A stretch of DNA of 64,000 bases from Rheinheimera sediminis (GTDB lineage Bacteria; Pseudomonadota; Gammaproteobacteria; Enterobacterales; Alteromonadaceae): the NCBI RefSeq assembly GCF_004005375.1, contig NZ_RZUF01000001.1, positions 62,001 to 126,000 on the forward strand, read 5' to 3'. The notes beneath the pieces are model-generated. The model was not told the origin of the DNA. It ran no database searches and worked only from the letters and a program-made list of their open reading frames with translations. Positions 1-64,000 of the stretch are shown in pieces; positions within the stretch are counted from its first letter, which is position 1; every line of letters begins with the position of its first letter. Both the position numbers and the translations under genes were made by a program.

Positions 1-306
1 ATTATGTTTTTACCCAGCGTACCTCTGGGTATAGTGTACAGCGCTATGGATAATGCAGAAGGCAGCTTGATGCATATTCTCAGCCTGTTTCCTCTGACCT
101 CTTTCGCTGCAATGCCGATGCGGATGGCAACAGTCTCAGTGCCTTGGTGGGAGTGGGTTCTGTCCTTAGTTTTGCTGATTGCCTGTCTGTTTTGGTTGAA
201 AAATGCCGCCAGTAGAGTCTTTGAACTAGGCATTCGTATGTATGGAAAAGAGCCCGAATGGTCCTTGCTTTTAAAAACTTTTTTATTTGCCCGGGTGAAG
301 CATTAG
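1..306 (+). CDS. ABC-2 type transporter permease, C-terminal fragment
   Basis: The reading frame is open at the left edge, so only about the last 100 residues are present; the first ATG in frame (base 4) is probably not the true start. The stretch FPLTSFAAMPMRMA followed by VPWWEWVLSLVLLIACLFWL and then RVFELGIRMYGKEP is typical of the last loop, last membrane helix and cytoplasmic tail of ABC-2 permeases of the NatB/YhaP type, which export ions or small molecules with a partner ATPase. The partner would lie upstream, outside the window. Family assignment comes from the tail only; the substrate cannot be told. Confidence 0.7.
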   Translation: MMFLPSVPLGIVYSAMDNAEGSLMHILSLFPLTSFAAMPMRMATVSVPWWEWVLSLVLLIACLFWLKNAASRVFELGIRMYGKEPEWSLLLKTFLFARVKH

Positions 307-378
307 TCTACACAATTGGTCTGTTAAACGTTTGAAAACGCACTGAACTCTCTGTGGCTGTTATACTCTTAAAGCCAA

Positions 379-399
379 GCCGGACCTCGATGGTCCGGC
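379..399. other. perfect 8-bp inverted repeat between permease and tamA
   Basis: GCCGGACC and GGTCCGGC are separated by a 5-base loop. No T-tract follows on the plus strand, so it is a weak candidate for terminating the permease transcript. It ends 25 bases before the tamA start and would fold in the tamA leader if the two genes are co-transcribed. Confidence 0.4.
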
Positions 400-424
400 A
401 TTAACACAAAGGACAGTTCGCATT

Positions 425-2134
425 TTGTTGTACAGGACTCTGCTCATTCTTACGCTACTTGCCGCCTCTGCCGCCGCAGCACATCCCCAAATTGAACTCA
501 AGGGCGTTTCAGGTTCCCTTGCGCAGAACATCGAACTTTATCTGGACCGGCTACCGGCTAAAAATAACCTGGGCTCCAGACGCTTTCAAAACAAAGTGAT
601 TGAAGATGTCAAACTTGCAGCCCGGGCTGTAGGTTATTATCGTATGAACATCGAGCCCAGCCTGGTTGGTAAAGCTAACAAACAAAAATTGCGGTTAACC
701 ATTAAGCCTGGCGAAGCCTTGCGCTTAAAATCTGTCAAAGTAGAAATCTTAGGTGAGGCATCGACTGATGCTGAATTTATCCAATTAGTAAAAAAAGTTG
801 GACCCAAGGTAAATCACAGAGTGCACCATGGCCGCTATGAAGAAATTAAAAACCAGTTGAACTCTTTGGCGCTTCGACGTGGCTATTTTCAAGCGAAATT
901 TGTAAAACAAGAACTCTCAGTTGCACCGCGTCTATTGCAGGGCTTTATCCATATTCAATTTGATTCTGGCCCACGTTATCACTTTGGGGAAGTCGCGTTT
1001 GAAGGCAGCCAAATTCGTAATGAACGCCTTCGTTCTTTACTGCCTTTCAAACCAGGCGAACCTTATCTGTCGAGTCAGTTGGGCGAACTGAATCAACGAC
1101 TGGCAGAAAGTAACTGGTTTCGCAGTATAGATGTCACTGTAGATGAACCAGAAAACTCCGAACAGCAACTGGCGGTCACTGTTAAAGTAGAACCACAAAT
1201 TCGTAACACAGTAGAAACTGGTGTGGGTTACTCCACCGATTTAGGTCCACGCGTCAAGCTGAACTGGAACAAACCCTGGCTGAATGACAGAGGCCATAGT
1301 TTTAACAGCAAAATGGCGTTATCTGGTCCTGAGCAAACGGTTGAAGCTGGCTACAAATGGCCAAAGAAAAACGTCAGTAACGACTTTTACAAACTGAACT
1401 TTGGTATAAAAAATAAAGATCTGGAAGATACCCGCAGCCAAGAGTACAACACAGCGCTGGAACGACACTGGTTGTTGGCAGACGACTGGTACAGAACAGT
1501 ATCTCTGCGCTGGTTGTACGAAGATTACAAGCAAGGACTGGATTCTGGCAGTGCCAATCTGATTATGCCTGGTATCAGTTTTAGTCGCAGTTGGGACAGT
1601 GGCGGCAGCATGCCATCCGAAGCAAGCCGCTACTTGATTAATACTGAAGTGTCAGATCCTATATGGGGTTCAGACAGCAGCTTTGTGCGGATACGCAGCA
1701 GAGTTGGCTGGATAGGTTCCATTTCTGAAGACCATCGTTATCTGGTACGTTTTGATGCAGGAGCCATACTCAGGGAAACCCTTACCGAACTGCCGCCTTC
1801 ATTACGCTTTTTTGCCGGTGGTGATAACAGCATCCGAGGTTATTCCTACGAGTCTATTTCTCCTGTCGATGCCGATAACAACCTCTTGGGCGCCCGTTAC
1901 CTGGCCACTGCAGCACTGGAATACCAGTATAGAGTATCGGGTAACTGGTGGGCAGCCGCATTTTTTGACGCAGGCAGCGCCTGGAATGATAAAGCTGAGA
2001 TTTACCGGGGTGTAGGTTTAGGTGTGCGTTGGGCCTCCCCTGTTGGCCCTATTCGTATTGATGTGGCCTGGGGATTGGATCTGCCCTCCAATCAGGCCTT
2101 GCAGTTGCATTTTAGCTTGGGGCCTGAGTTATGA
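425..2134 (+). CDS. tamA: TamA, Omp85-family outer membrane assembly factor
   Basis: Outer-membrane half of the translocation and assembly module, which helps insert certain autotransporters and other outer-membrane proteins and, with TamB, bridges the envelope. The 569 residues (E. coli TamA is similar in length) start with a signal peptide (residues 1-19, ending ASAAAA), followed by three POTRA domains (about 22-260; the third holds FGEVAFEGSQIR) and a 16-strand beta-barrel (about 265-569). The Omp85 lid-lock motif is visible as GGDNSIRGY near residues 463-472. The start is a TTG with AAAGGA about 10 bases upstream; no better ATG exists near the signal peptide. The last codons overlap tamB by 4 bases (ATGA), so the two are translationally coupled. 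Confidence 0.93.
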   Translation: MLYRTLLILTLLAASAAAAHPQIELKGVSGSLAQNIELYLDRLPAKNNLGSRRFQNKVIEDVKLAARAVGYYRMNIEPSLVGKANKQKLRLTIKPGEALRLKSVKVEILGEASTDAEFIQLVKKVGPKVNHRVHHGRYEEIKNQLNSLALRRGYFQAKFVKQELSVAPRLLQGFIHIQFDSGPRYHFGEVAFEGSQIRNERLRSLLPFKPGEPYLSSQLGELNQRLAESNWFRSIDVTVDEPENSEQQLAVTVKVEPQIRNTVETGVGYSTDLGPRVKLNWNKPWLNDRGHSFNSKMALSGPEQTVEAGYKWPKKNVSNDFYKLNFGIKNKDLEDTRSQEYNTALERHWLLADDWYRTVSLRWLYEDYKQGLDSGSANLIMPGISFSRSWDSGGSMPSEASRYLINTEVSDPIWGSDSSFVRIRSRVGWIGSISEDHRYLVRFDAGAILRETLTELPPSLRFFAGGDNSIRGYSYESISPVDADNNLLGARYLATAALEYQYRVSGNWWAAAFFDAGSAWNDKAEIYRGVGLGVRWASPVGPIRIDVAWGLDLPSNQALQLHFSLGPEL

Positions 2135-5100
2135 GCGAAAAGAAGAATACAGGATCTGATGTACAGAACGTCAGTTCAGCTTTTAGTGTTAAAAAATTCT
2201 TTTTAGCCTGTTTTTTAATGCTGTTGTTATGTCTTATTGCGTTGTTTTATACCAACAAACCCCTGCAACTCCTACTCAAACTAGTACCAGAGCATAGCCC
2301 GGTTCAAGTGAGCCAGATCAGCGGCACTCTGGCGGAAGGTTTTACGCTGACTGATTTACAATTTGCACAAAACGGCATTGAACTCAGGGTTAACACTCTG
2401 ACGGCGAAAGTGAGCTGGTATTGTTTAGGCCGCCTCGAGGTTTGTATAGATAAAGCCACAGTGCAAGGTGTGCATCTTGTGCTCAGTCCGGCTGCTGAAC
2501 CCGAAGCACAATCGGAAGATAGCCTACTGGAATTACCCAAAGTCAGTGTTAGCCAGTTGCACGTCAGTGATCTGAGCTTGCTACAAGGTGATCTGCAACT
2601 TAGCCTGAAAAATTTCAGCACAGAGCTGAAACTAGGTGGTCAGCAGATATCGCTTGGGGACACCTTGCTGGAGCAATTCCAACTGCAGTTGCCAGAAACG
2701 TCTGAGCCAACACGCGCAACTGCCAGCACGCAAGCCTGGTGGCATTATCAGGTGCCAGAACTTCAGCGTATTGAATTGCCTTTATGGCTCAGTGTAAAAA
2801 AACTTACTCTGTTGCAACCTAAAGTCAGTGGTGTTCAACAATTCTCAGCAGAGCAGCTTAGTTTTTCACTGCAAGCCACCCCTGATCAGTTTGAATTAAC
2901 AGCGCTGCAACTGACCGGACTGGAAACCAGCCAGCCCGACTTGCAAGGCTATGTTTTCAATGCCGAAGCACAACTCAGCCTGACCAACGCCAGTCCTTTT
3001 ACACTGCAGGGTTTTATCAAAGCAGACAGTGGCTCATTAGTGCTGGACAGCAGCATTGCAGGTTCACTTAAAGAGTTACAACTCAAGCTCGCGTTAACTG
3101 GCGCACAACAAGCCACAGCACAGCTAGAAGTTGCACCGCTAAGCATCGGATTACCACTGTCACTGCAACTGAACGCCAGCAATTTGCAGTGGCCACTGCA
3201 AGGCGATGCCTTATACAAATTACATTCAGTGGCTTTAGATGCAAAAGGCTCATTAGCAGAGCTGCGACTTTCAGTGCAAAGCCAGCAGCAATTGCCACAA
3301 CTGCCAGACAGCAAGCTACAACTGACAGCGTTATGGCAGGCGCCACTATTAAGTTGGTCAAGCCTGACACTCACCTCTTCTTTGGGCTCAGTCAGCAGTG
3401 CCGGAACTTTGGATTTAACTAAAGACTTAGCCCTTGACGCTACCTTGGCACTGGACAAACTGCAACTAGACCCCTGGCTAAAAGAGTATCCTGGCCAAGT
3501 CAGTGGTGATGTCGCGCTCAAAGCCAGTTACCACCAGCAGCAGTGGCAACTAAACTTGCCTACTTTAGCTATTCAGGGCCAGGTGCGTCAGCAACCATTG
3601 TCTTTGTCCGGTCAACTGGCCGCCAAAGGAAAAGCCTTATCTGTGGAAACACTCAGCAGCAAAACGCTGATACTGCAACATGGCAACAACAGCATCAAAG
3701 CCGAAGGTGAAGTGACGGATCAATGGAAAATGCAGTTTTCTGTCACAGCACCAGATCTGGCAAGTTCAATTGTTGGCGCTCAGGGCAGCCTGACTGCAGA
3801 AGCGAAGGTCACAGGGCCACAACAGCACCCTGCTGTAGATATCAAATTACTGGCTGAAAAGCTGCGCTATAAAAAATTGCTGCGTCTGCAGAGCATGAGT
3901 CTGAATGCGCAAATCAACAGCAATAACCTGGATCATCAACTCGAACTGACCCTGGGTAAAGGCATACTGTCAGGCCAGACCTTAAACTCTGCCCAAGTCT
4001 TAATGACAGGCAATAAAAACAGCAGTGATCTGGTGCTGCAACTGGATGCTACTGACTACAAAGCCCAACTACAGGCAGCAGCCACTGCTAAACCTAAACA
4101 GCAGTGGCAGATCAGCCTACAGCAAGCTCAGTTGCAAACCCCTGTAGGTCACTGGGCTTTGGTCGACTCCCTTCTAATAGCACTGGATTGGCCTAAACAA
4201 CAACTGGCGTTACCTGCGCATTGCTGGACTTCTGAACCTGGCCAGCTTTGCCTGGAAAAATCAAGCAAAATAAGTACTAGCCAAGGCGATTTATCAGTCA
4301 GACTACAGCAGTTTCAACTCGCACTGTTAGAGCCTTTTATTGGTGAATCCCAGCAACTAGCGGGTGAAGCAAGTGCAGATCTGAAACTGAACTGGGGTAA
4401 AAAACAAGGCTTAAATGCATCAGTGAAGCTCACAGGCACAGCTGGCCGTTGGCAACAAACCGATGTGAATCCGTTGCAACTGCCGTGGCAAAGTTGGCAT
4501 GCAGCCTTGCAACTGACGCCAAAAAAGCTATCCAGCGATTGGCACATGCAGTTTAGTGAAGAGCGTTCTCTTCAAGGCTCGGCTTCATTACCGGATTTAA
4601 GTGCAAAGGATAAAAAACTTGAAGCAGAACTCACCTTAAGCCGACTGGATTTAAGCTTTTTACGGACTTTGTTACCAGAGCAAAGCGAATTTGTCGCCAG
4701 CTTAAACGGTCAGGTTCGTGCCAGCGGTACGCTGAACCGACCTTTGTTATCAGGTCAGCTGACCGTCAGTGAGGTAAGACTGCATGGCATTAATGCGCCA
4801 CTGGACATAGAGCAAGGCAGCATGCGGCTGGATTTTTTACAGCAAAAGGCCATATTGACCGCTGATATTCAAAGTGGTGAAGGCAAAGCCCAGTTGTCAG
4901 GCTATGCCGATTGGTTTGACTTAAAAAACTATCAGGCCCGGCTTGCTTTAACTGGCCAGGCATTACCACTGAACTTGTCGCAAGGTGTGGTGTATATCAA
5001 TCCAGAAGTGACAGTACTGGCGCAAAATCAGGTGGTTGCGGTACAAGGCACAGTACAGATCCCACGTGCTGATCTGGCCATAGATGACTTACCGCAAAAT

Positions 5101-5892
5101 GCTGTACAGGTTTCAGATGACGAAATTTTGCTGAATAAAGAGCTGGAAGTCCGCCGTGGTGCTGTCACCAGTCCTATTAAATTAGTCACTGAAATGCGTT
5201 TGATTTTAGGGGATGAGGTAAAGTTGCAAGCTTTTGGCTTAAAAAGCAGACTCAAAGGCCAGTTGCTGTTTAGTCAGAATAAGCAGCAACAACGCTTAAG
5301 AGGTGAAGTGAATATTCTGGACGGTACTTTCCGTTCTTACGGACAGGATTTACTGATCCGCAAAGGCAAGCTGACCTTTAACGGCCCTGTTGATCAACCC
5401 TTTTTAAACATTGAAGCCATTCGTAACCCCTCTTCCACTGAAGATGACGTCATAGCAGGGATCAGAGTCAACGGCCCTGCCGATCAAGCCTCTGTGGTAA
5501 TTTTTTCTGAGCCTTCCAAACCTCAGGCCAACGCCTTGTCTTATCTTTTAATGGGCAGGGACTTATCAGGCAGCGGCGACAGCAAAAGTAACCCACTAAC
5601 CAGCGGTTTAATTGGCCTTGGTATTGCCAATAGCAATGGTATGGTCAGCCAGTTAGGCCAGGCATTAGGATTTGAACAATTTACACTCGATACTGCTGGC
5701 ACAGGCGATGACTCACAAGTGACCGTCAGTGGCTATTTATCACCCAAGCTTCAACTGAAATATGGTATGGGCATTTTTAACTCTCTGGGCGAATTCACCC
5801 TACGCTACGAGCTAATGAAAAATCTGTACCTGGAAGCTGTTCAAGGTTTAGACAGTGCTGTGGATGTACTTTACAAGTTTGAGTTTGATTAG
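2131..5892 (+). CDS. tamB: TamB, AsmA-like inner membrane/periplasmic bridge protein
   Basis: Partner of TamA: a long periplasmic beta-taco/AsmA-type protein anchored in the inner membrane, implicated in outer-membrane protein assembly and phospholipid transport. The 1253 residues are close to E. coli TamB (about 1259). A single N-terminal membrane anchor lies at about residues 25-44 (FFLACFLMLLLCLIALFY), followed by a very long, Gln/Leu-rich repetitive beta region and the conserved TamB C-terminal domain (about 900-1253), ending in an aromatic residue motif (VLYKFEFD) like an outer-membrane-protein signal, which fits docking to TamA. The start overlaps the tamA stop. Long antisense open frames inside it are composition shadows. 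Confidence 0.92.
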   Translation: MSEKKNTGSDVQNVSSAFSVKKFFLACFLMLLLCLIALFYTNKPLQLLLKLVPEHSPVQVSQISGTLAEGFTLTDLQFAQNGIELRVNTLTAKVSWYCLGRLEVCIDKATVQGVHLVLSPAAEPEAQSEDSLLELPKVSVSQLHVSDLSLLQGDLQLSLKNFSTELKLGGQQISLGDTLLEQFQLQLPETSEPTRATASTQAWWHYQVPELQRIELPLWLSVKKLTLLQPKVSGVQQFSAEQLSFSLQATPDQFELTALQLTGLETSQPDLQGYVFNAEAQLSLTNASPFTLQGFIKADSGSLVLDSSIAGSLKELQLKLALTGAQQATAQLEVAPLSIGLPLSLQLNASNLQWPLQGDALYKLHSVALDAKGSLAELRLSVQSQQQLPQLPDSKLQLTALWQAPLLSWSSLTLTSSLGSVSSAGTLDLTKDLALDATLALDKLQLDPWLKEYPGQVSGDVALKASYHQQQWQLNLPTLAIQGQVRQQPLSLSGQLAAKGKALSVETLSSKTLILQHGNNSIKAEGEVTDQWKMQFSVTAPDLASSIVGAQGSLTAEAKVTGPQQHPAVDIKLLAEKLRYKKLLRLQSMSLNAQINSNNLDHQLELTLGKGILSGQTLNSAQVLMTGNKNSSDLVLQLDATDYKAQLQAAATAKPKQQWQISLQQAQLQTPVGHWALVDSLLIALDWPKQQLALPAHCWTSEPGQLCLEKSSKISTSQGDLSVRLQQFQLALLEPFIGESQQLAGEASADLKLNWGKKQGLNASVKLTGTAGRWQQTDVNPLQLPWQSWHAALQLTPKKLSSDWHMQFSEERSLQGSASLPDLSAKDKKLEAELTLSRLDLSFLRTLLPEQSEFVASLNGQVRASGTLNRPLLSGQLTVSEVRLHGINAPLDIEQGSMRLDFLQQKAILTADIQSGEGKAQLSGYADWFDLKNYQARLALTGQALPLNLSQGVVYINPEVTVLAQNQVVAVQGTVQIPRADLAIDDLPQNAVQVSDDEILLNKELEVRRGAVTSPIKLVTEMRLILGDEVKLQAFGLKSRLKGQLLFSQNKQQQRLRGEVNILDGTFRSYGQDLLIRKGKLTFNGPVDQPFLNIEAIRNPSSTEDDVIAGIRVNGPADQASVVIFSEPSKPQANALSYLLMGRDLSGSGDSKSNPLTSGLIGLGIANSNGMVSQLGQALGFEQFTLDTAGTGDDSQVTVSGYLSPKLQLKYGMGIFNSLGEFTLRYELMKNLYLEAVQGLDSAVDVLYKFEFD

Positions 5893-6072
5893 GGCCTGTT
5901 GACGTTTCAGGCAGCTCATCTGCGGCTTTGTTATGTTACAAGCCCGCAGTAATGCTTACTCAGTGCCCTCTGACTGCCTCTTTGTTCATCTCTTGTTACA
6001 AGCTTAGGTTTTGCCGGACGCGCCTAATGTGGTTTACTTGTCAGTGAATCAGAACCACACTAGGGACAGACT

Positions 6073-9000
6073 ATGTTTAAACCTCGTTACCTTGCGCTAT
6101 TTTGTGCACTCGCCAGCACCTCTGTATTGGCATCTGAGGGCACAGCCTTGCTGCGCCAGCCTGATATTTCGGCAGAAGCCCTGACTTTTGTTTACGGTGG
6201 TGACATCTGGATCAGCGATAAAAATGGGCAAAACCCTCGTCAGTTGACCAGCCATCCGGCCAGCGAATTTGCGCCTAAATTTTCACCTGACGGCAAGTGG
6301 ATCGCGTTCTCTGCCAGTTACGATAACAATACTGATGTGTATTTGATGCCAGCAAGCGGCGGAGCGGCCACCCGACTTACCTTCCATCCGGGCGCGGATA
6401 CAGTGAATGGCTGGAGCCCTGATGGCAACAGTGTTATTTTTGCATCCAACCGCGAGATAGCCAATAGCCGCAGCAATCAGCTGTATACTGTGCCTGTCAC
6501 AGGTGGTTTTGAGCACAAGCTGATGGAAGCCGTTGCCTTTGAAGGCGACTTGCATGCCGATGGTAAGAAACTGGTCTACAGGCCTAACAATATGGCCTAC
6601 AGTGGCCCTAGTGGCTGGCGTTTGCATCGTGGTGGCAGCACGCCTCCGGTGTGGATCATCGATTTAGAAAAACAGCAGCTGGAAAAAATCCCTCATCCTA
6701 ATGCCAATGAATTTAGCCCGTTCTGGCTCGGCGACAATGTGTATTTCCTGTCTGATCGCGACAATACTGCGGTGAATCTGTTTCGCTACAGTGAGAAAAA
6801 AGTGGAACAGCTGACTAAGAACACCGATTGGGACCTGCGCAGTGCAGCAGGCTATAACAATCAAATAGTGTATGAAGCTGGCGGCTTTTTACATAGCTAT
6901 GACATCAGCAGCGGTCAAAGCACACCTATCCCAGTTCATATTCAAAGCCAATCCGTGCAAAAACGTCCGCAGTGGAAGGATGCCAGCAAAACGCTGACGA
7001 ATGCCCGTTTGTCTGCCACAGGTCAACGTGTTGTCATCAGCGCCCGCGGTGATGTGTTTACTGTGCCAGTAAAAGATGGCAGTACCCGCAATCTGACCCA
7101 AAGCAGCGGTATCAGGGAATTCGATGGTTTATGGAGCCCGGATGGTCGTTTTGTGGCTTTTATTTCAGATGTAACTAATAAACATCATTTAGTACTGCAG
7201 GCTCAGGATGGTTTAAGTAAAGCTGAATCCTTTGTGTTGTCTGATACAGGTTATTTTAACCTGCTGAGCTTTTCACCTGACGGTAAGCTGATTGCCTACC
7301 ATGACAATCATCTGAACCTTTATGTCTTTGATCTGAACACCAAAAGCAGCAGAAAAGTGGACAACTCTGAACGCCGTACCGAGTTTAAAGTCTCCTTTTC
7401 ACCCGACAGTCGTTATCTGGCTTATACAGTTTCAGCTGCAAATTATTTTAGCCAAATCAAACTCTTTGATTTTCAAAATAACAAAAGCACTCTGATCACT
7501 GACGGCATGAGTCAGACTGATGATCCTGTATTCACTCAGGATTATCTGTATTTTACCGCCTCGGTTAATACAGGTCCTGCTCAGGTTGGATTGGATTTAT
7601 CCACCCGTGAACGCCCAGTACGTAAAGCCCTTTATGCTTATGTTCTGTCCGCTGAAGGCAAATCCCCGCTATTAGCAAAAACAGGGGATGAACCATTAAA
7701 GAGCACTGAGAAAGACGACACAAAAGATAAAAAAGACGATAAAGCCGTAAAAGCAGTTCGTATTGATCTGGACTCACTGCAAAACCGCATTGTCGCCCTG
7801 CCCCTGCCTGAGCGTAACTATGACAGCTTAGGTGTAGCAAGCGATGGCGCTTTGTTTTATCTAGAGCGGCCACAAGCAGGAGCCAGCAATGAACTGCCTG
7901 GCAGCAACGGCCAGAACAACGGCACTTTGTATCGTTTTGACTTTGAAGAAAAAAAGTCAGCAAGCATCAAAGAGGGCCTAGCCGGCTATAACCTGAGTAA
8001 CGATGGTAAAAAATTGCTTTTGATCAGTATGCCAAACAGCTTGCAAGTGGCTGATGCCAAAGAGAAACTGGATGCAAAAGCTGTCAATCTGGCGGATGTA
8101 CGCAGCTTTGTTGACCCACAACAGGAATGGCAGCAAATATTCAACGATGCTTGGCGTATGCAAAAAGACTATTTCTATGACGCAAAACTGCATGGCGTGG
8201 ACTGGCAGGCTGTTTATGCTAAATACCAGCCGCTACTGAAAGATGTGCAACGCCGTGAAGATTTAAACGAGCTGCTGGTGGAGATGATTGCAGAGTTGCA
8301 AGTCGGCCATAACAGGATTGGTGGTGGTGATGTGCATCAGGAAACCCCAAGTAAAGCTGGTTTGTTAGGTGCTGATTTTGTCATTAACGATGGCAAGTAT
8401 CAGTTTAAAACTGTGTTTGAAGGCGATCGCTGGAGTCCATTTTTAAAGGCACCATTAAATGTGCCAGGAGCGAGCGCCAAAGCCGGTGATTACCTTTTAG
8501 CCATCAATGGCCGTGAATTGACTGAACAGCAGAATATTTACGCCTTTCTGGATAACACGCTGGGCAAACAAGTTGTGCTAACCATCGCAGACAATGCCAG
8601 TGGCAAAAATAGCCGTTCTATTACCGTTGAACCGGTAGCAAACGAAAGTCAGCTACGTTTGTGGCATTGGGTGGAAAAAAACCGGCAACTCGTTGAAAAA
8701 CAAAGCGATGGAAAAATCGCTTATGTGTATTTGCCGAATACAGCAGAGGGTGGATTTTATTTCTTTAACCGTATGTTCTTTGCTCAGACTGACAAAGCAG
8801 CCGTCATTATTGATGAACGCAAAAACGGTGGCGGTCAGGCGGCAAACTATATCACTGAAATTTTAGGCCGCCCTTTCCTGTCCGGCTGGAAAGATCGGGA
8901 TGGTTTAGTCTTCACTACACCTGGTGCTGGTATTTATGGTCCAAAAACCATGCTGATTGATCAGGATGCAGGTTCAGGGGGGGATTTCCTGCCATGGGCT

Positions 9001-9321
9001 TTTAAACGTCTGGGTTTAGGTAAAACCATCGGAACCCGCACCTGGGGGGGCTTAATCGGCATCTCCACCAACCCTGATATGATTGATGGCGGCTTCCACG
9101 TCGTTCCTTTCTTCCGTTTTTATACACCTGATGGCGAATGGCGTGTAGAAAACGAAGGCGTTGCTGCAGATATCGAAGTGGAATTAGACCCTGTTGCAGT
9201 GAACAAAGGCCGTGATGTACAGCTGGAGCGGGCTATAGCTCACACTTTAGCAGAACTCAAAGCCAATCCGCCTGAAGATCATCGTCAGGCTCCTGCTATG
9301 CCCACTCAGTTGGGAAAATAA
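6073..9321 (+). CDS. Tricorn-like S41 family protease with beta-propeller and PDZ domains
   Basis: Secreted or periplasmic peptidase of the tricorn/S41 family that probably trims oligopeptides. Visible order in 1082 residues: signal peptide (1-20, ending SVLA), two sets of PD40/WD40-like propeller repeats (about 30-500, with SPDGKWIAF-type blades), a Lys/Asp-rich linker (about 545-565), tricorn core domain C1 (about 685-780), PDZ (about 790-860) and the S41 catalytic domain (about 870-1060). Candidate catalytic residues are His746 in VGHNRIGG, Ser968 in AGSGGD and the Glu in VENEGV near 1026-1028. In archaeal tricorn the residue before the His is Ser; here it is Gly. It is a single gene with its own terminator downstream. 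The peptide substrate is unknown. Confidence 0.88.
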   Translation: MFKPRYLALFCALASTSVLASEGTALLRQPDISAEALTFVYGGDIWISDKNGQNPRQLTSHPASEFAPKFSPDGKWIAFSASYDNNTDVYLMPASGGAATRLTFHPGADTVNGWSPDGNSVIFASNREIANSRSNQLYTVPVTGGFEHKLMEAVAFEGDLHADGKKLVYRPNNMAYSGPSGWRLHRGGSTPPVWIIDLEKQQLEKIPHPNANEFSPFWLGDNVYFLSDRDNTAVNLFRYSEKKVEQLTKNTDWDLRSAAGYNNQIVYEAGGFLHSYDISSGQSTPIPVHIQSQSVQKRPQWKDASKTLTNARLSATGQRVVISARGDVFTVPVKDGSTRNLTQSSGIREFDGLWSPDGRFVAFISDVTNKHHLVLQAQDGLSKAESFVLSDTGYFNLLSFSPDGKLIAYHDNHLNLYVFDLNTKSSRKVDNSERRTEFKVSFSPDSRYLAYTVSAANYFSQIKLFDFQNNKSTLITDGMSQTDDPVFTQDYLYFTASVNTGPAQVGLDLSTRERPVRKALYAYVLSAEGKSPLLAKTGDEPLKSTEKDDTKDKKDDKAVKAVRIDLDSLQNRIVALPLPERNYDSLGVASDGALFYLERPQAGASNELPGSNGQNNGTLYRFDFEEKKSASIKEGLAGYNLSNDGKKLLLISMPNSLQVADAKEKLDAKAVNLADVRSFVDPQQEWQQIFNDAWRMQKDYFYDAKLHGVDWQAVYAKYQPLLKDVQRREDLNELLVEMIAELQVGHNRIGGGDVHQETPSKAGLLGADFVINDGKYQFKTVFEGDRWSPFLKAPLNVPGASAKAGDYLLAINGRELTEQQNIYAFLDNTLGKQVVLTIADNASGKNSRSITVEPVANESQLRLWHWVEKNRQLVEKQSDGKIAYVYLPNTAEGGFYFFNRMFFAQTDKAAVIIDERKNGGGQAANYITEILGRPFLSGWKDRDGLVFTTPGAGIYGPKTMLIDQDAGSGGDFLPWAFKRLGLGKTIGTRTWGGLIGISTNPDMIDGGFHVVPFFRFYTPDGEWRVENEGVAADIEVELDPVAVNKGRDVQLERAIAHTLAELKANPPEDHRQAPAMPTQLGK

Positions 9322-9350
9322 ACGCCTCTCTGTAGTTTATCGCAGGCTTT

Positions 9351-9379
9351 AAAAATCGCTGCTTGTCAGCGATTTTTTT
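9351..9379 (+). terminator. rho-independent terminator of the tricorn-like protease gene
   Basis: AAAAATCGCTG pairs with CAGCGATTTTT across a 5-base loop (CTTGT), directly followed by a run of T. It lies 30 bases after the protease stop codon. Confidence 0.9.
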
Positions 9380-9418
9380 ATCTACAACAAAAAACTCATG
9401 ATAGCGGATAGGGTACAT

Positions 9419-9447
9419 AAAAAAATGCCCGGCTGATAAGGCCGGGC
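9419..9447 (-). terminator. rho-independent terminator of the candidate small RNA
   Basis: On the minus strand GCCCGGC and GCCGGGC form a 7-bp GC-only stem with a 7-base loop, followed by A and seven T residues. On the plus strand no T-run follows, which fixes the direction. It could also stop read-through from cmoM. Confidence 0.88.
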
Positions 9448-9606
9448 CAGAACGTGGTCTTTGGATGGGCAAAGACTTCGGAGTCAGACAACAACAGCAG
9501 AACAGTTGTTGTCATAGGGTCACTACAAGTAACAGAGCGTTTATCCGCCTACGAAATCAAGTCGCCTTCCTGGCAGGGTGCAGACTTCCCACTTGATTGC
9601 ATACTT
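9419..9606 (-). ncRNA. candidate Fur-regulated small RNA
   Basis: A free-standing minus-strand unit of about 185 bases runs from a promoter with an embedded Fur-box-like palindrome to an intrinsic terminator. The body is strongly structured. Stem 1 pairs 9555-9562 with 9591-9598 (8 bp, perfect). Stem 2 pairs 9487-9495 with 9505-9513 (9 bp, perfect, 9-base loop). Stem 3 pairs 9457-9463 with 9470-9476 (7 bp, perfect, RNA loop CCCAUC). Stem 4 is the terminator. The only frames inside are tiny (a 17-codon one starting at 9602 almost at the predicted 5' end) and lack a ribosome-binding site. This layout is that of RyhB/PrrF-like iron-sparing RNAs, but I do not see the RyhB core, so homology is not claimed. 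Alternatives are a short-peptide mRNA or a decayed gene remnant. Confidence 0.6.
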
Positions 9607-9610
9607 TGCA

Positions 9611-9639
9611 AATGATAACCGTTCGCATTACGAAGTTAA
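9611..9639 (-). promoter_or_regulatory. promoter overlapped by a Fur-box-like palindrome
   Basis: At 9611-9629 a 19-base dyad AATGATAAC-C-GTTCGCATT has arms that agree at 7 of 9 positions and matches the 7-1-7 Fur consensus TGATAATnATTATCA at 10 of 14 positions. On the minus strand it covers a -10 hexamer TATCAT (9612-9617) and the spacer, with TTAACT as -35 (9634-9639) at 16-base spacing. Predicted transcription starts near 9605. The placement is that of an iron-repressed promoter. Confidence 0.6.
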
Positions 9640-9704
9640 TCATAACAGCTTTATTCAGCACCGCAACTGTTTTTTCACATTTAATTTTCGACTAAGGAAA
9701 AAGG

Positions 9705-10478
9705 TTACAAAGCCCGAAGTAACAGGTGCTGATACCGCCCTATAGAGGCATAAGGTTCTTGTCTGTTGTATTGCAGTTCAAGCTGCAGCAACTTATCAAA
9801 TTCAGTTTCCTGCTCAGAGCGGTCACGCAGATAGTCATGGAAACAACGCACTCCGGTTTTGCCTTCAATCGCAAAACCAGCCTCTTTGCACCAGCGATAG
9901 ACGTCGTCAGGTTGCAGCGGATTTTGCGGGCTTAAACTGACTTTTTTCTTAAAGGCCAAATCACGCAGCACATAGTTAAAATTGCCATAAATAATATTGC
10001 TCAGACGTTTAGCGTCTTTGTTATAAAACATCAGTGATAACAAACCGCCTTTTTGTACTAAAGCACGCAACTGCTTGATCGCCTCTGCCGGCTCATGCAG
10101 CCATTCCAACACCGCATGACATAACACCACAGGAAACGGCTGCCACTCTTGCTCAGACAACTGCTGCAAGGCCAGAGCATGGCATTGGATCTGCGTTTCC
10201 ACTGCGCGATCTTTGGCATCCTGCAACGCCATATCCAGCATATCCTGCGACAGATCAGTTAACGTAACCTGATGGCCTTGCTCTGCTAAAGCCAGCGCCA
10301 GTTGGCCCTGCCCTGCACCTACATCCAGAATACGGCTGGGCTGCTGTAAATCGGCACATTCAGCAAAGTCCCGTAACAGCACGGCCTGGCGCACCCGGCC
10401 TTTGGTGGTTTGGTAAATGTTTTTCTGAAACTTGCCCGCTATACCGTCAAAATTGCGGTCCTGCTGCTTTTTAGTCAC
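9705..10478 (-). CDS. cmoM: tRNA 5-carboxymethoxyuridine methyltransferase CmoM
   Basis: SAM-dependent methyltransferase that makes the methyl ester of 5-carboxymethoxyuridine at wobble position 34 of certain tRNAs. The 257-residue sequence follows E. coli CmoM (formerly SmtA) closely: the N-terminal DRNFDGIAGKFQKNIYQTTKGRVRQAVL, broken here as DRNFDGIAGKF and NIYQTTKGR, then the SAM glycine motif ILDVGAGQGQ (about residues 50-59), CHAVLEWLHEP, SLMFYN, and the C-terminal GKTGVRCFHDYLRD and RQEPYASIGRY. It lies 26 bases downstream of the NIF3 gene in the same direction and is probably transcribed with it. Confidence 0.9.
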   Translation of the reverse strand: MTKKQQDRNFDGIAGKFQKNIYQTTKGRVRQAVLLRDFAECADLQQPSRILDVGAGQGQLALALAEQGHQVTLTDLSQDMLDMALQDAKDRAVETQIQCHALALQQLSEQEWQPFPVVLCHAVLEWLHEPAEAIKQLRALVQKGGLLSLMFYNKDAKRLSNIIYGNFNYVLRDLAFKKKVSLSPQNPLQPDDVYRWCKEAGFAIEGKTGVRCFHDYLRDRSEQETEFDKLLQLELQYNRQEPYASIGRYQHLLLRAL

Positions 10479-10504
10479 TGTTTATTACTCACTTGGTAAA
10501 ACCC

Positions 10505-11269
10505 TTAAGCCGGATTGTCGATATCAATAAATTCACAGACCACACCGGTTTTCTGCTGCACATATGCAGCTAAAGCTTTGATGCCATAACGCTCAGTGGC
10601 ATGGTGGCCAGCGGCAATAAAGTCGATACCCAGCTCGCGGGAGCTATGAATAGTTTGTTCCGACACTTCACCGCTGATAAAGAGTTCTGCGCCTGCGGCA
10701 TAAGCCTGGTCGATATAAGACTGACCACCGCCCGTGCACCAGGCCAGTTGTGTTACAGGCTTATCCAGCACTGTGTGCAACAGCGGAGCGCGATTGAGCT
10801 CATAATGCAATCGATCTGCAATCTGCTGGCTGGTCATCGCCTTAGCTAAAGTGCCACGCATCAAGACGCCTGCCGGGCTGACACCTGGCACGGCATGCCA
10901 CTGGGTTAAGCCCAGCTTTAATGCCAGTTGGGCATTGTTACCCAGCAGCGGGTGCACATCCAGCGGCAGATGGTAAGCAAGCAGGCTGATATCGTGTTTT
11001 AACAAGGTTTGTAAGCGGCGTTTTTTGATGCCAGTGATCACATAGTCTTCGTTTTTCCAAAAATAACCATGGTGCACCATAATGGCATCAGCACCAGTTG
11101 CTACAGCTGCATCCAGCAAAGCCTGAGAAGCAGTGACTCCAGCCACTATTTTTTTTATCTGGCTTTTGCCTTCAACCTGTAAACCGTTGGGGCAATAGTC
11201 TTTGATCAGGCTGCTTTGTAGTTCCAGATCCAAGAGTTGAACTAACGCCTGACGGCTGATTTCACTCAT
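10505..11269 (-). CDS. ybgI: NIF3 / YbgI family metal-binding protein
   Basis: Member of the Nif3 (GTP cyclohydrolase I type 2-like) family, toroidal hexamers with a dinuclear metal site; the physiological role is unsettled. Metal-ligand motifs are present: MVHHGYFW, the YHLPLDVHP loop and GHHATERYG near the C-terminus, each as in E. coli YbgI. I place the start at the ATG at 11269 (MSEISRQ) because AGGAGA sits 6 bases upstream; the longer frame from 11287 would start inside that ribosome-binding site. The start overlaps the end of the upstream glycosyltransferase gene by 8 bases. The protein is 254 residues with this start. Confidence 0.87.
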   Translation of the reverse strand: MSEISRQALVQLLDLELQSSLIKDYCPNGLQVEGKSQIKKIVAGVTASQALLDAAVATGADAIMVHHGYFWKNEDYVITGIKKRRLQTLLKHDISLLAYHLPLDVHPLLGNNAQLALKLGLTQWHAVPGVSPAGVLMRGTLAKAMTSQQIADRLHYELNRAPLLHTVLDKPVTQLAWCTGGGQSYIDQAYAAGAELFISGEVSEQTIHSSRELGIDFIAAGHHATERYGIKALAAYVQQKTGVVCEFIDIDNPA

Positions 11270-12539
11270 CTGTTGTCTCCTGTGCAAGGCTGTGTTTCAG
11301 CTCTGCCAATTTAGTTTTTGCTTCGATCCACTGCGCCATAAATTGTGTGCTGCGATGCTGATGATGCCTGAGCATAGCGCCAGTGAAGTTCATTAATCTG
11401 TGCTGTGACAGCTGTTGCTGCACGTCCATCAGTTGCTGCCAGACGCGGGGCTGATGTTGTACCAACGTGAAACGCTCTGCCAGAATGCGAAAGCCTTGCT
11501 GCTGCTTTTGCTGCCATAAAACCTGGTCCTGATACAAAAGCACAGCGGCCTCAGCGATTTGTTCAGCAGTTTCGCCAATAAGCCCGCCCCATAATCCATG
11601 ATGCGCCATGCCTTCAGCCCCTATGGCCGTGGTGACACTAGGAGTGCCCTGCACCATGGCGTCAATAAATTTGCCTTTCAGGCCAGCACCAAAAGCCAAA
11701 GGAGCCAATAACACCCGGCAACTTTTAACCACTTCAGCTGCGCTTTCAGCCCAGCCTTTGAGCAGAAACCCCTCTTTAGGCTGATGCAACTGCGTGGCTT
11801 TAGGCGGCGGATAAGCGCCATAAATATGCAGCTCAGCCTTGGGCAACTGCTTACGGATTAGAGGCCAGATCTGCTGTTTAAGCCAAAGCACAGCCTGCCA
11901 GTTCGGTTCGTGCCGAAAATTACCAATAGAGACAAAATGCTGACGTTGTTCAAATAGCGGCAACTCAGTCAGAAGCTCTGCTTCTGCTGATGTTTCAAGC
12001 CAAAACGGGCTGTAACACAGCAGCTCTGTTGGCACCTTAAAATGTTCGATCAGTAACTGCATTTCCGCTTCTGAAATAATCAACGTCAGATCAGAGCGGT
12101 AAATAGCAGCTATTTCACGCTGCGCCTGCTCGCTGTGTAAATCATCCAGTGTCACAGCCCTGCCTGCTTTAAAAGCCTGCTGACGGGCTAAACGTAAAAA
12201 ATGCAGATCTTCAGTATCTAATAATCGCAGCGCATCAGGGCATTGCTGCTCAACACGCCAGCCAAACTGCTCCTCCAGCATAAACCGGTCAAACATCACC
12301 ACTGTGGGCTGCCACTGTTTTAATTGCTTATCAAAACTGCTGTCGTTTAACTGGATCTGCTGTTCAGCAATTTGCCACTGGCTTAAATCAAAACGGTGCG
12401 GGCTTTTTTCGGCTGGACTGGCAAAAATAACAGTCCAGTTCTGCTGGCGAAACATCGCCAGCAAAGACAACATGCGACTGCCGGCAGCAGAAGAATTAGG
12501 TTCGGGCCACACATAACCCACCACTAAAAGCACAGACAT
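11262..12539 (-). CDS. glycosyltransferase, GT4-like (GT-B fold)
   Basis: A 425-residue protein of the GT-B type. The N-terminal half starts VLLVVGYVWPEPNSSAAGSR, a typical acceptor-domain opening with a glycine-rich loop. The C-terminal half has FVSIGNFRHEPNWQAV, ELHIYGAYPPP and LAPLAFGAGLKGKFIDAM followed by GTPSVTTAIGAEG, the donor nucleotide-sugar region of GT4/GT1 enzymes. The last 60 residues are His/Gln-rich and helical. No other glycan genes adjoin it; it is first in a unit with ybgI and cmoM. Acceptor and donor are unknown. The ATG start is 135 bases from the divergent trhA. Confidence 0.75.
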   Translation of the reverse strand: MSVLLVVGYVWPEPNSSAAGSRMLSLLAMFRQQNWTVIFASPAEKSPHRFDLSQWQIAEQQIQLNDSSFDKQLKQWQPTVVMFDRFMLEEQFGWRVEQQCPDALRLLDTEDLHFLRLARQQAFKAGRAVTLDDLHSEQAQREIAAIYRSDLTLIISEAEMQLLIEHFKVPTELLCYSPFWLETSAEAELLTELPLFEQRQHFVSIGNFRHEPNWQAVLWLKQQIWPLIRKQLPKAELHIYGAYPPPKATQLHQPKEGFLLKGWAESAAEVVKSCRVLLAPLAFGAGLKGKFIDAMVQGTPSVTTAIGAEGMAHHGLWGGLIGETAEQIAEAAVLLYQDQVLWQQKQQQGFRILAERFTLVQHQPRVWQQLMDVQQQLSQHRLMNFTGAMLRHHQHRSTQFMAQWIEAKTKLAELKHSLAQETTDE

Positions 12540-12674
12540 AAAGCCGATTTAATCCTGAAAAAACAAAGATAACTAGTTTACCTTTATCTCCGGAAAATAA
12601 CGAATTGCATTGGATGCTTTTCCTAGCTCAGTGTTACCATAGCACTTTACAGCTCAGACCAGATACAACAGATC

Positions 12675-13328
12675 ATGAAAGCAGTCACCAGCTATAGCGC
12701 AACGGAAGAAGTAAGCCATGCCATCAGTCATGGTGTAGGAGTATTCGCAAGTCTCATTGGCTTGTATCTGATGCTGGAGCTTAGCGCCGAAGCCGATATA
12801 TGGCGTCAAATAAGCAGTTGGGTGTTTGGTCTGAGTTTAATTTTACTCTATGGCAGTTCAACCTTATATCACGCCATCCACAATCAGCAGCACAAACTTT
12901 GGCTGAGAAAGCTGGATCATTCGGCGATCTTTGTTTTGATTGCGGGCACCTATACCCCATTTACCTTGATCAGTTTAAGAGAGAACTGGGGCTGGTGGCT
13001 TTTTGCATTCGTCTGGACTGTTGCTCTGATTGGCGTGCTGTTGAAACTTTTAACCGGCGCAAAATACCAGAAACTATCTTTGGCTATGTATCTGCTTATG
13101 GGCTGGACTGTGATAGTAGCTATTAACCCTATGCTAACCTATGTGCCAGCAGCGGGCTTGTGGTGGCTATTGGCCGGCGGTGTACTCTATTCAGGTGGCG
13201 TAGCGTTTTATGTGCAAAAAACTTTATTTATGCATCATCTGATCTGGCACTTATTTGTACTCTCTGGCAGTGTTTGCCATTTCCTGGCCGTGTATTGGTA
13301 TGTTTTGCCCCAGACAGTGGTTGGTTAA
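12675..13328 (+). CDS. trhA: hemolysin III / TrhA family membrane protein (PAQR superfamily)
   Basis: A seven-helix inner-membrane protein of the hemolysin III (YqfA/TrhA) family, related to PAQR receptors and linked in E. coli to membrane lipid homeostasis. Family signatures are EEVSHAISHGVGV near the N-terminus, SSTLYHAIH, LRKLDHSAIFVLIAGTYTPF and the C-terminal HHLIWHLFVLSGSVCHF; the conserved histidines that bind zinc in the superfamily are all present. The length of 217 residues is usual. Its TAA stop shares TTAA with the stop of the convergent histidine kinase gene (4-base overlap). Confidence 0.88.
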   Translation: MKAVTSYSATEEVSHAISHGVGVFASLIGLYLMLELSAEADIWRQISSWVFGLSLILLYGSSTLYHAIHNQQHKLWLRKLDHSAIFVLIAGTYTPFTLISLRENWGWWLFAFVWTVALIGVLLKLLTGAKYQKLSLAMYLLMGWTVIVAINPMLTYVPAAGLWWLLAGGVLYSGGVAFYVQKTLFMHHLIWHLFVLSGSVCHFLAVYWYVLPQTVVG

Positions 13329-16300
13329 ACTACCACTGTCTGGATAGGTGGTTTTACAGGTAGTTCGAACCAAAATAAGGCGCCATGCTCAGGTTCACTG
13401 TCAAAACCAATGGTGCCATGATGAGCTGCAACAATAGTTTTGCAAATGTTTAATCCCAGTCCTGTGCCTTCAGCTTTCCGACTGCTGGAGGCATCAGCCT
13501 GAGAAAACTTTTCAAAAATACGGTCGCGAAAATCATGCGGAATACCAGAGCCCTGGTCCTGCACTTCAAAGCGCACAACGCTTGTCTGTTGCATCAACTG
13601 CACCCTCACAGTCTGACCCGAGCCAGAGAACTTAATCGCATTGGATAATAAATTATCGACTACCTGCCGTATTCTGGTCTGATCGGCCACCACCTGGCAC
13701 TCAACAAGCATCGTCTGAAAACTTACCTGATATTTAGCAGCATAAGGCGCAATGTTATCCAAGGCCTGCAGTATCAGAGGTTTTAACTCTATTAGCTCCA
13801 ACGATAAGTTGAAATTACCGGATTCAAACTTTTGTAAATCTAACAGGTCGTTAATAAGCTGAGACAATCTTTCACTGTTGCCCAGGGCTGTTTGAAGCAA
13901 ATGCTGGTAATGCGCAGAACTCTGGTCAACAGCATGACTGGCAAGTAAACCAACAGCTCCTCGTATGGAAGTTAAAGGGGTTCGCAGCTCATGGCTTACA
14001 GTGGAAATAAACTCATCTTTAAGATTATTCAATCGTTTTAGTTCTTTGTTATTTTCTGCCAGTTGCAACAGGCTCTGCTCGAGCTGTTTAGAGCGCAAGG
14101 ACAAGGTCGCAGTGCTATCCTGCAACGCTTTGGTACGTTCGGCCACCATAGCTTCTAACACCGTCTGATTCGTCGCTCTTTCCTGCACTGATTGTTGCAA
14201 TAACTTGTTAATTTGCCGCATATGCCGTAATCGATAAGCATGCCCTCCTAACAGCAGCAACAGCAAAGCCAGCACGAATATCACTATGACCCAGGTTCGT
14301 TGCCACCACAAAGGAAGCACGTCGATTTGCAGAGTTTGAGCCTGAGCTGCATACAAACCATGCTGATTTGAGCCCAGCACATTAAATTGATAGCTACCCG
14401 GCTCTAACTGACTGTAATTTACTTTGGTATAGCCAGTATTGTGTTGCCAATCGTTATCTACGCCTTTCAGCTGGTACATAAATTGATTTCGTTTAGCGTC
14501 ATGAAAATCGAGGCTGGCAAGCTCAAGACTGATACTTTGTCCGGGTTTTAATTCAACAGAAGACCACGGTTTTTGCATTAAACCCGGTTTCAACTTTTTT
14601 TGGTCAACCCAGATGCCTGAAACCCGGGTTGTGGTTTTGTAATTATTAAGCCAAAGACGGTCTGTATTCACTATGGCTAAGCCCTTGGCAGTAGCAAGAT
14701 ATAAATCATTACTAGTTGATACTGAAAATGCTTTAAAAATCATTTCTTTGCTATTTAGGCCATCCTGCTCAGTAAAAGTAATTAAACGCCCCTGCTGGTA
14801 AGGTTTTAAAGTTAAACCGTAAGCCGACAGCAACCAGATATTGTTTTGTTTATCTGTATAAGCACCAAGTAACTCAGTGCTTGGAAGCTTTACCGCTTCA
14901 ATCAGCACCGACAAAGCGCCAGTATCCAGATCTACACTGAGCAAGCCATTTCGGCTGCATATCAGTACCGTATTGTCTGGGCCCGGCGTAATACACTGAA
15001 TATCTGCAGCGTGCTTCTGAGGTAACTTTGGGTTTAGGGACTCCAATTGCATGCTGACAGGATCCACTACAAATACTCCGGAGTAGCGGGTACCCAACCA
15101 GATTTTGCCCTGGATCTGCTGTACTACTTGCACCGCATCCCCAACTTTATTCTGAGCCATATCCTGCAACCAGTGTTGATGGTTTCCAGCCGGATCCCAT
15201 CGCATCAAACCGTTTTGCCACAATCCTAGCCATAAACTTCCATCGGACAGACTAATGAGGTCCCGAACATTTTGCCACTGAACCCCCTCTTTGTTCTGAC
15301 TTGAGTCAAGTTTACGCAACAGCTGACTTTGCTCATCAAACTGCCACAAGCCATTGTCAAGCCCAAGGTAAAGTTCTCCCCGAGCAGTTCTGGTGATTGC
15401 ATTAACCCGAGCTGAGGTTGCAAAAGAGGCGACAGCACCTGTTTGGCGGTTGAGCTGATAAAATTGATCGGCAGCACCTAACCATAAAAAATTGTCTTCG
15501 ACTTTTACCGCTGTGAGTGGCTTCGCAGCCAGGACAGCGGCTTGTTGGCCCCACTGCCTCAAATCAGTAAAAGCAGAAGGCTGATGCCTGCCGTAGAACA
15601 AACCTCTTTCTCTGCTGCCAATCCACAATAAACCACTTCGGTCGACCAATAAGGATCGTACATTGATGCCTGGTAATAACTGAGGACGCTCACCAAAAGG
15701 TTCAAACTGAGCGGTAGCTAAAGCTAATTTGTAGACGCCGTCAAAAGTCCCTACCAGCAGATTGCCTTGTTGATCATCGATCAGCACATTGATAATCGGC
15801 GTTTTGGCATCGCCATAAAAAGGCACGGTGCGAAACTCTGCAGAGGCAGGATCGAACTGGAGCAAAGCTGTGCGACCCCCGACCCAAATGTGCGAGCCAT
15901 CGCTATACAAGGCGCGCATTTCATTATCAGCGCTTTGCGGACCATAGGCCTGATAGGCAACACTGAGTCCATCATTGACTGTCCATTGATGTAAACCTTT
16001 GCTGGTGGCAATCCAGATAGTGCCATCTTGTGTTTGCTCCAGCGCCCAAATTCGTTGATGAATAAGAGGTCGAGCACTCTGCGCTTCACCTATAACCTGC
16101 AATTGTCCATCGGGTGATAAACGTTGCAGACCATTGTTTGTGCCTATCCATAAAGCTCCGGTCTTATCGAGTAATAAAGTTTGAATATAATTACTGACTA
16201 AAGGCAGCACACTTTGAGGTTGGTCGGAGAAATGAGTGATGTGACCTGTCCGGATATCAATTTTACTCAACCCCATACCCCAGGTACCGACCCAGAGTTG

Positions 16301-16591
16301 TTGGTTTTTATCTATTAACAAGGCATCAATATCAGGCACCAACATATTTTCGCTGACTGAAGACGGCAGTACATCAAAAGCTTCCAACTCATAACCGTTG
16401 TATCGCAGTAAGCCCGTATTGGTCGAACCCAACCAAATATAGCCGTCATCATCCTGCAGTATTTTATAAATACTGGCATTGGGCAATCCATCATCCACAC
16501 TAATACGAGTAAACTGCGCATCAGCACAGAGCATAAAGCTACAACTCACTAGCCACAGGGTCAGAATATAATGATGGAGCCTGACTTTCAT
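13325..16591 (-). CDS. sensor histidine kinase with Reg_prop beta-propellers and Y_Y_Y domain
   Basis: A large periplasm-sensing kinase of 1088 residues. Order: signal peptide (1-24); about fourteen Reg_prop propeller blades (about 27-650, repeated D..G.IWLGT-type signatures) building two seven-bladed propellers; a Y_Y_Y domain (about 690-760, with YQLKGVDNDWQ and GSYQFNVLGSN); one membrane helix (about 772-792); coiled coil; HisKA with phospho-acceptor His867 in STVSHELRTPL; and HATPase with NAIKFSG, DQGSGIP and GTGLGLNICKTIV. Such sensors usually detect glycan fragments. Unlike the Bacteroides hybrid systems it has no receiver or AraC domain, and no response regulator is next to it. It ends convergently with trhA. 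Confidence 0.88.
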   Translation of the reverse strand: MKVRLHHYILTLWLVSCSFMLCADAQFTRISVDDGLPNASIYKILQDDDGYIWLGSTNTGLLRYNGYELEAFDVLPSSVSENMLVPDIDALLIDKNQQLWVGTWGMGLSKIDIRTGHITHFSDQPQSVLPLVSNYIQTLLLDKTGALWIGTNNGLQRLSPDGQLQVIGEAQSARPLIHQRIWALEQTQDGTIWIATSKGLHQWTVNDGLSVAYQAYGPQSADNEMRALYSDGSHIWVGGRTALLQFDPASAEFRTVPFYGDAKTPIINVLIDDQQGNLLVGTFDGVYKLALATAQFEPFGERPQLLPGINVRSLLVDRSGLLWIGSRERGLFYGRHQPSAFTDLRQWGQQAAVLAAKPLTAVKVEDNFLWLGAADQFYQLNRQTGAVASFATSARVNAITRTARGELYLGLDNGLWQFDEQSQLLRKLDSSQNKEGVQWQNVRDLISLSDGSLWLGLWQNGLMRWDPAGNHQHWLQDMAQNKVGDAVQVVQQIQGKIWLGTRYSGVFVVDPVSMQLESLNPKLPQKHAADIQCITPGPDNTVLICSRNGLLSVDLDTGALSVLIEAVKLPSTELLGAYTDKQNNIWLLSAYGLTLKPYQQGRLITFTEQDGLNSKEMIFKAFSVSTSNDLYLATAKGLAIVNTDRLWLNNYKTTTRVSGIWVDQKKLKPGLMQKPWSSVELKPGQSISLELASLDFHDAKRNQFMYQLKGVDNDWQHNTGYTKVNYSQLEPGSYQFNVLGSNQHGLYAAQAQTLQIDVLPLWWQRTWVIVIFVLALLLLLLGGHAYRLRHMRQINKLLQQSVQERATNQTVLEAMVAERTKALQDSTATLSLRSKQLEQSLLQLAENNKELKRLNNLKDEFISTVSHELRTPLTSIRGAVGLLASHAVDQSSAHYQHLLQTALGNSERLSQLINDLLDLQKFESGNFNLSLELIELKPLILQALDNIAPYAAKYQVSFQTMLVECQVVADQTRIRQVVDNLLSNAIKFSGSGQTVRVQLMQQTSVVRFEVQDQGSGIPHDFRDRIFEKFSQADASSSRKAEGTGLGLNICKTIVAAHHGTIGFDSEPEHGALFWFELPVKPPIQTVVV

Positions 16592-16820
16592 TCATTCAGC
16601 CCTTTTCAGTATTAAAAACAGAATACAGATAACGCAATTTCAGCATAAGTAGAGCAGCTGCAGCAAATAGGTGTAAACAAACAATACCATAGCAACGGAT
16701 CTTGACCAGAGCCTGAAATGGAAAAAATGCAGTTATGCTTTATCTCGCTGTTGCAATGCCATAAAATCGGCCCCATTGAATGATCAACTATGTGATCACT
16801 GATTTAAAATGCCGGAGTAA

Positions 16821-17780
<960 letters not shown>

Positions 17781-17807
17781 CTATCCCGACCTTTCAAAGG
17801 GTAAATA

Positions 17808-18521
17808 GTGGTGATTTATTTACCCGAATTGTCAAAAGCGTCGCTTGAATTCCCTCCGGTCAGTCAGGCTCTGACTGAACCGGATGGTTTATTGGCCATG
17901 GGTGGTGATTTATCGCCAGAGCGTTTGTTAAAAGCCTATCAAAGCGGCATTTTCCCCTGGTTTAGCCCGGGCGATCCACTGTTGTGGTGGAGTCCGTCAC
18001 AACGCGCCATTTTTAAGCCTGGTGTATTAAAACCTAACCGTACCTTGCGAAAACTACTGCATCATTCCAGTTTCCAAATCAGTATCAACAAAGCTTTTGC
18101 GCTGGTGATCAAAGCCTGCAGTGCACCACGGCCCTCACAGCAAGGCACCTGGATAGTACCGGATATCCAACAGGCTTATATTGCTTTGCATCAGCAAGGT
18201 CATGCTCACAGTATTGAAGTCTGGTCTGATGGCGAACTGGTCGGTGGCTGTTATGGCGTGATGGTCGGCCAGCTGTTTTGTGGTGAATCCATGTTCAACA
18301 CTTTGCCTAATACAGCAAAAATTGCGCTTGCGGCCTTACAACAGCATTTATCAAGCTTTGCAACAGGCTATATTGATTGTCAGATGATGAATCCTTTTTT
18401 ACAGCAGTTAGGAGCAGAGCCTTTGGCTCGCAGAACTTACCTGACTTTACTGGCGAACCATAAAACACTGTTCTGCCCCGCTGATAGTTGGCGTAAGCAG
18501 GATATTCAGTTGGAGCTTTAA
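17808..18521 (+). CDS. aat: leucyl/phenylalanyl-tRNA--protein transferase
   Basis: N-degron enzyme: transfers Leu or Phe from aminoacyl-tRNA to proteins with N-terminal Arg or Lys, marking them for ClpS/ClpAP. The 237 residues show the family signature AYQSGIFPWFSPGDPLLWW, then SPSQRAIF, QGTWIVPDIQQAY and GGCYGVMVGQLFCGESMF. Two GTG codons in a row (17808 and 17811) can serve as start; AAAGGG lies 6 and 9 bases before them. The stop is one base from the bpt start, so aat and bpt form an operon. Confidence 0.95.
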   Translation: MVIYLPELSKASLEFPPVSQALTEPDGLLAMGGDLSPERLLKAYQSGIFPWFSPGDPLLWWSPSQRAIFKPGVLKPNRTLRKLLHHSSFQISINKAFALVIKACSAPRPSQQGTWIVPDIQQAYIALHQQGHAHSIEVWSDGELVGGCYGVMVGQLFCGESMFNTLPNTAKIALAALQQHLSSFATGYIDCQMMNPFLQQLGAEPLARRTYLTLLANHKTLFCPADSWRKQDIQLEL

Positions 18522-18522
18522 G

Positions 18523-19236
18523 ATGTCTGGCCTAAAACTGGGAGTTAGTCAGCAACAGCCATGCAATTATCTGCCCGACCGACAGGAGCGTTTGTTATTT
18601 ACTCTGCCGGATGAGCCTTTGGATGCTCAGTTTTATCAGCAACTACTGACGCTGAATTTCAGGCGCAGCGGTGAACAGATTTATACCACCTACTGTGAAG
18701 GCTGCCAGCAATGTCAGTCGGTGCGGCTCGAGGCAACAGCATTTCAATTCAACAGCAGCCAACGTCGGGTCTGGAATAAAGCCAAACGCACGAGCTGGCG
18801 ATATCAGTTAGTACAGCACAGCAATACCGAAGATTGTACAGAAAAGTATTATGCCCTGTATCAATGCTATATCGACAGCAAACACGCCGAAAGTTCGATG
18901 TCTCCGACCAGTCCGGAACAAATGACTTACTTGTGGCAAGCCAACTGGCTGAAGATACAGTTTTTAGAGCAATATATGGGCGACGATCTAGTGGCTGTGA
19001 CCGTAGTCGACACTACTGCCGATGCCTTTTCTGCTGTCTACACTTTTTACCAGACTGGTCATACTTTGGCTTTTGGCACCCTGGCAATTCTGGCACTGAT
19101 TGAACAAGCCAAAATCGAAAACATCAATTTTGTTTATCTTGGTTATTACATCCAGCACTGCCAAAAAATGAACTACAAGGCAAAATTTTTGCCACAGCAA
19201 CGCTTTATAGCAGGAGAATGGCACTCATTTCGCTAA
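18523..19236 (+). CDS. bpt: aspartate/glutamate leucyltransferase
   Basis: Second N-degron transferase: adds Leu to proteins with N-terminal Asp or Glu, using Leu-tRNA. The 237 residues show the N-terminal cysteine-rich motif YCEGCQQCQSVR (about 59-70), YIDSKHAESSM, and a C-terminal GNAT-like region with VYTFYQ and LGYYIQHCQKMNYKAKF. The gene follows aat directly. Having both transferases together gives leucylation of basic and acidic N-termini. Confidence 0.93.
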   Translation: MSGLKLGVSQQQPCNYLPDRQERLLFTLPDEPLDAQFYQQLLTLNFRRSGEQIYTTYCEGCQQCQSVRLEATAFQFNSSQRRVWNKAKRTSWRYQLVQHSNTEDCTEKYYALYQCYIDSKHAESSMSPTSPEQMTYLWQANWLKIQFLEQYMGDDLVAVTVVDTTADAFSAVYTFYQTGHTLAFGTLAILALIEQAKIENINFVYLGYYIQHCQKMNYKAKFLPQQRFIAGEWHSFR

Positions 19237-19331
19237 ATCTGTCTATGTTGCTTTACTTATCTGCCCTTTTTCGGCAAAATCTGCGGCAGTTTTTTGAACT
19301 ACTGAATTTAAATAAGAGGCTGGCACGCTGA

Positions 19332-19550
<219 letters not shown>

Positions 19551-19597
19551 GATTTGACGGAACCAGATAGCGCTAACGCTATTTGCTTTTCTAAAGA

Positions 19598-19621
19598 AAA
19601 ACCCGGCAAGCCGGGTTTTTT
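19598..19621 (+). terminator. rho-independent terminator after infA
   Basis: AAAACCCGGC pairs with GCCGGGTTTT around a tight loop and runs into six T residues. A second perfect hairpin (ATAGCG-CTAA-CGCTAT, 19567-19582) lies between it and the infA stop. Confidence 0.92.
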
Positions 19622-19647
19622 CGTATTCTCGATGTGTGATGCTGTTT

Positions 19648-19774
19648 TATACCCAAGTAATTGCAGTTGCAGCGCGGCGGCAAGTGCGCGAGACCCCAGG
19701 AGCATAGTTCACCTATGTGACTGGGGCGAGATGGCGCAGTCAACAAAGCTGCAACTTCAAGAACGACGGGTATA
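19648..19774. repeat. ERIC-like repeat, tandem copy 1 (127 bp)
   Basis: The element starts TATACCC and ends GGGTATA, is exactly 127 bases long and carries the ERIC core CCCCAGGAGC...GTGACTGGGG, then AACAAAGCTGC and the right end CTTCAAGAACGACGGG. Length and sequence match enterobacterial repetitive intergenic consensus (IRU) elements, a non-autonomous palindromic repeat known from enterics and vibrios. It sits in the convergent gap between infA and clpA. Confidence 0.85.
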
Positions 19775-19901
19775 AAGACCCAAGTAATGGGAGTTGAAGG
19801 GAGGCGACAAGCCAGAGAGACCCCAGGAGCATAGTTCACCTATGTGACTGGGGCGAGATGGCGCAGTCAACAAAGCTGCAGCTTCAAGAACGACGGGTAT
19901 A
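19775..19901. repeat. ERIC-like repeat, tandem copy 2 (127 bp)
   Basis: It follows copy 1 without a gap in the same orientation and is also 127 bases. About 80 bases of the right half are identical to copy 1 except one A/G change, while the left 45 bases differ at many positions and the left terminus reads AAGACCC instead of TATACCC. The right end touches the clpA stop codon, so the pair forms the 3' untranslated region of clpA mRNA. Confidence 0.85.
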
Positions 19902-22157
19902 TCAGACTAAAGCTTCTTCTTCGTTGTAATCAAATTCCAACTCATCGCCTTTCAGATCAATCCGCACATCACCACCCTGCGCCAGTCGTCCAAACAAAAT
20001 TTCGTTGGCCAAAGGTTTTTTCAGTTGCTCCTGAATCACCCGAGCCATAGGACGGGCACCCATTGCCTGATCATACCCTTTATCGGCCAGCCATTGACGG
20101 GCAGTACCACTGAGTTCCATCGACACTTGTTTTTTATCCAGCTGCACCTGCAAGTCGCAAACAAACTTATCAACAATTTGCAGAATAATGTCGCGGGATA
20201 AATGTTTAAACCAAATGATGCCATCCAGACGGTTTCTGAACTCAGGACTAAAAGTGCGGTTAATTTCGGCTAAAGCGTCGTGGCTGTGATCCTGTTGTTT
20301 AAAGCCGATGGTTTTACGCACCGTCTCCTGCACACCAGCATTAGTGGTCATCACCAAAATCACATTGCGGAAATCGACTTTACGGCCGCTGTTGTCGGTT
20401 AAAGTACCATGATCCATCACCTGCAACAGAATGTTATAGATATCAGTGTGGGCTTTTTCAATTTCATCCAAAAGTACCACTGAGTACGGATGTTTTGATA
20501 CTGCATCGGTCAGCAAACCGCCCTGATCAAAACCTACATAACCAGGAGGCGCACCAATTAAACGGCTGACGGCATGACGTTCCATGTATTCGGACATGTC
20601 AAAACGCAACAACTCTACACCCATGATTTTGGCCAGCTGTTTAGTGACTTCGGTTTTACCTACCCCTGTTGGGCCTGCAAACAAGAAGTTACCAATAGGC
20701 TTTTCTTCGTTGCCTAAACCAGAGCGGGATAAACGAATAGCCGAAGTTAACACTTCAATAGGTTCATCCTGGCCAAAGACCACAAGTTTAAGATTACGAT
20801 CTAAATTCGCCAGCACATCTTTATCTGAGGCAGACACTGACTTTTCAGGGATCCGCGCCATCTTGGCAATAATGTGCTCAATTTCTGGCACATTAATGAC
20901 TTTTTTACGTTTGGAGACAGGCAACAAGCGCTGACTGGCACCGGCTTCGTCAATCACATCTATGGCTTTATCCGGTAAATGACGCTCGTTGATGTACTTA
21001 GCCGACAGCTCAGCTGCAGCACGCAAGGCCTTTTGGGTGTAACGGACGCCATGGTGCGCTTCGTAGCGCTCTTTTAAACCCTGCAGAATTTGCGTGGTAT
21101 CATCGACGCTTGGTTCAACCACATCAATTTTCTGGAAACGGCGCACCAGCGCAGTGTCTTTCTCAAAGATGTTTTTAAATTCCTGATAGGTGGTTGAACC
21201 TATGCAACGTAAACGACCACTGGATAACAGCGGTTTAATCAGATTGGATGCGTCCATTACCCCACCGGACGCTGCACCAGCACCAATAACCGTATGAATT
21301 TCGTCGATGAACAGTACTGCATCTTTTTCGTTTTCGATTTCTTTCAACAAGGATTTTAAGCGTTTCTCAAAATCACCACGGTACTTGGTGCCTGCCAGCA
21401 AAGAGCCCATATCCAGCGAGTAAATAGTAGCGTTGGCTATGACTTCCGGGACTTGTTTGTTGACGATGCGATAAGCCAGACCTTCAGCAATGGCGGTTTT
21501 ACCCACCCCCGCTTCCCCTACCAGTAACGGGTTATTTTTCTTGCGACGGCACAACACCTGAATGGTTCGTTCCAGCTCCATATCACGGCCAACCAAAGGA
21601 TCGATCTGACCATTTTTTGCCAGCACATTCAGATTGGCTGTGAAGCTTTCCAGGTATTTGTTTTCTTCAACCTGCACATCACCATTTTCATCTTGCTGCT
21701 CATCCTGCTGCTCGATTTTTTCGGTTTTAATCACACCATGAGAAATGTAATTAACGATATCCAACCGGCTGATATCGATTTTTTTCAGCAAATAAACAGC
21801 TTGTGATTCCTGCTCACTGAAAATAGCGACTAATACATTAGCGCCCGTAACTTCGGATTTCCCCGACGACTGCACGTGAAACACAGCTCTTTGCAGCACA
21901 CGCTGAAATCCAAGCGTAGGCTGCGTGTCGCGGTCCGTATCGTCCTCTGGTAACAGAGGGGTGGTTGTATCAATAAAATGCGATAAATCGAGCCGCAGAC
22001 GGTCTATATTGGCTCCACAAGACTTTAATGCTTCGCCTGCTGCCGGGTTATCCAATAACGCTAACAATAAATGTTCTACCGTCATGTATTCATGACGTTT
22101 TTCCCGCGCAAATCGAAATGCCAGATTTAAGGTTAACTCAAGATCTTTGTTCAACAT
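19902..22157 (-). CDS. clpA: ATP-dependent Clp protease ATPase subunit ClpA
   Basis: AAA+ unfoldase that feeds substrates to ClpP, with ClpS delivering N-degron proteins. The 751 residues (E. coli 758) contain the Clp N-domain double repeat (about 1-145), an acidic Gln/Glu/Asp linker (about 148-165), AAA1 with Walker A GEAGVGKTA (about 212) and Walker B VLFIDEIHT, and AAA2 with GPTGVGKTE (about 494) and VVLLDEIEKAH. The ClpP-docking loop is IGF (about 617-619) rather than the usual IGL. The gene is downstream of clpS, same strand, 48 bases apart. The stop codon abuts the ERIC-like pair. Confidence 0.97.
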   Translation of the reverse strand: MLNKDLELTLNLAFRFAREKRHEYMTVEHLLLALLDNPAAGEALKSCGANIDRLRLDLSHFIDTTTPLLPEDDTDRDTQPTLGFQRVLQRAVFHVQSSGKSEVTGANVLVAIFSEQESQAVYLLKKIDISRLDIVNYISHGVIKTEKIEQQDEQQDENGDVQVEENKYLESFTANLNVLAKNGQIDPLVGRDMELERTIQVLCRRKKNNPLLVGEAGVGKTAIAEGLAYRIVNKQVPEVIANATIYSLDMGSLLAGTKYRGDFEKRLKSLLKEIENEKDAVLFIDEIHTVIGAGAASGGVMDASNLIKPLLSSGRLRCIGSTTYQEFKNIFEKDTALVRRFQKIDVVEPSVDDTTQILQGLKERYEAHHGVRYTQKALRAAAELSAKYINERHLPDKAIDVIDEAGASQRLLPVSKRKKVINVPEIEHIIAKMARIPEKSVSASDKDVLANLDRNLKLVVFGQDEPIEVLTSAIRLSRSGLGNEEKPIGNFLFAGPTGVGKTEVTKQLAKIMGVELLRFDMSEYMERHAVSRLIGAPPGYVGFDQGGLLTDAVSKHPYSVVLLDEIEKAHTDIYNILLQVMDHGTLTDNSGRKVDFRNVILVMTTNAGVQETVRKTIGFKQQDHSHDALAEINRTFSPEFRNRLDGIIWFKHLSRDIILQIVDKFVCDLQVQLDKKQVSMELSGTARQWLADKGYDQAMGARPMARVIQEQLKKPLANEILFGRLAQGGDVRIDLKGDELEFDYNEEEALV

Positions 22158-22205
22158 ACAACATCACTCCTAATCCACCTGAGTTACTACAGCAGTTGTT
22201 TGGCG

Positions 22206-22526
22206 TTAAGCTCGTTCCATAGTACATAACAATGGATGTTCGTGCTCTTTCGCATAAATGGACACTTGCTGAACTTTGGTCTCCGCTACCTCGGCTGTGA
22301 ACACCCCACAAACCGCCATACCCTCGTAATGCACTTGCAACATAATTTCACTGGCTTTTTCATACTGCATATTAAAAAACCGGGTTAACACATCAATGAC
22401 AAAATCCATTGGAGTATAGTCGTCGTTGTGAAGTATCACTTTATACATAGAGGGTGGTTTAACCTGTTGCCGGGTTTTATCCACCACTCCGTGATCTAGT
22501 ACGTTGTTTTCTTTATAACCGCTCAT
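22206..22526 (-). CDS. clpS: ClpS adaptor protein
   Basis: Adaptor that recognises bulky N-terminal residues (Leu, Phe, Trp, Tyr) and hands substrates to ClpA. The 106 residues have a short disordered N-tail and the core [20 protein letters not shown] with the binding-pocket NDD motif, followed by [15 protein letters not shown] and [12 protein letters not shown]. It is first gene of the clpS-clpA unit and is divergent from cspD. Confidence 0.97.
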
Positions 22527-22778
22527 AAACTATAGCTACGCCTGTTCAAAGCATCAAAATTGCATTGATGTATTTTTGTTGGACCTAAAGCCACTACGAC
22601 CTTTACGGCCACATGTATTCTGTATCTTATAGATAGTATCTGCGGCCTCTGTTTACAAGTCTGCAAAAAACTTGACTAGTTGCACAAATTATCTACAGTG
22701 AATAGTGGAGTCTGCCAGCAGCTCCCCGTTGCTCCGCTTTAGAATACAGAATTTAGCTAACTTAGAGAAGGAAGTAGT

Positions 22779-23000
22779 ATGGCTACCGGTAAAGTGAAAT
22801 GGTTCAATAATGCCAAAGGATTTGGGTTTATTCGTGAAGATGGTCGTGACGAAGACATCTTTGCCCATTATTCAACCATTAACATGGATGGCTACCGTAC
22901 GCTGAAGGCCGGCCAGGACGTGGTGTTTGACCTGTCTGAGGGCCCAAAAGGTTTACATGCAGTAAATATAGCACTGCCAGATGGCGAGAAGCCTGAATGA
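22779..23000 (+). CDS. cspD: cold shock-like protein CspD
   Basis: Single OB-fold nucleic-acid-binding protein; CspD in E. coli inhibits replication in stationary phase. The 73 residues have RNP1 KGFGFI and RNP2 DIFAHY, with the CspD-type opening MATGKVKWFNNAKGFG and GYRTLKAGQ. Divergence from clpS and the location near clpA match E. coli cspD. A purine-rich GAGAAGGAAG ribosome-binding region precedes the ATG. It has its own terminator. Confidence 0.92.
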   Translation: MATGKVKWFNNAKGFGFIREDGRDEDIFAHYSTINMDGYRTLKAGQDVVFDLSEGPKGLHAVNIALPDGEKPE

Positions 23001-23026
23001 CCACCTGAAGCTCACATATCCATATG

Positions 23027-23052
23027 AAATGCCGGCTAAAGCCGGCATTTTT
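23027..23052 (+). terminator. rho-independent terminator after cspD
   Basis: AAATGCCGGC and GCCGGCATTT pair across the loop TAAA, followed by further T residues, 26 bases after the cspD stop. Confidence 0.9.
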
Positions 23053-23102
23053 CTTTGCTCTCTAATTAACTATGGTTCGTCTTAAAATTTGATACGGGCA
23101 GG

Positions 23103-23185
23103 TTGTAGGGGCCGCGGCTTGTCCCGGCCCGTCCATAAGCACCGCGGTATCATTAGACGGGAGAGGACAAGCCTCTCCCCTACAG
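23103..23185. repeat. REP-like palindromic element between cspD and icd
   Basis: An imperfect inverted repeat of about 83 bases: TTGTAGGGG at the left answers CCCCTACAG at the right, CTTGTCC answers GGACAAG and CCCGTC answers GACGGG, with a central loop of about 20 bases. Arms of the type GTAGGGGC...CTTGTCC are common in dispersed REP-like intergenic repeats. It sits 4 bases from the icd stop codon and may act in the 3' end of icd mRNA. No second copy was found in the window. Confidence 0.6.
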
Positions 23186-23189
23186 TGAA

Positions 23190-25796
<2,607 letters not shown>

Positions 25797-26264
25797 ATGT
25801 CTCGTCCTTTATTACATTTAACTGTCGCCGCTGTGTTGTATTTTCAAGGGCGTTATTTACTGGTGGAAGAAAAAGATAAAAGCTCCGGCCGCCTGGTACT
25901 GAATCAGCCTGCAGGCCACGTCGAGGAAAATGAGGATGTAATCAGTGCTATTAAGCGGGAGTTACAGGAAGAAACCGGGCTGAGCTTAGAGCCTGATGCC
26001 TGGCTTGGTATTTCTCAACTCAAAGCTGCCAATGGCCATTTTTATGTGCGGGTGAATTTTGTCTTTACCCCCACCAAATTACCCGTTGTTTATCAGCCGC
26101 AAGACTCTGATATTCTGGCGCTGCATTGGTTAAGTCTGGCTGAGCTGAACGCACATCCCCTGCCCGTACGCAGTCAACTGGTGCTTGATGCCATTACGCA
26201 GTTTGAGCAAAAGCAGTTGCTGCCACTGAGTCAGATTAAAAACCCGATCATCCATTCAGATTAG
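25797..26264 (+). CDS. nudJ: NUDIX hydrolase, NudJ-like phosphatase
   Basis: Hydrolyses nucleoside di/triphosphates or HMP-PP in the thiamine pathway in E. coli NudJ. The 155-residue protein has a complete Nudix box [20 protein letters not shown] followed by TGL (G-x5-E-x7-RE-x2-EE-x-G). LNQPAGH before the box and [17 protein letters not shown] after it follow NudJ. I place the start at 25797 (MSRPLLH) because AAGGAG is 10 bases upstream; the longer frame from 25737 adds a non-homologous leader. It lies just ahead of mnmA, as in E. coli. Confidence 0.9.
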
Positions 26265-26315
26265 AAACACTGTCGCATATTCCGGCTTATTAACATTTTT
26301 TGCTAAAGAATTTGG

Positions 26316-26324
26316 TGCTATAAT
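26316..26324 (+). promoter_or_regulatory. extended -10 promoter for mnmA
   Basis: TG-C-TATAAT is a perfect -10 with the TGn extension, about 40 bases before the mnmA ATG. No good -35 is present at 17 bases, as is usual for extended -10 promoters; a T-rich tract lies there. Confidence 0.6.
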
Positions 26325-26364
26325 CCGCGCCCGTTCCCATCCAGCCAGTAAAAAGTGCGGTGTA

Positions 26365-27465
26365 ATGTCAGATAACAGCAGCAAAAAAGTCATTGTCGGT
26401 ATGTCCGGTGGTGTGGATTCCTCAGTGTCCGCTTATCTTTTGATCCAGCAAGGCTATCAAGTAGAAGGCCTGTTTATGAAGAACTGGGAAGAAGATGACG
26501 ACAGCGAATACTGCGCTGCTGCTGACGACTTAAGAGATGCTCAGGCGGTCTGTGACAAGCTGGGTATCAAACTGCATAAAGTCAACTTTGCCGCTGAATA
26601 CTGGGATAATGTGTTTGAATATTTCCTTGAGGAATATAAAGCCGGCCGTACGCCTAATCCAGATATCATGTGCAACAAGGAAATTAAATTTAAAGCTTTC
26701 CTTGAATTTGCTGCCGAAGCTTTAGGTGCCGACTACATAGCTACAGGCCATTATGTACAGCGCCGTGAAGTCGCAGGTCATTGGCAGTTATTGCGGGGCC
26801 TGGATAGCAATAAAGATCAAAGCTATTTTCTCTATACCATAGGTGAAGAACATGTGGCGCAAACCCTGTTCCCTGTCGGTGATCTGGAAAAACCTCTGGT
26901 ACGGGCTATTGCGGAAGAACAAGGTTTAATTACGCACGATAAAAAAGACAGCACAGGCATTTGTTTTATCGGCGAACGTAAATTTAAAGATTTCCTGCAA
27001 AAATATCTGCCGGCTCAGCCTGGTGATATTTACACAGTAGACGGCGATAAAATTGGTCAGCACGATGGCCTGATGTATCACACTTTAGGCCAGCGTAAAG
27101 GTTTACGTATTGGTGGCTTAAAAGATGGTGATGATCAGCCCTGGTATGTGGTGTCAAAAGATTTGAGCAATAACCGTCTTATTGTTGCTCAGGGCCATGA
27201 CCATCCAAGTATGTTCTCCAAAGGGTTAGTTGCGAACCAATTGCACTGGGTCGATCGTACAGGCCCACAGCAGGCACTGCGCTGCACAGTCAAAACCCGT
27301 TATCGTCAGACCGATATTCCATGCACCCTGACCCCTATGCCGGATGGCACTGTGGTTGTGGTATTTGATCAGCCTCAAAAAGCCGTTACTCCTGGTCAGT
27401 CTGCTGTGTTTTACAGCGACGAGATTTGTTTGGGTGGTGGCATTATTAATTCGGCCATACAGTAA
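26365..27465 (+). CDS. mnmA: tRNA-specific 2-thiouridylase MnmA
   Basis: Thiolates U34 of tRNA-Lys, Glu and Gln using sulfur relayed through the Tus proteins. The 366 residues show the PP-loop GMSGGVDSS (12-20), the first catalytic Cys in [12 protein letters not shown] and the second in [10 protein letters not shown], plus the C-terminal barrel domains. The upstream Asn-Trp-Glu segment [16 protein letters not shown] is typical of gammaproteobacterial MnmA. hflD starts 3 bases after the stop, so mnmA-hflD-purB are probably one unit. Confidence 0.97.
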
Positions 27466-27468
27466 ACT

Positions 27469-28107
27469 ATGCAACACAGTATTCAGACTCAAACCCTTGC
27501 TCTGGCCGGTATGTGCCAAGCACTCAAGCTATTACAGCAAGTCACCCGTACCAACGATGTAGCACTGGCTGATTTGCAGTTGTGTTTAGCCAGTATCGCT
27601 AATTTATCCCCGGCTGAGCCGTTGGATATTTATGGTAAAGATCTGGCGAACTTGCGCGCAGGTTATCAGTGTCTGGTGGATCAGTTAGGTGACAATCAAC
27701 GCAAAGATGTGGAACTGACCCGTTATGTGGTGTCCGTCATTGCACTGGAGCGTAAGCTGACAAAAAACCGCGACAATCTGGATAATCTGGGTAAACGCTT
27801 ATCCCGTTTAGAGCAGCAACTGCAGCATTTTGCTATTACCGATGAAAACATTATTGCCAATCTGGCCGATATTTATGTCGAATGCATCAGTTCTTTAGGT
27901 ACCCGAATTCAGGTCGCTGGTCAGCCAGAACTGCTAAAACAGCAATTGGTACAGCATAAAGTTCGCGCTTTGCTATTGGCCGCTATTCGAGCTGTGGTGT
28001 TATGGCGCCAGTCCGGTGGCAGCCGTCTGCATTTTATCTTCAAACGCAAAGCCCTGCTGAATGAAGCCAAATCCGTTTTACACACTATTGCCCCAACCCA
28101 TTCATAG
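27469..28107 (+). CDS. hflD: high frequency lysogenization protein HflD homolog
   Basis: HflD is a membrane-associated helical protein that in E. coli affects lambda CII stability; its host role is unclear. The 212 residues match family landmarks: LALAGMCQALKLLQQV, GLANLRAGY-like KDLANLRAGYQCL, VVSVIALERKL, LSRLEQQLQHF, and the C-terminal VQHKVRALLLAAIRAVVLWRQ (split here as VQHKVRALLLAAIRAV and VLWRQ). Position between mnmA and purB is conserved across gammaproteobacteria. Confidence 0.93.
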   Translation: MQHSIQTQTLALAGMCQALKLLQQVTRTNDVALADLQLCLASIANLSPAEPLDIYGKDLANLRAGYQCLVDQLGDNQRKDVELTRYVVSVIALERKLTKNRDNLDNLGKRLSRLEQQLQHFAITDENIIANLADIYVECISSLGTRIQVAGQPELLKQQLVQHKVRALLLAAIRAVVLWRQSGGSRLHFIFKRKALLNEAKSVLHTIAPTHS

Positions 28108-29487
<1,380 letters not shown>

Positions 29488-29511
29488 ACTAATCAGCACT
29501 TCAGAACCTTC

Positions 29512-29539
29512 AACAGGGCGATTCAATCGCCCTGTTTTT
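29512..29539 (+). terminator. rho-independent terminator after purB
   Basis: AACAGGGCGATT and AATCGCCCTGTT form a near-perfect 10-12 bp stem with a minimal loop, followed by TTTTT. It lies 25 bases after purB and just ahead of roxA. Confidence 0.92.
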
Positions 29540-29555
29540 ATGGTGAATCAGAACT

Positions 29556-30710
29556 ATGTACCAATTATTTTTAAATGAATTAACTCCAGCACAGTTTTTA
29601 GCAGAGTACTGGCAAAAAAACCCTTTGCTGATCAAAGCCGGTTTTAAAAACTTTATCGACCCTATCAGTCCGGATGAACTGGCTGGTCTTGCCGGTGAAG
29701 AAGAAATCGAATCCCGTATTGTCAGTAATAAAAATGCGGTATGGGATATGGAAACCGGTCCTTTTGAAGATTTCAGCCATTTAGGCGAAGAAGGCTGGAC
29801 TTTGTTAGTGCAGGCTGTCGATCACTGGCATCCGCACTCTGCTGCATTGATAGAGCCGTTCCGGTTTATTCCAAACTGGCGTATTGATGATTTGATGGTG
29901 AGCTTTTCTACCGCTGGTGGTGGTGTAGGCCCGCACTTGGACCAATACGATGTCTTCATTATCCAGGGCCAGGGCAAACGCCATTGGCGCGTGGGTATGC
30001 CAGACAGCAGCTTACAACAGCACTGTCCTCACCCACGTTTATTGCAGGTCACTCCTTTTATCGACTGCATTGATGTGATCACTGAACCTGGCGATATTTT
30101 ATATATCCCGCCGGGTTGCCCACACGATGGTATCTCTTTGGACCCGTCACTGAACTACTCTGTCGGCTTCCGCGCTCCTGCGCAAAAAGATTTACTGACA
30201 GGTTTGGCTGATCATCTGATTGACCAAGACATCACTGGCCGTCGTTTCACCGATCCAGAGCGTCAAATACCAGCGTCAGTCGGAGCGATCAGCGAACAGG
30301 ATCTGAGTCAGGTTCAGGATTTACTACGTCAATTAGTAGAAGACAAAAATCTTGCCGCTCAGTGGTTTGGCAGTTATATCAGCCATGCTAAACATGAACT
30401 GGATACCACAGAGCCTGATCCTCATTATGAAACTGATGAAATTGCAGAGTATCTGGAAGAAGGTTCAGTGCTCGCCAAATTAGGTGGCTTACGCACTTTG
30501 TACTATCAGAGCAATCCAGCTGAAGATATTCAACTTTTTATTAATGGCGACCGCTTCTTGGTACCGGTGACAGAGCTTGAGACCGTGAAAAAACTGACCG
30601 ATCAGATCAGCCTTAGCCAGGAAGACTGCCAGCATTTTGCTGCTGATAACGGCCGCTTACAGCTCCTAACACTGCTGATCAATAAAGGCTACTGGTACTT
30701 TACTGAATAG
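29556..30710 (+). CDS. roxA: 50S ribosomal protein L16 arginine hydroxylase RoxA (YcfD)
   Basis: Fe(II)/2-oxoglutarate-dependent JmjC-cupin oxygenase that hydroxylates an Arg of ribosomal protein L16. The 384 residues have the iron-binding triad in GPHLDQYDVF (His-x-Asp) and PPGCPHDGISL (distal His), with MVSFSTAGGGVGPHLDQY as the family segment and a C-terminal winged-helix-like domain. Adjacent to purB as in related genomes. Confidence 0.93.
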   Translation: MYQLFLNELTPAQFLAEYWQKNPLLIKAGFKNFIDPISPDELAGLAGEEEIESRIVSNKNAVWDMETGPFEDFSHLGEEGWTLLVQAVDHWHPHSAALIEPFRFIPNWRIDDLMVSFSTAGGGVGPHLDQYDVFIIQGQGKRHWRVGMPDSSLQQHCPHPRLLQVTPFIDCIDVITEPGDILYIPPGCPHDGISLDPSLNYSVGFRAPAQKDLLTGLADHLIDQDITGRRFTDPERQIPASVGAISEQDLSQVQDLLRQLVEDKNLAAQWFGSYISHAKHELDTTEPDPHYETDEIAEYLEEGSVLAKLGGLRTLYYQSNPAEDIQLFINGDRFLVPVTELETVKKLTDQISLSQEDCQHFAADNGRLQLLTLLINKGYWYFTE

Positions 30711-30736
30711 CTTCTGACCTGCTGGTGACCTGAAGA

Positions 30737-30761
30737 AAAAAACCGCCGATGGCGGTTTTTT
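30737..30761. terminator. bidirectional terminator after roxA and the DUF4826 gene
   Basis: AAAAAACCGCC and GGCGGTTTTTT pair across a 3-base loop. The A-tract on one side and the T-tract on the other allow it to serve both convergent genes. Confidence 0.88.
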
Positions 30762-30802
30762 GTCTTCGAACGCATGTAAAGATTTATATACTAGCAGCAC
30801 AT

Positions 30803-31225
30803 TTAACTCTGCTTGCCCCATAACTCTTCTTTATCAAAGAGTTCATACAAACCATGGGCACGCTGAACTAATAGATTGGCAAAATCCACTTTAGTTTGAT
30901 CCAAAGTACCTGCATTTATCAGTTGTTCAGCTTTTAATTGCCAATTGAATGAAAAAGCGCGCACAGCCTCCCGAGCATCTTTTGCTGCAGAGAGGGGCAA
31001 ATGGTCTGTAGGTAAATCACCACTTATTACCCAATATTGTTGACGGTTTTGTGCTGTAATCTTCCACACCGCTACTATTGGTGTTAAATAACGAGATTCT
31101 GACACAGCAACATTGTCAGGCAATATGCCTTTTTCGGCCAGGTATTGGTTTGCTTTTTGAAACTGAGCACGAACCCAGTCGTTGTTTGCCTGGTCTTGTT
31201 GCTCTGGATTTATCTGATCAGTCAT
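30803..31225 (-). CDS. DUF4826 family protein
   Basis: A 140-residue cytoplasmic protein with no signal or membrane segment. It resembles the DUF4826 family of Alteromonadales: a hydrophilic N-terminus, WVRAQFQKANQYLAEKGI, then SRYLTPIVAVWKI and YWVISGDLPTDHLP, then a helical C-terminal half ending YELFDKEELWGKQ. AGAGGA precedes the ATG. It is convergent with roxA. The function is unknown and nothing around it points to one. Confidence 0.7.
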   Translation of the reverse strand: MTDQINPEQQDQANNDWVRAQFQKANQYLAEKGILPDNVAVSESRYLTPIVAVWKITAQNRQQYWVISGDLPTDHLPLSAAKDAREAVRAFSFNWQLKAEQLINAGTLDQTKVDFANLLVQRAHGLYELFDKEELWGKQS

Positions 31226-31438
31226 TACATTTTCCTCTGCTAAAGTCGCGCTACTTTATGTGACTCAATCCAGACAATCAAGGCTTGGCTTTAATTGTCG
31301 ACAATCACCTGGTCTTACCAGATTTTGTTTTTACAGAACGATGGCGAAAGTCTAATTGAAATGATACATTCCGCGGCGCAAAAAGTCCCTTATCCTGCCC
31401 TGCAAGGTGCAGTGAGTTATATCAACGGAGAACAAGTC

Positions 31439-32479
31439 GTGGCTGTATTTAACCATCCTGAATTTGATAACCATGAACAAGTCGTATTCTGCAGTGATGA
31501 AAGCACTGGCTTAAAAGCCATTATTGCGATTCACAGCACAGCCCTCGGTCCTGCAACAGGTGGCTGCCGTATGTGGGATTATGTTGCGGATGAAGATGCA
31601 TTAGTCGACGTACTGCGCTTATCCCGCGGTATGACTTACAAAAACGCTATGGCAGGCCTGCCATTAGGCGGTGGCAAGGCAGTTATTATTGGTGATGCAA
31701 AGAAAATCAAATCTGAAGCCTTATTCCGTAAATTTGGTCAGTTTGTACACTCCTTAAGCGGTCGTTATGTCAGCGCTGAAGATGTGAATATCACAACCGG
31801 TGATATCATGATCGTCAATAAAGAAACGCCTTATGTGGCTGGCTTAGAAGGTTTGAGTGGTAATCCGGGCCCCTTTACAGCACTTGGAACTTATCGTGGC
31901 ATCAAGGCTGCTGCAAAGCATAAGTTTGGTACAGATGATTTAAATGGCCTGACTGTTGCCGTTCAGGGTTTAGGCAGTGTTGGTTTTTATCTGTGTGAAT
32001 ACCTGCATAAAGAAGGTGCCAAACTGATCGTCACTGATATCAATCAGGACGCTGTCAGCCGCGCCGTAACGCAGTTTAACGCCACTGCTGTAGGCTTAGA
32101 TGACATCTATGCTGTAGAGTCTGACATCTATGCTCCTTGCGCTTTAGGTGCCACTATTAATGACATCACTATCACTGAACTGAAATGCAAAATTATTGCT
32201 GGTTGCGCAAATAATCAACTGAAAGAAAGCCGTCACGGTGAAATGTTGCGCCAGAAAGGCATTCTGTATGCACCTGACTATGTGATCAATGCAGGTGGTA
32301 TTATCAATGTGGCGATGGAAATGCGTGCTCAAGGTTATAACGAAGAAGAGTCCACCACCAAAGTGAACCAGATTTACCATACGCTGCTTAATATCTTCGA
32401 ACGAGCAGACGCACAACTGAAACCAACCAATGAAGTAGCTGATTTAATGGCGCAGGAAATTATCCGTAACGCTCGTTAA
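31439..32479 (+). CDS. Glu/Leu/Phe/Val dehydrogenase, leucine dehydrogenase-like
   Basis: NAD-dependent amino-acid dehydrogenase, probably for branched-chain amino acids. I set the start at the GTG at 31439 (AVFNHPEFDNHEQV) because GGAG is 8 bases before it and the resulting 346 residues match leucine dehydrogenases; a 48-codon in-frame extension from a TTG at 31295 lacks a ribosome-binding site and family similarity. Motifs: GPATGGCRMWDY, the catalytic Lys region GMTYKNAMAGLPLGGGKAVI, and the Rossmann GLGSVGFYLCEYL. Transcribed alone; a 40-bp palindrome follows 10 bases after the stop. Confidence 0.88.
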   Translation: MAVFNHPEFDNHEQVVFCSDESTGLKAIIAIHSTALGPATGGCRMWDYVADEDALVDVLRLSRGMTYKNAMAGLPLGGGKAVIIGDAKKIKSEALFRKFGQFVHSLSGRYVSAEDVNITTGDIMIVNKETPYVAGLEGLSGNPGPFTALGTYRGIKAAAKHKFGTDDLNGLTVAVQGLGSVGFYLCEYLHKEGAKLIVTDINQDAVSRAVTQFNATAVGLDDIYAVESDIYAPCALGATINDITITELKCKIIAGCANNQLKESRHGEMLRQKGILYAPDYVINAGGIINVAMEMRAQGYNEEESTTKVNQIYHTLLNIFERADAQLKPTNEVADLMAQEIIRNAR

Positions 32480-32489
32480 CAGTAAAAGG

Positions 32490-32529
32490 GTCAGGCCTTG
32501 AATGTTGAATTCAACATTCAAGGCCTGAC
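32490..32529. repeat. 40-bp perfect palindrome
   Basis: Twenty bases starting GTCAGGCCTTGAATG are followed at once by their exact reverse complement, centred on GAATTC. There is no loop spacer and no T-run. It lies in the convergent gap between the leucine-dehydrogenase-like gene and the YdcF-like gene and could act as a bidirectional 3' hairpin or extrude as a cruciform. Confidence 0.9.
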
Positions 32530-32536
32530 GCTACTA

Positions 32537-32555
32537 TTCAAGAACGCGGGGTATA
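32537..32555. repeat. remnant of an ERIC-like right end
   Basis: TTCAAGAACGCGGGGTATA matches the right terminus of the two complete ERIC-like copies (TTCAAGAACGACGGGTATA) at 17 of 19 bases. The rest of the element is missing. It overlaps the last codons and stop codon of the YdcF-like gene. Confidence 0.55.
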
Positions 32556-33251
32556 CCAGTCAGTCCAGTCTTTCGTTAGCCAGTAGACTTGTAAACTTGC
32601 AGTTTCAGCAGCGAGCTTAGAAAACAAATCATAGTTCGATAAATTCACTGTCAATAAACAATTCCAGCCACAATTCACTGGTCTGAAGGTTGCGCTGGAA
32701 GCCGCATACACCTGCGCATTCAACTGATGCATTTGCGATAATTTTTTTACTCTGAGCGCATGATAATCACTGCTGATAAACAAATAGTTTTTGGTTTTAT
32801 CCAACCTCTGCGATAAAGCGGCAAACTCATGATAAGTTGTTGAGCCACCATCAAAACACTGGATAGCCGCATATTCGGTTTTTTGTTTCAACAGCTCCTC
32901 GTAAGGCGCACAGTGCAAGGTGGTCATATAAATATTGACTGGCCGCTGCTGAGCATTAATCATCAGAGCCAGCTGATTAATTCGATTACTGGCGCAATCT
33001 GGCAAGCTGTGTTCATTGCCTCCACAGCCTAAAAGTACATATTCACCGGTAAAATTAGCTGGCAGCGCCGTCGTACTGATTTGCGTGTTGTACCAATCCC
33101 GCACCTGATTGGCAACCAGCGTATTGCCTGCCAGATAAAACCAAATCAGCAACAACCATAACCCTTTGCGGCGATAGTACAGGCAGGCGAAAAAAAACAA
33201 CCAGAGAAATATATTCTGTGGGTATAAAAAGGGTTCTAAAAAATCTTTCAC
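32538..33251 (-). CDS. YdcF/ElyC/SanA-like (DUF218) membrane-anchored protein
   Basis: A 237-residue protein with two N-terminal hydrophobic helices (about residues 12-22 and 28-42) and a DUF218-type domain: YVLLGCGGNEHSLPDCASNR, then GGSTTYHEF and LFISSDYHALRVKKL. E. coli members are linked to envelope carbohydrate metabolism, but the reaction is unsettled. I choose the GTG at 33251 (VKDFLEP) because GGAAGGA lies 6 bases upstream; the longer frame from 33332 would draw its first residues from an ERIC-like repeat. The last five codons and the stop lie in another ERIC remnant, so the C-terminus may have been altered. Confidence 0.72.
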   Translation of the reverse strand: MKDFLEPFLYPQNIFLWLFFFACLYYRRKGLWLLLIWFYLAGNTLVANQVRDWYNTQISTTALPANFTGEYVLLGCGGNEHSLPDCASNRINQLALMINAQQRPVNIYMTTLHCAPYEELLKQKTEYAAIQCFDGGSTTYHEFAALSQRLDKTKNYLFISSDYHALRVKKLSQMHQLNAQVYAASSATFRPVNCGWNCLLTVNLSNYDLFSKLAAETASLQVYWLTKDWTDWYTPRS

Positions 33252-33287
33252 TTTGATTCCTTCCACTGAACTGGATCTGTCACTACT

Positions 33288-33470
33288 TATACCCAAAGTA
33301 ATTGATGTTGTAGCGAGGCGACAAGTTTGCAAACCCCGAGCAGCATAGTACTCCTATGAGCAATTGGATTGAAGCGAGAACTCGCTGGTCATGCCAACAA
33401 TCAGGTACCACACATTACCGGGGCGAGACATGCAATCAATAAAGCTGCAGCTTTAAGTAAGTAGGCTATC
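33288..33470. repeat. diverged ERIC-like repeat with internal insertion
   Basis: Starts TATACCC and ends GTAGGCTATC. It shares AGTAATTG, GGCGACAAG, CAGCATAGTA and GGGGCGAGA with the copies at 19648-19901, plus AAAGCTGCAGCTT, but is 183 rather than 127 bases because about 56 extra bases (roughly 33364-33419) follow CCTATGAGCA in the central stem. ERIC elements with an insertion of similar size are known in Yersinia and Vibrio. The repeat lies just upstream of the YdcF-like start and before the wecC promoter region. Confidence 0.7.
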
Positions 33471-33624
33471 ACGATACCACAGACAGAATCAGTCACCATT
33501 CAGCTAACACTGTTATTTTATTAAAAATTTTCCAGAAGCAGCCATCTGTCATCTAAGCTTTCTGGCGTGCTGTGATAATATGTTGGCAAATAAAAACCCA
33601 TGTTGCAGGTTAATGGAGTTCAGT

Positions 33625-34857
33625 ATGTTTAAAACGGTATCGGTGATTGGTTTAGGCTATATAGGCTTGCCTACGGCAGCCATGTTGGCATCACGCAAGC
33701 TGCGGGTTATTGGTATAGACGTGAATCAACACGCAGTAGATACCATCAATCAAGGTAAAATTCATATAGTAGAACCTGAGCTGGATATGCTGGTTCACGC
33801 TGCCGTGACTGGAGGTTATTTATCAGCTCAAACCAACCCAGTGGCTGCTGATGCTTTTATGATTGCGGTCCCAACGCCATTTTTTGATGACCTGTCGCCA
33901 GATTTGACTTATGTTGAAGCGGCGGTTAAATCTATTGCGCCAGTGCTGGCAAAAGGTAACTTAGTGGTACTGGAATCAACCAGCCCGGTCGGTACCACTG
34001 AAAAAATCTGTCAGTGGATCAGTGAAGCCCGTCCTGATTTAACAGTACCTACAGACTCATCCCAGCCAGACATTCACGTGGCCTATTGCCCTGAGCGTGT
34101 ATTGCCAGGCCGTGTTGTGTATGAACTGATTGCCAATGACCGTATAGTCGGTGGTTTAACACCAGCCTGTTCTGAAAAAGCCAAAATGCTCTACCAGACT
34201 TTTGTTACTGGGGATTGTTTAATTTCTGACGCTCGCACTGCAGAGATGTCAAAACTGACCGAAAATGCTTTCCGTGACGTGAATATAGCTTTTGCCAACG
34301 AACTGTCTTTAATTTGTGATGAGCTGGACATTAATGTCTGGGAACTGATTAAAATGGCCAACCGTCACCCTCGGGTAAACATTCTCACACCCGGCGCTGG
34401 TGTAGGCGGACACTGTATCGCTGTTGATCCTTGGTTCATAGTGCACTCAGCACCAGAGCAAGCGAAACTAATTCGCACAGCCCGGGAAGTGAACGATTTT
34501 AAACCTCAATGGGTACTGCAGAAAATTTTATCTACTGTAGCTAATCACTCGTTACACAAGCCTTCTGTGGCCTGTTTTGGTTTAGCCTTTAAACCGGATA
34601 TCGATGACTTACGTGAAAGCCCAGCCTTGCACATTGTGAATGAGTTAGCCTCAGCCTATCAAGGTAAGATTTACGCAGTGGAACCTAACGTTGATCAAAC
34701 CAATAAGCTGGCTGACAATGTCGAACTGGTCTCTGTTGAACAAGGCTTAAAATCCGACATTATCGTTATCCTGGTGAATCACAAAGGGTTTGGCGATTTA
34801 GACTTCAGCAAAAACAGCCTGATCAACGTGGTTGGCCCACTGCGCTCTGCGCATTAA
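33625..34857 (+). CDS. wecC: UDP-N-acetyl-D-mannosamine dehydrogenase
   Basis: Oxidises UDP-ManNAc to UDP-ManNAcA for surface glycans such as enterobacterial common antigen. The 410 residues show the NAD-binding GLGYIGLPTAAMLA, ESTSPVGTTEK, the active-site Cys in GVGGHCIAVDPWF and the C-terminal CFGLAFKPDIDDLRESPA. The ATG at 33625 (MFKTVSVIG) has GGAG 6 bases upstream; a longer frame from 33580 is not needed. It stands alone with its own terminator. Its product would feed the WecG-family transferase at 39963-40688. No wecB (UDP-GlcNAc 2-epimerase) is in the window. Confidence 0.93.
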   Translation: MFKTVSVIGLGYIGLPTAAMLASRKLRVIGIDVNQHAVDTINQGKIHIVEPELDMLVHAAVTGGYLSAQTNPVAADAFMIAVPTPFFDDLSPDLTYVEAAVKSIAPVLAKGNLVVLESTSPVGTTEKICQWISEARPDLTVPTDSSQPDIHVAYCPERVLPGRVVYELIANDRIVGGLTPACSEKAKMLYQTFVTGDCLISDARTAEMSKLTENAFRDVNIAFANELSLICDELDINVWELIKMANRHPRVNILTPGAGVGGHCIAVDPWFIVHSAPEQAKLIRTAREVNDFKPQWVLQKILSTVANHSLHKPSVACFGLAFKPDIDDLRESPALHIVNELASAYQGKIYAVEPNVDQTNKLADNVELVSVEQGLKSDIIVILVNHKGFGDLDFSKNSLINVVGPLRSAH

Positions 34858-34880
34858 GCTAACCTGTTAGATCTGCACCG

Positions 34881-34908
34881 GGCCGATTCATCAAAATCGG
34901 CCTTTTTT
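34881..34908 (+). terminator. rho-independent terminator after wecC
   Basis: GGCCGATT and AATCGGCC pair across a 6-base loop and are followed by six T residues, 23 bases after the wecC stop. Confidence 0.93.
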
Positions 34909-35162
34909 ATCGCTTCGAAACTTCAGATCTGCGCAATACCTGTTGCCGGACTTCTGCATAAGCACTTTCCCGCCAGGATTTAGTTGCCTCATGCATCCAA
35001 GAAAACATAGCGATCTTGACGTTGCTCTATTGCCACACAATATCCAGCACCTTATTTATTTGAGCAATAAGTTGCTCTCCTTGAGGGCTTTTGTTGCAAG
35101 TCATTTAGGATACAGCATCAGGAGAGGCATCTGAGACTGCCCTACTCTGCGACTGACTTTGT

Positions 35163-35729
35163 TCATGTTGTTGATTCTACTTCTGGCAAAAACGCCAGTC
35201 GCTTTTGCTACTCCACAACATAATCTACCCGCCTCGGTAATAGTAAAGCAGCGGCATTGATTTGGCTGATGAACTTCTGTGAAATAGCGTTGGCATGCTA
35301 CACAGCATCCAGCACTGAGGATGGATAAGATCGATTTGGCTGATACACCCGGGGTCTTGTTTTATCCTGCACCAACTGAAGCAAATCGACACTGCAGTTG
35401 CGCTGAATGGCTTGATGCTATTTTAAATCCGGGCTTTACATGAAATGCACAGCCAAACCTGACAGCACGGCAACAGCTTTCGAATAGCTGCGGGTTGCTG
35501 CTTTTTCCCGGTAAAAAGTGCGCCAAAGCTGCAAAGATTCTGGCTGTTCTGCAGAAAAGCTTGCTCCAGTCTTGGAAAGTTAACCACTTTCACCTGATGT
35601 GTCAGATGAACTAAACCTGCCATCACCAACTTTTGCTGGCCTATCAAAAGTACCTTGATGCTGATACAAAACCCTGGTGAATTGATAAGGAAACCAATCC
35701 GTTTTCAGCCTGGTCACCTGTGCTTCCAT
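35163..35729 (-). pseudogene. decayed extracellular solute-binding protein (family 3-like) gene
   Basis: No intact frame exists in the 855 bases between the wecC terminator and the flippase gene, but minus-strand pieces in different frames line up with a family-3 solute-binding protein. From an ATG at 35729 comes VTRLKTDWFPYQFTRVLY (like the usual WPPY segment). After a frameshift comes RLEQAFLQNSQNLCSFGALF (like the family's C-S-F-G-W-F-K stretch). After a further shift comes DLLQLVQDKTRPRVYQPN...SQKFISQINAALL-like sequence broken by in-frame TAG codons, ending KRLAFLPEVE. The assignment is by eye and moderate. The remaining 34909-35162 holds nothing I can support. Confidence 0.4.
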
Positions 35730-35763
35730 AGTGTTTTGACAGCAGAAAAAACCTGAAGACTGA

Positions 35764-37029
35764 TTAGCTCAGCGAGACGCTGCCTTTACTGTTTTGTTGT
35801 TGTCTGATTTGCCACAAGCAAGCGACGACCAACATGGAGGTGATCAACAGATTACCGCTTAAAAATAACCAGGCCGTCAGCTCAACTGTTAAGTCATAGT
35901 TAAACCAGCAATAGGCCAAAGCAGTGAAGATCACAGCCAATGTCACCAGCATGGCCTTGTAATGGTTCGCACCTAATGAGGTCAGCAATACTTCAAAGTA
36001 GGTTTTTAGCAAAGTGATCCACAAGGTTGCCAGTACCAGATGCAGCATTAACAGATGACTGGGATCCAAGGCTTCATTGAAGGAAATTTGATACAACCAG
36101 TCACCCAGCGGCCACATCAGCAGATAAGGCAGCGACAGTACCGGCAGAGTGAACAGAAACACCTTACGGAAAAACTGCAGTTTGGCTGTCAGTTCGGTCA
36201 GTCGACTTAACCGGCTTAAAAACACCTGCGAAAAAATGACCGGTAACAAGGTGATCGGCATAAACAAAATAAACAGTTTTCTGAACTGCCCAAGCGCCAG
36301 CAAGGTGCTGAACAAGGCCAGAAAGATAAAAGGAATATTGGTCATAATAATGGCGAATACATCATGCAGTGCAAAATGCAGCCGATGTCGTATATCCTGC
36401 CAGCCAAAGTAGCTGAAAAAATTGCGGGAGTAAGGCCCCACGCCAGCTTTTAGCTCGGGCCACAGCACATTCAGCCCCATCACCACAGGCAGCAAACTCG
36501 CCAGCAACACAGCCTCGAGCATAGCGTCCAGTTCTGTAATCACTCCACCGAATAACAACCCCACCACTACCAGCAAACTTAAAGCGCCGATAAACTGAGA
36601 TTTTACTTCGACAAAAAACTGCTGACGGCCTTTGAGGTAACAGAATATAGCCTGACTGACAGCCCAAACCAAACCTATCAACAAACTCAGCAGGTACAGA
36701 TAATAAGGCACGCTGTCGTTGACCCAATAATCAATACCGACCACCGCAAAACACAACAGCAAAAACACAGTAAAACTCAGTACAAGGCTGTTGAATAACA
36801 AACTGATTTGCTGCTGCTTTGCTGAATAGTGGATCAGGTAAAAACTGACACCAAAAGCTATGGTTGGGAAAAACAAATTGGCCAGCATGTAGACATAACT
36901 GAAGACTCCAAAATCGTTCGCCAGCAGTTGTCGCGCGACCAGCAGATTCAGTAGCCAGCGGGAACCAAAATTCAGACCATGTGCCAGGCTGTTATTCAGC
37001 AGCTTTTGCGCAAAATCACTGCGTAACAT
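35764..37029 (-). CDS. Wzx-like polysaccharide flippase
   Basis: A 421-residue polytopic inner-membrane protein with about twelve hydrophobic helices and the family opening FGSRWLLNLLVARQLLANDFGVFSYV, shown here in part as SRWLLNLLVARQLLANDFG; it would flip lipid-linked repeat units to the periplasm. I choose the ATG at 37029 (MLRSDFAQ) because GGAG lies 7 bases upstream; the longer frame from 37062 is unlikely. It overlaps the upstream polymerase gene by 14 bases and is last in the minus-strand glycan operon. Sequence is too divergent to name the sugar specificity. Confidence 0.78.
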   Translation of the reverse strand: MLRSDFAQKLLNNSLAHGLNFGSRWLLNLLVARQLLANDFGVFSYVYMLANLFFPTIAFGVSFYLIHYSAKQQQISLLFNSLVLSFTVFLLLCFAVVGIDYWVNDSVPYYLYLLSLLIGLVWAVSQAIFCYLKGRQQFFVEVKSQFIGALSLLVVVGLLFGGVITELDAMLEAVLLASLLPVVMGLNVLWPELKAGVGPYSRNFFSYFGWQDIRHRLHFALHDVFAIIMTNIPFIFLALFSTLLALGQFRKLFILFMPITLLPVIFSQVFLSRLSRLTELTAKLQFFRKVFLFTLPVLSLPYLLMWPLGDWLYQISFNEALDPSHLLMLHLVLATLWITLLKTYFEVLLTSLGANHYKAMLVTLAVIFTALAYCWFNYDLTVELTAWLFLSGNLLITSMLVVACLWQIRQQQNSKGSVSLS

Positions 37030-38320
37030 GAGCAAACTCCACTTTTTTTGGGGTTGTATCAACAGAGCAATGGATCAACGCCGCTGCATTGATAAAACCC
37101 CAGACCGGCCATAACATCCCAGAGCTAATAACATGACCTGCAATACAGGCCACCAGCAGCAATAACAGATTTAACAACACCAAAGTTGCAGCTAAATCGC
37201 TGGAAAAAAGCCGGATTAATTTTAAATTCTGAGCAATAAAACCGATAAAAATCCACAAAAAAAACATCAAACCAGCGACACCATAAAACATAAATAAATC
37301 AAAAGGATCCGACTCAGCCCAGTACTTCCAAAGATGTTCTGAGACACCAATAAGCCCAACCCCAAAAAATCTGTGGCCTTCGCTGTAATAAAAACTCACC
37401 ACATGCCAGATCTCTGCAGCATATTTGTCGCGGTTAGATAACAAGACACCCAGTAAACCTTGCTGCTGATAAATGTGCTGTAATTTTTCAGCCAGTCCCA
37501 GCTGAGTTAACAGTAAAGGCGCCTGCCACAGCAGTAGGCTGGCCGTAACCAGCAACAGCAGTACCATCAGTGCCAAACGCGACCAGTTCAGACGGATAAG
37601 CAGCGGCATCAGCGGGATCAACAGCACCAAAATCGCAGTTCCAAGCAACCCCGTTTTAGTCAGCATTAAACTGGCGCACCAGACTGAGCTAACAGCTACC
37701 GCCAAAAAAAACAGCTTTTGCTGATGCCAGTAGTACTGCAATAACCAAGCGGATAACACCAAAAGCACTACAGACAACTCATTCGCTGCATTAAAAAAAC
37801 CTTTGCTGCCCAAATCGACCTGAGTCAGATGTTCTTGCGGCAAATAAGAGGTGTAGCCATAACCCAGGGCACCAAGAACAAAATTAACTAATACAATTAG
37901 ATAATTAACCACGAAAACCTGATGCATGGATTTCAGCGCAAAAGCTTTATCCAGCTGAGCCAGACTGAGCAAATAATAAAAGGCGATAAAAGGAGAAATC
38001 AGTTTGAGCATCAAGCCCATATCTGCAGCTAAAGAACCGCCCAATTGTAGCCAGCTATAGAAAGGCCCTGGCACCAGCAGCACAAACAGGGCTGGAAACA
38101 GCAAAAAGGCCTTTCTAGTCCGCAGGCTTAAGCAGATGAGCATAAGATTCAGGATCAACAGCTTGTACAGAGCAGACAAACCGAAACTACGGCCAAACTG
38201 ATTCAGTAAAAAGCCATTAAAAGCATCCACTAATAAATAGCAACTGCACAATAACAGGATCAGTTTATCCAGCGGCAACACCTGCTGGAAATATGCAGAT
38301 AACCGCATTAAAGCCGCCAT
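37016..38320 (-). CDS. O-antigen ligase/polymerase-like membrane protein (Wzy-like)
   Basis: A 434-residue protein with ten or more hydrophobic segments and a large soluble loop (about residues 280-345, with NRDKYAAEIWHVVSFYYSEG and GVGLIGVSEHLWKYW) between helices, the usual topology of Wzy polymerases and WaaL ligases. Position between a Wzz-like and a Wzx-like gene argues for polymerase. It overlaps wzz by 13 bases and wzx by 14, so the three are co-translated. Confidence 0.72.
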   Translation of the reverse strand: MAALMRLSAYFQQVLPLDKLILLLCSCYLLVDAFNGFLLNQFGRSFGLSALYKLLILNLMLICLSLRTRKAFLLFPALFVLLVPGPFYSWLQLGGSLAADMGLMLKLISPFIAFYYLLSLAQLDKAFALKSMHQVFVVNYLIVLVNFVLGALGYGYTSYLPQEHLTQVDLGSKGFFNAANELSVVLLVLSAWLLQYYWHQQKLFFLAVAVSSVWCASLMLTKTGLLGTAILVLLIPLMPLLIRLNWSRLALMVLLLLVTASLLLWQAPLLLTQLGLAEKLQHIYQQQGLLGVLLSNRDKYAAEIWHVVSFYYSEGHRFFGVGLIGVSEHLWKYWAESDPFDLFMFYGVAGLMFFLWIFIGFIAQNLKLIRLFSSDLAATLVLLNLLLLLVACIAGHVISSGMLWPVWGFINAAALIHCSVDTTPKKVEFAHVTQ

Positions 38321-39018
38321 AACATCAACAAAATAAAAGCGCAGCTAAAGCCAAAAAATGCACCAAACAATAACATCAGCCACAAGGCTGGACGCTCACT
38401 TTGTTCTGGTGCTTTTGGGATCTCTAACTGGTGCAACGCAAAAGGTTGAGCTTTTTTCGCGTAGTCGAGCTCATACACTGTGCGGTTTTGCTGTTGCAGC
38501 ACCAGATCGGTGATAGGAACTTGTTGTAAGGTCGCTAACTCTTGTTGTTTTTGCTGAATAAACTGCTGACGCCAACGCTGATCCCAAAGTCCGAGCACCA
38601 ACGCCAGTTCAGTTTCTGCATTGGTCGCTGAATTGCTTTTCCACTTCAAGGTCACCAGATTACCGCGCCTTTTGTGCTCCACACTTAACTGCTGCGCATT
38701 GGCTGAACGGGCCAGCGACTGAAAAAAGTCAGGGTCTTTTAACCACAATAAAGCTCTGGACATGGCATCTGCTGAAGCGCCACCTACATTGGCCGGATTT
38801 TTATCGTTTGGATCATCACGTCGCGTTAAGCGTTCAGTTTGCCAGTCGGTTAAGGTGACAACAGCAGTTGCCTGATAAGACACAGCGGTACTAAGTTGCA
38901 CTATATACAAGGCTGCCGCGCCTAAAACCGCTGCAGCCAGTAACAGCAACCAAAACCGTCTGAGCAATACAGCGCTCAGGCTGATAAAATTGGACTGAGC
39001 TAATAAATTCTGACTCAT
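38308..39018 (-). CDS. polysaccharide chain-length determinant (Wzz-like)
   Basis: A 236-residue co-polymerase with two membrane helices (about 22-42 and 212-232) flanking a periplasmic, helical domain (about 45-205), as in Wzz proteins. The second helix is preceded by a Pro-rich segment IPKAPEQSERP like the conserved proline motif, and LLRRFWLLLLAAAVLGAAAL opens the first. It lacks a tyrosine-kinase domain. It probably sets the modal length of the polymer with the adjacent Wzy. Confidence 0.75.
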   Translation of the reverse strand: MSQNLLAQSNFISLSAVLLRRFWLLLLAAAVLGAAALYIVQLSTAVSYQATAVVTLTDWQTERLTRRDDPNDKNPANVGGASADAMSRALLWLKDPDFFQSLARSANAQQLSVEHKRRGNLVTLKWKSNSATNAETELALVLGLWDQRWRQQFIQQKQQELATLQQVPITDLVLQQQNRTVYELDYAKKAQPFALHQLEIPKAPEQSERPALWLMLLFGAFFGFSCAFILLMLWRL

Positions 39019-39920
39019 TTTTTTGAAAACAACCCTTTCATGCCTTTGCTCAACAGCTGCTGGCGGAGTTTAATCGCCCATTGCAGTTTTTGCTTCAGGT
39101 AGTAGCGGATTTTAGTGGACCACAAGCCATAACGGCAAAAAAACAGCAGACGACCAAATGAGAGCTTTCGCTGCTCCATCACCAGCCGATAAAACTGTTG
39201 GTTTTGAATGTTACGCTCATTCATCAGAGGACGATGTTTTTCAACAAAATAACTTTGTGCAACCAGACGTTTGGGTGAGGTGGTAATACGGCCCAATTCA
39301 TGGCCGACATGGACAACATAGGTGGCTTCAGCCAAACGCAACGCTTTACCATAGGCGGCTACTAAGCGGATCCACATGTCGTAGTCCTGAAAAGCAGCCA
39401 GAGCAGTGTCAAAGCCTCCTTGAGCCAACATGCGACTGCGTTTAACCAAAACCTGATTGGATAAACAGTGGACATCCAATAGCTCATTTAAACCCACAAT
39501 AGCTGAATCCGGATACAGCTGTTTACGCACAGTACCGTAGTCCCAAAAATAGCTCGAACATACAAAGGCATATTGATCGTCATAGGCTTGAAATAGCGAA
39601 CTCAGGCGGTTGGGCAAGAACTCGTCATCATCGTCCAGGCCGGTGACAAATTCACCTTTGGCTTGAGTGATCGCAAGATTGCGTGCGGCACAAGCGCCCT
39701 GGCCCTTGTCCTGGCGGAACAACCGCACACGTGGTTCGTCAGAGTACAGCCGGTTTAACGTAGCCCAAGTGCTGTCTGTAGAAGCATCATCTACAACCAA
39801 TAACTCGAGACATGGGTAATCTTGCTGCAGTACCGAAGCAATGGCACGCTGCACCATATCAACCCTGTTAAAAGTGGGCATGTAAACGCTGATCATAGGT
39901 AAGTCGGACTGTTGCTGCAC
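39015..39920 (-). CDS. family 2 glycosyltransferase
   Basis: A 301-residue GT-A enzyme with ISVYMPTFNRVDMVQRAI, LLVVDDASTDSTW and the metal-binding GLDDDDEFLPNRL, followed by AAFQDYDMWIRL. A basic, hydrophobic C-terminus (KIRYYLKQKLQWAIKLRQ) could associate with the membrane. It overlaps the Wzz-like gene by 4 bases. It would add one sugar of the repeat unit on the cytoplasmic side; donor unknown. Confidence 0.85.
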   Translation of the reverse strand: MQQQSDLPMISVYMPTFNRVDMVQRAIASVLQQDYPCLELLVVDDASTDSTWATLNRLYSDEPRVRLFRQDKGQGACAARNLAITQAKGEFVTGLDDDDEFLPNRLSSLFQAYDDQYAFVCSSYFWDYGTVRKQLYPDSAIVGLNELLDVHCLSNQVLVKRSRMLAQGGFDTALAAFQDYDMWIRLVAAYGKALRLAEATYVVHVGHELGRITTSPKRLVAQSYFVEKHRPLMNERNIQNQQFYRLVMEQRKLSFGRLLFFCRYGLWSTKIRYYLKQKLQWAIKLRQQLLSKGMKGLFSKK

Positions 39921-39962
39921 TGAGTTTCTCTCTGTGATTCGTTTTCTTTAATAGTTATATGA

Positions 39963-40688
39963 TCAGAGTTTATTGGTTAAATACAGCCAGGCATACGTCA
40001 GTAGATTAGTTTGACGACCAATGCGGGACGGCTGAGACAATAAGCGATAAGCCCACTCTAAATGTAACTTACACCACAAAGCAGGCGCTCGTTGCACATG
40101 CCCAGTGAACACGTCGTAAGTTCCGCCCACCCCCATGTAATAAGCATCGGGCAATTGTTGCTGGCATTTACCAATAAAAATCTCTTGCTTTGGCGATCCC
40201 ATAGCTACTGTGACTATTCTGGCACCACTCTGAGCTATACGGCTGATCAGCTCGTTTTCATCTTTAAAGTAACCGTCCTGCGATGCAACCACGTTGACGC
40301 CCATAGCCCGCAGTTTTTCTAAGGTTTCAGTCATAACCTGAGGCTTGGCCCCGACTAAAAATACCGGTGTCTTAGTGACAGCAGCCTTGGCCATCAATGC
40401 CTGCCAAAGCTCACAACCAGGAATACGTTCTACTTTACGGCCTAATTTACGCCGCATCACTTTCACTACGCCCATGCCGTCCGCATAGCGAATATCAGCG
40501 TTATTCAAAATGGCCATCAGTTCAGCGTTTTTACTGGCGGCTATCACCTTCTCCGGATTCATTGCTATCGCAGAACCAGCAAAGATACTTCCGTCGTCCC
40601 CGATAATGTAGTTGACCAATTCCGCCATATTGCTGAACGCCATCACCCCAATGCCACCAACTGGTACCACTTCAGGTTGAACTGTCAT
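39963..40688 (-). CDS. WecG/TagA/CpsF family glycosyltransferase (GT26)
   Basis: A 241-residue member of the family that transfers ManNAc or ManNAcA onto lipid-linked GlcNAc. Signatures: NADIRYADGMGVVKVMRRKL (split NADIRYADGMGVV), RIPGCELWQAL, PVFLVGAKPQV, VTVAMGSPKQEIF and YMGVGGTYDVFTGHVQRAP. With WecA in the next operon and WecC nearby, the second sugar is probably ManNAcA, as in enterobacterial common antigen lipid II, but the sugar is inferred from context. Confidence 0.87.
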   Translation of the reverse strand: MTVQPEVVPVGGIGVMAFSNMAELVNYIIGDDGSIFAGSAIAMNPEKVIAASKNAELMAILNNADIRYADGMGVVKVMRRKLGRKVERIPGCELWQALMAKAAVTKTPVFLVGAKPQVMTETLEKLRAMGVNVVASQDGYFKDENELISRIAQSGARIVTVAMGSPKQEIFIGKCQQQLPDAYYMGVGGTYDVFTGHVQRAPALWCKLHLEWAYRLLSQPSRIGRQTNLLTYAWLYLTNKL

Positions 40689-40715
40689 ACTTGTATTTAC
40701 CTTATTCTATGATTG

Positions 40716-41762
40716 TTATTCAGAAAACAAATTTTGATACAGCTGCAGTATTTTCGCGGCCACATCATCGACCAGGCAGTTTCTTGCGTGCTGATGAGCG
40801 GACTGCTGTAATGCGGTATAGTCTGAGTCTGACAAACTTAATAGCTGCTGAATTTTTTTAAGCAGGTTTTGCTGCAAAGCATGCTCATCTGCCTGATCTA
40901 ACACCCAAAATGAGTCTGCACCTAACTGCTCTGTCGAACCATCGGTCAGGGTAGCAATCACAGGGGTGTAACACGCCATGGCCTCTGTCATCACCAAACC
41001 AAAAGATTCATTGCGCGATAAGCTCAGGAAACATTTGCTACGTTGATACAACTCTTTTAATTGCTCAGCACTTTGCCCTGCCTCCAACTGTAAGTTTGGA
41101 TAGTCTTTGCTCAGTTGCTGAAATTGGGCCTGATAGACTCCTGTACCAACGACACATATTTTTTTGTCTCTTAATTCAGGTAACAGCGCTATCAACCTGT
41201 CCATTCCCTTGTTTTTATCTAAAGCTCCGACATAGAGCAAGTCGATATCCTTTTCAGCTCTGGCGAACAGTCTTGCTTGGGCGTAATTTTGCGCTATGCC
41301 AGCGGACAAGACCATAGCTTTTGGAGCCGAGGTAAAAGCTTTACGCTGAAGTTTTTCACTGGTAAAAATCCACTGATCAACATAACCAGAGCAGTAACGA
41401 TACAAAAAACTAAAAGGCTGATAATGATAAATGTCACTGCCATGGCAGGTCACTACTATTTTGACCGAAGGCTTGCGGAAAAACTTATAAGCTAAAGCCA
41501 ACCAAATAGTTGGATAATAAAAATGCACATGAATAATATCGAAACTTTTAAAACTCAGAATATAAGACCAAAAAAATTGTGCAAAGAGCACAGGGTACTT
41601 CAACAACCGATTCAACGGGCTGTCATTATGCCAGCTCATGTAAAAATAATTCAGTGCCAGGCGTTTCTGCAGAGCATGCACCTGATTCTTTACAAACTGG
41701 CCTTGAAAAGGCGAAGAGGGCTTAGGCCCCATATTAGTAACAACTAACACTGCTTTGGTCAC
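40716..41762 (-). CDS. family 4 glycosyltransferase
   Basis: A 348-residue GT-B enzyme: VVTNMGPKPSSPFQGQFVKNQ opening, VTCHGSDIYHYQPFSF, DLLYVGALDKNKGMDRLI, and the donor-site region SLSRNESFGLVMTEAMACYTPV (E-x7-E type, given here as ESFGLVMTEAMA). The start is a GTG with AGGA 8 bases upstream. It is first gene of the minus-strand operon GT4-WecG-GT2-Wzz-Wzy-Wzx. Confidence 0.85.
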   Translation of the reverse strand: MTKAVLVVTNMGPKPSSPFQGQFVKNQVHALQKRLALNYFYMSWHNDSPLNRLLKYPVLFAQFFWSYILSFKSFDIIHVHFYYPTIWLALAYKFFRKPSVKIVVTCHGSDIYHYQPFSFLYRYCSGYVDQWIFTSEKLQRKAFTSAPKAMVLSAGIAQNYAQARLFARAEKDIDLLYVGALDKNKGMDRLIALLPELRDKKICVVGTGVYQAQFQQLSKDYPNLQLEAGQSAEQLKELYQRSKCFLSLSRNESFGLVMTEAMACYTPVIATLTDGSTEQLGADSFWVLDQADEHALQQNLLKKIQQLLSLSDSDYTALQQSAHQHARNCLVDDVAAKILQLYQNLFSE

Positions 41763-42067
41763 AGTAGGTATCCTGCGTCAACAGCACGGCTTCTGGGGAT
41801 GAAAACTCCAGAAATGCTGTGCTCTTCTATAGAATTAGGTTTAGTCAACACCTTGATTAACAGCGTAAAATTCCATCAGTCCCTGATGCAGTTATACCAA
41901 GTGTGGTAGAAATAACAATTAGAGCATTATTTTCCGACAAAGTCGTTATTCCTTTCAATTTTATCTCTGGCGTGCCGTAGTCAGCACAGCATTCTTCACC
42001 TATAATCAGGCCAAATTCGTTTGAGTCGGTTCGCATTATTTCAGGCAAAAAAGCCAATGGAAACTTC
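41763..42067. promoter_or_regulatory. divergent intergenic region of the glycan locus with leader hairpin
   Basis: The region must hold promoters for both arms of the locus. The clearest structure is an imperfect inverted repeat: AGCACGGCTTCTGG (41783-41796) against CCAGAAATGCTGTGCT (41808-41823). It would form a strong hairpin in the 5' leader of the minus-strand operon, 20 bases before its GTG start. No JUMPstart/ops element was recognised. Open frames here are antisense or non-coding. Confidence 0.45.
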
Positions 42068-43135
42068 ATGACAGAACATCTGCAGCTGTTTATCACCACT
42101 TTTGTTCTCACTCTGACTGCCATTTTTATTTTGATCCCCCTCTCCGTCAAAGTGGGATTGGTAGATAAACCCGCGGGCCGTAAACAGCACACAGGTTCTG
42201 TGCCACTGATAGGCGGTATTTCTATATTCATCGGCGTAGGACTTACCCTGGCCTGGTTCGGGCTGCCGGAAGATATTCACTATTATTACCTGCTGTGTGG
42301 CGGCACTATTGTCATTTTGGGCGTATTTGATGACTTTATAGACCTTAGCGTTAAATTACGGCTTTGTGTCCAACTACTGATTGGCTCCGCCATGGTCTAC
42401 GGCCTGCAACTGCATCTGGGCAATTTAGGTAATTTGTTTGCTCTGGGCGATGTAAATCTGGGCTACCTCGGCATTCCTGTCACTTTGATCGCCGTTATTG
42501 CCGCAATTAACGCCTTTAATATGATTGATGGTATAGACGGTCTGGCCGGCATGCTCAGTGGTGTCACTTTTGTCTCTGTTACTCTGATGATGGGCATAGG
42601 CGGACAACTGGAACAAGCTGTTTTGCCTATGATACTGGTGTTTGCACTTATCCCGTATTTGCTGTTTAACCTGGATATAGTAGGAAAAGGCAAAGGCAAA
42701 ATTTTTATGGGTGATGCCGGCAGTATGCTAATCGGATTGACCGTAATTTGGCTGCTAATCATAGGCACGCAAAGTGATTCCGCTAGTTTTCGCCCTGTCA
42801 CTGCCTTGTGGGTGATTGCAGTGCCGCTGATGGATATGGTGGCTATTATGCTGCGCCGTATTCGTAAAGGTCAGTCGCCCTTTTTAGCAGACCGTGAACA
42901 TTTGCATCATATCTTCTTACGTCTTGGCTTAAATTCCCGTCAGGCATTAGTCGTGATCACTAGCTTCTCTTGTATGTTGGCCACCTTGGGAATTATTGGC
43001 GAGTACCTGGTCATACCGGATCTGATTATGTTGATACTATTCCTGCTAGTGTTCAGTGTTTATTCATACACTTTGCAGCATATTTGGCGTATTAGCAGAG
43101 CGATAAAACGTTACAAAGCGAAACGTCGTGGTTAA
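42068..43135 (+). CDS. wecA: undecaprenyl-phosphate GlcNAc-1-phosphate transferase (WecA)
   Basis: Polyprenyl-phosphate sugar-1-phosphate transferase that starts glycan assembly by making Und-PP-GlcNAc. The 355 residues have about eleven helices and the conserved cytoplasmic motifs VDKPAGRKQHTGSVPLIGG, GVFDDFIDL, NMIDGIDGLAG, MGDAGSMLIG and the nucleotide/metal motif REHLHHIFLRLG. It is first in the plus-strand operon and overlaps the next gene by 8 bases. Confidence 0.92.
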   Translation: MTEHLQLFITTFVLTLTAIFILIPLSVKVGLVDKPAGRKQHTGSVPLIGGISIFIGVGLTLAWFGLPEDIHYYYLLCGGTIVILGVFDDFIDLSVKLRLCVQLLIGSAMVYGLQLHLGNLGNLFALGDVNLGYLGIPVTLIAVIAAINAFNMIDGIDGLAGMLSGVTFVSVTLMMGIGGQLEQAVLPMILVFALIPYLLFNLDIVGKGKGKIFMGDAGSMLIGLTVIWLLIIGTQSDSASFRPVTALWVIAVPLMDMVAIMLRRIRKGQSPFLADREHLHHIFLRLGLNSRQALVVITSFSCMLATLGIIGEYLVIPDLIMLILFLLVFSVYSYTLQHIWRISRAIKRYKAKRRG

Positions 43136-44456
43136 GTTTTTAGTTAAAATCGCCAAAGCCAAGGCTGTTGCTTTATTGGGTGAACGTTTAGTTAAGCTGG
43201 CTGCAGGGGCGTTAATCACTATTATTGTGGCGCGCATGCTGGGGCCGGAAGCCACGGGCTATTACGCTATTGTGATGACCTGGAGTGCATTTTTAGCTCC
43301 CTTAGCCAATTTAGGCTTAAACAATCTGGTGCAAAAGTCGGTGCAGTCTGCCACTGACCCGCGCACAGGCCAGCAAATCTTATTTACCGCAACCTGGCTT
43401 CGATTAATAGCAGGCTTTGTATTCGCTGCATTGATGTTTGTTGCTTTTAGCTGGTATCTGCCCACAGAATTTGAACCTTATCAGTTGGGCGCCGCGGTGC
43501 TTTTCGTCGGCCAGTTGTTTAATGCTTTTATTTTATTTGAATACCACCAGAATTATTTAGGCCATTTCCGTACCCTCGCCTACAGCAAATTGGGACTGGG
43601 CATTTTAGGTCTGGCCGCTAAATTAGCAGTACTTTGGTATGGCTTAGGTATAGGCGCTTTATTTTGGATTGTAGGTCTGGAGTTTGCAGCGACAGGCGTG
43701 CTGCAGTATCAGATTTATAAAAGCCACAGCACAAAGGCAAAAGCAGAAACGGGCCGTTTAACCCCAGCCTGGTTTAACTGGCAGCACGCCAAAGACTTAT
43801 TACGCCGTTCCAGCTGGTTATGGGTCTCTGGTATTTTATCTGTGGTCTATCTGCGTATTGATCTGATTATGATTGAACGCCTGCTTGATATTGAAGCCGC
43901 TGGTGTTTACGCTGCTGTCAGCCGTATTTCAGAACTGTGGTATGTCATACCAGCGACATTGGCAGTGCGATATTATCCTGAGCTTCTGAAAAGCCATCAG
44001 GGCAGCTGGTCAGGTTACTTATTACTATTGCGCAAATATTGCGGTTACTTTTTTGCAATGGCGCTGACTATAGCTGTGGTTGTATTTATTGTGGCTCCTC
44101 CTTTGGTGCCACTGATCTTTGGTGACAAGTTTCAGGCAGGTATTTCAGTACTGCAAATTCATATCTGGGCCGGTGTGTTTATTTTTATCCGTTACCTGAT
44201 AGGACAACATTTAATTATTACCGGTCAGGAGCCTTTGTCTCTGGCCAGTCATGGCGTAGGGGCAGTGTTAAACGTACTGCTGAACTGGTGGCTCATCCCC
44301 ATTATGGGCATTGATGGTGCGGCCTGGGCAACGCTGATTTCTTATGCCTACGCTTCATTTTTCTTTTTATTTTTTTCCGGCAGAACCCGTCGTCAGTTGT
44401 GGCAACTGATCAAGGTAAACAAATCCGGTGTGGTGGTAGAGAAAGAGACGGTATGA
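43128..44456 (+). CDS. polysaccharide flippase (MATE/Wzx superfamily)
   Basis: A 442-residue protein with about twelve helices. The N-terminus (GERLVKLAAGALITIIVARMLGPEATGYYAIVMTW, quoted in part) and GRLTPAWFNWQ loop, RSSWLWVSGILSVVYLRIDL and IERLLDIEAAGVYAAVSRISE segments match RfbX/WzxC-type exporters. The GTG start lies inside wecA, and the stop overlaps the next ATG (ATGA). It is the second flippase of the locus, so two lipid-linked products or a duplicated function are possible. Confidence 0.82.
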   Translation: MVKFLVKIAKAKAVALLGERLVKLAAGALITIIVARMLGPEATGYYAIVMTWSAFLAPLANLGLNNLVQKSVQSATDPRTGQQILFTATWLRLIAGFVFAALMFVAFSWYLPTEFEPYQLGAAVLFVGQLFNAFILFEYHQNYLGHFRTLAYSKLGLGILGLAAKLAVLWYGLGIGALFWIVGLEFAATGVLQYQIYKSHSTKAKAETGRLTPAWFNWQHAKDLLRRSSWLWVSGILSVVYLRIDLIMIERLLDIEAAGVYAAVSRISELWYVIPATLAVRYYPELLKSHQGSWSGYLLLLRKYCGYFFAMALTIAVVVFIVAPPLVPLIFGDKFQAGISVLQIHIWAGVFIFIRYLIGQHLIITGQEPLSLASHGVGAVLNVLLNWWLIPIMGIDGAAWATLISYAYASFFFLFFSGRTRRQLWQLIKVNKSGVVVEKETV

Positions 44457-45490
44457 AAAAACAACTCCAACAAATCAGGCAAAAGCTCGATAAGGTCTTA
44501 TTACCTTACGCAGCCAAAAGCCGTCTGGCGGCAACGCTGTATTACGCATTTTTTAACCCGCATTTTCGCCGTGAGCAACATGCCACAGCGGCGGGCCGTC
44601 ATCACTATCACCTGCATGAAGAAAGTAGCAGTATAGCGACAGTAATTTTACGCCGTAATATTCATCGGCTGGAAAAAGGTTTAAGTATGGTTCCGCGCAA
44701 GTCATTGTTTGCGTTGGATTATATTGATGAGACTTTAACTGCATTGCAAAACCTGTTGGCCGATCATCAGGCATTGGATTTAGTACTGCTGAAATACTGT
44801 CACGATGTGATGGACAGCTACTTCTCTGTGACAGAGTGGCCGGAGGGTGCCAGTCAACCTGTGATTTTTGCCGCCTTAAAAGCACAGATAGCACCACGTT
44901 TAGCACAAAGCCGTCCTTCTGCACCAGCACCTTATGTACAAAGACCACGGGCTGACATCAGCTACGAGCAGTTTTTGATTTTGTGCCAGCAGCGCTGTTC
45001 AGTCCGTACCTTTTTACCTCAGAGCGTGCCTAGAATAGTTCTTGAACAAGCAGTTGCCGCTGCAGCTCAGGCACCCAGTGCCTGTAACCGTCAGCCCTTT
45101 CGTTATATCGCCGCCACTGAAGGCGAGATGCTAAACAAGTTAGCCAACTTACCTATGGGTACTGTGGGTTATGCCAATGGCATTCCAGCGCTGCTTGCTG
45201 TGGTTGGTGATTTAAGTGCTTATCCTTTTGAGCGCGACCGCCACGTGATTTATATCGACGCCAGCTTATCCAATATGCAACTGATGCTGGCGTTAGAGAC
45301 TATGGGTCTGGCCTCCTGTTCCATCAACTGGCCTGATATAGAAAACTACGAAGCCAAAATTGGCCGCCTACTGAAATTACAACCTTTCGAACGAGTCGTG
45401 ATGCTGATTGCTGTGGGTTACCCTGATCCGCAGGCGTTGATCCCTCACTCCGAGAAGAAAACCGCTACGGAGTTATTAACTTATGTCTGA
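44453..45490 (+). CDS. nitroreductase-family protein in glycan locus
   Basis: A 345-residue protein with a nitroreductase (FMN-binding) domain in its C-terminal two thirds: CSVRTFLPQSVPRIVLEQAV, APSACNRQPFRYI, GLASCSINWPDIENYEAK and VAVGYPDPQALI-like LIAVGYPDPQ. The N-terminal 110 residues are basic and helical. Such proteins occur beside pyruvyl transferases in exopolysaccharide loci; the reaction is unknown. The start at 44453 (MKKQLQQIR) overlaps the flippase stop as ATGA; the frame opening at 44399 is not used. Confidence 0.78.
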   Translation: MKKQLQQIRQKLDKVLLPYAAKSRLAATLYYAFFNPHFRREQHATAAGRHHYHLHEESSSIATVILRRNIHRLEKGLSMVPRKSLFALDYIDETLTALQNLLADHQALDLVLLKYCHDVMDSYFSVTEWPEGASQPVIFAALKAQIAPRLAQSRPSAPAPYVQRPRADISYEQFLILCQQRCSVRTFLPQSVPRIVLEQAVAAAAQAPSACNRQPFRYIAATEGEMLNKLANLPMGTVGYANGIPALLAVVGDLSAYPFERDRHVIYIDASLSNMQLMLALETMGLASCSINWPDIENYEAKIGRLLKLQPFERVVMLIAVGYPDPQALIPHSEKKTATELLTYV

Positions 45491-46661
45491 ATCAAAAGCC
45501 CTATTAGTCGAAATCAAAGGGGTGCAGTTCCGCAATAAAGGCGCTTACCTGATGTTGCTGGCTTGCTTACAGGGCTTAAAAACCTTAAACAATACCGAGT
45601 TGGTGTTATCGCCTGGCCCTAACCTGCCCTACCGCGAACGAGCATTATTAGGTGCCTGGCAAAAGGTATCATTTCGCCGTAAAGCTCTGGATTTAACCCC
45701 ATGGTTCGGTAAATTGCCTGTATCATTACGAAATCTGATGAAACGTTATGGCATGGTGACTGAACGTGATGTCGACGTGATTTTAGAAGCCAGCGGTTTT
45801 GCGTATGGCGATCAGTGGCCTTTGAAGTTTCTGCAAAATACCGCCCGTGAAGTCAAACGTTTTAAGGAGGCAGGCAAGCCTTTTGTCTTTATGCCTCAGG
45901 CTTTTGGGCCTTTTAGCAGTGACGAAAGTAAAGCGGCGATGCGCGATATTATTCACAGCGCTGCACTGATTTATGTGCGTGACCCTGTGTCCTTCAGCCA
46001 TTTACAAAGTTGTGAAGCCAATCTGCCGGATACCGTCAAGTTAACGCCTGACTTTACTGTGGGTTTAAAAGGCCACAGCAGCGCGGCATTACCTGAAATT
46101 GAAGGTAAATTTGCAGCTCTGATCCCAAACAGCAAAGTAGTGTCTAAGTTTAACCACGCTAATGCTGAAGCTGAGCGCACCAACTATGTTGAAGCTTTTG
46201 CTGCCGCCGCGAATCAATTAGTAGAGTTGGGTTATGCAGTAGTTCTGGTCAATCATGAAGGCAAAGAAGATCAGCTGTTGTGTCAGGAAATTGCCCGCTT
46301 AGCGCCTTGTGAGATTATTCAGATTGAAGACCCCTTGGCTGTTAAAGCCTTTATCGGCCAAAGCTCTGTAGCAATCAGCTCACGTTTCCACGGTGCTATT
46401 AATGCGCTGAGTCAGGGTGTACCTTGTATTGCCACCAGCTGGAGCCATAAGTACCACGCCATGATGTCAGATTTTGGCATGGCGGATTATTGTTTAGAGC
46501 AACTTTCTGCTGTTAGTCTGACCCAAAAGGTCAGTCAGTTGCTGGCTGAACAGCAAGAGATAGCACCTCGTCTGGCAGAAAATGCTGCTAAACTTAAACA
46601 AAAAAATCAGACTATGTGGCAGGGGTTGTATAACACGCTGGATAAATATTTTAGCAGTTAA
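45483..46661 (+). CDS. polysaccharide pyruvyl transferase family protein
   Basis: A 392-residue GT-B-like enzyme expected to place a pyruvate ketal from PEP on a sugar of the polymer. Features: N-terminal VEIKGVQFRNKGAYLMLLA, VFMPQAFGPFSSDES, YVRDPVSFSHL, LIPNSKVV, and the C-terminal SSVAISSRFHGAINALSQGV with SWSHKY, the family's catalytic-site region. It overlaps the nitroreductase-like gene by 8 bases and ends the operon. Pyruvylation would add negative charge to the surface glycan. Confidence 0.85.
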   Translation: MSESKALLVEIKGVQFRNKGAYLMLLACLQGLKTLNNTELVLSPGPNLPYRERALLGAWQKVSFRRKALDLTPWFGKLPVSLRNLMKRYGMVTERDVDVILEASGFAYGDQWPLKFLQNTAREVKRFKEAGKPFVFMPQAFGPFSSDESKAAMRDIIHSAALIYVRDPVSFSHLQSCEANLPDTVKLTPDFTVGLKGHSSAALPEIEGKFAALIPNSKVVSKFNHANAEAERTNYVEAFAAAANQLVELGYAVVLVNHEGKEDQLLCQEIARLAPCEIIQIEDPLAVKAFIGQSSVAISSRFHGAINALSQGVPCIATSWSHKYHAMMSDFGMADYCLEQLSAVSLTQKVSQLLAEQQEIAPRLAENAAKLKQKNQTMWQGLYNTLDKYFSS

Positions 46662-46854
46662 CCTCAATTAATGAGGCTTAAAAGATGTATCAATGGAGTT
46701 GCACCCTGCAGGCGATTGCATAGCAGGCTGCAACTTCCCTTATCAGTTTTTTCATTTAATCACTGTTTTCAAACTTTTCGAGAAAAATACATTTCAATAT
46801 TTTCACATTTCCATTTATTGGTCTAAGCTTTAGTTAAAATTAAAGGAGCTGTAT

Positions 46855-47220
46855 ATGGCTATACCAATTACTATTGCAGATGATTCTGCGCTGTCTCGAA
46901 AAACAATAAGGCGCGCCTTACCTCCGGAATGGGAAGTCAGCATTTGCGAGGCTACTAATGGTAAAGAAGCAATCACCGCTGTTGAAAATGGTCTGGCAGA
47001 GGTGCTATTTCTTGACCTCCAAATGCCTGAAATGGATGGATATCAGGTGCTCACTTATCTTAAGCAGCATCATGAAAAAGCCGTGGTTATAGTGATCAGC
47101 GCTGATATTCAACCTGAGGCTCAAGCTCTAGTTAACGCTCTTGGCGCGTTCAGATTTTTGAAAAAGCCACTTGAACCTGCTTTACTAGGCCAAACCCTCA
47201 AAGAGCTTGGTTTGTTATGA
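46855..47220 (+). CDS. CheY-like single-domain response regulator
   Basis: A 121-residue stand-alone receiver with acidic pair DD at 9-10 (TIADDSALSRK), phospho-acceptor Asp in LFLDLQMPEMDG (about 55), Ser in VIVISAD (about 83) and Lys in LKKPLEP (about 106). AAAGGAG precedes the ATG. It overlaps the CheC-like gene by 4 bases, so regulator and putative phosphatase are made together. Confidence 0.9.
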   Translation: MAIPITIADDSALSRKTIRRALPPEWEVSICEATNGKEAITAVENGLAEVLFLDLQMPEMDGYQVLTYLKQHHEKAVVIVISADIQPEAQALVNALGAFRFLKKPLEPALLGQTLKELGLL

Positions 47221-47795
47221 GCAGCTACTTCATATCTGAAGAGCAAAAAGATGCGCTGCAAGAGGTATTGAATATCTCTATGGGGCAAGCTGCAGATGCT
47301 CTTGCACGGCTCATACAAACCCAGGTGCACTTGTCTATTCCTTCGATCAAGCAAAGTAGCAGCGACCATTTTATAGAGCGCCTCAAAAATCCGGATCAAC
47401 AACTTGCGCAACAATCATTCCTCGGTGAGCTGAGTGGCGAAATGATATCTCTGATGTCAGACGGTGATAATGCCGCCATTGCAGAATTAATGAACTACGA
47501 CATTCCGCTGGTCGAACACGAAAAACAGGAGCTCATGCTGGAGCTAACCAATATATTGGCCGGCGCCTGTCTGCATGGCCTGATCTCTCAGCTCAATTTT
47601 AAAATCCAACTTGCAGCCCCCGTATTGCTTAACCCGGCCTCCATTTGTATTGAGCAACTGAGCTGGCAACAAGCTTTGTTGATGGAAATTTGCTTTCAAA
47701 TACCACAGAGCAGCTTCAATGCAGAGATACTGATCTGTTTAAAGCAAGACTCTTTGTTACCTTTAAAAAACCATTTAGACATGCTGCTGCAGTAA
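47217..47795 (+). CDS. CheC/CheX-like receiver phosphatase
   Basis: A 192-residue protein with the two CheC-type signatures: EEQKDALQEVLNISMGQAAD (E-x2-N) and EKQELMLELTNILAGACLHG (E-x2-N), each with the Glu and Asn that act on aspartyl phosphate. CheC, CheX and FliY dephosphorylate CheY in other bacteria. No chemotaxis genes are near; it lies between a single receiver and a PAS kinase, so it probably resets that receiver. Confidence 0.82.
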   Translation: MSSYFISEEQKDALQEVLNISMGQAADALARLIQTQVHLSIPSIKQSSSDHFIERLKNPDQQLAQQSFLGELSGEMISLMSDGDNAAIAELMNYDIPLVEHEKQELMLELTNILAGACLHGLISQLNFKIQLAAPVLLNPASICIEQLSWQQALLMEICFQIPQSSFNAEILICLKQDSLLPLKNHLDMLLQ

Positions 47796-47814
47796 CAGCG
47801 GTCAAGGGGGGCCT

Positions 47815-49137
47815 ATGATAGATGATAAGTTAGCTTTGCAACTAATCAGGCAATTACCTATAGGCGCGTGTTTAGTTAGTACGGATTACACTATTCTTCT
47901 GTGGAATGATTTTTTTTCTGAACGTTTGCAACTAGTGCCTGAGCAAGCCTTGGGGAAAAACCTACTTGAACTCTTCCCGGAGCAAAGTAAATTCCTGAAA
48001 AGAAAACTTGATTCAGTTCTCGTGCTAAAAAATACCAGCTTCAGTTACTGGGAACAACGTCCACATATTTTTCATTTTAAAAGCTCCAGGCCAGTCACAG
48101 GGCATGAAGAACTCATGTATCAAAACATGGAGATTTTGCCTATTACAAACACAGCAGGTGATGTGAGTTATCTGTTTATTGCCATTATGGACGCAACGAC
48201 CACAGCCTCATACTCCCTGGCGTTGAAACAAGCGCTTAGTCAACTTGAAGAGGAACACAAAGCTCAGGCTGAATTAATCAGAAAACTAGAAGAGGCACAT
48301 AATCAACTGTTGCAGGCAGAAAAAATGGCGTCTATAGGCCAGTTAGCTGCTGGAGTAGCCCACGAAATCAATAATCCTATTGGGTTCATCTCTTCTAACA
48401 TGGAAACTTTGCAGCATTACTGCGAAAGCCTGATCCAGGCAATCAACTTCGCAGGCTCACTGATCTCACAAAGTAATTCAGCTGAATTATCTAAACAATT
48501 TGCAGATTTTGGCAAACAACGTAACCTGAATTTCTTACTGCAGGACATGCCAGAGCTTATCACTGAGTCTTTAGAGGGCACTGGCAGAGTGATGTCGATC
48601 GTAAAAAGTTTGCGCGAATTTTCTCATGTCGATAGTTCTGAATGGAAAGAGACGAATCTGATCGATGGTATAGAAAGTACCTTACGAATCATCAACAATG
48701 AACTTAAATATAAGGCTGAAGTACATAAAAACTACCAAAAGGATATGCCGCTGGTCTATTGCCAGTCGATGCAGATCAATCAGGTTTTTATGAATATTCT
48801 GCTCAACGCAGCACAAGCTATGGAGCAGATGGGCTTTATTTACATAGATATTGCCACTGAAGGGGATTTCGCAAAAGTCAGTATTCGGGACACTGGTCCT
48901 GGCATAGAAGTGCAGCATTTAAATAAGATTTTTGACCCATTTTTTACCACGAAAGCCGTCGGAGCAGGCACAGGTCTGGGTCTTTCACTGTCTTACAGCA
49001 TAGTACAAAAGCATAAAGGTAAAATTAGTGTGCAGAGCCAGATAGGCCAAGGCGCAGAGTTTACTATTTTATTGCCTTTGCACCAGCAGCATGAGGAGCA
49101 GCCTGAAGCTGATTCGTCAGTGGAAAATATACTGTAA
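47815..49137 (+). CDS. PAS-domain sensor histidine kinase
   Basis: A cytoplasmic kinase of 440 residues: PAS domain (about 8-125, LPIGACLVSTDYTILLWNDF), coiled coil (about 130-165), HisKA with His183 in GVAHEINNPIGF, and HATPase with NILLNAAQAM, RDTGPGIE and GTGLGLSLSYSIV. No membrane segment. It is third in the CheY-CheC-kinase unit and likely donates phosphate to that receiver. Its 3' end overlaps the convergent kinase gene by 74 bases. Confidence 0.9.
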   Translation: MIDDKLALQLIRQLPIGACLVSTDYTILLWNDFFSERLQLVPEQALGKNLLELFPEQSKFLKRKLDSVLVLKNTSFSYWEQRPHIFHFKSSRPVTGHEELMYQNMEILPITNTAGDVSYLFIAIMDATTTASYSLALKQALSQLEEEHKAQAELIRKLEEAHNQLLQAEKMASIGQLAAGVAHEINNPIGFISSNMETLQHYCESLIQAINFAGSLISQSNSAELSKQFADFGKQRNLNFLLQDMPELITESLEGTGRVMSIVKSLREFSHVDSSEWKETNLIDGIESTLRIINNELKYKAEVHKNYQKDMPLVYCQSMQINQVFMNILLNAAQAMEQMGFIYIDIATEGDFAKVSIRDTGPGIEVQHLNKIFDPFFTTKAVGAGTGLGLSLSYSIVQKHKGKISVQSQIGQGAEFTILLPLHQQHEEQPEADSSVENIL

Positions 49138-50503
49138 AACGACTATACAGCCCTAGCTCACTCTCAACGTCAATCCGACCGCTGTGCTCCATCATAATAC
49201 TGTGACAAAGGGATAAACCAAGTCCGGTGCCAGTGCCTACCGTCTTAGTGGTGAAAAAAGGGTCAAACACTTTGGTGATATGCTCAGCTGCGATCCCCAT
49301 TCCATTATCCCGAAAAGAGACCCAAGCCTCCTGCCCCGCTATACCAGAGCTTATGATCAATTCACCATGGTCATGCTGAATAGCTTGACTGGCATTGACA
49401 ATGATATTTAAAAATACCCTACTGATCTGGTTCGATTTACCTGTGACATACAAGGCTGCAGGATACAGATTTTTGTTCAGTAACAACGAATGTTTGATCT
49501 CGCCACCGACCATCTTAATGGTCGACTCCAGATTATCATTCAGATTCACTAATTCCACCTGATCAGTATCAGGGTGAGAAAAACGTCTTAAACTTTGGAC
49601 TATATCCCTCACTCTGATAGCACCCTCAACTGAGTCTGCTATCAAAGTATTGCTATCCTCAAGTAAAAAAGGGATGTTTTCATTCTCACGCAGGGTCTTG
49701 ATTTCCAACTTAGCTTTTTCTTTTACCTCTTCAGTCTGTTGGTCGTCACAAAGCAATTGATAATTCACCAGTAAATTTTTAAAGATTGTCATGTAGGTTT
49801 CAAACATGTGAATGTTGCTTAACAAAAAACCTATAGGGTTGTTTAGTTCATGCGCAACACCGGCAGCCAGCTGCCCCAAAGAGGCCATTTTCTCTGAATG
49901 AAGCAAACTTTGCTCTATTCGATGCTGGCGGTCTTTCAGAGCCTGGGAGCTCAGATACAATTTCTTGTTTTCAACACTGGCAATAGTACTGGCGACAAAA
50001 CTAATGAACTGACTGACAATACGTTCATCAGACGGACCAAAAGCAGAGATAGAATAGGAGCCTAATATCAATAGGAATCGTTGATCTCTGGTCTGGATAC
50101 TCTGAAATAATGCTGAGTGAACTCCAGGCCACCAATGCAGTGTTGATTCGCCCCAACGAGGTAACAGACCAAGGTTAAAGATGGCCACGACATTTCTCTT
50201 CGATAAAATACCGGCTAAACTTTCAGTTCCTAAATTCGCTTGACTTGGCCAGTCCGGCGCATGTTGACTGGCTATCAGCGTAAAATGTTCTGGCTCTAAT
50301 CTGAGTAACACCGCAGTATCAAATTGCACGCACTCAGCCATGACGCCAAAAAACTTAGCAAAGGTATCCTCCAGCGTATCTGATCCCAGAATAGCATCCA
50401 GGCCTTTTTGCAGAAGCTGATTCAATCTTACATGCAGTAGCGCATTATCTCTTTCAAAGGTCAGCTCCAGAACTTTTTCTCTTAGCTTTTCAATGTCAGC
50501 CAT
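49064..50503 (-). CDS. GAF-like sensor histidine kinase partnered with FIST protein (NahK-like)
   Basis: A soluble kinase of 479 residues: N-terminal coiled coil (1-30), GAF-like domain (about 35-185, with VQFDTAVLLRLEPEHF and SALFQSIQTRDQRFLLILGS), linker coil, HisKA with His218 in GVAHELNNPIGF, and HATPase with NIIVNASQAI, RDNGMGIA and GTGLGLSLCHSIM. It overlaps the FIST gene by 8 bases and would be the kinase controlled by that sensor. The catalytic half is closely similar to the facing kinase at 47815, suggesting an old duplication. Partner regulators are probably the three receiver proteins beside it. Confidence 0.88.
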   Translation of the reverse strand: MADIEKLREKVLELTFERDNALLHVRLNQLLQKGLDAILGSDTLEDTFAKFFGVMAECVQFDTAVLLRLEPEHFTLIASQHAPDWPSQANLGTESLAGILSKRNVVAIFNLGLLPRWGESTLHWWPGVHSALFQSIQTRDQRFLLILGSYSISAFGPSDERIVSQFISFVASTIASVENKKLYLSSQALKDRQHRIEQSLLHSEKMASLGQLAAGVAHELNNPIGFLLSNIHMFETYMTIFKNLLVNYQLLCDDQQTEEVKEKAKLEIKTLRENENIPFLLEDSNTLIADSVEGAIRVRDIVQSLRRFSHPDTDQVELVNLNDNLESTIKMVGGEIKHSLLLNKNLYPAALYVTGKSNQISRVFLNIIVNASQAIQHDHGELIISSGIAGQEAWVSFRDNGMGIAAEHITKVFDPFFTTKTVGTGTGLGLSLCHSIMMEHSGRIDVESELGLYSRFTVYFPLTNQLQAAPHAAGAKAIK

Positions 50504-51665
50504 CTACTTCTCCGAACAAGACGGTAGCGTACATCAGATTCCCATGTCTGTTCGTTTGGTCAACAGCATACCCCTGTTCGCCAAAAGTAAAAGCTATTAA
50601 AAAAGGCGCGCCATTCAAAGCTTCAAGTACATTAGTGTGAACCACTGAAATCTGTTCTTTGATACTCAGCAAACAAGCACCACAAAATATAACTATACCT
50701 CCGCTTACCTTTTGTTCGGGTAATGAACTTCGGGCACATTCGCACATAGTGCCGGCCCGACTCAGCAGCCGGGGAATTTCACTGGTCATCAGACAAAGCT
50801 CTTTACCTTGCTGCACTTCCGCGAATAACTCTATGCTGCCATCAGCATGAAAATTGGTGGGTAAACTGAGCATATACAAAGGAATACCCAATTGCTCTTG
50901 TTCGATAATAGACCCCAGAGGGCTGAGAGTTGTCTCTTGCATGTAATTACTATGAATACGCCTGTTTAACCAACTACTATAAACCTCAATAGCTGGTTTT
51001 TCGTCTATCTCTTGCAATAAGCGCCCCTGAGCCTTGGTCACTATACCTCTGGATTCTGTTGGAATATAACCTGAGTGAAAAAAGTGGCTAATAGCCACGG
51101 ATGGGTAAAAGACGGCTATCACAATAGCTTCCTGATAAATCGATTGTCCGTCAAACTGCAACCACTGACCTGAAACATCGTCGTCCGCGCTACTGCCGCC
51201 ATACACCGGCACTTTTTTACCCAGCATCCGTTCTATTTCTAACAACACCACTTCTTCGGTGCCGGGTGGCTGCATACACCAGACTAACTTTGGCACTTCA
51301 TAAGGACGTCCTGCTTTGTTTAAGGCCGCTTCCAGCGCAACTCGGGTTGCCTTCGCGATGTCCTGACCTTCTATCACAGCACTGCCACTGCCATAGTGGC
51401 CATTCTCATCAGTAATCATCAAAACAGCAAGACTGTCCTGATCTAAAAATACCCCTTGTTCAGTCATCACACCTAAGCAGGAGCTACCGCCCAGCCATTG
51501 CTCAGCATAATCAGTCAAAGATAATTCAGGAAGAATTCGGATCCTGCTGTGGTGCCCCATCACTAAACCAAAATCAAACTTTTGCTTACCGAGCTGACTC
51601 TCCAGATCTCGCAACATAGCGTCTGGTTCCTTTGCTTTGCTATATGCAGTTTTTATTTCAAACAT
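50496..51665 (-). CDS. FIST-domain sensory protein (NosP-like candidate)
   Basis: A 389-residue cytoplasmic protein with FIST_N (about 20-215; SLAVLMITDENGHYGSG, VPVYGGSSADDDVSGQW) and FIST_C (about 220-370; PAIEVYSSWL, GIVIFCGACLLS). FIST proteins bind small ligands, and one class (NosP) binds haem and senses nitric oxide next to a histidine kinase and c-di-GMP genes. The operon here (REC-HD, FIST, kinase) fits that class. I cannot prove a haem ligand from sequence. The gene is 3 bases from the REC-HD gene and overlaps the kinase gene by 8. Confidence 0.8.
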   Translation of the reverse strand: MFEIKTAYSKAKEPDAMLRDLESQLGKQKFDFGLVMGHHSRIRILPELSLTDYAEQWLGGSSCLGVMTEQGVFLDQDSLAVLMITDENGHYGSGSAVIEGQDIAKATRVALEAALNKAGRPYEVPKLVWCMQPPGTEEVVLLEIERMLGKKVPVYGGSSADDDVSGQWLQFDGQSIYQEAIVIAVFYPSVAISHFFHSGYIPTESRGIVTKAQGRLLQEIDEKPAIEVYSSWLNRRIHSNYMQETTLSPLGSIIEQEQLGIPLYMLSLPTNFHADGSIELFAEVQQGKELCLMTSEIPRLLSRAGTMCECARSSLPEQKVSGGIVIFCGACLLSIKEQISVVHTNVLEALNGAPFLIAFTFGEQGYAVDQTNRHGNLMYATVLFGEVDG

Positions 51666-51668
51666 AGA

Positions 51669-52997
51669 TTAAGACTCCACACTAGCCTTAGCTGATGAGA
51701 CTAAAAACAGCCACTTTTTCTGTCTTCTTGATTCAATCTGACGCAATTTAGCAATACTAGCGTCAGTCAGAACGTGACCTCGGGGCAAAAGTAAAACTTT
51801 GTTTTCATTGTATAAAGGCCGTTCCAGCACCATGCCTTTTTCAAGCTGCTCTATCGTCAGCTCCTTATGCGAAGAAGATACTATTTCTGCACCAAACAAC
51901 TCGTCTGACGACAAAGTGGACAGTATCTGCAGTAGCACAGGGTCGTACGAGCTGCCTTGTTGCATTTTTAACTGCTGTACCACGTTAGAAAAATCGCTGT
52001 CATTATGGGCGCCAAGCTTCTCCAACATTAGCCAAAAGTCTCTGGCTAACGCAATAATGCGAGCTCCCAGAGGTATATCGGTTCCGACCAGATGGTCTGG
52101 GCTACCCGAGCCGTTATAACGCTCAAACTGATGGTAAATTGCATCCGACATCAGAGCCAGATGAGTTGCAGGCAATAGCATTAACTGGGCCATAGCTGGA
52201 TGTGTCAAAAACTGCTGCCGCTCAGAACCGTCCAGTTCATGGAAGGGTTTATTGTAAAGCGCAGTGTCCATTCCAAGTAAGCCAAGCTGGGACAGTAAAC
52301 CCGCCATAACAATTTGCTGTTTCTCTTTTGGCTCAAGCTGCAAATGTACACATAGCAAATGACAGGTTCTGGCGATGTGCTGAGCAAAATGGCCGTTCAA
52401 ATTAGGATTAATGCTAATAAAGTTAAACAATAAGTCCAGTAAAGATTGATGCTCTTTCTCTAGCTGCTTCAACACATTTCGTAACTGGCTGGTTCGCTTG
52501 GTCACATGTTGCTCAAGCTGAAGATTCATCTCTTTTAATTTACTGTTCTGAATACTCAGTTTGGTTTGCAACTCTCTGTTTTGCTTGACCAACTGGTACT
52601 TTTCTACCGAGTCTTTGACCTGTACTATCAGCTCCTCATTACGCCAGGGTTTTTGAATGTAACGCTGGATTTGTCCTCTGTTAATAGCGATGATGGTAGA
52701 GCTTATATCGGCATAGCCTGTTAACACCAAACGCTGACTGTCCGGAGCTTTTTGAGCGGCAATTTGCAAAAACTCTTCTCCGGTCATACCAGGCATGCGC
52801 ATGTCACTGATAATGACCGAAAATTCTTGTTTATCCATCAGAGACAAGGCCTGCTCCCCTCCGGCAGCAGTCACTACCTCTAAGCCGCTACTGGCCAGTA
52901 AACGATGTAACGACTTGAGAATACTGATTTCATCATCAACACAAAGTACTGGCGGCGCTGCAGATGAAACGTGACTTAGTGGTTGATCAGAATTCAT
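51669..52997 (-). CDS. response regulator with degenerate HD-GYP domain (HnoD-like)
   Basis: A 442-residue protein: receiver (about 14-130; CVDDEISIL, phospho-acceptor in IISDMRMPGM, LTGYAD, QKPW), coiled coil (about 135-185), HD-GYP-type domain (about 190-350) and a C-terminal tail. In the HD-GYP part the metal-binding HD is SQ (GLLSQLGLLGMD), and the terminal motif is YNGSGSP instead of DGSGYP, so c-di-GMP hydrolysis is unlikely. In Shewanella, HnoD has this architecture and inhibits the REC-EAL phosphodiesterase. GAGG lies before the ATG. First gene of the minus operon, divergent from HTH-REC. Confidence 0.85.
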   Translation of the reverse strand: MNSDQPLSHVSSAAPPVLCVDDEISILKSLHRLLASSGLEVVTAAGGEQALSLMDKQEFSVIISDMRMPGMTGEEFLQIAAQKAPDSQRLVLTGYADISSTIIAINRGQIQRYIQKPWRNEELIVQVKDSVEKYQLVKQNRELQTKLSIQNSKLKEMNLQLEQHVTKRTSQLRNVLKQLEKEHQSLLDLLFNFISINPNLNGHFAQHIARTCHLLCVHLQLEPKEKQQIVMAGLLSQLGLLGMDTALYNKPFHELDGSERQQFLTHPAMAQLMLLPATHLALMSDAIYHQFERYNGSGSPDHLVGTDIPLGARIIALARDFWLMLEKLGAHNDSDFSNVVQQLKMQQGSSYDPVLLQILSTLSSDELFGAEIVSSSHKELTIEQLEKGMVLERPLYNENKVLLLPRGHVLTDASIAKLRQIESRRQKKWLFLVSSAKASVES

Positions 52998-53035
52998 TGG
53001 AACCTCGGCTCGACATAATTCGTCTCTTCTGTCTC

Positions 53036-53068
53036 TTGTGTCGCATTTAGCTTAAAGTTATGCTAAAT
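53036..53068 (+). promoter_or_regulatory. promoter with overlapping palindromic operator
   Basis: TTGTGT (53036-53041) and TATGCT (53059-53064) are 17 bases apart and form a plausible promoter for the HTH-REC gene. A perfect dyad ATTTAGC (53045-53051) / GCTAAAT (53062-53068) with a 10-base centre occupies the spacer and -10. A regulator bound here could also cover the divergent promoter of the REC-HD operon. Confidence 0.5.
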
Positions 53069-53104
53069 TCAGTCTGAGTGCAAGAACAAGGTCAAAAAAC
53101 CACC

Positions 53105-53656
53105 ATGAAAACTTTGACACCAGGTGAAATAGCCCAGTATTGTGATGTGCATCAACGCACAGTCAGTCGATGGATAGCCTGTGGACAACTAAAGGGCTTC
53201 AAACTTCCGGGTAGAGGAAATTATAGAGTAGTATTGGCTGATTTTATTGAATTTTTACAAAAGCAAAGGATCCCCGTGCCGCCAGAATTAAGTGAGGCCA
53301 CGTCCGTGCTGGTGGTGGATGATGAAGTGGCTTATCAGCACGCTATACAGCGTGTGCTGAAAGCTGCTGGCTACGAGGTTTTACTGGCAGCGGACGGTTT
53401 TCAGGCTGGAGTGCTACTGTTAGCAAATAAACCCAGACTAATGACTTTGGATTTACAGATGCCTGGACTCAACGGTTTTGAAATACTTAAATTTATTCGC
53501 CAGCATCCAGATCTCTCACATACAAAAATTCTGGTGATTTCAGGTTTGGGTCAAGCTGAACTGGAGCAAGCCAGAATAGCCGGAGCGAACGCAACTTTGG
53601 CAAAACCTTTTGATAATGCGTTGTTACTCAGGTCAATAGCACATTTGCTTGATTAA
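53105..53656 (+). CDS. response regulator with N-terminal excisionase/MerR-like HTH (HnoC-like)
   Basis: A 183-residue DNA-binding regulator in unusual order: winged HTH first (about 1-55; TPGEIAQYCDVHQRTVSRWI, GFKLPGRGNYRV), then a receiver (about 65-183; VLVVDDEVAYQHA, phospho-acceptor in MTLDLQMPGLNG, VISGLG, LAKPF). This is the architecture of HnoC, the phosphorylation-relieved repressor of the Shewanella NO network. The ATG at 53105 (MKTLTPG) is preferred over a GTG at 53078 because homology starts at it and AAGG lies upstream. The palindrome just before it is a likely autoregulatory site. Confidence 0.85.
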   Translation: MKTLTPGEIAQYCDVHQRTVSRWIACGQLKGFKLPGRGNYRVVLADFIEFLQKQRIPVPPELSEATSVLVVDDEVAYQHAIQRVLKAAGYEVLLAADGFQAGVLLLANKPRLMTLDLQMPGLNGFEILKFIRQHPDLSHTKILVISGLGQAELEQARIAGANATLAKPFDNALLLRSIAHLLD

Positions 53657-53677
53657 GGAAATAAATCGGAGCTTAGG

Positions 53678-55678
53678 ATGACAAGTACAGTACTGATCGT
53701 TGACGACGAAGCCGCGGTGCTTCGGAGCCTGGAGCGTCTATTGGTTCGGGCTGGTTACAAGGTCATTGCCGCTTGTGGCGCTGCTGCAGCACTTGAATTA
53801 CTCAAGCAGCACCAGATACAGATTATCCTGACAGATTTTCGGATGCCTCTGATGTGTGGTAACGAGCTGCTTAAAGAAGTTAAACAGAGTGAGCCACAGA
53901 TAGTAGGTTTAATTTTAAGCGGTTATGCCGACTTTAATGCTGTGGTGGAGACATTAAACTCAGGTGTAGCCTACAAATTTCTGCAAAAGCCTTGGACAGA
54001 CGAATTATTGCTGTCTGAGATCCGGTTGGCAGAAACTGAATATAAACGCAGAACCCAACCCGATTTACACACTCAACTATTGATCAGCAGTCAGGATGCT
54101 CTGATGGAGTTGGATGAAAAAGGTGATATCCTGCGGATCAATGCAGCTTTGGCTAAATTGTGGCAACTCAATGCAACAGATGTAAGTCACAGCCAGTTAT
54201 CAGATTTTTTGCCCAATCTATCAGCAGTGCAACTGCAACAGTTTCTGGCCCAGCCACAAACTACGATACTGTGTTTAGACCGCCAACAACATGAAATTGA
54301 GTTAAGCCACAGATCCTCTACAGAAGATACATTACTGCTAAAACTGGAAAGATTGACCCCCTTGCCGCAGTTCAACTCAGATTTGTCTAATTTGAGTAAC
54401 CTGTTAAACCACCAGCATGTCTGTCAGTTGATAGATTCTCATATCTCAGCTCAACCCGGACTTATAGCCGTTGCAGTGCTTGATATAGGTAACTTTAGTT
54501 TAATCAACGACACCATGGGCTATGACCAAACAGATATGCTGATCAACAAAGTAGCATCTCTGTTGTTACAGCAACTGAAAGCTGATCAACACCTGGCTTA
54601 TTTATCTGGCGACAAATTTGCGCTGATATTTACCAACTGTGCTGATGAAATGGCGTTACAACTTCAGATCACAGAGTGTTTATCTGTTTTTGATCAACCG
54701 CTGTTACATGAAGACAGACTCATGCAACTCAATTTCAATCTGGGTTATGCCATAGCCCCAGAGGACAGCACTGTAGCGGAAAAACTGCTGTGGTACGCTA
54801 ATCTGGCCTGCAGAACCAACAGAAGCAACCAGCATCATTTTTACATGCGGTTTGAACAAGCCATTCTGGACAGCAAACAACAGCAGTTTGAAATCAGTAA
54901 TGCGCTCTATGGCGAGTTGGAAAATAATGGTTTTAGCCTGAACTTCCAGCCCAAAATATCACTTTGTGACGGCAGAATACGCCAGGCTGAGGTTTTACTG
55001 CGCTGGAACCATCCGACACTTGGCAGTATTTCTCCGGCTTTATTTGTGCCAATTGCCGAACGGGATGGACAAATCATTCGTATTGGATTCTGGGTGCTTG
55101 AGCAAGCCTTACTCTCTCTTCGTTCTTTTTATCAGCAAGGACTGGAGATTGACTGGTTAAGCGTCAATGTGTCGGGACGTCAATTACAAGATCCGGCGTT
55201 TAGCGACCAATTGCAGCACCTGCTCACAAAATACCAGATCAAGCCTGAGCAAATTGAGTTAGAAGTGACAGAGACCTATTTAATGGAAGATTTGCAGCTA
55301 AGTAACAAAGTCTTGTCTGAGTTACATCAAACTGGTGTAAGAATTTCAATGGACGACTTTGGAACTGGTTATTCCTCTCTGGCTTACCTGACCAAGTTGC
55401 CTATTGATGAAGTTAAACTTGACCGCTCATTGCTTACCGAATTAAGCAGTGATCTCCAGAGTCAGGGAATGGTAAGGAATATCATCCGGATGGCGCATGA
55501 GCTTGGCCTTGTGGTTACGGCGGAAGGTATAGAAACATTAGAACAGCAGCAATTACTCCAGATGATGGACTGCGACCTGATTCAGGGCTATTTCTACAGC
55601 AAACCTCTGAACATGCAGCACTTTGTAGAAATACTAAAACAGCAACCTTTTGCTGGAGAACACTCCGATGTCAACTAA
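53678..55678 (+). CDS. response regulator with PAS-like, degenerate GGDEF and EAL domains (HnoB-like)
   Basis: A 666-residue protein: receiver (4-120; LIVDDEAAVLRSLER, LTDFRMPLM, LSGYAD, QKPW), PAS-like segment (about 130-225), GGDEF-type domain (about 245-395) and EAL domain (about 405-655). The cyclase signature reads SGDKF rather than GG(D/E)EF, so cyclase activity is doubtful. EAL residues look intact: AEVLLRWNHP, VNVSGRQL, ELEVTETYL, ISMDDFGTGYSSL, KLDRSLL, AEGIET and QGYFYSKPL. Expected to degrade c-di-GMP under control of phosphorylation. It follows HTH-REC by 21 bases and overlaps the REC-HDOD start by 11. Confidence 0.88.
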   Translation: MTSTVLIVDDEAAVLRSLERLLVRAGYKVIAACGAAAALELLKQHQIQIILTDFRMPLMCGNELLKEVKQSEPQIVGLILSGYADFNAVVETLNSGVAYKFLQKPWTDELLLSEIRLAETEYKRRTQPDLHTQLLISSQDALMELDEKGDILRINAALAKLWQLNATDVSHSQLSDFLPNLSAVQLQQFLAQPQTTILCLDRQQHEIELSHRSSTEDTLLLKLERLTPLPQFNSDLSNLSNLLNHQHVCQLIDSHISAQPGLIAVAVLDIGNFSLINDTMGYDQTDMLINKVASLLLQQLKADQHLAYLSGDKFALIFTNCADEMALQLQITECLSVFDQPLLHEDRLMQLNFNLGYAIAPEDSTVAEKLLWYANLACRTNRSNQHHFYMRFEQAILDSKQQQFEISNALYGELENNGFSLNFQPKISLCDGRIRQAEVLLRWNHPTLGSISPALFVPIAERDGQIIRIGFWVLEQALLSLRSFYQQGLEIDWLSVNVSGRQLQDPAFSDQLQHLLTKYQIKPEQIELEVTETYLMEDLQLSNKVLSELHQTGVRISMDDFGTGYSSLAYLTKLPIDEVKLDRSLLTELSSDLQSQGMVRNIIRMAHELGLVVTAEGIETLEQQQLLQMMDCDLIQGYFYSKPLNMQHFVEILKQQPFAGEHSDVN

Positions 55679-56789
55679 AGAATTTCTGGTGTTATTGATC
55701 GACGATGAAGAATTAATCTTAAGAGCATTAAAACGCACGCTCAGCCGTTTAGTGCCGCACTGGAGAGTGGAAACCTTACAAGATGGACACTTAATGACAG
55801 AAGTAGTCTCCAAGGGGCTGCAGCCGGACGTGGTTATCACGGACAGATTAATGCCTGGCCTGAATGGTGAACAGCTGTTATTACAAGCAAAGCAACTTTG
55901 CCCTATTGCGCTTCGCTGCATACTTACAGCGGACAACTCTGCGGATTTGCTGCTGCAGGATAGTGCTTTAATTCACTTTTATCTGGCCAAGCCTTTTACC
56001 GACGAGCAGTTACTGAAGATTTTTTCCTGTGCAGAACAATTACACAGCTTAGATTTCCCTGCACCAGAGCGTGCTTTTCTCGGTCGGTTGGCGGTGTTGC
56101 CAGTGCTACCGCCTTTGTACCAGAAAATACAGAATGTGTTGAATGACACTGAGTTTCAGCTCAAAGATGTGGCTGAACTAATCAGCCACGACCCTGTCGT
56201 CAGCAGCAGGCTGCTACAATTAGCCAACTCTGCCTTTCTGGGCTTCTCCCGTTCCACAGTGTCTTTAACTGAAGCCATTAGTCGGCTGGGACTGGATATG
56301 ACTAAATCTATAGTACTGGCGCTGAAGAGCAGTCTGGCCTACCAGGGCCCTATCAATGTGGAGCAGCATCAACGAATAACAGAGAAAGCTTTTCATCAGG
56401 CTTGTATGGCTCGTTATCTGTGCAAGCAAGCTGGGCTTGGTGCCGAAATACAGGATTATGCCTTTTTGGCGTCGTTATTTGACTGTCTGGGCTGGATGGC
56501 TGAACACTTACAGCAACCCTCTATGTCAGATGAGGACTCCTGCCACTTCTCCTTGATCTCAGCGTATTTACTGACACTCTGGGGCTTTGAGCGCAGCATA
56601 GTGCAAGCCGTAATACTGCCTGAGGATTTGGCAGACTGTACCTCAATCCCTGGCGTGGTGCATTGGTTGGCGCATAAAGTAGTGCATCACAAAAATTACC
56701 AACTCACTGAGGTGGATCAACATATAGTCGAATCGCTGCAGCTCGATTCCGCATGGACAGAGCTGCTTACAGGACTAAAAACCAGCTGA
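55668..56789 (+). CDS. response regulator with HDOD domain
   Basis: A 373-residue protein: receiver (about 5-120; LLIDDEELILRALKR, phospho-acceptor in VITDRLMPGLNG, ILTADN, LAKPF) and HDOD domain (about 140-330; LPPLYQKIQNVLND, ISHDPVVSSRLLQLANSAFL, ISRLGLDMTKSIVL). HDOD domains are HD-superfamily folds used in signalling, often without catalysis. I choose the ATG at 55668 (MSTKEFLVL) with GGAG 9 bases upstream; the frame at 55650 is less likely. Last gene of HTH-REC, REC-EAL, REC-HDOD. Confidence 0.87.
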   Translation: MSTKEFLVLLIDDEELILRALKRTLSRLVPHWRVETLQDGHLMTEVVSKGLQPDVVITDRLMPGLNGEQLLLQAKQLCPIALRCILTADNSADLLLQDSALIHFYLAKPFTDEQLLKIFSCAEQLHSLDFPAPERAFLGRLAVLPVLPPLYQKIQNVLNDTEFQLKDVAELISHDPVVSSRLLQLANSAFLGFSRSTVSLTEAISRLGLDMTKSIVLALKSSLAYQGPINVEQHQRITEKAFHQACMARYLCKQAGLGAEIQDYAFLASLFDCLGWMAEHLQQPSMSDEDSCHFSLISAYLLTLWGFERSIVQAVILPEDLADCTSIPGVVHWLAHKVVHHKNYQLTEVDQHIVESLQLDSAWTELLTGLKTS

Positions 56790-57341
56790 GTGGGCGACAT
56801 GATTGAATAATGGCTCACCAGAGCGTGTATTAGATATCTGTGTGCCTCTGTTGTAAAACAAAAGGGAGCGAATCCTAAACCCGGCCTGTACTGCAGACCT
56901 CTGCACCCTGCCCCCTCTGAAGTCATAGCCGGCCTCAGAGGAGCAAGCTCCAGCAGATTTTACTCTTTAGCAGATGCTATCACCTAGCCTTGGTACAAGG
57001 TTAAGTTCTGGCAGATCTATGGAGAAATAGTGTGAGAGCCATAGCTCCTTGTGCCGCGTTTTACATAGCACCAGCACAGAATTTGTGCTTTTTGTCCAAG
57101 TCTTTCGGTTCACAGACAAGAAGCTTCAGCTTTAACGGTGTGGTTTTTGCTTGAATCCTCCCCTCTCAATTGCTGCTACAAACAAGGCTACAGCTATGAA
57201 ATGGCGCAAAGAATGACGCTTTTCGAACGAAAAATCCGCTTTCAAGAAATTTAGACAAAATAATCGTATAAACCCGGTGTAATTTTCAAACAAAACCTCT
57301 ACTATCTAAGTATCATTTTTTTCAAATAATTTTAATGTGCG
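56790..57341. other. 552-base intergenic region before the hybrid kinase
   Basis: No gene is supported. CCTCTGA (56914-56920) and TCAGAGG (56935-56941) form a 7-bp stem without a T-run. Bases 57230-57340 are AT-rich and probably hold the kinase promoter, but no convincing -35/-10 pair was found. Confidence 0.4.
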
Positions 57342-60300
57342 ATGTCAATAGTACCGGACCCCTACAAGAGCATGGTTCAGCCACATAAACTGTTCAGTGT
57401 TGCTGCTCTGAGTTTATTTGGCCTCATTGCTAACCTACTGGCTCTTGAGCTGCCACTCACCACACCTCTGTTGTTGGGTAATCTGGCATTTATTGTTATT
57501 TTGCAGCGCCATGGCCTCTGGTGGGGTTTGGCGTCGGCCATTCTGGTGTTATTTCCTCTGGATTCGCCCTTGTATTGGCTGTGCTCATTATTGCAACTGC
57601 TGACAGTTCTGCTATTCAGTCGTGTTACCCGCAGAAAGTGGCTGTTGCTCCTGTTGTATTTCCTGTGTTGCCTGCTGGTGTTATTCTGGTTTCCTGTGCA
57701 AAAACAACCTTTTATCGCAGTGTTGCTAAGTGCTCTGATACTGACAAGTACCTTAATGATACTGCAACATTTCGCCCGACTTTTTATATTTCAATCAGCA
57801 AGCCAGCAAACAAAACGACAGCAACCTCTGCAAAAGCAGCTAGGTAGCCGAATCGCAATTATGGCAGCCATTCCCTGGTCATTGATGATTAGCGCGCTAC
57901 TGCATGGCTCTGTAGTGCTGAATCTGTCAGGTTATGTCAATGAACTTGCAATGCAACAGCAACAGATAGAAAGCCAGTTAAAACAAAAACTCATGTCCTA
58001 TCAGGCGGAACTAAGACTTGCGTCCAGTTATGCCAGTTTGGTTGGAGATGAACAAAGCTTGCAGCAACTGGTCTACAGTCAACCTGAGTTTATATCGGCA
58101 CTACGCACAGATGCTGCTGGTATAGTTCGCTCCTTTTTTAAAGAACAGGCAGCACAAGATATAGCAGGACATTCAGTAGCTCACAGAGACTACTTTATCG
58201 AACCACAGCGCACAGGCCAGGCTTATATCAGCGACGTATTTCAAGGCCAGAGACTGGGGACAGATCTGCTATTTGCCTTGAGCTTACCTTTATTTCAAGA
58301 GCAACAGTTTGCAGGCGTATTGGAACTATCCGTTGCTCTTGAGCGGCTGACCACTGCACTTAAACCCCGTTATCAGGACAATCATCTTCAGGTTATACTG
58401 ATGGATGGTCAACAGATCAAAATCTGGGGGTATGCCGCGCCACAACTACCAGGGCAAAAAATGGCGCTGGATCATGCGTCTGTGGCCAAATCCAAAGCTT
58501 ATTTGACCCACAGCCCCTTCCATAGCCCCGGCGAACTGTATTTTAATCAGCAAGGCAATAAAATCAGATTAGAAAGCCAAATAGAAGGCACCAACTGGCC
58601 ACTGCTGCTTTTATGGGACTACAGCCATCTGGCATTGTTTTATCAGTTGCTGACGTTAGCAGCTTTGTTATTGATGTTGGCTGGTTTTGAGTTGTTGTCC
58701 CGCAGTAGCCGGCGTTTTGCCAGCGGTTATACCGGCGCTTTGCAACAACTGATGAATGCTATTGAGAACATGCAACTGCACTCTGTTGAACCCGCTAAAC
58801 TCGTGTTAAAAAACTCAGCCCTTGAATTTGAACACTTATTGGCAAGTTTTACCTCATTGCAGCAACGCTTACAATCCGGTCATAAAGCCCTGCAGTCTGC
58901 TCTGGAAGAAAAAACAAACCTGAGCCAACAATTGGAACAAAGAGTCACAGAACGCACCGCTGAATTATCCATTGAACGCGATAAAGCACAACAACTGGCG
59001 TCCACTAAAACCAGATTTTTAGCCAATATGAGTCATGAGTTGCGTACTCCCTTAACTGTTATCCTGGGGTTTATTCAACAAATTATGACCAAGCCTCACG
59101 ACTCTTTACTGCAAAGTCAGCTACAAACTATTGATAGTCAGAGCAAATTCTTACTACAAATTGTCAACGACATTCTCGATGCCGCCAAAATGGATGAAGG
59201 TAAATTACCACTTGAGTTATTGGATTTTGAATTACAGCAACTGCTGAATGAATTACACCAAAGTTTGTTGCCTGCAGCTCAGGCTAAAGCTTTAAATTTC
59301 TGCCTGGACATTAAATATCCATTACCGCGCACTTTGCACAGCGACCCGCTAAGACTGAAACAAATTCTGATGAATTTGCTAAGTAATGCACTCAAATTTA
59401 CGCAGCAAGGTGAAGTGCGGCTATCTGCTACCATAGCGCAAAACCAGTTGCATCTGGTGATCTCTGATACAGGACCAGGGATCAGCTCTGAGATGCAGCA
59501 AAAACTCTTTGCCGCTTTTGAGCAGGGTGATCCTGGTGTTAGTCGCCAGTTTGGGGGGACAGGGCTGGGTTTGTACATTTGTAAGCAACTAGCTGATTTA
59601 TTGGGCTATCAACTCACTTTACACAGTACTCTGGAGCAAGGCACCCAATTTACTTTAGCCATTCCTTTGACAGTTCACACTGAGCTTTTACTAAAGGCGC
59701 CACTACAAAGCACCAGAAACAGTATGCAAGCTCAGCAACAACTTCCTACCTTTGTTGGTAAAGTGTTGATCGTCGATGATGTTCCAGATTTGCGTCTGCT
59801 GTTCAGTACTTTGCTCAAAAGCACTGGATTGGAGATACAAACAGCGCTCAATGGATTAGATGCGATTCAAAAAGTAACTTTAGAGACTTTTGATTTAATT
59901 TTGATGGATATGCACATGCCTGTCATGGATGGCTTAACTGCAACTTTAGAATTGCGAAGGCTTGGTTATCAAATCCCCATTATCGCACTCACTGCGGATG
60001 TTCAGGCTGAACAAAAGCGGCTTTGCCTGCAGGCGGGCTGCCAAACTGTATTGACTAAACCTGTACAAGCAGAACATTTGTACAGCAAAATAGCTGAATT
60101 TCTGCCTGTCAAACAATCAGAGAAGGCAGAAACTGCTATTCAGCAACAGTTAGATGAGTTGACAGCGATGTATCGTGAAAGCCTGCCGTCGGTAGCACTA
60201 GACCTGGAAAAACTCATGCAAGTAAAGGACCCTGTCCCTACTGCTGCACTATTGCACAGGATCAAAGGCACTTCAGCCTGCTTTGGTTTCAATCGTATCA

Positions 60301-60401
60301 GTAGTCTGGCCGCAGCAGCTGAACGAGCTCTGGCAGAAAACAACTGGCCTTTAGAGCAACTAAAGGAATTGCTTATCGCCATACAACAAGAAAATCCTTA
60401 A
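57342..60401 (+). CDS. hybrid sensor kinase: membrane domain, Cache sensor, HisKA, HATPase, REC, Hpt
   Basis: A 1019-residue hybrid kinase. N-terminal multi-helix membrane region (about 15-155, MASE-like), a further helix (about 172-192), periplasmic Cache-type sensor (about 195-425; SALRTDAAGIVRSFF, AHRDYFIEPQRTGQAYISDV), helix (about 428-447), coiled coil, HisKA with His near 564 in NMSHELRTPLTVILGF, HATPase (NALKFTQQG, DTGPGIS, GTGLGLYICKQL), receiver (LIVDDVPDLRLLF, acceptor in ILMDMHMPVMDG, LTKPV) and a C-terminal Hpt with His near 971 in LLHRIKGTSACFGF. The phosphorelay can pass phosphate to a separate regulator; nearby receivers are candidates. Its stop shares TTAA with recD. Confidence 0.9.
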   Translation: MSIVPDPYKSMVQPHKLFSVAALSLFGLIANLLALELPLTTPLLLGNLAFIVILQRHGLWWGLASAILVLFPLDSPLYWLCSLLQLLTVLLFSRVTRRKWLLLLLYFLCCLLVLFWFPVQKQPFIAVLLSALILTSTLMILQHFARLFIFQSASQQTKRQQPLQKQLGSRIAIMAAIPWSLMISALLHGSVVLNLSGYVNELAMQQQQIESQLKQKLMSYQAELRLASSYASLVGDEQSLQQLVYSQPEFISALRTDAAGIVRSFFKEQAAQDIAGHSVAHRDYFIEPQRTGQAYISDVFQGQRLGTDLLFALSLPLFQEQQFAGVLELSVALERLTTALKPRYQDNHLQVILMDGQQIKIWGYAAPQLPGQKMALDHASVAKSKAYLTHSPFHSPGELYFNQQGNKIRLESQIEGTNWPLLLLWDYSHLALFYQLLTLAALLLMLAGFELLSRSSRRFASGYTGALQQLMNAIENMQLHSVEPAKLVLKNSALEFEHLLASFTSLQQRLQSGHKALQSALEEKTNLSQQLEQRVTERTAELSIERDKAQQLASTKTRFLANMSHELRTPLTVILGFIQQIMTKPHDSLLQSQLQTIDSQSKFLLQIVNDILDAAKMDEGKLPLELLDFELQQLLNELHQSLLPAAQAKALNFCLDIKYPLPRTLHSDPLRLKQILMNLLSNALKFTQQGEVRLSATIAQNQLHLVISDTGPGISSEMQQKLFAAFEQGDPGVSRQFGGTGLGLYICKQLADLLGYQLTLHSTLEQGTQFTLAIPLTVHTELLLKAPLQSTRNSMQAQQQLPTFVGKVLIVDDVPDLRLLFSTLLKSTGLEIQTALNGLDAIQKVTLETFDLILMDMHMPVMDGLTATLELRRLGYQIPIIALTADVQAEQKRLCLQAGCQTVLTKPVQAEHLYSKIAEFLPVKQSEKAETAIQQQLDELTAMYRESLPSVALDLEKLMQVKDPVPTAALLHRIKGTSACFGFNRISSLAAAAERALAENNWPLEQLKELLIAIQQENP

Positions 60402-62323
60402 AGCCGCACATCGCCCTGGCGCTGTACTTTTAGCTCCACAGCTTTGGCTAACAATTCTGCTTTGCCGCAAATTAAACTAAATAATTTTGCGGCTCTGGTA
60501 ATGCCGGTGTAAATCAGTTCACGCGTCAATACAGGACTAAACTGATCCGGTAAAACCAGGACCGCATGACGGAATTCTGAGCCCTGAGATTTATGTACCG
60601 TAATAGCATAAGCCGTTTCGACTTGCTGCAAACGGCTGGGTAAAACCCAGCGCACCGCTTTGCTGCTGTCCTCAGAAGCAAAAGCCACAGCCAGTATCCA
60701 TTTGCCCTGATAAGGCCGAGCTAAACAAATACCGACATCACCATTCATTAAGCCAAGCGCATAATCGTTTTGCATCACCATTACAGGCCGCCCGGCATAC
60801 CAAAGACTGCCCTGCCTGGCACTGTGTTGGCTGCTATAGTGAATAAGTCCAGCCTGATGCAAAATTCTCTCTACTGTCAGATTCAGCTGCTCCACCCCCA
60901 AAGGTCCTTGTCTCACAGCACAAAGCAACTGAAAAGCTGAAAAATCCGTGAGCACCTGCTGCGCCCAATGATCAATCTGCAAATCTGTAGCATCTAAAGC
61001 AGGGGGTTGTGCTGCAATCTGCAGATAAAAACTAAAACCCGCAGCATCTGGTCGTTGCTTTTGCACCTGTCCGGTCAACACCAATTGCTTGAGCTGCGGA
61101 AATTCTGCTGCCGCCAGATACTGCAGATCGGCATACTCAGCCCGGCAAATAGCAGCTACTTCCGTACTTTGACCGCTATTGACCGCAGTCGCCAGTTTGG
61201 CGATGCCGCTCTGTGGGTCAAATCTGTGGCTAACTCTGAGCATACCAATTTGCTGCTCCAGCGCTTTGCCTTGTTGGCTGATTAAATGCACTGGAATCGC
61301 CGCAGAGGACAACTGTTCAAGCCAAGCCGCAGTTGCGGGCCAATACTGCCCTTGCTCAGCCCACTGACACAGCTCTGCCATTAAAGCGCCCGCTTCAACC
61401 GACGCCAGCTGGTCTTTATCGCCCAATAAAATCAGCCGCGCATGAGCTGGTAAGGCCGACAATAAAGCCGCCATCAGCTCGACATCCAGCATAGAGGCTT
61501 CATCCACTACTAATAGATCGAGCGCCAAAGGCTCCAGTGCATTTTGTTTAAACTGTCGGCTTTGCGCTCTGGCCCCCAACAACTTGTGCAAGGTCGACAC
61601 ATCGGTCGGCACCTGGCTTTTGATCTCAGCCGAAGCTGGCAGCTTATCTAAGGTGTTACGAATCGAGCTGCGAAGCCGCACTGCCGCTTTGCCCGTAGGA
61701 GCAGCCAGTTGAATGGTCAGAGGCGCAGCACCTTGCTGTTGCTGCAATTGCTGCAATACCAACAGCAACTTGACGACTGTGGTGGTTTTGCCAGTACCGG
61801 GGCCCCCAGTGATCACACTAAAACTACTGCTGGCAGCTATGGCGCAGGATAAACGTTGCCAGTCAGGTTCAACTTGTGTTGCTGCAGTGGCAGGAAATAA
61901 CGGCTCCAGCAACTGATTCAGCAGAGCCGGATTGATAGCCTGACGCAGCTGCTGACTGCGCTCGCTGCTTTGCTGTAAATACTGGGCTATCTGCTGCTGA
62001 TAACTATAATAACGCCGCATATACAAGGCATTATTGGCATAAACAAAAGGCTGATTATCATCCCGCTCCAGCTGAAACAAAGCCGGATACAACGCCATCA
62101 AAGCCTGCCAGTCTTGTTCGGACTGCTGCGGCATACGTTTAACTGATAAACACAAATGACCGGCAGAAAGCGCAAAGCTGCATTGGCCGATCAATAGCGC
62201 AAGCGCAGCGGGTAGCTGCTGTTGCTCGCGGAAAAAAGTCACCAGAGCTTTATCCAAAGCCCGCCAGTCCTTGCCCTGCATCTGCAGTTCAAGTTGTTTC
62301 TCAGCCCATTCAATATCAGACAT
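60398..62323 (-). CDS. recD: exodeoxyribonuclease V alpha subunit RecD
   Basis: 5'-3' helicase subunit of RecBCD, which processes double-strand breaks. The 641 residues (E. coli 608) show Walker A VITGGPGTGKTTTVVK, Walker B LLVVDEASMLDVELM, GDKDQLASVEAGA and the C-terminal motif AYAITVHKSQGSEFRHAVLV. The start overlaps the recB stop by 8 bases; GGAGCTGGCTG provides a ribosome-binding site. The stop overlaps the convergent hybrid kinase stop. Confidence 0.95.
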   Translation of the reverse strand: MSDIEWAEKQLELQMQGKDWRALDKALVTFFREQQQLPAALALLIGQCSFALSAGHLCLSVKRMPQQSEQDWQALMALYPALFQLERDDNQPFVYANNALYMRRYYSYQQQIAQYLQQSSERSQQLRQAINPALLNQLLEPLFPATAATQVEPDWQRLSCAIAASSSFSVITGGPGTGKTTTVVKLLLVLQQLQQQQGAAPLTIQLAAPTGKAAVRLRSSIRNTLDKLPASAEIKSQVPTDVSTLHKLLGARAQSRQFKQNALEPLALDLLVVDEASMLDVELMAALLSALPAHARLILLGDKDQLASVEAGALMAELCQWAEQGQYWPATAAWLEQLSSAAIPVHLISQQGKALEQQIGMLRVSHRFDPQSGIAKLATAVNSGQSTEVAAICRAEYADLQYLAAAEFPQLKQLVLTGQVQKQRPDAAGFSFYLQIAAQPPALDATDLQIDHWAQQVLTDFSAFQLLCAVRQGPLGVEQLNLTVERILHQAGLIHYSSQHSARQGSLWYAGRPVMVMQNDYALGLMNGDVGICLARPYQGKWILAVAFASEDSSKAVRWVLPSRLQQVETAYAITVHKSQGSEFRHAVLVLPDQFSPVLTRELIYTGITRAAKLFSLICGKAELLAKAVELKVQRQGDVRL

Positions 62324-64000
62324 CAGCCAGCTCCTTCGTGATCAGCTGACCTTGCAGCAACGCATCCAGTTTATTCACTAAGTCCAGCGGAATATCCACC
62401 GCCAGCACACCTTTATTTACTGCATTTCCACCACGCAGGAACCAATACAAAGCGCCGCCTAAGTGTTCCTGTGGCTTATAGTCCGCCAAACGACTTTGTA
62501 ATAAACGATGAATGGCCACAGCGTATAAAGCCGCCTGCACATCGTAGCGGTGCGCCAGCATTTGCTGAATTAAGGCGGTGCTGTCGTACTGGCCATCGGC
62601 GATAAAATTCGATTTGTAATCCAGCACCCAGTATCTGCCATCCTGCTCCAGCGTTAAGTCGATAAAGCCCTTCAGCATCCCCTGCAACTGAGTGGTACGA
62701 AGCGCTGGTCGTGGCCATTCTGGCCATAAATACTGCTGCACTAAAGCATCCAGCTGCGCACTGCTGCAGTGCTGAACTGCTAACCAGAATTCAAGTTCAG
62801 CGCGGTAACTGCCTTCGTTAAGTGTGCTTAAGCTGCTGTTGTGATTCGGCCAGAGCTGGGTTTTTATCAGCTCCTCGAGCCACTGCTGCACTGGCAGTAA
62901 AGCGCTGGCTAAATCTGCAGTTTCGGGGTAAGGCGCTTGTTGCTCAGCCCAATAGCGGATTTGCCATCTGTCGTCAGGTAATTGCTGCAATAAGCCGTAT
63001 TTCTGCATCAAGGGCGTTAAGCCCTGTTGCCATAAGTGTGGCTGCTGCGCTAATTCGTCAAAACCCTGTGCCGCGCCCCACTCCAACATATCATGTAAAA
63101 AAGTACCGGCCTGACTGCCCCGGACAAAACCCTGAGCCAATGTGATAACCTGCGGTTCTGTTGGCTCAGCAGCATCCTGCAATTGCTCTGGCGCAAGCTC
63201 TTGCTGTAATTCCTGAAACAGCTCAGCCGCTTTGCTGTCCTGCTGATGTTGCTCCAGCAAAGCACTGTAACTGGCTATCCACCAGAGCTCTTTCACAGAA
63301 CGGGTCATCTGAGCATAAGGCAATAGCTCACTCGTCTGGTCCAACATCAGCACTTGCGTACGCTGCTCTGATAAGTTTTCGGCAAGGCCAATATCAGGCT
63401 GTGCAACCAGAGGCGCTAACTGTTCCTGCAAAGCCACAGACGATACCAGCGCATCATCTGAGAGCACATAGCCTATGGCGCTTTGCTCTTTCACTGGCAT
63501 CAAGCCCACCCAGCAATAATGCCGGGCGCGAGTTAAGGCCACATACAACTTACGCATATCTTCGGCCAAACGTTCCCGCTCTGCTTGTTGGGCTTGCTGC
63601 TCGTTGGCTTGCAGCACCACCATCAGCTCACCGTCCTGATGGTAACTGACAGGGCCTTTGTCGGCATCGACAGCTCGGGCTAAGGCGATAAAAGGCAAAA
63701 ACACCAGCGGGTATTCCAGACCTTTGGATTTGTGAATAGTGACAATTTTAATCAGGGCTTCGTCGCTTTCTAACCGCAGTTTTTGCTGCTCAGCCGCTAA
63801 ATCACCTTGCCCCGCCAAATGCTCGGCCAGATAACGAATAAGCGCAGCCGGGCCTTCCAGCTCCATCGAACGTTGCTGTAACAGCTCCGCCAAATGCAGA
63901 ATATCGGTCAGTAATCGCTCGCCTGATGGCTGCTGCTGTAAAAACTCGGCCACAGCAAAATCACGCATCAGCTGCCATAACATCACCAGCACACCTTGCT
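62316..64000 (-). CDS. recB: exodeoxyribonuclease V beta subunit RecB, C-terminal part
   Basis: The frame stays open at the right edge, so this is the C-terminal half of RecB (about 560 residues). It contains the UvrD-type helicase C-domain (IVTIHKSKGLEYPLVFLPFI, KLYVALTRARHYCWVGL) and the RecB nuclease domain with GFIDLTLEQDGRYWVLDYKS holding the catalytic Asp, Asp and Lys of the PD-(D/E)XK site. It is upstream of recD in the same operon. recC would be expected further upstream but is outside the window. Confidence 0.95.
   Translation of the reverse strand, partial: QGVLVMLWQLMRDFAVAEFLQQQPSGERLLTDILHLAELLQQRSMELEGPAALIRYLAEHLAGQGDLAAEQQKLRLESDEALIKIVTIHKSKGLEYPLVFLPFIALARAVDADKGPVSYHQDGELMVVLQANEQQAQQAERERLAEDMRKLYVALTRARHYCWVGLMPVKEQSAIGYVLSDDALVSSVALQEQLAPLVAQPDIGLAENLSEQRTQVLMLDQTSELLPYAQMTRSVKELWWIASYSALLEQHQQDSKAAELFQELQQELAPEQLQDAAEPTEPQVITLAQGFVRGSQAGTFLHDMLEWGAAQGFDELAQQPHLWQQGLTPLMQKYGLLQQLPDDRWQIRYWAEQQAPYPETADLASALLPVQQWLEELIKTQLWPNHNSSLSTLNEGSYRAELEFWLAVQHCSSAQLDALVQQYLWPEWPRPALRTTQLQGMLKGFIDLTLEQDGRYWVLDYKSNFIADGQYDSTALIQQMLAHRYDVQAALYAVAIHRLLQSRLADYKPQEHLGGALYWFLRGGNAVNKGVLAVDIPLDLVNKLDALLQGQLITKELADV

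Follow-up and report, generated by a model that had tools for sequence, protein, structure and literature searches.

A probable Rheinheimera counterpart of the Shewanella oneidensis hno/nosP cluster and the sensors found at its locus in relatives

The window analysed in the present study is a stretch of 64,000 nucleotides of the Rheinheimera sediminis genome. Open reading frames and Pfam domains place the genes for FIST, soluble kinase, REC-HD, HTH-REC, REC-EAL and REC-HDOD proteins at 49064–56789, as read in the first-pass annotation, which had listed there a FIST protein, an overlapping kinase and receiver proteins of four types. The genes named in it were all found in their places, while the extent it gave to the locus was too small: the unit continues into genes for CheY, CheX and a PAS kinase on one side and a hybrid kinase on the other. 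The features are as follows.

46855–47220, plus strand: CheY-like single receiver, opening the CheY-CheX-PAS kinase operon (Pfam Response_reg)
47217–47795, plus strand: CheC/CheX-type phosphatase retaining both ExxN sites (Pfam CheX, CheC)
47815–49137, plus strand: PAS histidine kinase (Pfam PAS and HATPase_c; HisKA under its cut-off)
49064–50503, minus strand: soluble histidine kinase, NahK/HnoS-like, with H218 in an HELNN box
50496–51665, minus strand: FIST/FIST_C protein (Pfam FIST, FIST_C)
51669–52997, minus strand: REC with degenerate HD-GYP, HnoD/NosR-like (NCBIfam NosR)
53018–53053, no strand: degenerate 9-bp repeats in the gap between the two divergent genes, occupying the position of the candidate HnoC operator
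53059–53068: -10-like TATGCTAAAT between the divergent HnoD- and HnoC-like genes
53105–53656, plus strand: HTH_17-REC, HnoC-like (conserved ATG at 53105; the open reading frame opens with GTG at 53078)
53678–55678, plus strand: REC-PAS-degenerate GGDEF-EAL, HnoB-like (Pfam)
55668–56789, plus strand: REC-HDOD, counterpart of SO_2538 (open reading frame from 55650, likely ATG at 55668)
57342–60401, plus strand: hybrid kinase HisKA-HATPase-REC-Hpt, a conserved member of the cluster

The start of the soluble kinase gene overlaps the stop of the FIST gene by 8 bp, and the same kinase gene is convergent with the PAS kinase gene, with an overlap of 74 bp. The FIST protein is encoded together with a soluble kinase, which is the gene context of NosP, and HnoC-, HnoB- and HnoD-like genes stand together in an output set of the S. 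oneidensis type, in which the EAL domain of the HnoB-like protein keeps its catalytic residues. Its residues E438, N497, E529, D559/D560, K580, E616 and Q636 are invariant in 18 sequences including that of the window. Direct reading showed the GGDEF domain of this protein to be degenerate (SGDKF), as is the HD-GYP domain of the HnoD-like protein (AGLLSQLG, NGSGSP). The latter scored 450.1 bits with the NCBIfam NosR model (NF053512, cut-off 400), which was also passed by the HnoD protein of genome G468 (451 bits) and by a protein of one H-NOX-type locus (436 bits). The HnoC-like HTH has a mean column identity of 86% in 13 loci, the receiver residues of REC-HDOD are intact in 18 of 18 sequences, and the CheX residues D12/E16/N19 and E105/E109/N112 are invariant in 14 sequences.

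Genome G468 is very probably that of S. oneidensis MR-1, the lengths of five of its open reading frames, 370, 658, 192, 441 and 121, being those published for SO2538, SO2539, SO2540, SO2541 and SO2547. The NosP profile search recommended in the first-pass annotation gave 38.4 bits for the window's FIST protein with the NCBIfam model (NF041558, cut-off 450). This miss is not counter-evidence, because the FIST protein of the MR-1-like genome was likewise unreported by the model at E 1e-7; the model was rejected as a test of membership, being not diagnostic for the presumed S. oneidensis NosP either. The window protein is accordingly named here an SO_2542-type FIST protein and not an NCBIfam NosP. 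Its residue H374, in the motif NRHGNLM, is kept in 94% of 63 FIST proteins and is a candidate for haem binding. The fold model of the protein (pLDDT 85) matched best with FBXO22 chains (E 4e-8) and cyanuric acid hydrolases, and no NosP was among the best 50 of 798 matches. A sequence search of solved structures with the FIST alignment yielded five matches, all with E 0.056 or worse, and a scan of viral contigs with the FIST protein found nothing. The fold model of the soluble kinase was of low quality (pTM 0.37); GAF_3 matched weakly in three of 15 members of this kinase family, the window's own kinase not among them, and the N-terminus is perhaps GAF-like. In the wider order, where 51 loci of 54 matched genomes were covered, the FIST gene mostly adjoins a hybrid kinase gene, and no HnoC was found in the stretches fetched around these loci.

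Of 22 Rheinheimera genomes, eight have the HnoC-like HTH; these eight also gave a strong FIST match, as did G018, where the contig stops inside the cluster. This co-occurrence indicates that the gene set is not a chance assembly. In the comparative genomics proposed in the first-pass annotation as a check, 20 genomes bear the cluster, and all ten genes are present in the MR-1-like one. Fifteen of these loci contain FIST and its kinase, one contains the FIST-type kinase alone, and four, which the cluster tree groups in a single clade (100/100), contain H-NOX with a kinase. FIST and H-NOX were in no case found together at the locus (0/20), none of the 20 genomes lacks both, and nine have FIST with no H-NOX detected in the genome. 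This pattern suggests that the locus can accept either of two unrelated sensors.

The sequence GACAAATRNGACA is a candidate HnoC operator. Of 19 HnoC/HnoD promoters, 18 have an exact copy, and the window's is the single miss. Sites of this type were found at 11 of the 14 cheY promoters examined and at several hnoX promoters, and exact copies at none of 19 hybrid-kinase promoters. All three exact sites of the MR-1-like genome are at the HnoC/HnoD, cheY and hnoX promoters. Recognition of the operator by a genome-wide count was rejected: in 12 genomes the exact pattern, with 51 sites, is hardly commoner than its reversed control, with 40. What speaks for the operator is therefore where its sites lie, and this positional case fails in the window's own genome. 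There, neither the HnoC nor the cheY promoter has an exact copy, and the sole exact copy in the genome lies inside a coding sequence. The repeats at 53018–53053 reach a matrix score of 10.7, no better than chance, as shuffled sequence reaches at least 11 about once per 21 kb; the top match in the window (14.2) lies between the HDOD and hybrid kinase genes. In the window, HnoC would presumably act on the degenerate repeats of its own locus.

The first-pass annotation had noted the absence of H-NOX, which is true of the window but not of the genome: contig C27 carries an H-NOX gene (28451–28930) followed by a gene for a kinase of 307 amino acids, and the idea of an organism without H-NOX was therefore rejected. 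H-NOX proteins are sensors of NO or O2, and with one encoded in this genome the network may have inputs other than FIST, which weakens the main reading.

The kinship with the Hno/NosP proteins proposed in the first-pass annotation was upheld. Identity to the MR-1-like proteins is 55% for HnoC, 41% for HnoD, 37% for FIST, 36% for HnoB, 35% for HDOD (over 324 aligned positions) and 31% for the kinase, and the divergent layout is the same. These identities are modest, that of the kinase above all, and were counted against the reading of the locus as a counterpart. It is nevertheless probable that the hno/nosP cluster of S. oneidensis, SO_2538–SO_2547, has its Rheinheimera counterpart in this locus, which would signal in the manner proposed below. 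The S. oneidensis cluster has been studied before and, in the available text of the sources, couples sensing of NO (or haem) to c-di-GMP and biofilm; reviews available in part set out the roles of HnoB, HnoC, HnoD, HnoK and HnoS, and the title of Nisbett 2019 ties NosP to the S. oneidensis Hno network.

The reading draws on gene content, orthology, conserved residues and co-occurrence and, in relatives, on sensor exchange and the candidate operator; from these we infer the ligand, the partner specificity and the signs of regulation in Rheinheimera. The FIST protein, probably a haemoprotein, would bind the co-encoded soluble kinase, and NO (or haem) bound to it would shift the balance of kinase and phosphatase activity. 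The predicted partners of the kinase in phosphate exchange are the HnoD-, HnoC- and HnoB-like receivers, with REC-HDOD as a further probable one. Phosphorylated HnoB would degrade c-di-GMP, and unphosphorylated HnoD would presumably hold HnoB back. Unphosphorylated HnoC would repress the divergent promoters until phosphorylation ends the repression. The CheY-CheC-PAS kinase module and the hybrid kinase, as further members, probably tune or divert the phosphate flow.

It is somewhat unlikely that REC-HDOD, the CheY-CheC-PAS kinase module and the hybrid kinase are hitch-hikers outside the network. The module is not a neighbour of the cluster in G010, L048 or G431, and G002 and G006 have it elsewhere; the operator is missing from the cheY promoter of the window and from all 19 hybrid-kinase promoters, and the available text of the network review names just three outputs. 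Against this, REC-HDOD with its intact receiver adjoins HnoB in 18 of the 20 cluster genomes, and the contigs of the other two stop before its position; the hybrid kinase, located on the HDOD side in the window, G010, G015 and G006, is also present in 18, the other two contigs being cut; CheY stands beside the cluster in 14, window included, and most of the cheY promoters examined have the HnoC-type site. This suggests that the chemotaxis-like module belongs to the locus.

Unlikely, too, is the explanation that FIST senses haem or iron status, not NO, which would make the cluster a switch from haem to biofilm that uses this kinase and these outputs. According to the available text of a review, CdpA of V. 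cholerae may detect haem by its FIST domains, and haem inhibits its EAL domain; likewise, NO is described as signalling via HnoK and not via HnoS, the kinase type adjoining FIST here, no signalling interaction of NO with HnoS being found and another stimulus being possible for it; this also tells against the main reading. However, a later paper, available in part, reports that NO relieves the inhibition by NosP in S. oneidensis. In the sister clusters, FIST and its kinase are replaced by H-NOX, which favours NO as the common input.

In a third alternative, which is very unlikely, the FIST-kinase pair merely lies beside the divergent HTH-REC operon and each has partners of its own. The outputs would then be served by one of three further candidates: the PAS kinase, the hybrid kinase or the contig C27 kinase associated with H-NOX, which shares 38% identity with the PAS kinase over 279 aligned positions. 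Against this, FIST is present in all eight genus genomes with HnoC, sensor and kinase are exchanged jointly among relatives and, in the available accounts, HnoS and HnoK both serve the same receivers in S. oneidensis.

The window locus is best described as a divergent member of a known network and not as a new packing of the Shewanella one. The first-pass annotation had singled out the assembly in one locus and the HDOD protein as a fourth output; neither is distinguishing, and the packing was rejected as a novelty, because all ten genes, that for HDOD among them, also form a single cluster in the MR-1-like genome. New from the comparison are the distribution of sensors at the locus in 20 genomes and the candidate operator. 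Tentatively, and as one possible picture, the Hno network may be a modular ten-gene unit moving between genera, in which the outputs, REC-HDOD included, stay constant while the haem sensor changes between FIST and H-NOX, two proteins that differ in fold and bring their own kinases. The HnoC regulon would extend to the CheY-CheC-PAS kinase module and, in relatives, to MCPs, CheW and CheV. Should the sensor exchange and the common operator be borne out, they provide a natural test of whether FIST and H-NOX sense the same ligand, help to explain two sensors for one output set, and link NO sensing to the CheY/CheC branch and to chemoreceptor expression; the predicted operator sites in S. oneidensis MR-1, a laboratory strain that is tractable, open this extension to direct testing. 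Where the window itself is concerned, the gain lies chiefly in annotation, in which a "novel compact network" becomes a divergent member of a known one.

Among the known systems, the Burkholderia NosP-NosK-NosR operon, in its available description, shares with the window FIST, a soluble kinase with no recognised sensor domain and a REC-degenerate HD-GYP protein, whose NosR model the window's HnoD-like protein also passes; as described there, it comprises three genes and lacks HnoC, HnoB and HDOD. The clusters of the H-NOX/HnoK type (R. baltica L054, S. basaltis L181, G516 and G489) have HnoC, HnoB, HDOD and the hybrid kinase in all four cases and an HnoD-like protein in three of the four, with H-NOX and its kinase where the window has FIST and its kinase. 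The S. oneidensis system, Hno with NosP/NahK (SO_2538–SO_2547 plus hnoX-hnoK), differs from the window by identities of 31–55%, by the hybrid kinase, which in the window is at the other end of the cluster, and by the operator repeats, which in the window are degenerate at HnoC and missing at cheY. It has the same genes in one cluster in the same divergent arrangement, and both genomes keep H-NOX and a kinase at a separate locus.

Signalling genes of the Hno/NosP type lie within the window in two divergent runs flanked by further two-component genes:

46855-49137, convergent with the soluble kinase gene: CheY, CheC/CheX phosphatase and PAS kinase
49064-50503, minus strand: soluble histidine kinase, beside FIST
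50496-51665, minus strand: FIST protein, between REC-HD and the kinase
51669-52997, minus strand: REC-HD, in the same run as FIST and the kinase
start at 53105, plus strand: HTH-REC, divergent from the minus-strand run
53678-55678, plus strand: REC-PAS-GGDEF-EAL, in the divergent run
to 56789, plus strand: REC-HDOD, in the divergent run
57342-60401, on the other flank of the cluster: hybrid kinase with REC and Hpt

The FIST, kinase, REC-HD, HTH-REC, REC-EAL and REC-HDOD genes named in the first-pass annotation were all recovered by gene and domain calls, and direct reading of the sequence bore out the degeneracy it ascribed to the HD-GYP and GGDEF domains. In alignments, the EAL residues of the REC-PAS-GGDEF-EAL protein did not vary across 18 sequences, the two ExxN sites in the CheX-like protein were invariant in 14, and the acidic pair, phospho-Asp and Lys of the REC-HDOD receiver were retained in 18/18. 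A second REC-HDOD-like gene adjoins the kinase in genome G006 (L038:5360-6490; 29% over 239). For the modelled fold of the window FIST protein, the nearest solved folds among the matches listed were FBXO22 chains, several in BACH1 complexes, followed by cyanuric acid hydrolases.

A similar cluster is present in genome G468, the chromosome of which we take to be that of Shewanella oneidensis MR-1. Its order is CheY, CheX and PAS kinase; hybrid kinase, kinase, FIST and REC-HD on the opposite strand; then HTH-REC, REC-EAL and REC-HDOD. The genes SO_2539-SO_2543 are presumably hnoB, hnoC, hnoD, nosP and nahK/hnoS. Pairwise identities between window and G468 were 37% for FIST, 36% for HnoB, 55% for HnoC, 41% for HnoD, 31% for the kinase and 35% for HDOD. 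Judged from the sequences, the window cluster is the counterpart of SO_2538-SO_2547, because five ORF lengths in G468 are exactly those printed for SO2538, SO2539, SO2540, SO2541 and SO2547 in a 2008 clone-set paper (370, 658, 192, 441 and 121 residues; PMC2500165).

Among 20 cluster-bearing genomes, where three loci (L033, L036, L037) end at contig ends, FIST and its kinase were found at the cluster in 15. Four clusters (R. baltica, S. basaltis, G516 and G489) carry H-NOX and its kinase, with neither FIST nor the FIST kinase. S. decolorationis S12 (L049 / L165) is the one genome keeping the FIST kinase with the FIST gene missing between kinase and REC-HD, and no cluster of the 20 holds both sensor-kinase pairs. 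Genome-wide, FIST was found without detected H-NOX in nine genomes, both in six, including that of the window, and H-NOX without FIST of this clade in five, one of which (G516) holds a distant FIST match (E 4e-11); no genome lacked both, and the absences are soft because several of the 20 genomes are drafts or MAGs. The H-NOX gene (HNOB) of the window's genome lies on contig 27 (28451-28930; L030:8380-9917) and is followed by a soluble kinase.

In the midpoint-rooted HnoC+HnoB+HDOD tree of 18 loci, for which the tool gave a long-branch warning (L038 with the window group), the H-NOX-type loci form a single clade with 100/100 support; therefore, one sensor exchange is enough. The tree mixes genera: R. 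baltica is placed with Shewanella, and MR-1 shares its group with Arsukibacterium and R. lutimaris (L054, L044, L052 versus L179-L183). Two strict peptide patterns, which do not amount to a census, found HnoC-like proteins in at least 14 named loci of Rheinheimera, Alishewanella, Arsukibacterium, Shewanella and unnamed Gammaproteobacteria. Of the genomes in the Rheinheimera genus set, 8/22 carry the HnoC HTH; the figures are 16/394 for the order and 6/129 for Shewanella (the genus of G410), G468 being among the six. The mixing of genera and the patchy presence (8/22; 6/129) suggest that the cluster has spread horizontally between genera. Genomes G065, G137 and G255 have FIST and the GAF-like kinase with no HnoC within the fetched stretch, and an HnoC-like HTH elsewhere.

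A 9-bp direct repeat, GACAAAT-RN-GACA, adjoining the -10 element, is common to promoters upstream of HnoC and represents a candidate operator. A matrix was trained on 14 of 19 HnoC promoters, excluding those of the window and four more loci. Of the 13 scanned loci holding cheY, 10 scored 17.6-24.6 at the cheY promoter, and three loci scored 19.8-22.9 at the promoter of an H-NOX gene inside the cluster. The window HnoC promoter scored 10.7, and mono-shuffled sequence reached 11 or more about once per locus; the window cheY promoter had no match, and the best match in the scanned window stretch (14.2) lies at 57081-57096, between HDOD and the hybrid kinase. Exact-pattern sites within 130 bp were found at 18/19 HnoC promoters (the sole miss being the window), 11/14 cheY promoters (missing in the window, L032 and L033), 3/4 in-cluster H-NOX promoters and 0/19 hybrid-kinase promoters. 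Outside the cluster, all three Shewanella H-NOX promoters tested (L215, L226, L228) have an exact site; none was found at the H-NOX promoter of the window's genome or within the fetched H-NOX regions of G002 and G018 (L231, L232). The window's genome has a near-match at L030:8104, some 270 bp upstream of the H-NOX ORF.

Twelve whole genomes contain 51 exact sites versus 40 for the reversed control: 24 at hno, cheY or hnoX promoters, nine at chemotaxis genes, five inside coding sequence and 13 unclassified. All three sites of G468 are at the hno, cheY and hnoX promoters. Of the nine chemotaxis sites, five (L216, L217, L218, L222 and L225, from R. texasensis, G006 and Shewanella sp. PS-2) have Pfam-confirmed MCP, CheW or CheV-like (CheW+REC) genes, and the other four (L220, L221, L223, L233) were assigned by likeness of the first residues. 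In R. texasensis, a paralogous HTH_17-REC gene (L217:5314-5919) is divergent to a CheW-MCP operon bearing the same site, and its product is a possible alternative reader of the motif. According to the discussion of a research paper (PMC9938897), the motifs recognised by HnoC are palindromic and overlap the start site and -10, and direct repeats are bound by a further MerR-type regulator, BldC; the candidate repeat may or may not be the published HnoC site.

It is proposed by analogy that FIST would set the kinase/phosphatase balance of its own kinase, from which phosphate would pass to HnoB, turning the phosphodiesterase on, to HnoD, relieving the inhibitor, and to HnoC, lifting repression. 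REC-HDOD is possibly a further recipient, and phosphate could also be drained or relayed by the CheC-type phosphatase and the Hpt domain. PMC6335343, PMC8846402, PMC8738867 and PMC12471899 describe the roles of HnoB, HnoC, HnoD, HnoK and HnoS, and FIST genes near H-NOX genes within one H-NOX group are already in print (PMC8738867). Among the papers listed in a literature search that covered few subscription papers, none was found to treat SO_2538, SO_2542 or SO_2544 as a network member. A review older than the NosP paper states that NO signalling does not run through HnoS (PMC6335343). One paper states that in S. oneidensis NO lifts the inhibition that NosP exerts on the kinase (PMC12570481), and a review states that HnoK is inhibited by NO-bound H-NOX (PMC8846402). 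If both statements hold, the FIST and H-NOX types would act with opposite signs on one output set, which is clearly predicted to show at the loci where the sensor was exchanged.
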